Shown one piece after another: positions 1 through 11,244 of a stretch of 11,244 nucleotides of DNA (within the stretch, counting starts at the first letter, position 1; every line of letters starts with the position of its first letter). The notes beneath the pieces are model-generated. The model was not told where the DNA came from. It did no database searches and saw nothing but the letters and a program-made list of their open reading frames with translations. The stretch is from an uncultured Porphyromonadaceae bacterium. Lineage in GTDB: Bacteria > Bacteroidota > Bacteroidia > Bacteroidales > Muribaculaceae. The stretch spans positions 1 to 11,244 of the forward strand of contig USKE01000041.1 of the NCBI GenBank assembly GCA_900555165.1, in the 5' to 3' direction. The position numbers were made by a program, and so were the translations under genes.

Positions 1-1189
1 TACTGATGTCGATGGCGCCGTTGCCGGTCGAGCAGCCGCCGGGACGGTAGGGTCCGCGGTAGCTGTCGAGCATCAGGTTCCACACCATGGCGCCGCGCCC
101 CCAGTTCTTCACTACGTCGAAGATGAGCGCCTTGGCGTCGGTGTTCACGGCGTTGATGCCCACACCGGGCCATGACCATGTGCCGGCGGTCCACTCGGTG
201 AAAATCAGCTCTTTGTCGGGATTGGCGTTGTGCACGTTGGTCATCTCCGAGGCGTTGCCGCCATAGTTGTGGTATGCGGCACCGGCGATGTACTTGCTGG
301 CGTCGGCGTCGGCATAGATCTTTGTGGGATATGACTGCTGGTCCGCAAGGTTGTCGTAATTGTAGTTGTGGTCGAATACATAGATTTTTGTCGCCAGACC
401 GGCCTCACGGAATTTGGGGCCGAGAGCTTGTTTGATGAAGTCGCGGGCCTCGTTCCACCCCATGAACATCGATGCCGAATTACCGCGGTTGAGGGGTTCG
501 TTCTGCGGGGTTACGCCATAAATCTGTATACCGTTGTTCCGGAACGCCTGGATCCATTTAACGAAATAGGTGGCATAATCCTGATAATATTCAGTGCGCA
601 GATTACCGCTTGTCCAGTTACCGTTGGTCTTCATCCAGCGGGGAGCCGTCCAGGGGGCCGACATCACTTTCACATCTGGATTTATGGCCAGAATCTCCTT
701 CATCACGGGGATGATGTACTGAGTCTCCTCTGAGGTGAGGGCGAAGTTTTCGATGCCCGGAGTGTCGCAGCAGGTGTATTCGCTCAGCGAGAAGTCACTG
801 CACCCGATGGGCACACGCACATACGAACAGCCGTAGCCGTGCTGACGCGAGAATATCTGCGTGAGCAACGCCTTGCGGGCGGCGGGGTTCATCTTCAGCA
901 GATTGTAGGCGGCCGAGCCGGTGATGGCGAAACCGAACCCGTCGATTTCCTGACGCTGATCCGTGGGGTTGAGGGTGATGGTGCCGTCTACGTTGCCCGA
1001 ACCGCTGTCGAAACTGATGGCCGAGGGAGTCATGCGGTTGCTGCCATCCTCAGACACGAGGTATGACTGAACGGGCGCCTGCGAGTCATCGGCCTCGATC
1101 TTTATTGTGGGGTTGGGGAAACTCACCGCCTGCGCCGATGCGGCGAGTGCCACTGCACCCAGCGCGAGAAATGATATGATCGGTTTCAT
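1..1189 (-). CDS. GH30 family secreted glycosidase (probable endo-beta-glucanase), 3' end outside window
   Basis: This is the N-terminal 396 residues of a retaining glycoside hydrolase of clan GH-A, read through without a stop to the window edge, so the C-terminal beta-sandwich is not visible. The protein starts with a Sec signal peptide (MKPIISFLALGAVALAASAQA, cleavage near residue 21) and has no lipobox cysteine. Family signs are the QEIDGFGFAITGSAA strand near the start of the barrel, SAPWTAPRWMK, the acid/base motif TPQNEP with Glu231, and the nucleophile motif FTEW with Glu332. The 101-residue spacing between the glutamates and the WNLMLD segment after them fit GH30. In Bacteroides, GH30 subfamily 3 members are endo-1,6-beta-glucanases. 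That activity is inferred here, and glucosylceramidase or another beta-glycosidase remains possible. The gene lies 30 bp downstream of the binding-protein gene on the same strand, with no terminator between, so they probably form one operon. Confidence 0.9.
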   Translation of the reverse strand, partial: MKPIISFLALGAVALAASAQAVSFPNPTIKIEADDSQAPVQSYLVSEDGSNRMTPSAISFDSGSGNVDGTITLNPTDQRQEIDGFGFAITGSAAYNLLKMNPAARKALLTQIFSRQHGYGCSYVRVPIGCSDFSLSEYTCCDTPGIENFALTSEETQYIIPVMKEILAINPDVKVMSAPWTAPRWMKTNGNWTSGNLRTEYYQDYATYFVKWIQAFRNNGIQIYGVTPQNEPLNRGNSASMFMGWNEARDFIKQALGPKFREAGLATKIYVFDHNYNYDNLADQQSYPTKIYADADASKYIAGAAYHNYGGNASEMTNVHNANPDKELIFTEWTAGTWSWPGVGINAVNTDAKALIFDVVKNWGRGAMVWNLMLDSYRGPYRPGGCSTGNGAIDIS

Positions 1190-1219
1190 ATTCTGCTGTG
1201 ATTTGTGTTGGTTTGATGA

Positions 1220-3286
1220 TTATTGTATTGCTATTTTTTCAACTCGGGTGCCTGTGCGGCGGATGTAAATGCCATGCGACGGCGTGTAGACTCTCACGCC
1301 CTGCAGGTTATAGTATTCGACAGGGGCGTCTGTGTCACCTGCGACCTCATCGACACCGGTGGGTGTGGCGTCGGCGGTTCCGTTGGGCGTGAGGGTTATC
1401 CTGACACGACCTGTCCGGTCGGCCGTACTGCCGTTGAAGAGGATGTTGTCGGCACCGTGGGCCACGGCATAATTCTTTCCCAGGGCAAGAGGAGTAGACA
1501 CGGCCATGCCGAAACTTGTGGCGCCGTCGGCGGTCGTCACCTTGAACGGACCGCTGAAATCGGAAGTCGAGAGGGTGTATATGCCATTGGCATACTCGAA
1601 GGCATAGCGCTGCGAGGCGGTCCAGTTGTTGAAGTCGCCCACCAGGAAAAGCGTAGGCATGCCGTCGACCTGCACCGTGCGGGCGGCAACGTCGAATGTA
1701 ATGGTGACTTCAGCGCCGACACCCTCTGCAAGTGACATGTTCGCGCCATTGCCTGAAAGCACGCATGAGTAGGTTCTGCCGTAGACAAGCGGCGAGGTGC
1801 AGCCGAACTGTGAGTTCCAGTCGGGGGTCACGATCTTGAATTCACCCGACAGCCTGGGCAACGTGAGGGTGTATATGCCGTTTGCCTCCGTGAAACGGTA
1901 GTCGCCGTTGTCGCTGGCCCAGCCGTTTATGTCACCGGCCAGATAAAGACCCTTGGATGTATCGACTGTAGCCCGTGAGCTGACTGTAAGTTTCATGGTG
2001 GCATGATTGAATGTAATCAGGGCGTCGGTCACCGGCGAGGCCACCGACATGTCGTTGCCTGACCCAGGAATACAGTCATATTCGGTCTCGACATTCATGT
2101 TGGCTGCGCCGCCGTACTGCACGGCCCATTCGGGCGCGGTGCCACCTGCGATGCGGAATTTGCCCGACAGCTCGGGAACCGAGAGCGTATAGACATCGCC
2201 GGTGCGCGTGAAACGGTATGCGGCCTCGGTGTTGTGCCAGCTGTTCAGTTCACCGGCAAGATACAGGTCGGGCATCACGGTGAGCGTAGGCACGGCACCG
2301 CGCAGGTCGACAGTCAGCGTGGCACCGGCGATGGTGGTGTATTCGGCCGGACGCACGAAGTTGTTGCCGTACCCCTCGATACAGGGCATGGGGCTGTCGA
2401 ACATGAAATCAGCCGTTGCCGCGCCAAGCTGTGTCTCCCATCCGGCGGTCACGACCTTGAATTCAGTCGGCAGGGCGTCGACATGCAGGGTGTAGATACC
2501 ATCGGCATGCTCGAATTTGAAATCGGGATGGTCGCTCCACCATGTGCCGTTGATATTGTGGGCCAGATAGAGATCAGAGTCTACCGTGACCGCATTGAGG
2601 GCTTTCACCTCAAGCGACAGCGATGCGAGATTAAAGGTCAGCAGGACACTCCCGGAGGCCGAACCGGCCAGTTTCATATTCGTGTCAGAACCGTCCCGGA
2701 GTGTGTAAGTATTTCCCGGAGTGACTTCGGTCGGGCCCCCATATTTCAGCAGCCAGTCGCCGTTGGTGTCGTTGGCGCCCCCGGCGATGCGGAATTCCCC
2801 GGTGAGACCGGTCGCCACAAATGTGAAGACACCGTTGTTCTCGTTGAAACGATAGTCTGGCCGGGTGTTGCTCCAGTTGGTAACCTCACCCACCAGATAG
2901 ATATCAGGCACGACGGTGAGCTTCGGCGCCGAGGCGTCGGTGATGTCGAAACGTAGCGTCGCGCCCGCTACAGTCATTGTTTTCGGAAACTTGATATTGT
3001 CGGCAGAGCTGGTGCTGTTCACACATCCGATTGAGGTGTTGAAAGCCACGCGCTGGGTCGAGCCGTACTGGCTTTTCCAGCCCGATTCGGCGATTTTGAA
3101 ACCGTTGCCGAAATCATCACTGTTGAAACTGTCGATGTGCAAGGTATGCACGCCATTGCTTTCGGTAAATTTGAACTCCTGCTTGAAACTCCAGTCATTG
3201 CCTTTGCCAACAAGGTAGAAGTCGGCGCCCGTCGCGACCGTCCGACACAGGCACAATACGATAATTAAGGATAAATACTTTCTCAT
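1220..3286 (-). CDS. Secreted SusE/SusF-like protein with six tandem carbohydrate-binding modules
   Basis: This 688-residue protein is most likely a non-catalytic glycan-binding protein that holds polysaccharide near the cell. After a signal peptide (about residues 1-21) come six beta-sandwich repeats at about 22-127, 128-237, 238-338, 339-444, 446-543 and 545-636. Each opens with a D/G-L/I-Y-L-V/A-G strand and a tryptophan (W32, W138, W249/W250, W350, W456, W555), followed by a [YF]-x-F strand, an NG-[VI]-[YFH]-T strand and a [FK]-[KR]-[IV] strand. Modules 1-5 carry a second tryptophan before a YG/LG/FG pair. This layout matches the SusE/SusF starch-binding modules, though the ligand here is unknown. 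Residues 655-688 (EYYNLQGVRV, then GIYIRRTG) resemble a Bacteroidales C-terminal sorting tail. There is no good lipobox, unlike SusE and SusF. A promoter at 3309-3339 lies just upstream, and the GH30 gene follows. The gene may support beta-glucan capture. Confidence 0.85.
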   Translation of the reverse strand: MRKYLSLIIVLCLCRTVATGADFYLVGKGNDWSFKQEFKFTESNGVHTLHIDSFNSDDFGNGFKIAESGWKSQYGSTQRVAFNTSIGCVNSTSSADNIKFPKTMTVAGATLRFDITDASAPKLTVVPDIYLVGEVTNWSNTRPDYRFNENNGVFTFVATGLTGEFRIAGGANDTNGDWLLKYGGPTEVTPGNTYTLRDGSDTNMKLAGSASGSVLLTFNLASLSLEVKALNAVTVDSDLYLAHNINGTWWSDHPDFKFEHADGIYTLHVDALPTEFKVVTAGWETQLGAATADFMFDSPMPCIEGYGNNFVRPAEYTTIAGATLTVDLRGAVPTLTVMPDLYLAGELNSWHNTEAAYRFTRTGDVYTLSVPELSGKFRIAGGTAPEWAVQYGGAANMNVETEYDCIPGSGNDMSVASPVTDALITFNHATMKLTVSSRATVDTSKGLYLAGDINGWASDNGDYRFTEANGIYTLTLPRLSGEFKIVTPDWNSQFGCTSPLVYGRTYSCVLSGNGANMSLAEGVGAEVTITFDVAARTVQVDGMPTLFLVGDFNNWTASQRYAFEYANGIYTLSTSDFSGPFKVTTADGATSFGMAVSTPLALGKNYAVAHGADNILFNGSTADRTGRVRITLTPNGTADATPTGVDEVAGDTDAPVEYYNLQGVRVYTPSHGIYIRRTGTRVEKIAIQ

Positions 3287-3308
3287 GGTTCATGTTCGGT
3301 TCATGTTG

Positions 3309-3339
3309 CAAATATAGGTACATTCCGGGGCAATGCAAG
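3309..3339 (-). promoter_or_regulatory. Bacteroidetes-type promoter for the binding-protein/GH30 operon
   Basis: Reading the minus strand, a -7 box TATATTTG (3316 to 3309) matches TAnnTTTG exactly. A CTTG containing the -33 TTG (3339 to 3336) lies 19 nt before it. Transcription would begin near 3302 and leave a leader of only about 16 nt before the ATG at 3286. Confidence 0.65.
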
Positions 3340-3533
3340 ATACAGGTAAACTTACAAGTAAGTAATAAACAACACAATATGCTGATATTCAACAGCCGGA
3401 AGGTGCATACAGGTAAATTACAGCCCGTCTGCCAGGCGATGTCATTCCATCCTGTAAATATGCCATGCCGTATCACCCACAAGGTGCCCGGCGCCCATAC
3501 CGTTCCATGCCAAGTGACAGTCCGATTTACCTG
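3340..3533. repeat. CAGGTAAA motif repeats in the divergent intergenic region
   Basis: An 11-bp direct repeat ATACAGGTAAA occurs at 3340-3350 and 3407-3417, 67 bp apart. The inverse TTTACCTG occurs at 3526-3533, and a looser CCTGTAAAT lies at 3451-3459. The spacing between the two sugar-enzyme operons makes these candidate operator sites for a locus regulator. That is inference: no regulator gene is in the window. The rest of the 3287-3707 gap shows the two promoters but no RNA gene or convincing ORF. Confidence 0.35.
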
Positions 3534-3612
3534 CCAAACAACATATCCGCAACTAATCAGCTAATTATCTGCATTATACACAGAGTATGCCTTTACCTCA
3601 CGCGACAAGCTA

Positions 3613-3643
3613 TTGCCGATGAACCGATTTTTGCTTAAATTTG
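3613..3643 (+). promoter_or_regulatory. Bacteroidetes-type promoter for the GH2/ThuA remnant-GH3-GH5 arm
   Basis: The -7 box TAAATTTG (3636-3643) matches TAnnTTTG exactly. A -33 TTG (3613-3615) lies 20 nt upstream. Transcription would start near 3650, giving a leader of about 58 nt to the ATG at 3708. This would make 3660, a TTG codon in the same frame, an unlikely start because it sits about 10 nt from the transcript end. Confidence 0.65.
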
Positions 3644-3707
3644 TGTAGTCATTATCCTTTTGTTGCACTGCCATGGCGCCCCGACTACGGCAATGGCATT
3701 ACCCTCC

Positions 3708-4103
3708 ATGAAAAAATTCCTCTGCAAAGGCATTGTATCTGTAACATTGGCATGTGCGGCCGTTCCGACTGCAACCCATGCCCAGGAACTGCGGCAGACC
3801 ATACTTATTAACGATGGCTGGACGTTTGCATTTGCAGACGACACTGCGCATGTGGCTGTAGCGTTGCCGCACACCTGGAATGCAGACGCCTACTCTGCCC
3901 GCAACTACCCCATCGGCATCAAGGAGGTGGTGAAATTCGGTGACTTCCCCGTAGTATGGACCAACACCCGCTACCGCATGATATACCTCAACATGGGTCA
4001 CGGCGACCTCGAGTTTACCGACGCCACGCAGAACATGCTGTTTGTCAACGCGCTGCGCTGGGTAGTAAGCCGTTCGCCCAAAGGCGACCCGTTCACCCGA
4101 TAA
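3708..4103 (+). pseudogene. Chimeric remnant: GH2 N-terminus fused in frame to a ThuA-like C-terminus
   Basis: This 131-residue ORF begins with a clear signal peptide (MKKFLCKGIVSVTLACAAVPTATHA). Residues 27-66 look like the first strands of a GH2 beta-galactosidase-type sugar-binding domain: R-x-T-I-L-I-N-D-G-W-x-F, then V-A-L-P-H-T-W-N-A-D. Residues from about 68 on look like the last part of a ThuA (trehalose-utilisation-like) domain: FPVVWTNTRYRMIYLNMGHGD and then TQNMLFVNALRWVV. The catalytic barrel of GH2 and the N-terminal two thirds of ThuA are absent. I infer a deletion joining two neighbouring genes, with the seam near 3897-3917. The reading frame is intact, so a small secreted product could still be made, but neither parent function is expected. 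The ATG at 3708 is chosen because it starts the signal peptide; an in-frame ATG at 3693 is the alternative. GH3 follows 57 bp later on the same transcript. Confidence 0.6.
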
Positions 4104-4160
4104 CATAAGCAACCGTTCAAAATTACTGACAACAATAATCTAATCCTTAAATATCCCGTT

Positions 4161-6491
4161 ATGAAAAAGCTTTCATTGGCATTTACAGCCGCATTGTCGG
4201 CCGCAGGAATCTGCACCGCGGCCACAGTGACTCCGGCCATCGCCCCCGATCCGGCCATAGAGGCCGAGGTGGAACGTATCGTATCAGGCATGTCGCTCGA
4301 TGACAAAATCGGGCAGATGTGCGAGATCGAGATCGGCACCATCACAAAAGACGAGAACGGCTCGCCCGTGCTCGACCCGCAGAAAGTAGAGACCGCATTC
4401 AGCCGGTACCGCGTCGGCTCTGTACTCAACACCGCCCAGGGACACGCCCAGGATCGCGAAACCTGGTACCGCCTGATCAGCGGCATCCAGGACGCCTCGA
4501 TGAAATACATCGGCATCCCCGACATCTACGGCGTGGACCAGAACCACGGCACAACCTACACCACCGGTGGTACCCTGTTCCCCCAGGAGATAAACATGGC
4601 CGCCTCGTTCAACCGCGACCTGGTGCGCGAGGGAGCCGCCGTGTGCGCCTACGAGTCACGCGCCGCCTCGATTCCCTGGGTCTACAACCCGGTGATGGAC
4701 CTTGGCCGCAACCCCGTGTGGAGCCGTATCTGGGAGAGTTTCGGCGAAGACCCCTACATCAACGGCGAGATGGCCGTGGCCATGGTGAAAGGCTATCAGG
4801 GTGATGACCCCAACCACATCGGCCTGAAGGGTGTGGCATCATGTCTGAAACACTACATGGCATACGGCAACCCCGTGACCGGCAAAGACCGCACCCCCTC
4901 GTCAATCAACCCAGTCGACCTGCGCGAGAAATATTTCCAGCCCTTCAAGATGGCCATCCGCGCCGGCGCCCTGTCGGTGATGGTGAACTCGGGCATCAAC
5001 AACGGCCTACCCTTCCACGCCAACCACGAGATGCTCACCGTATGGCTCAAGGAGGACCTGAACTGGGACGGCATGATCGTGACCGACTGGGCCGACATCC
5101 ACAACCTCTGGAAACGCGACAAGATTGCCGCCGACTATAAGGAGGCCATCATGCTTGCCATCAACGCCGGCATAGACATGTCTATGACCCCCTATGACAC
5201 AGAGTTCTGCCCCCTGCTCAAAGAGCTTGTAAACGAAGGCAAGGTGTCGCAGGAACGCATCGACGACGCCGCACGTCGCATCATACGCCTGAAACTGCGT
5301 CTGGGCCTGTTCAAGACTCCGGCCACCAAGCCGAAGGATTACCCGCTGTTCGGCAGCCGCGAGTATGCCGACAAGGCGCTTGAACTGGCCGTACAGAGCG
5401 AAATCCTGCTCAAGAACGAAAACGCCGTGCTCCCCATCGCCGAAGGGAAACGCATCCTTGTCACCGGCCCCAACGCCAACTCGATGCGCTCGCTCAACGG
5501 CGGATGGTCATACACCTGGCAGGGCACCGACGAAGGCCGTTTCCACGACCGGTACAACACTATCTACGAGGCCCTCTGCAACCGCTACGGCAAACAGAAC
5601 GTGATTCTTGAACAGGGCATGGACTATGTGCCCGACTACGGCAAATGGGAGGCCGAGCGAAACGTGCGCATCGAGGCTGCTGTCAAGGCCGCCGCGGACG
5701 CCGACGTAATCGTGGCCTGCATCGGCGAGAACTCGTACTGCGAGACCCCGGGCAACACCAACGACCTGCACCTCTCGGCCAACCAGACACAGCTTGTGAA
5801 GGAACTTGCCAAGACCGGCAAGCCCATCGTGCTGGTACTCAACGAGGGACGTCCGCGCATTATCCGCGAGATCGAGCCGCTGGCAGCAGGCGTGATCGAT
5901 GTACTGCTCCCGGGTAACTACGGCGGCGACGCCCTGGCACAGCTCATCGCCGGCGACCGCAATTTCAGCGCCAAGCTCCCCTACACCTACCCCAAATGGA
6001 TCAACGCCCTGGCCACCTACGACCACAAACCCTGCGAAACCGTAGAGACCATGAGCGGCGCCTATAACTATGCCGCCGACATCGACGTGCAGTGGCCCTT
6101 CGGCTACGGCATGAGCTACACCACCTTCGAATACAGCGACCTCACCGTCGACAAGACCGCCTTCACCCCCGCCGACAACCTCACCGTCAGCGTGACCGTG
6201 AAAAACACCGGCGCTGTCGAGGGCATGGAACCGGTGATACTCTACAGCAGCGACCTCGTGGCCTCAATCACCCCCGACGTGCTGAGGGTGCGCGGTTTCG
6301 AGAAAGTCAGCCTCAAACCCGGCGAAAGCCGCAAGGTGACATTCACCATCCCGGCCTCGGACCTCGCCTTTGTGAACTACCAGGGCAAATGGACCGTCGA
6401 GAAAGGTGACTTCGACTTCACCGTCGACAAGCTGAAAGTGCGCACCGCCTGCACCGAGACCAAAGTCTGGGAAACCCCGAACATCCTCTGA
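4161..6491 (+). CDS. GH3 family beta-glucosidase, secreted
   Basis: This 776-residue enzyme should release glucose from the non-reducing end of beta-gluco-oligosaccharides, probably in the periplasm. After a signal peptide (about 1-21) comes the GH3 TIM-like barrel (about 30-385), with GVDQNHGTTYTTGGTLFPQ at 124-142, WESFGEDP at 191-198, the substrate-binding K230-H231 pair, and the nucleophile Asp309 in the motif MIVTDW. The alpha/beta sandwich domain (about 410-600) carries ACIGENSYCETPG at 519-531, where the acid/base glutamate (E523 or E528) is expected. A fibronectin-III-like domain (about 650-750) completes the BglX-like order, and the length is normal for that class. The ATG at 4161 directly starts the signal peptide. 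No promoter is apparent in the 57 bp upstream, so it is probably cotranscribed with the remnant ORF. With GH30 nearby, beta-glucan breakdown is the likely role, but this GH3 group varies in linkage preference. Confidence 0.95.
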   Translation: MKKLSLAFTAALSAAGICTAATVTPAIAPDPAIEAEVERIVSGMSLDDKIGQMCEIEIGTITKDENGSPVLDPQKVETAFSRYRVGSVLNTAQGHAQDRETWYRLISGIQDASMKYIGIPDIYGVDQNHGTTYTTGGTLFPQEINMAASFNRDLVREGAAVCAYESRAASIPWVYNPVMDLGRNPVWSRIWESFGEDPYINGEMAVAMVKGYQGDDPNHIGLKGVASCLKHYMAYGNPVTGKDRTPSSINPVDLREKYFQPFKMAIRAGALSVMVNSGINNGLPFHANHEMLTVWLKEDLNWDGMIVTDWADIHNLWKRDKIAADYKEAIMLAINAGIDMSMTPYDTEFCPLLKELVNEGKVSQERIDDAARRIIRLKLRLGLFKTPATKPKDYPLFGSREYADKALELAVQSEILLKNENAVLPIAEGKRILVTGPNANSMRSLNGGWSYTWQGTDEGRFHDRYNTIYEALCNRYGKQNVILEQGMDYVPDYGKWEAERNVRIEAAVKAAADADVIVACIGENSYCETPGNTNDLHLSANQTQLVKELAKTGKPIVLVLNEGRPRIIREIEPLAAGVIDVLLPGNYGGDALAQLIAGDRNFSAKLPYTYPKWINALATYDHKPCETVETMSGAYNYAADIDVQWPFGYGMSYTTFEYSDLTVDKTAFTPADNLTVSVTVKNTGAVEGMEPVILYSSDLVASITPDVLRVRGFEKVSLKPGESRKVTFTIPASDLAFVNYQGKWTVEKGDFDFTVDKLKVRTACTETKVWETPNIL

Positions 6492-6518
6492 ACTCTGCAA
6501 CACATACCTGCGTAATTA

Positions 6519-6630
6519 CGGCATTTCATTGTAGGGTCGCCACATATGGCGGTCGCAAACATCGGGCAATCAGACAATTGCCCATTCATTGTAGGGTCGC
6601 TACATGTAGCGACCCTACAATGAAATGCCG
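6519..6630. repeat. Palindromic intergenic repeat element, copy 1 (REP/MITE-like)
   Basis: The outer arms are a perfect 22-bp inverted repeat (6519-6540 with 6609-6630). Inside are a 5-bp stem (6538-6542 with 6547-6551), a 7-bp stem (6564-6570 with 6577-6583) and a perfect 40-bp palindrome at 6585-6624, whose left half repeats the outer left arm (TTCATTGTAGGGTCGC at 6525-6540 and 6585-6600). No ORF lies within. The element sits between GH3 and GH5 and could end, slow or stabilise the GH3 transcript. It shares an 18-bp core palindrome (GTCGCTACATGTAGCGAC) with the copy after GH5. Confidence 0.85.
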
Positions 6631-6719
6631 GATTACAGATTCTGACCACATTCTCACACACCTCATTTATATTTTACAGGCATACTGTATATCCACCAAT
6701 CCAAAACACTTATCACATC

Positions 6720-7958
6720 ATGCGTTTTTCAAGAATCATTGCCGTGGCCGCCGTGGCCATCACCGCCGCTCTGGCAGGCTCGGCCAAAGACTTCCTGAAA
6801 GTCAACGGCCCCGACATCGTCGACTCAAAGGGCGAGAAGTTCTATATCAAGGGTACCAATCTGGGCAACTGGCTCAACCCCGAGGGGTATATGTTCGGTT
6901 TCCAGCGCACATCGTCGGCCCACATGATCGACGAGGCCCTGCGCGAGCTTGTCGGCCCCACCGAGGCACGCCATTTCTGGCAGAATTTCAAGGACAACTA
7001 CATCACCGAGGCTGATTTCAGATTCATCGCCGAAAAGGGCGCCAACACTATCCGCGTACCTTTTAACTACCGCATGTTCACCAACGAGGATTATATGGGC
7101 CTCAACGACGCCGGCGAGGGTTTCCGCCGCCTCGACGACTGCGTGCGCTGGGCTCGGAAGAACGGCGTGCGCCTCATCCTCGACATGCACGACTGCCCGG
7201 GCGGACAGACCGGCGACAACATCGACGACAGCTACGGCTACCCCTGGCTTATGACCGACACCATAGCCCAGCAGCAGTTCGTTGACATCTGGCGCCGGAT
7301 AGCCGAACATTATGCCGACGAGGATGTGATTCTCGGCTACGAGCTGGCCAACGAGCCGGTGGCCACATACTGGGAGGGCGAGGAGCGCGACCGCCTCAAT
7401 GCCGCGCTTGAACCGCTCTACAAACGCGCCACCGCCGCTATACGCGAGGTCGACCCGAACCATATCATCCTGCTCGGCGGCCCGCAGTGGAACAGCTACT
7501 TCGGCAACTTCACCGACTGGACTTTCGACGACAACATCATGTACACCTGCCACCGTTACGGCGGGGCCGCCACAACCGAGGCGATAGCAAGCTACATCGA
7601 GTTCCGCGACAAGACCAACCGCCCCATGTATATGGGCGAGCTGGGTCACAACACCGACGAGTGGATGAGCGATTTCGTCGACGCCATGCGCGCCAACAAC
7701 ATCGGCTACACCTTCTGGCCCTACAAGAAAATCGGCGACAGCGCCATGACCGGCGTGGCCGAACCCGAGGGGTGGAAAGAGGAGCTTGTCGCGTTCGTCG
7801 AGGCACCCCGCGGCTCATACGGCGAGATTCGCGACGCCCGCAAGCTCTGCTCGCAGGAGCGCGGCGTGGAACTCCTCAACCGGTATGTAGAGAACGCCAA
7901 GGCACCCAACATGCTGGTGCACGACAGCTACATCCGCGCCATCCAGCTCGACAAGTAA
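6720..7958 (+). CDS. GH5 family secreted beta-glycanase/exoglucanase
   Basis: This complete 412-residue enzyme belongs to retaining clan GH-A. A signal peptide covers about residues 1-22. The barrel opens with FYIKGTNLGNWLNPEG (41-56), followed by the conserved Arg112 in NTIRVPF, His157 in LILDMHDCPGG, the acid/base Glu212 in ELANEP, His278 and Tyr280 in YTCHRYGG, the nucleophile Glu307 in YMGELGHN and the substrate-platform Trp333 in TFWPYKK. These are the standard GH5 active-site positions. The N-terminal strand and KGTNLGNWL recall exo-beta-glucanase-type GH5 members, but I cannot fix the subfamily or linkage. A beta-glucan oligosaccharide is the contextual guess. The gene follows GH3 after 228 bp that contain palindromic repeat copy 1. 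A weak -7-like TATATTTT at 6668-6675 with no clear -33 leaves it open whether GH5 has its own promoter. A second repeat copy follows the stop codon, so the gene is bracketed by one repeat family. Confidence 0.93.
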   Translation: MRFSRIIAVAAVAITAALAGSAKDFLKVNGPDIVDSKGEKFYIKGTNLGNWLNPEGYMFGFQRTSSAHMIDEALRELVGPTEARHFWQNFKDNYITEADFRFIAEKGANTIRVPFNYRMFTNEDYMGLNDAGEGFRRLDDCVRWARKNGVRLILDMHDCPGGQTGDNIDDSYGYPWLMTDTIAQQQFVDIWRRIAEHYADEDVILGYELANEPVATYWEGEERDRLNAALEPLYKRATAAIREVDPNHIILLGGPQWNSYFGNFTDWTFDDNIMYTCHRYGGAATTEAIASYIEFRDKTNRPMYMGELGHNTDEWMSDFVDAMRANNIGYTFWPYKKIGDSAMTGVAEPEGWKEELVAFVEAPRGSYGEIRDARKLCSQERGVELLNRYVENAKAPNMLVHDSYIRAIQLDK

Positions 7959-7996
7959 ATTATCCCCTATCCCACCCGAGAGCGCATCATAGTTTC

Positions 7997-8113
7997 CAGG
8001 CATTCATTATGGAGTCGCTACATGTAGCGACCGCCACCGAACGGCATCAGTAAGCAACTGAAATTCAATTGGCAAGCGATCGATACATGTAGCGACTCTA
8101 TAATGAATGCCTG
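7997..8113. repeat. Palindromic intergenic repeat element, copy 2 (REP/MITE-like)
   Basis: A 30-bp inverted repeat (7997-8026 with 8084-8113) has a single mismatch, and weaker pairing continues outward for about 8 bp on each side. The left arm contains the 18-bp palindrome at 8014-8031 that is also the core of copy 1, and the arm ends share GGCATT and CATT[GA]T with it. The 57 bp between the arms show no coding sequence. Total length (117 bp) is close to copy 1 (112 bp), so they are members of one family that has diverged. Confidence 0.85.
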
Positions 8114-8131
8114 AGAATTATGGGTCAAAAC

Positions 8132-8172
8132 AGTCCATAACATTACTGAATTTTCAGTGGGAGTTATGGACT
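8132..8172 (-). terminator. Hairpin terminator after the sorting-tail protein gene
   Basis: AGTCCATAAC (8132-8141) pairs perfectly with GTTATGGACT (8163-8172). An inner stem ACTGA/TCAGT (8145-8149 with 8154-8158) extends it. On the minus strand the hairpin is followed by GTTTTG, a short U-tract, and it lies about 38 bp past the stop of the minus-strand gene. The plus side has no T-run, so the minus direction is favoured. Confidence 0.55.
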
Positions 8173-8209
8173 ATGTATAAAATGAATCCTGAAAAATATG
8201 CGAGGTGTT

Positions 8210-9616
8210 TTATCGGACGATAATCTTGCAGGTTTCGGATGTGTGGCCATTATCAGTGAGAGTGATAAGATAAATGCCGGACGGGAGATTGTCAGTTGGT
8301 ACTGAAACTTGTGTTTCATCAGCTTCTATCTTAAAGCTCATAATAGTAGAACCATTAAGAGCATTAACTCGGATAGTGCGCTCACTTGTGGATGCTGGTA
8401 TTTCCACAACTACAGGCGTCCCCTTGGAAGCCGGATTTGGCCGTGCGGTAATATGATTTTCTTCTTTGACTACCTTTACGACACCGCCCGTAGCCTTGTC
8501 AATGCGATAGAATCTCACGGTCTGCACATAGCGGCCTTGTTCATCATACCAATTGTAATTGACCTGTGCAAGAATGCTGTTGTCGGATTTGAAAAACACA
8601 ACGCTGGGTTTACCCTCGGCGTTGTCGGGCATCGGGAAAGTGTAAAGCACCTGATTATTGTCGTTCACGACCTCCAAACCCGTATAATGGACTCCAAATG
8701 TAGTGCGTTTATAGTCCGTTTCGCCATCGCCGTCACGGTCAGTATCAGTAATGCCGAAAAGATATTCTTCAGCGGAGGGTGAGCTGTCTGAAATGAAATT
8801 GCTCTCTCCACCTTCAGCTACTTCCGCTTTGAAACGAACGTATTCGAAAGCCTCATCATCGTTGAAGAAAGTCTGAGAGAATGGCAGATATACACCTCCG
8901 TTCCAGTCATTCAGTTTTGCAACATCATTGCAACGAGGGGTGCAGAAGTTACTGATTGGGACTTCCTCCCAAGAGCGAGTACTCCATTCGCCATTGTATT
9001 TTTGAGTCTGTATAGTGTAACGGTAGGAAAAACCCCACATACCCGATGGCTCAAGGTAAGCCTCAATTGTTCTGAGGTATTCCTCAAATTCGTACCATTG
9101 GTTGCCCTTTTGAAAGGGAATGTTTATAACGATAGAATTGTCTTCAACCCTGCTGCCATTTTGAAGAATGGCGAGAGACACTGACGGATCAGTATATCTT
9201 AACGTCTCGAAGATGTAATTGATGAAAGCGTTTTTGCGGGCTTCTATATCAGTGGCGGAAGGTATGCCGTCCGCTTCATCTATTACAAATCGGGATTCCT
9301 TAATCACACGGGATTTTTCCTGAGTCCCGGTAGAGGCTCTTTCCTTCAAGACGAAATAGGGCCGGAGAATGGGAAAATTGAATGATTTGAGAGGTTTCAG
9401 CTCAAAATCAAAGATTTCAGCCGAATACATTGTGCTGCCGTCGGAATATCCGTACTCATCCTCGGAGAAATAGATGGCGGCTTCGCCGTTCTTCATGTAC
9501 TGACCTGGGATGAAACGGGTGTCGGCACCGTTCATCTCCTTTACCAAAGTTTGCGCAGATGCGGCAAATGTGCCGACAAGAGCAGCAGCGATTGTGATAA
9601 TGCGGGTTATTCTCAT
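8210..9616 (-). CDS. Secreted protein of unknown function with C-terminal type IX sorting domain
   Basis: This 468-residue protein starts with a signal peptide (MRITRIITIAAALVGTFAASAQ, cleavage near residue 20-22). The ATG at 9616 is preferred over an in-frame upstream GTG at 9637, because it begins the signal peptide. The body (about 23-385) is rich in aromatic and beta-strand-like segments, and I recognise no enzyme family in it. Residues 301-312 (DTDRDGDGETDY) have the spacing of a calcium-binding EF-hand or thrombospondin-3-type loop. Residues about 391-468 are a typical Bacteroidetes sorting tail: RPNPASKG at its start, then VNALNGS, LPSGIYLITLTDNG and a final CKIIVR. Such tails direct export through the type IX system and removal or attachment at the surface. 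The gene appears more AT-rich than the glycosidase genes. A structured RNA with a terminator lies directly upstream, and no matching promoter is seen between it and the ATG. Confidence 0.85.
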   Translation of the reverse strand: MRITRIITIAAALVGTFAASAQTLVKEMNGADTRFIPGQYMKNGEAAIYFSEDEYGYSDGSTMYSAEIFDFELKPLKSFNFPILRPYFVLKERASTGTQEKSRVIKESRFVIDEADGIPSATDIEARKNAFINYIFETLRYTDPSVSLAILQNGSRVEDNSIVINIPFQKGNQWYEFEEYLRTIEAYLEPSGMWGFSYRYTIQTQKYNGEWSTRSWEEVPISNFCTPRCNDVAKLNDWNGGVYLPFSQTFFNDDEAFEYVRFKAEVAEGGESNFISDSSPSAEEYLFGITDTDRDGDGETDYKRTTFGVHYTGLEVVNDNNQVLYTFPMPDNAEGKPSVVFFKSDNSILAQVNYNWYDEQGRYVQTVRFYRIDKATGGVVKVVKEENHITARPNPASKGTPVVVEIPASTSERTIRVNALNGSTIMSFKIEADETQVSVPTDNLPSGIYLITLTDNGHTSETCKIIVR

Positions 9617-9660
9617 TACTGAATTGTTTGTCACCACTGACTCTGTGGAGAGATTTGTTA

Positions 9661-9692
9661 TAAAAAGAAAACGTGAGCCAACTATGCCACGT
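9661..9692 (-). terminator. Intrinsic terminator ending the structured RNA
   Basis: On the minus strand ACGTGGC (9692-9686) pairs with GGCTCACGT (9679-9671) with one bulged T, giving seven base pairs and a short loop. TTTTCTTTTT follows at once. It stands 45 bp before the start codon of the sorting-tail gene, so it either ends a free small RNA or works as an attenuator. Confidence 0.6.
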
Positions 9693-9871
9693 CTTGATTT
9701 GAAGGTCGTAGGAAACCATTAGCACAGATGTAACAATAGCAGCCCACGCTGTATGCGTGAGAACCACTATGCTAATCCTTGTGCTATTTGTCGAATTTCC
9801 TACGTTCTCAAACCACAAGATTACGCATAACGCTTCTTTTTTCAAAATGTCGTGACGGGAGTTATCCCAGT
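9661..9871 (-). ncRNA. Candidate structured RNA (small RNA or attenuating leader), about 210 nt
   Basis: On the minus strand this stretch has a consensus promoter before it, a rod-shaped fold and a terminator at its end. Pairing segments, nested outside to inside in window coordinates, are 9692-9696 with 9816-9820, 9698-9702 with 9808-9812, 9707-9715 with 9796-9804 (9 bp, CGTAGGAAA/TTTCCTACG), 9720-9726 with 9780-9786 (7 bp), 9737-9741 with 9770-9774, and 9745-9749 with 9755-9759. Internal loops separate them. A further small hairpin (9857-9868) would sit at the RNA 5' end. The long rod with bulged loops recalls 6S-type RNAs, but I cannot assign a family. Alternatively it is the leader of the sorting-tail gene 45 bp beyond, with premature termination as the control. 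Overlapping small ORFs here are poor coding candidates. Confidence 0.55.
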
Positions 9872-9877
9872 CGCCTA

Positions 9878-9908
9878 CAAAGTTACAACATTTTGCGACT
9901 CATGTCAA
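9878..9908 (-). promoter_or_regulatory. Bacteroidetes-type promoter for the structured RNA
   Basis: Reading the minus strand, the -7 box TAACTTTG (9885 to 9878) matches TAnnTTTG exactly. A -33 TTG (9908 to 9906) lies 20 nt upstream. The predicted start is near 9871, just at the small GGGA/TCCC hairpin (9857-9868). Confidence 0.65.
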
Positions 9909-9923
9909 TAGGTTGGTGAAAAA

Positions 9924-9931
9924 TAAGTTTG
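9924..9931 (+). promoter_or_regulatory. Probable -7 box for the GNAT gene
   Basis: TAAGTTTG matches TAnnTTTG exactly, and the start codon of the acetyltransferase is 60 bp on. No good -33 TTG stands at about 20 nt upstream (the nearest TTTG, at 9892-9895, is 28 nt away), so the call rests on the -7 box and on position. It is back to back with the minus-strand promoter at 9878-9908. Confidence 0.4.
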
Positions 9932-9990
9932 GTTCAGCCATAGATATAAGATGAAGCGTTCAAAGCCATAAGCACATTCCCTATGTAATC

Positions 9991-10524
9991 ATGGACTTTG
10001 GCAAATTCACTTTCCGGCAGATAGATGCCGATACACAAATAAGGTCATTCGATTGCGGCGATGCCGATTTGAATGACTTTTTATTTTCCGATGCCGTCAA
10101 CTACTACAAGTCTATGATGGCGTTGACCTATCTGCTTGAAGACAACGAGGCGGACAAGACAGTAGCATATTACAGCCTGCTCAACGACAAGATTGTGTTC
10201 GATCCTGACGAGAAGAAACTATGGAACCGACTTAACCGCCGTGTAGCCAATTCAAAACGGCGCAAGGAATATCCGGCTGTCAAAATCGGCCGTCTTGCCA
10301 TATCCAAAGATTACGCGGGCCAACATATAGGTAGTGCGATTCTATTGCAGGTGAAACACGTTTTCGCCACAATGCATCGGAGTGCTTGTCGTTTCATCAC
10401 GGTTGACGCATACGCAGCCGCCGTGCCATTCTATGAGAAATGCGGATTTATGTTCCTTTCCGAGAAAGACAAACATTCTCCCACAAAGGCTATGTATTTC
10501 GACTTTATCAATTTCCCGGAGTAA
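9991..10524 (+). CDS. GNAT family N-acetyltransferase
   Basis: This 177-residue protein is a cytoplasmic acetyl-CoA-dependent acetyltransferase. The N-terminal pattern F-D-C-G-D-A-D-L-N-D-F-L (20-31), followed by A-L-T-Y-L-L and V-A-Y-Y-S-L, is typical of the GNAT subgroup that includes TacT/AtaT-like tRNA-acetylating toxins and also non-toxic enzymes. Strand 4 and the CoA pyrophosphate loop are visible as IGRLAISKDYAGQHIG (99-114), a version of the R/Q-x-x-G-x-G/A motif. VDAYAAAVPFYEKCGF (138-153) is the usual C-terminal strand-helix with Tyr148, which often acts as general acid in this fold. TacT-type genes normally follow a small DUF1778 (RHH) antitoxin, and none is present in the 120 bp upstream or elsewhere in the window. 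I therefore call only the fold; the substrate is unknown. The start ATG at 9991 is the only suitable one near the conserved N-terminus. Confidence 0.88.
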   Translation: MDFGKFTFRQIDADTQIRSFDCGDADLNDFLFSDAVNYYKSMMALTYLLEDNEADKTVAYYSLLNDKIVFDPDEKKLWNRLNRRVANSKRRKEYPAVKIGRLAISKDYAGQHIGSAILLQVKHVFATMHRSACRFITVDAYAAAVPFYEKCGFMFLSEKDKHSPTKAMYFDFINFPE

Positions 10525-10603
10525 TAACGGCATATTTATGCATCACTACCCCCCTGTACGCTCTCGGTACATGGACGGGCGAAATGGATATGGGCGTGAT
10601 TTT

Positions 10604-10634
10604 TTTGTCAATCGGCGGGAATGTCTTAACTTTG
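10604..10634 (+). promoter_or_regulatory. Bacteroidetes-type promoter for the HU gene pair
   Basis: TTTG (10604-10607), 19 nt, then TAACTTTG (10627-10634) is a close match to the full consensus. Transcription should start near 10641, leaving a leader of about 24 nt before the ATG at 10665. The other sequence between 10525 and 10664 shows no gene or clear terminator. Confidence 0.75.
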
Positions 10635-10664
10635 TAAAAATTATCATTATCACCCCGCGCAGTA

Positions 10665-10946
10665 ATGGACAACAAGGGATTCACAGCCGCCATGGCACAA
10701 CAGATGGGTTGCGACACCGAGCAGGTGGCGCGCCTGGTGAGCGGATTCGCCTCGATATTAAAGCGCGAATGTGCCGACCTGAACCGCATAGCCATCCCCG
10801 GTTTCGGTGCTTTCGAAGGGGTGAAAAGAGATGAGGAGGTGCGCCGCGACCTCGTCACCGGCGCCGAAGTGCTGTATCCCCCCTGCATCGAGACAGAGTT
10901 CACGGCAGGTGTCATGCTTAAAAAGACATTAAGAGAAAACCGCTGA
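10665..10946 (+). CDS. HU-family DNA-binding protein
   Basis: This 93-residue protein has the length and order of the bacterial HU/IHF fold: a helical N-terminal half (about 1-40, FTAAMAQQMG and VARLVSGFASILKREC), then IAIPGFGAFEGVKR (42-55), where the GFG-x-F turn begins the beta-saddle, the arm (about 55-75) and a C-terminal helix. HU proteins bend and coat DNA as dimers. The arm tip, normally R-N-P-x-T-G with an intercalating proline, reads RDLVTG here (61-66), so the proline is replaced by Leu63. The next HU-like gene starts at the last base of its TGA stop codon (10944-10946), indicating translational coupling and a probable heteropartner. A strong promoter sits 30 bp upstream. The fold is clear, but the exact HU subtype is not. 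Confidence 0.88.
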   Translation: MDNKGFTAAMAQQMGCDTEQVARLVSGFASILKRECADLNRIAIPGFGAFEGVKRDEEVRRDLVTGAEVLYPPCIETEFTAGVMLKKTLRENR

Positions 10947-11244
10947 TGAACCGCACGATAGCCCTCCCCGCTCTGGTGGCCGAACTGGCCCGCACCAACA
11001 ACTGTGCCGATGAAACCGCATCGGAATTCCTGCATGCGCTGGCCCGCGTGGTGTCTAAAGGTCTGGCCGAAGATGGCGCGGTGACCGTAAGCGGCATCGG
11101 CATATTCAAGATCATAGACAAGCCGGGTGGGCCGGAAGTGGATTTCCTTCCCGACGCCGAGCTTGCCGCCGAAGCTCAGCATTTCCACGGCTGTATCAGA
11201 GGCGAGCGGGCCACCTTCCGGCCAGGTGCCGTGCACGCTGAAAT
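10946..11244 (+). CDS. HU-fold protein with a shortened arm, 3' end outside window
   Basis: The first 99 residues are visible, with no stop before the window ends. The helical half (LPALVAELARTNN, 7-19, then ETASEFLHALARVVSKGLAEDG, 23-44) and VTVSGIGIFKIID (46-58) match HU-fold proteins, with GIGIF as the saddle turn. In related Bacteroidales second-partner HU proteins, roughly twenty residues form the beta-arm between the turn and a [KV]-x-F-x-P-D strand. Here only KPGGP (59-63) stands between, before EVDFLPD (64-70). The arm is therefore missing or very short, so direct DNA insertion seems unlikely. The start ATG overlaps the TGA of the first HU gene by one base. A possible role is a dimer partner that limits or redirects the first HU protein. 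The tail beyond residue 75 (AAEAQHFHGCIRG) is not recognised, and later domains cannot be seen. Confidence 0.7.
   Translation, partial: MNRTIALPALVAELARTNNCADETASEFLHALARVVSKGLAEDGAVTVSGIGIFKIIDKPGGPEVDFLPDAELAAEAQHFHGCIRGERATFRPGAVHAE

Follow-up and report, generated by a model that had tools for sequence, protein, structure and literature searches.

A rod-shaped structured RNA that probably serves as a multicopy 5' leader of unrelated genes in Bacteroidales

Results

The locus

The window, that is, the whole stretch of 11,244 nucleotides that was analysed, carries an RNA element at 9872-9631 on the minus strand, directly ahead of a gene on the same strand whose ATG lies 54 nt after the RNA core. 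The rod fold of the element is kept by compensatory base changes. From 5' to 3' on the minus strand, the parts are as follows.

9908-9903, minus strand: -33-like box TTGACA, read from the sequence
9885-9878, minus strand: Bacteroidota -7 box TAACTTTG, read from the sequence and from TAnnTTTG counts among copies
9872-9854, minus strand: 5' hairpin, variable in sequence among copies; folds better than its own shuffles in 129 of 132 copies
9838-9818, minus strand: P0, a small conserved hairpin (AAGAAGCGUUAUGC...); beats its shuffles in 140 of 148 copies
9815-9695, minus strand: rod domain, helices P1-P6 with conserved internal loops; from the fold and from covariation in alignments A3, A4 and A8
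9692-9671, minus strand: P7 hairpin ACGUGGCAUAGUUGGCUCACGU, with loop segment GUUGGCUC at 9682-9675; from the fold, the alignment and the P8 pairing test
9670-9662, minus strand: U-rich linker U3CU5, not a conserved terminator tail; from the sequence and T-run counts
9650-9631, minus strand: P8 hairpin, its loop GAGUCAGU at 9643-9636 complementary to the P7 loop; from pairing and fold tests
9616-8210, minus strand: gene behind the RNA, for a 468-amino-acid secreted protein with a C-terminal Por_Secre_tail (type IX secretion sorting domain); from Pfam

TTGACA and TAACTTTG presumably form a Bacteroidota-type promoter, and the counts of the box among copies agree with this assignment. TTGACAT is present also at three other loci (L001, L004, and L008), and transcription would start a few bases 3' of the TAACTTTG box. 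A generic scan for sigma-70 promoters and terminators listed neither the promoter of the RNA nor a terminator at 9692-9671; that such a scan misses promoters of the Bacteroidota is expected for this phylum. Because T runs after P7 are rare and a same-strand open reading frame (ORF) is near, we take the element to extend past 9661 to P8 and the start codon at 9616. Mononucleotide shuffles were the control for the hairpin folds, the promoter box, the P7-P8 duplex, and the P8 fold counts.

On the plus strand, a GNAT gene (9991-10524) was considered as a toxin partner of the RNA and set aside, since it is divergent and lies behind the promoter of the RNA; the three orthologous RNA loci precede the Por_Secre_tail gene and not the GNAT gene. 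Positions 10665-11244, also on the plus strand, hold an HU-family gene (Pfam) followed by a tandem open frame, similar looking by eye, that runs past the window end.

Fold and covariation of the RNA

The minus strand of 9692-9820 folded at -48.8 kcal/mol (z score of -6.5, with 0 of 200 shuffles as good), whereas the plus strand reached a z score of only -3.54, so that the transcribed strand has the stronger fold. The 216-nt stretch 9662-9877 gave a fold of -72 with a z score of -5.35. The original prediction had read a rod of 35 base pairs in 9692-9820 directly from the sequence; the rod was recovered, but the minimum free energy structure of this 129-mer has 49 pairs instead.

An alignment of 32 cores (A2) gave an RNAalifold structure that, with its ends simplified, became model R1. 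Matches to R1 made up alignments A3 (86 rows, including the sequences from which R1 was built) and A4 (69 rows), both of which were fitted to R1 and are biased in its favor. In A3, 94.6% of the cells were paired and changes on both sides of a pair numbered 414, compared with 105.8 in shuffles; the corresponding values for A4 were 92.6% and 444 versus 135.1. The signal in both alignments collapsed when the partner strand was slid by 1 to 3 columns. A second model, R2, was built from 100 rows (A7), and 28 loci of the phylum sample that were absent from its building (A8) showed 88.5% paired cells, 286 changes on both sides versus 84.0, and a covariation of 0.523 versus 0.170 in controls. None of 500 shuffles reached any of the covariation measures in A3, A4, or A8. 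Thus, the covariation that had been proposed as a check on the stems was positive in all three alignments.

The clearest compensatory swap was found in P2, where CGUAGG/CCUACG becomes CCUGAG/CUCAGG, and G-U pairs were common in the stems. P7 was the weakest helix, with 87.3%, 81.4%, and 71.6% paired cells in A3, A4, and A8, respectively. The unpaired stretches of the rod were conserved over distant copies. It is very probable that this hairpin-rich region is a genuine RNA, and the earlier view that it is better explained as RNA than as coding DNA was borne out by the compensating stems of its homologues.

Position ahead of genes

We assembled 148 distinct copies of the RNA from 155 rows after discarding a weak reverse-strand match at L115 and merging 6 duplicates; downstream ORFs were chosen by a simple ATG rule in flanks of limited length. 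A same-strand ORF of at least 60 amino acids began with ATG within 400 nt behind the RNA in 146 of the 148 copies, and in 134 copies a same-strand ORF lay at most 80 nt behind it. The median distance from core to ORF was 53.5 nt, with 65 copies at 50 to 59 nt. As a control, 83 loci with sufficient flanks were compared on both sides: a downstream ORF of at least 100 amino acids was present in 78 (36 at 50 to 59 nt), versus 35 (1 at 50 to 59 nt) on the divergent side.

Of 147 copies, 135 had the promoter box TAnnTTTG within 75 nt 5' of the RNA (shuffle mean, 7.8), with its start 46 to 52 nt before the core (10th to 90th percentile). Between core and ATG it was found in 7 of 146 copies, which is the chance level (shuffle mean, 6.1). 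Given this placement of the box, the gene is most simply transcribed through the RNA. Thus, the RNA lies on the strand of the gene, between promoter and start codon and at a conserved spacing, and on this sequence evidence it is almost certainly the 5' leader of the downstream mRNA and not a stand-alone small RNA. The original prediction of a complete small-RNA gene is not supported, given the multiple copies, the same-strand ORF within 400 nt in nearly all of them, and a box frequency between RNA and ORF no higher than chance.

Among 28 weaker matches from the phylum sample, an ORF lay at most 80 nt away in 13, at 143 nt in 1, and at 200 to 350 nt in 10; none was found in 4. Several of the 10 with an ORF at 200 to 350 nt appeared by eye to be followed by a SusC-like gene. 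Five of these weaker homologues (L191, L201, L203, L207, and L208) stand 230 to 280 nt ahead of receptor genes that look SusC-like by eye and have a GCGATTCTTCA-like stretch in common near the likely start site.

The AUG in the P0 loop (GCGUUAUGC) was invariant in the 32 rows of A2. An upstream ORF starting from it was rejected, as neither its frame nor its stop is constant and L145 and L170-L172 lack the AUG.

Contact between the P7 and P8 loops

The loops of P7 and P8, the latter just ahead of the start codon, are complementary, and the loop pairs change in step between copies (GGCUC/GAGCC and AGUUCC/GGAACU); the GTTGGCTC/GAGTCAGT pairing was listed in 5 copies. A best-duplex score of 16 was reached by 53% of the copies, compared with 19% when downstream regions were exchanged among copies and 8% when they were shuffled. 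By their P7 loops, 127 copies were assigned to four types, A to D, the window copy being type A, and 21 of the 148 fell outside these types.

The P8 complement of the copy's own type was found, with G-U pairs allowed, in 37 of 44 type A, 25 of 48 type B, 17 of 22 type C, and 11 of 13 type D copies; with Watson-Crick pairs only, these numbers were 20, 12, 1, and 9, respectively. No own-type partner was found even with G-U pairs in 37 of the 127 typed copies. Under the same G-U rule, the A complement occurred in 13/48 B, 3/22 C, and 1/13 D copies; the B complement in 2/44 A, 2/22 C, and 3/13 D copies; the C complement in 2/44 A, 3/48 B, and 0/13 D copies; and the D complement in 4/44 A, 11/48 B, and 3/22 C copies.

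For the 98 copies with a partner found, to which the P8 fold test was restricted, the P8 segment beat its shuffles in 94 and the partner lay inside a hairpin loop in 63. The median distance from partner end to ATG was 21.5 nt in type A, 25 nt in B, 18 nt in D, and 45 nt in C. P8 is not universal, since in some leaders the ATG follows P7 almost directly (16 nt behind it in L036 and 9 nt in L038). Since some bases that pair between P7 and P8 also belong to the P7 stem, the contact may be a static pseudoknot instead of a switch.

Distribution

A search with the 8210-9616 gene gave 11 genome loci titled Muribaculaceae, Paramuribaculum, Porphyromonadaceae, or Bacteroidales. The RNA stood directly ahead of the orthologue in 3 of them (L001, L004, and L008), with 90 to 92% identity, and the remaining 8 held no match longer than 26 nt. 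Six of the 11 genomes have the RNA somewhere, one of them in three copies. At L010, an orthologue without the RNA, a 26-nt match to the stretch from RNA to start codon is kept, a pattern that would fit loss or replacement of the leader core close to the T tract; this genome has another copy of the RNA elsewhere.

A blastn search that scored no more than four candidates in each genome found the RNA in 83 of 198 relatives of genome G008. Under stricter filters, R1 matched in 64 of 295 genomes of the order sample and R2 in 32 of 395 genomes of the phylum sample, with G008 and G381 matching in both. Twelve genomes chosen for their prior matches carried 1 to 23 R2 copies each. The breadth outside the Bacteroidales would follow from the weaker phylum-sample matches.

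Seven records of the plasmid collection and one phage record carried the RNA. In IMG/VR, 22 of 42 loci picked by two patterns had a match, of which 19 were full length (15 distinct cores) and 3 were cut at contig ends; one further viral-contig pattern yielded nothing. In genome G077, leaders of identical score lie at C1:2072020-2072180 and C2:4785-4945, and the second contig is possibly a plasmid or a duplication.

Genes behind the leader

By blastp, the 146 downstream proteins grouped into 82 clusters, of which 61 had a single member, and 109 of the proteins had a hydrophobic N terminus by a crude rule. Cluster representatives were scanned against Pfam (80 of 82; two containing X were left out), and 68 families were found, nearly all of the 25 listed occurring once. 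These 25 include the secretion tail domain (3), aspartyl proteases (2), S41 peptidase, Zn_ribbon_2, DJ-1/PfpI, DarT, Beta-lactamase2, Aminoglyc_resit, MBOAT, LemA, and others, and ribosomal-protein families are not among them. PADLOC matches among the downstream proteins include AbiEi-like, DarT, and RT-protease models; the pairing of leader and AbiEi-like gene (L110) is doubtful because the ORF lies 376 nt from the leader.

On the Bacteroides uniformis plasmid pBUN1, the leader (L107:4004-4222) stands 53 nt ahead of the beta-lactamase gene blaMUN-1; the words "promoter," "upstream," and "leader" did not occur in the main text of the blaMUN-1 paper (PMC10989005). The RNA precedes a DarT gene in Parabacteroides distasonis and is also present in Bacteroides finegoldii and Prevotella sp. 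oral taxon 299.

The commonest gene behind the leader encodes a secreted-looking family of about 240 amino acids (...FLGIPVDGTKSEM...), a cluster of 15 comprising L150 and relatives, whose representative had no match in Pfam. On the viral contigs L227, L228, L230, L236, and L247, the leader stands ahead of a protein of about 364 amino acids starting with MDFKDSI. The leader in L227 and L236 may sit inside an operon, since TAnnTTTG is missing from the 75 nt 5' of it.

Comparison with known RNAs

At gathering thresholds, Rfam 15 gave 0 matches in the window and 0 in 20 divergent loci. At E values up to 10 there was no match on the strand of the RNA and no 6S RNA in 9600-9990, and at E values up to 0.1 only a tRNA appeared among 20 far loci. 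A plus-strand match to mir-308 (17.1 bits versus a gathering threshold of 60) was taken as chance. The model for 6S-Flavo (RF01685) matched in 0 of 8 genomes and likewise in 0 of 14 control genomes. The Rfam check proposed for 6S and 6S-Flavo was therefore negative in the window, and the other suggestion made from the sequence, an undescribed RNA, holds as far as we searched.

Orphan riboswitch candidates are structured RNAs between a promoter and a start codon. The leader resembles them in its compensatory stems, its conserved internal loops, and this position, but differs in that one leader precedes 82 protein clusters and a genome can hold as many as 23 copies. The led genes showed no common pathway, so there is no obvious ligand.

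A description of the RNA was not found in the literature searched, which included passages of PMC11697453, PMC8040213, PMC10989005, PMC2864571, and PMC7366714, and term look-ups in PMC11109978 and PMC8632094 gave no match; the family is apparently undescribed. The parts of PMC8040213 available to us report thousands of candidate RNAs, with which the leader was compared by description only, so that an earlier, nameless detection is possible. Two of these, HMP2_4205 and HMP2_4078, are described there as palindromic, 109 to 132 bp long, mostly from Bacteroidetes, and near TPR or phage genes, HMP2_4205 being called a terminator; judged by the descriptions alone, the leader is like them in being palindromic, in size, and in coming mostly from Bacteroidetes. 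According to the parts of PMC11697453 that were available, FopS, which is deposited in Rfam, consists of a single-stranded 5' stretch and a terminator and acts in trans. Like FopS and GibS, for whose spread phages are suspected, the leader is a multicopy, paralogous RNA of the Bacteroidales; unlike FopS, it is a long rod ahead of genes and had no Rfam match here.

Discussion

The combined reading that we favor, with a probability of roughly 60%, is that the RNA in the window is the 5' leader of the 9616-8210 mRNA and one copy of a widespread cis-acting family of structured leaders, that its rod senses a signal, and that translation is gated by P7 and P8. Transcription from the promoter would produce the 5' hairpin, P0, the conserved rod, P7, and, in most copies, P8, followed by the start codon. 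The conserved rod would be a putative receptor for a cellular signal, which may be a metabolite, an ion, or a protein, and its state would decide whether the P7-P8 contact forms. This contact, whose end lies about 18 to 25 nt 5' of the start codon in all loop types except C, would then gate translation initiation. A general signal (growth, stress, or envelope state) is more probable than the product of a single pathway, because dozens of gene families with no relation to one another have this leader. The sensing translational switch as such, judged from sequence comparison, we place a little short of even odds. More tentatively, the leader may be a portable, riboswitch-like module of global control across the phylum, in which a receptor rod and a coded loop-loop contact with interchangeable pairs travel with accessory genes on plasmids and phages.

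Few cis-regulatory RNAs are known in the Bacteroidota, which are among the main gut bacteria. If the favored reading is true, annotation has left an RNA regulon blank, many hypothetical secreted proteins are under shared control, and the search for the ligand or protein of the leader becomes directly testable.

The leader could instead be a constitutive 5' cap that stabilizes the mRNA or boosts its translation without sensing. The 5' hairpin near the presumed start in 129 of 132 copies would fit such a role, and a general-purpose module would suit 82 unrelated gene clusters; however, the conservation of unpaired rod stretches across distant copies exceeds what a protective hairpin needs, and we consider this reading unlikely.

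Somewhat less credible is a transcription attenuator, in which P7 and a U-rich tail would stop transcription unless the leader refolds. The P7 segment of the window folds at -8.7 (z score of -2.9), a U-rich tract follows P7 in the window and in other type A copies, and at least 6 T in the 8 nt after P7 were found in most copies of types A (36/49) and C (16/22), but such tracts are exceptional in types B (12/48) and D (4/18). Runs of at least 5 T in these 8 nt are rare, with 14 among all 148 copies (by type, 6/49 in A, 3/48 in B, 3/22 in C, and 0/18 in D; 2/11 in the others). Moreover, the partner of the P7 loop sits beyond the putative termination point and thus could play no antiterminator role before the polymerase has passed. 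From the original prediction of a promoter, a long rod, and a U-tract terminator, the promoter, the rod, and the 5' hairpin stand, while the terminator is not upheld by these counts.

A dual RNA, in which the leader would be processed or terminated into a stable small RNA acting in trans through pairing of the P7 loop with other mRNAs, seems to us quite improbable. The RNA has its own promoter, and short motifs in 5' UTRs complement its P7 loop, but the partner usually lies in the same mRNA and is matched in type.

We give very little weight to a mobile cassette or recombination site that folds as DNA in the manner of an integron attC site. The occurrence of the RNA in 7 plasmid-collection records, one phage record, and 22 of 42 IMG/VR loci, and the accessory genes in the cargo, would agree with mobility. 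Against this, copies look dispersed, with three close same-strand pairs, no conserved boundary is visible by eye 5' of the promoter box, and G-U pairs are common in stems whose fold is stronger on the transcribed strand.

6S RNA has a rod shape of similar size and is a free-standing gene in one or two copies, and a 6S-like inhibitor of RNA polymerase, as originally suggested from a rod with regular internal loops, is highly improbable here: the leader, at about 200 nt, shares the rod shape and size with 6S and 6S-Flavo (RF01685) but matched neither model in the window or in 20 divergent loci, occurs in several copies in many genomes, and stands in cis ahead of ORFs.
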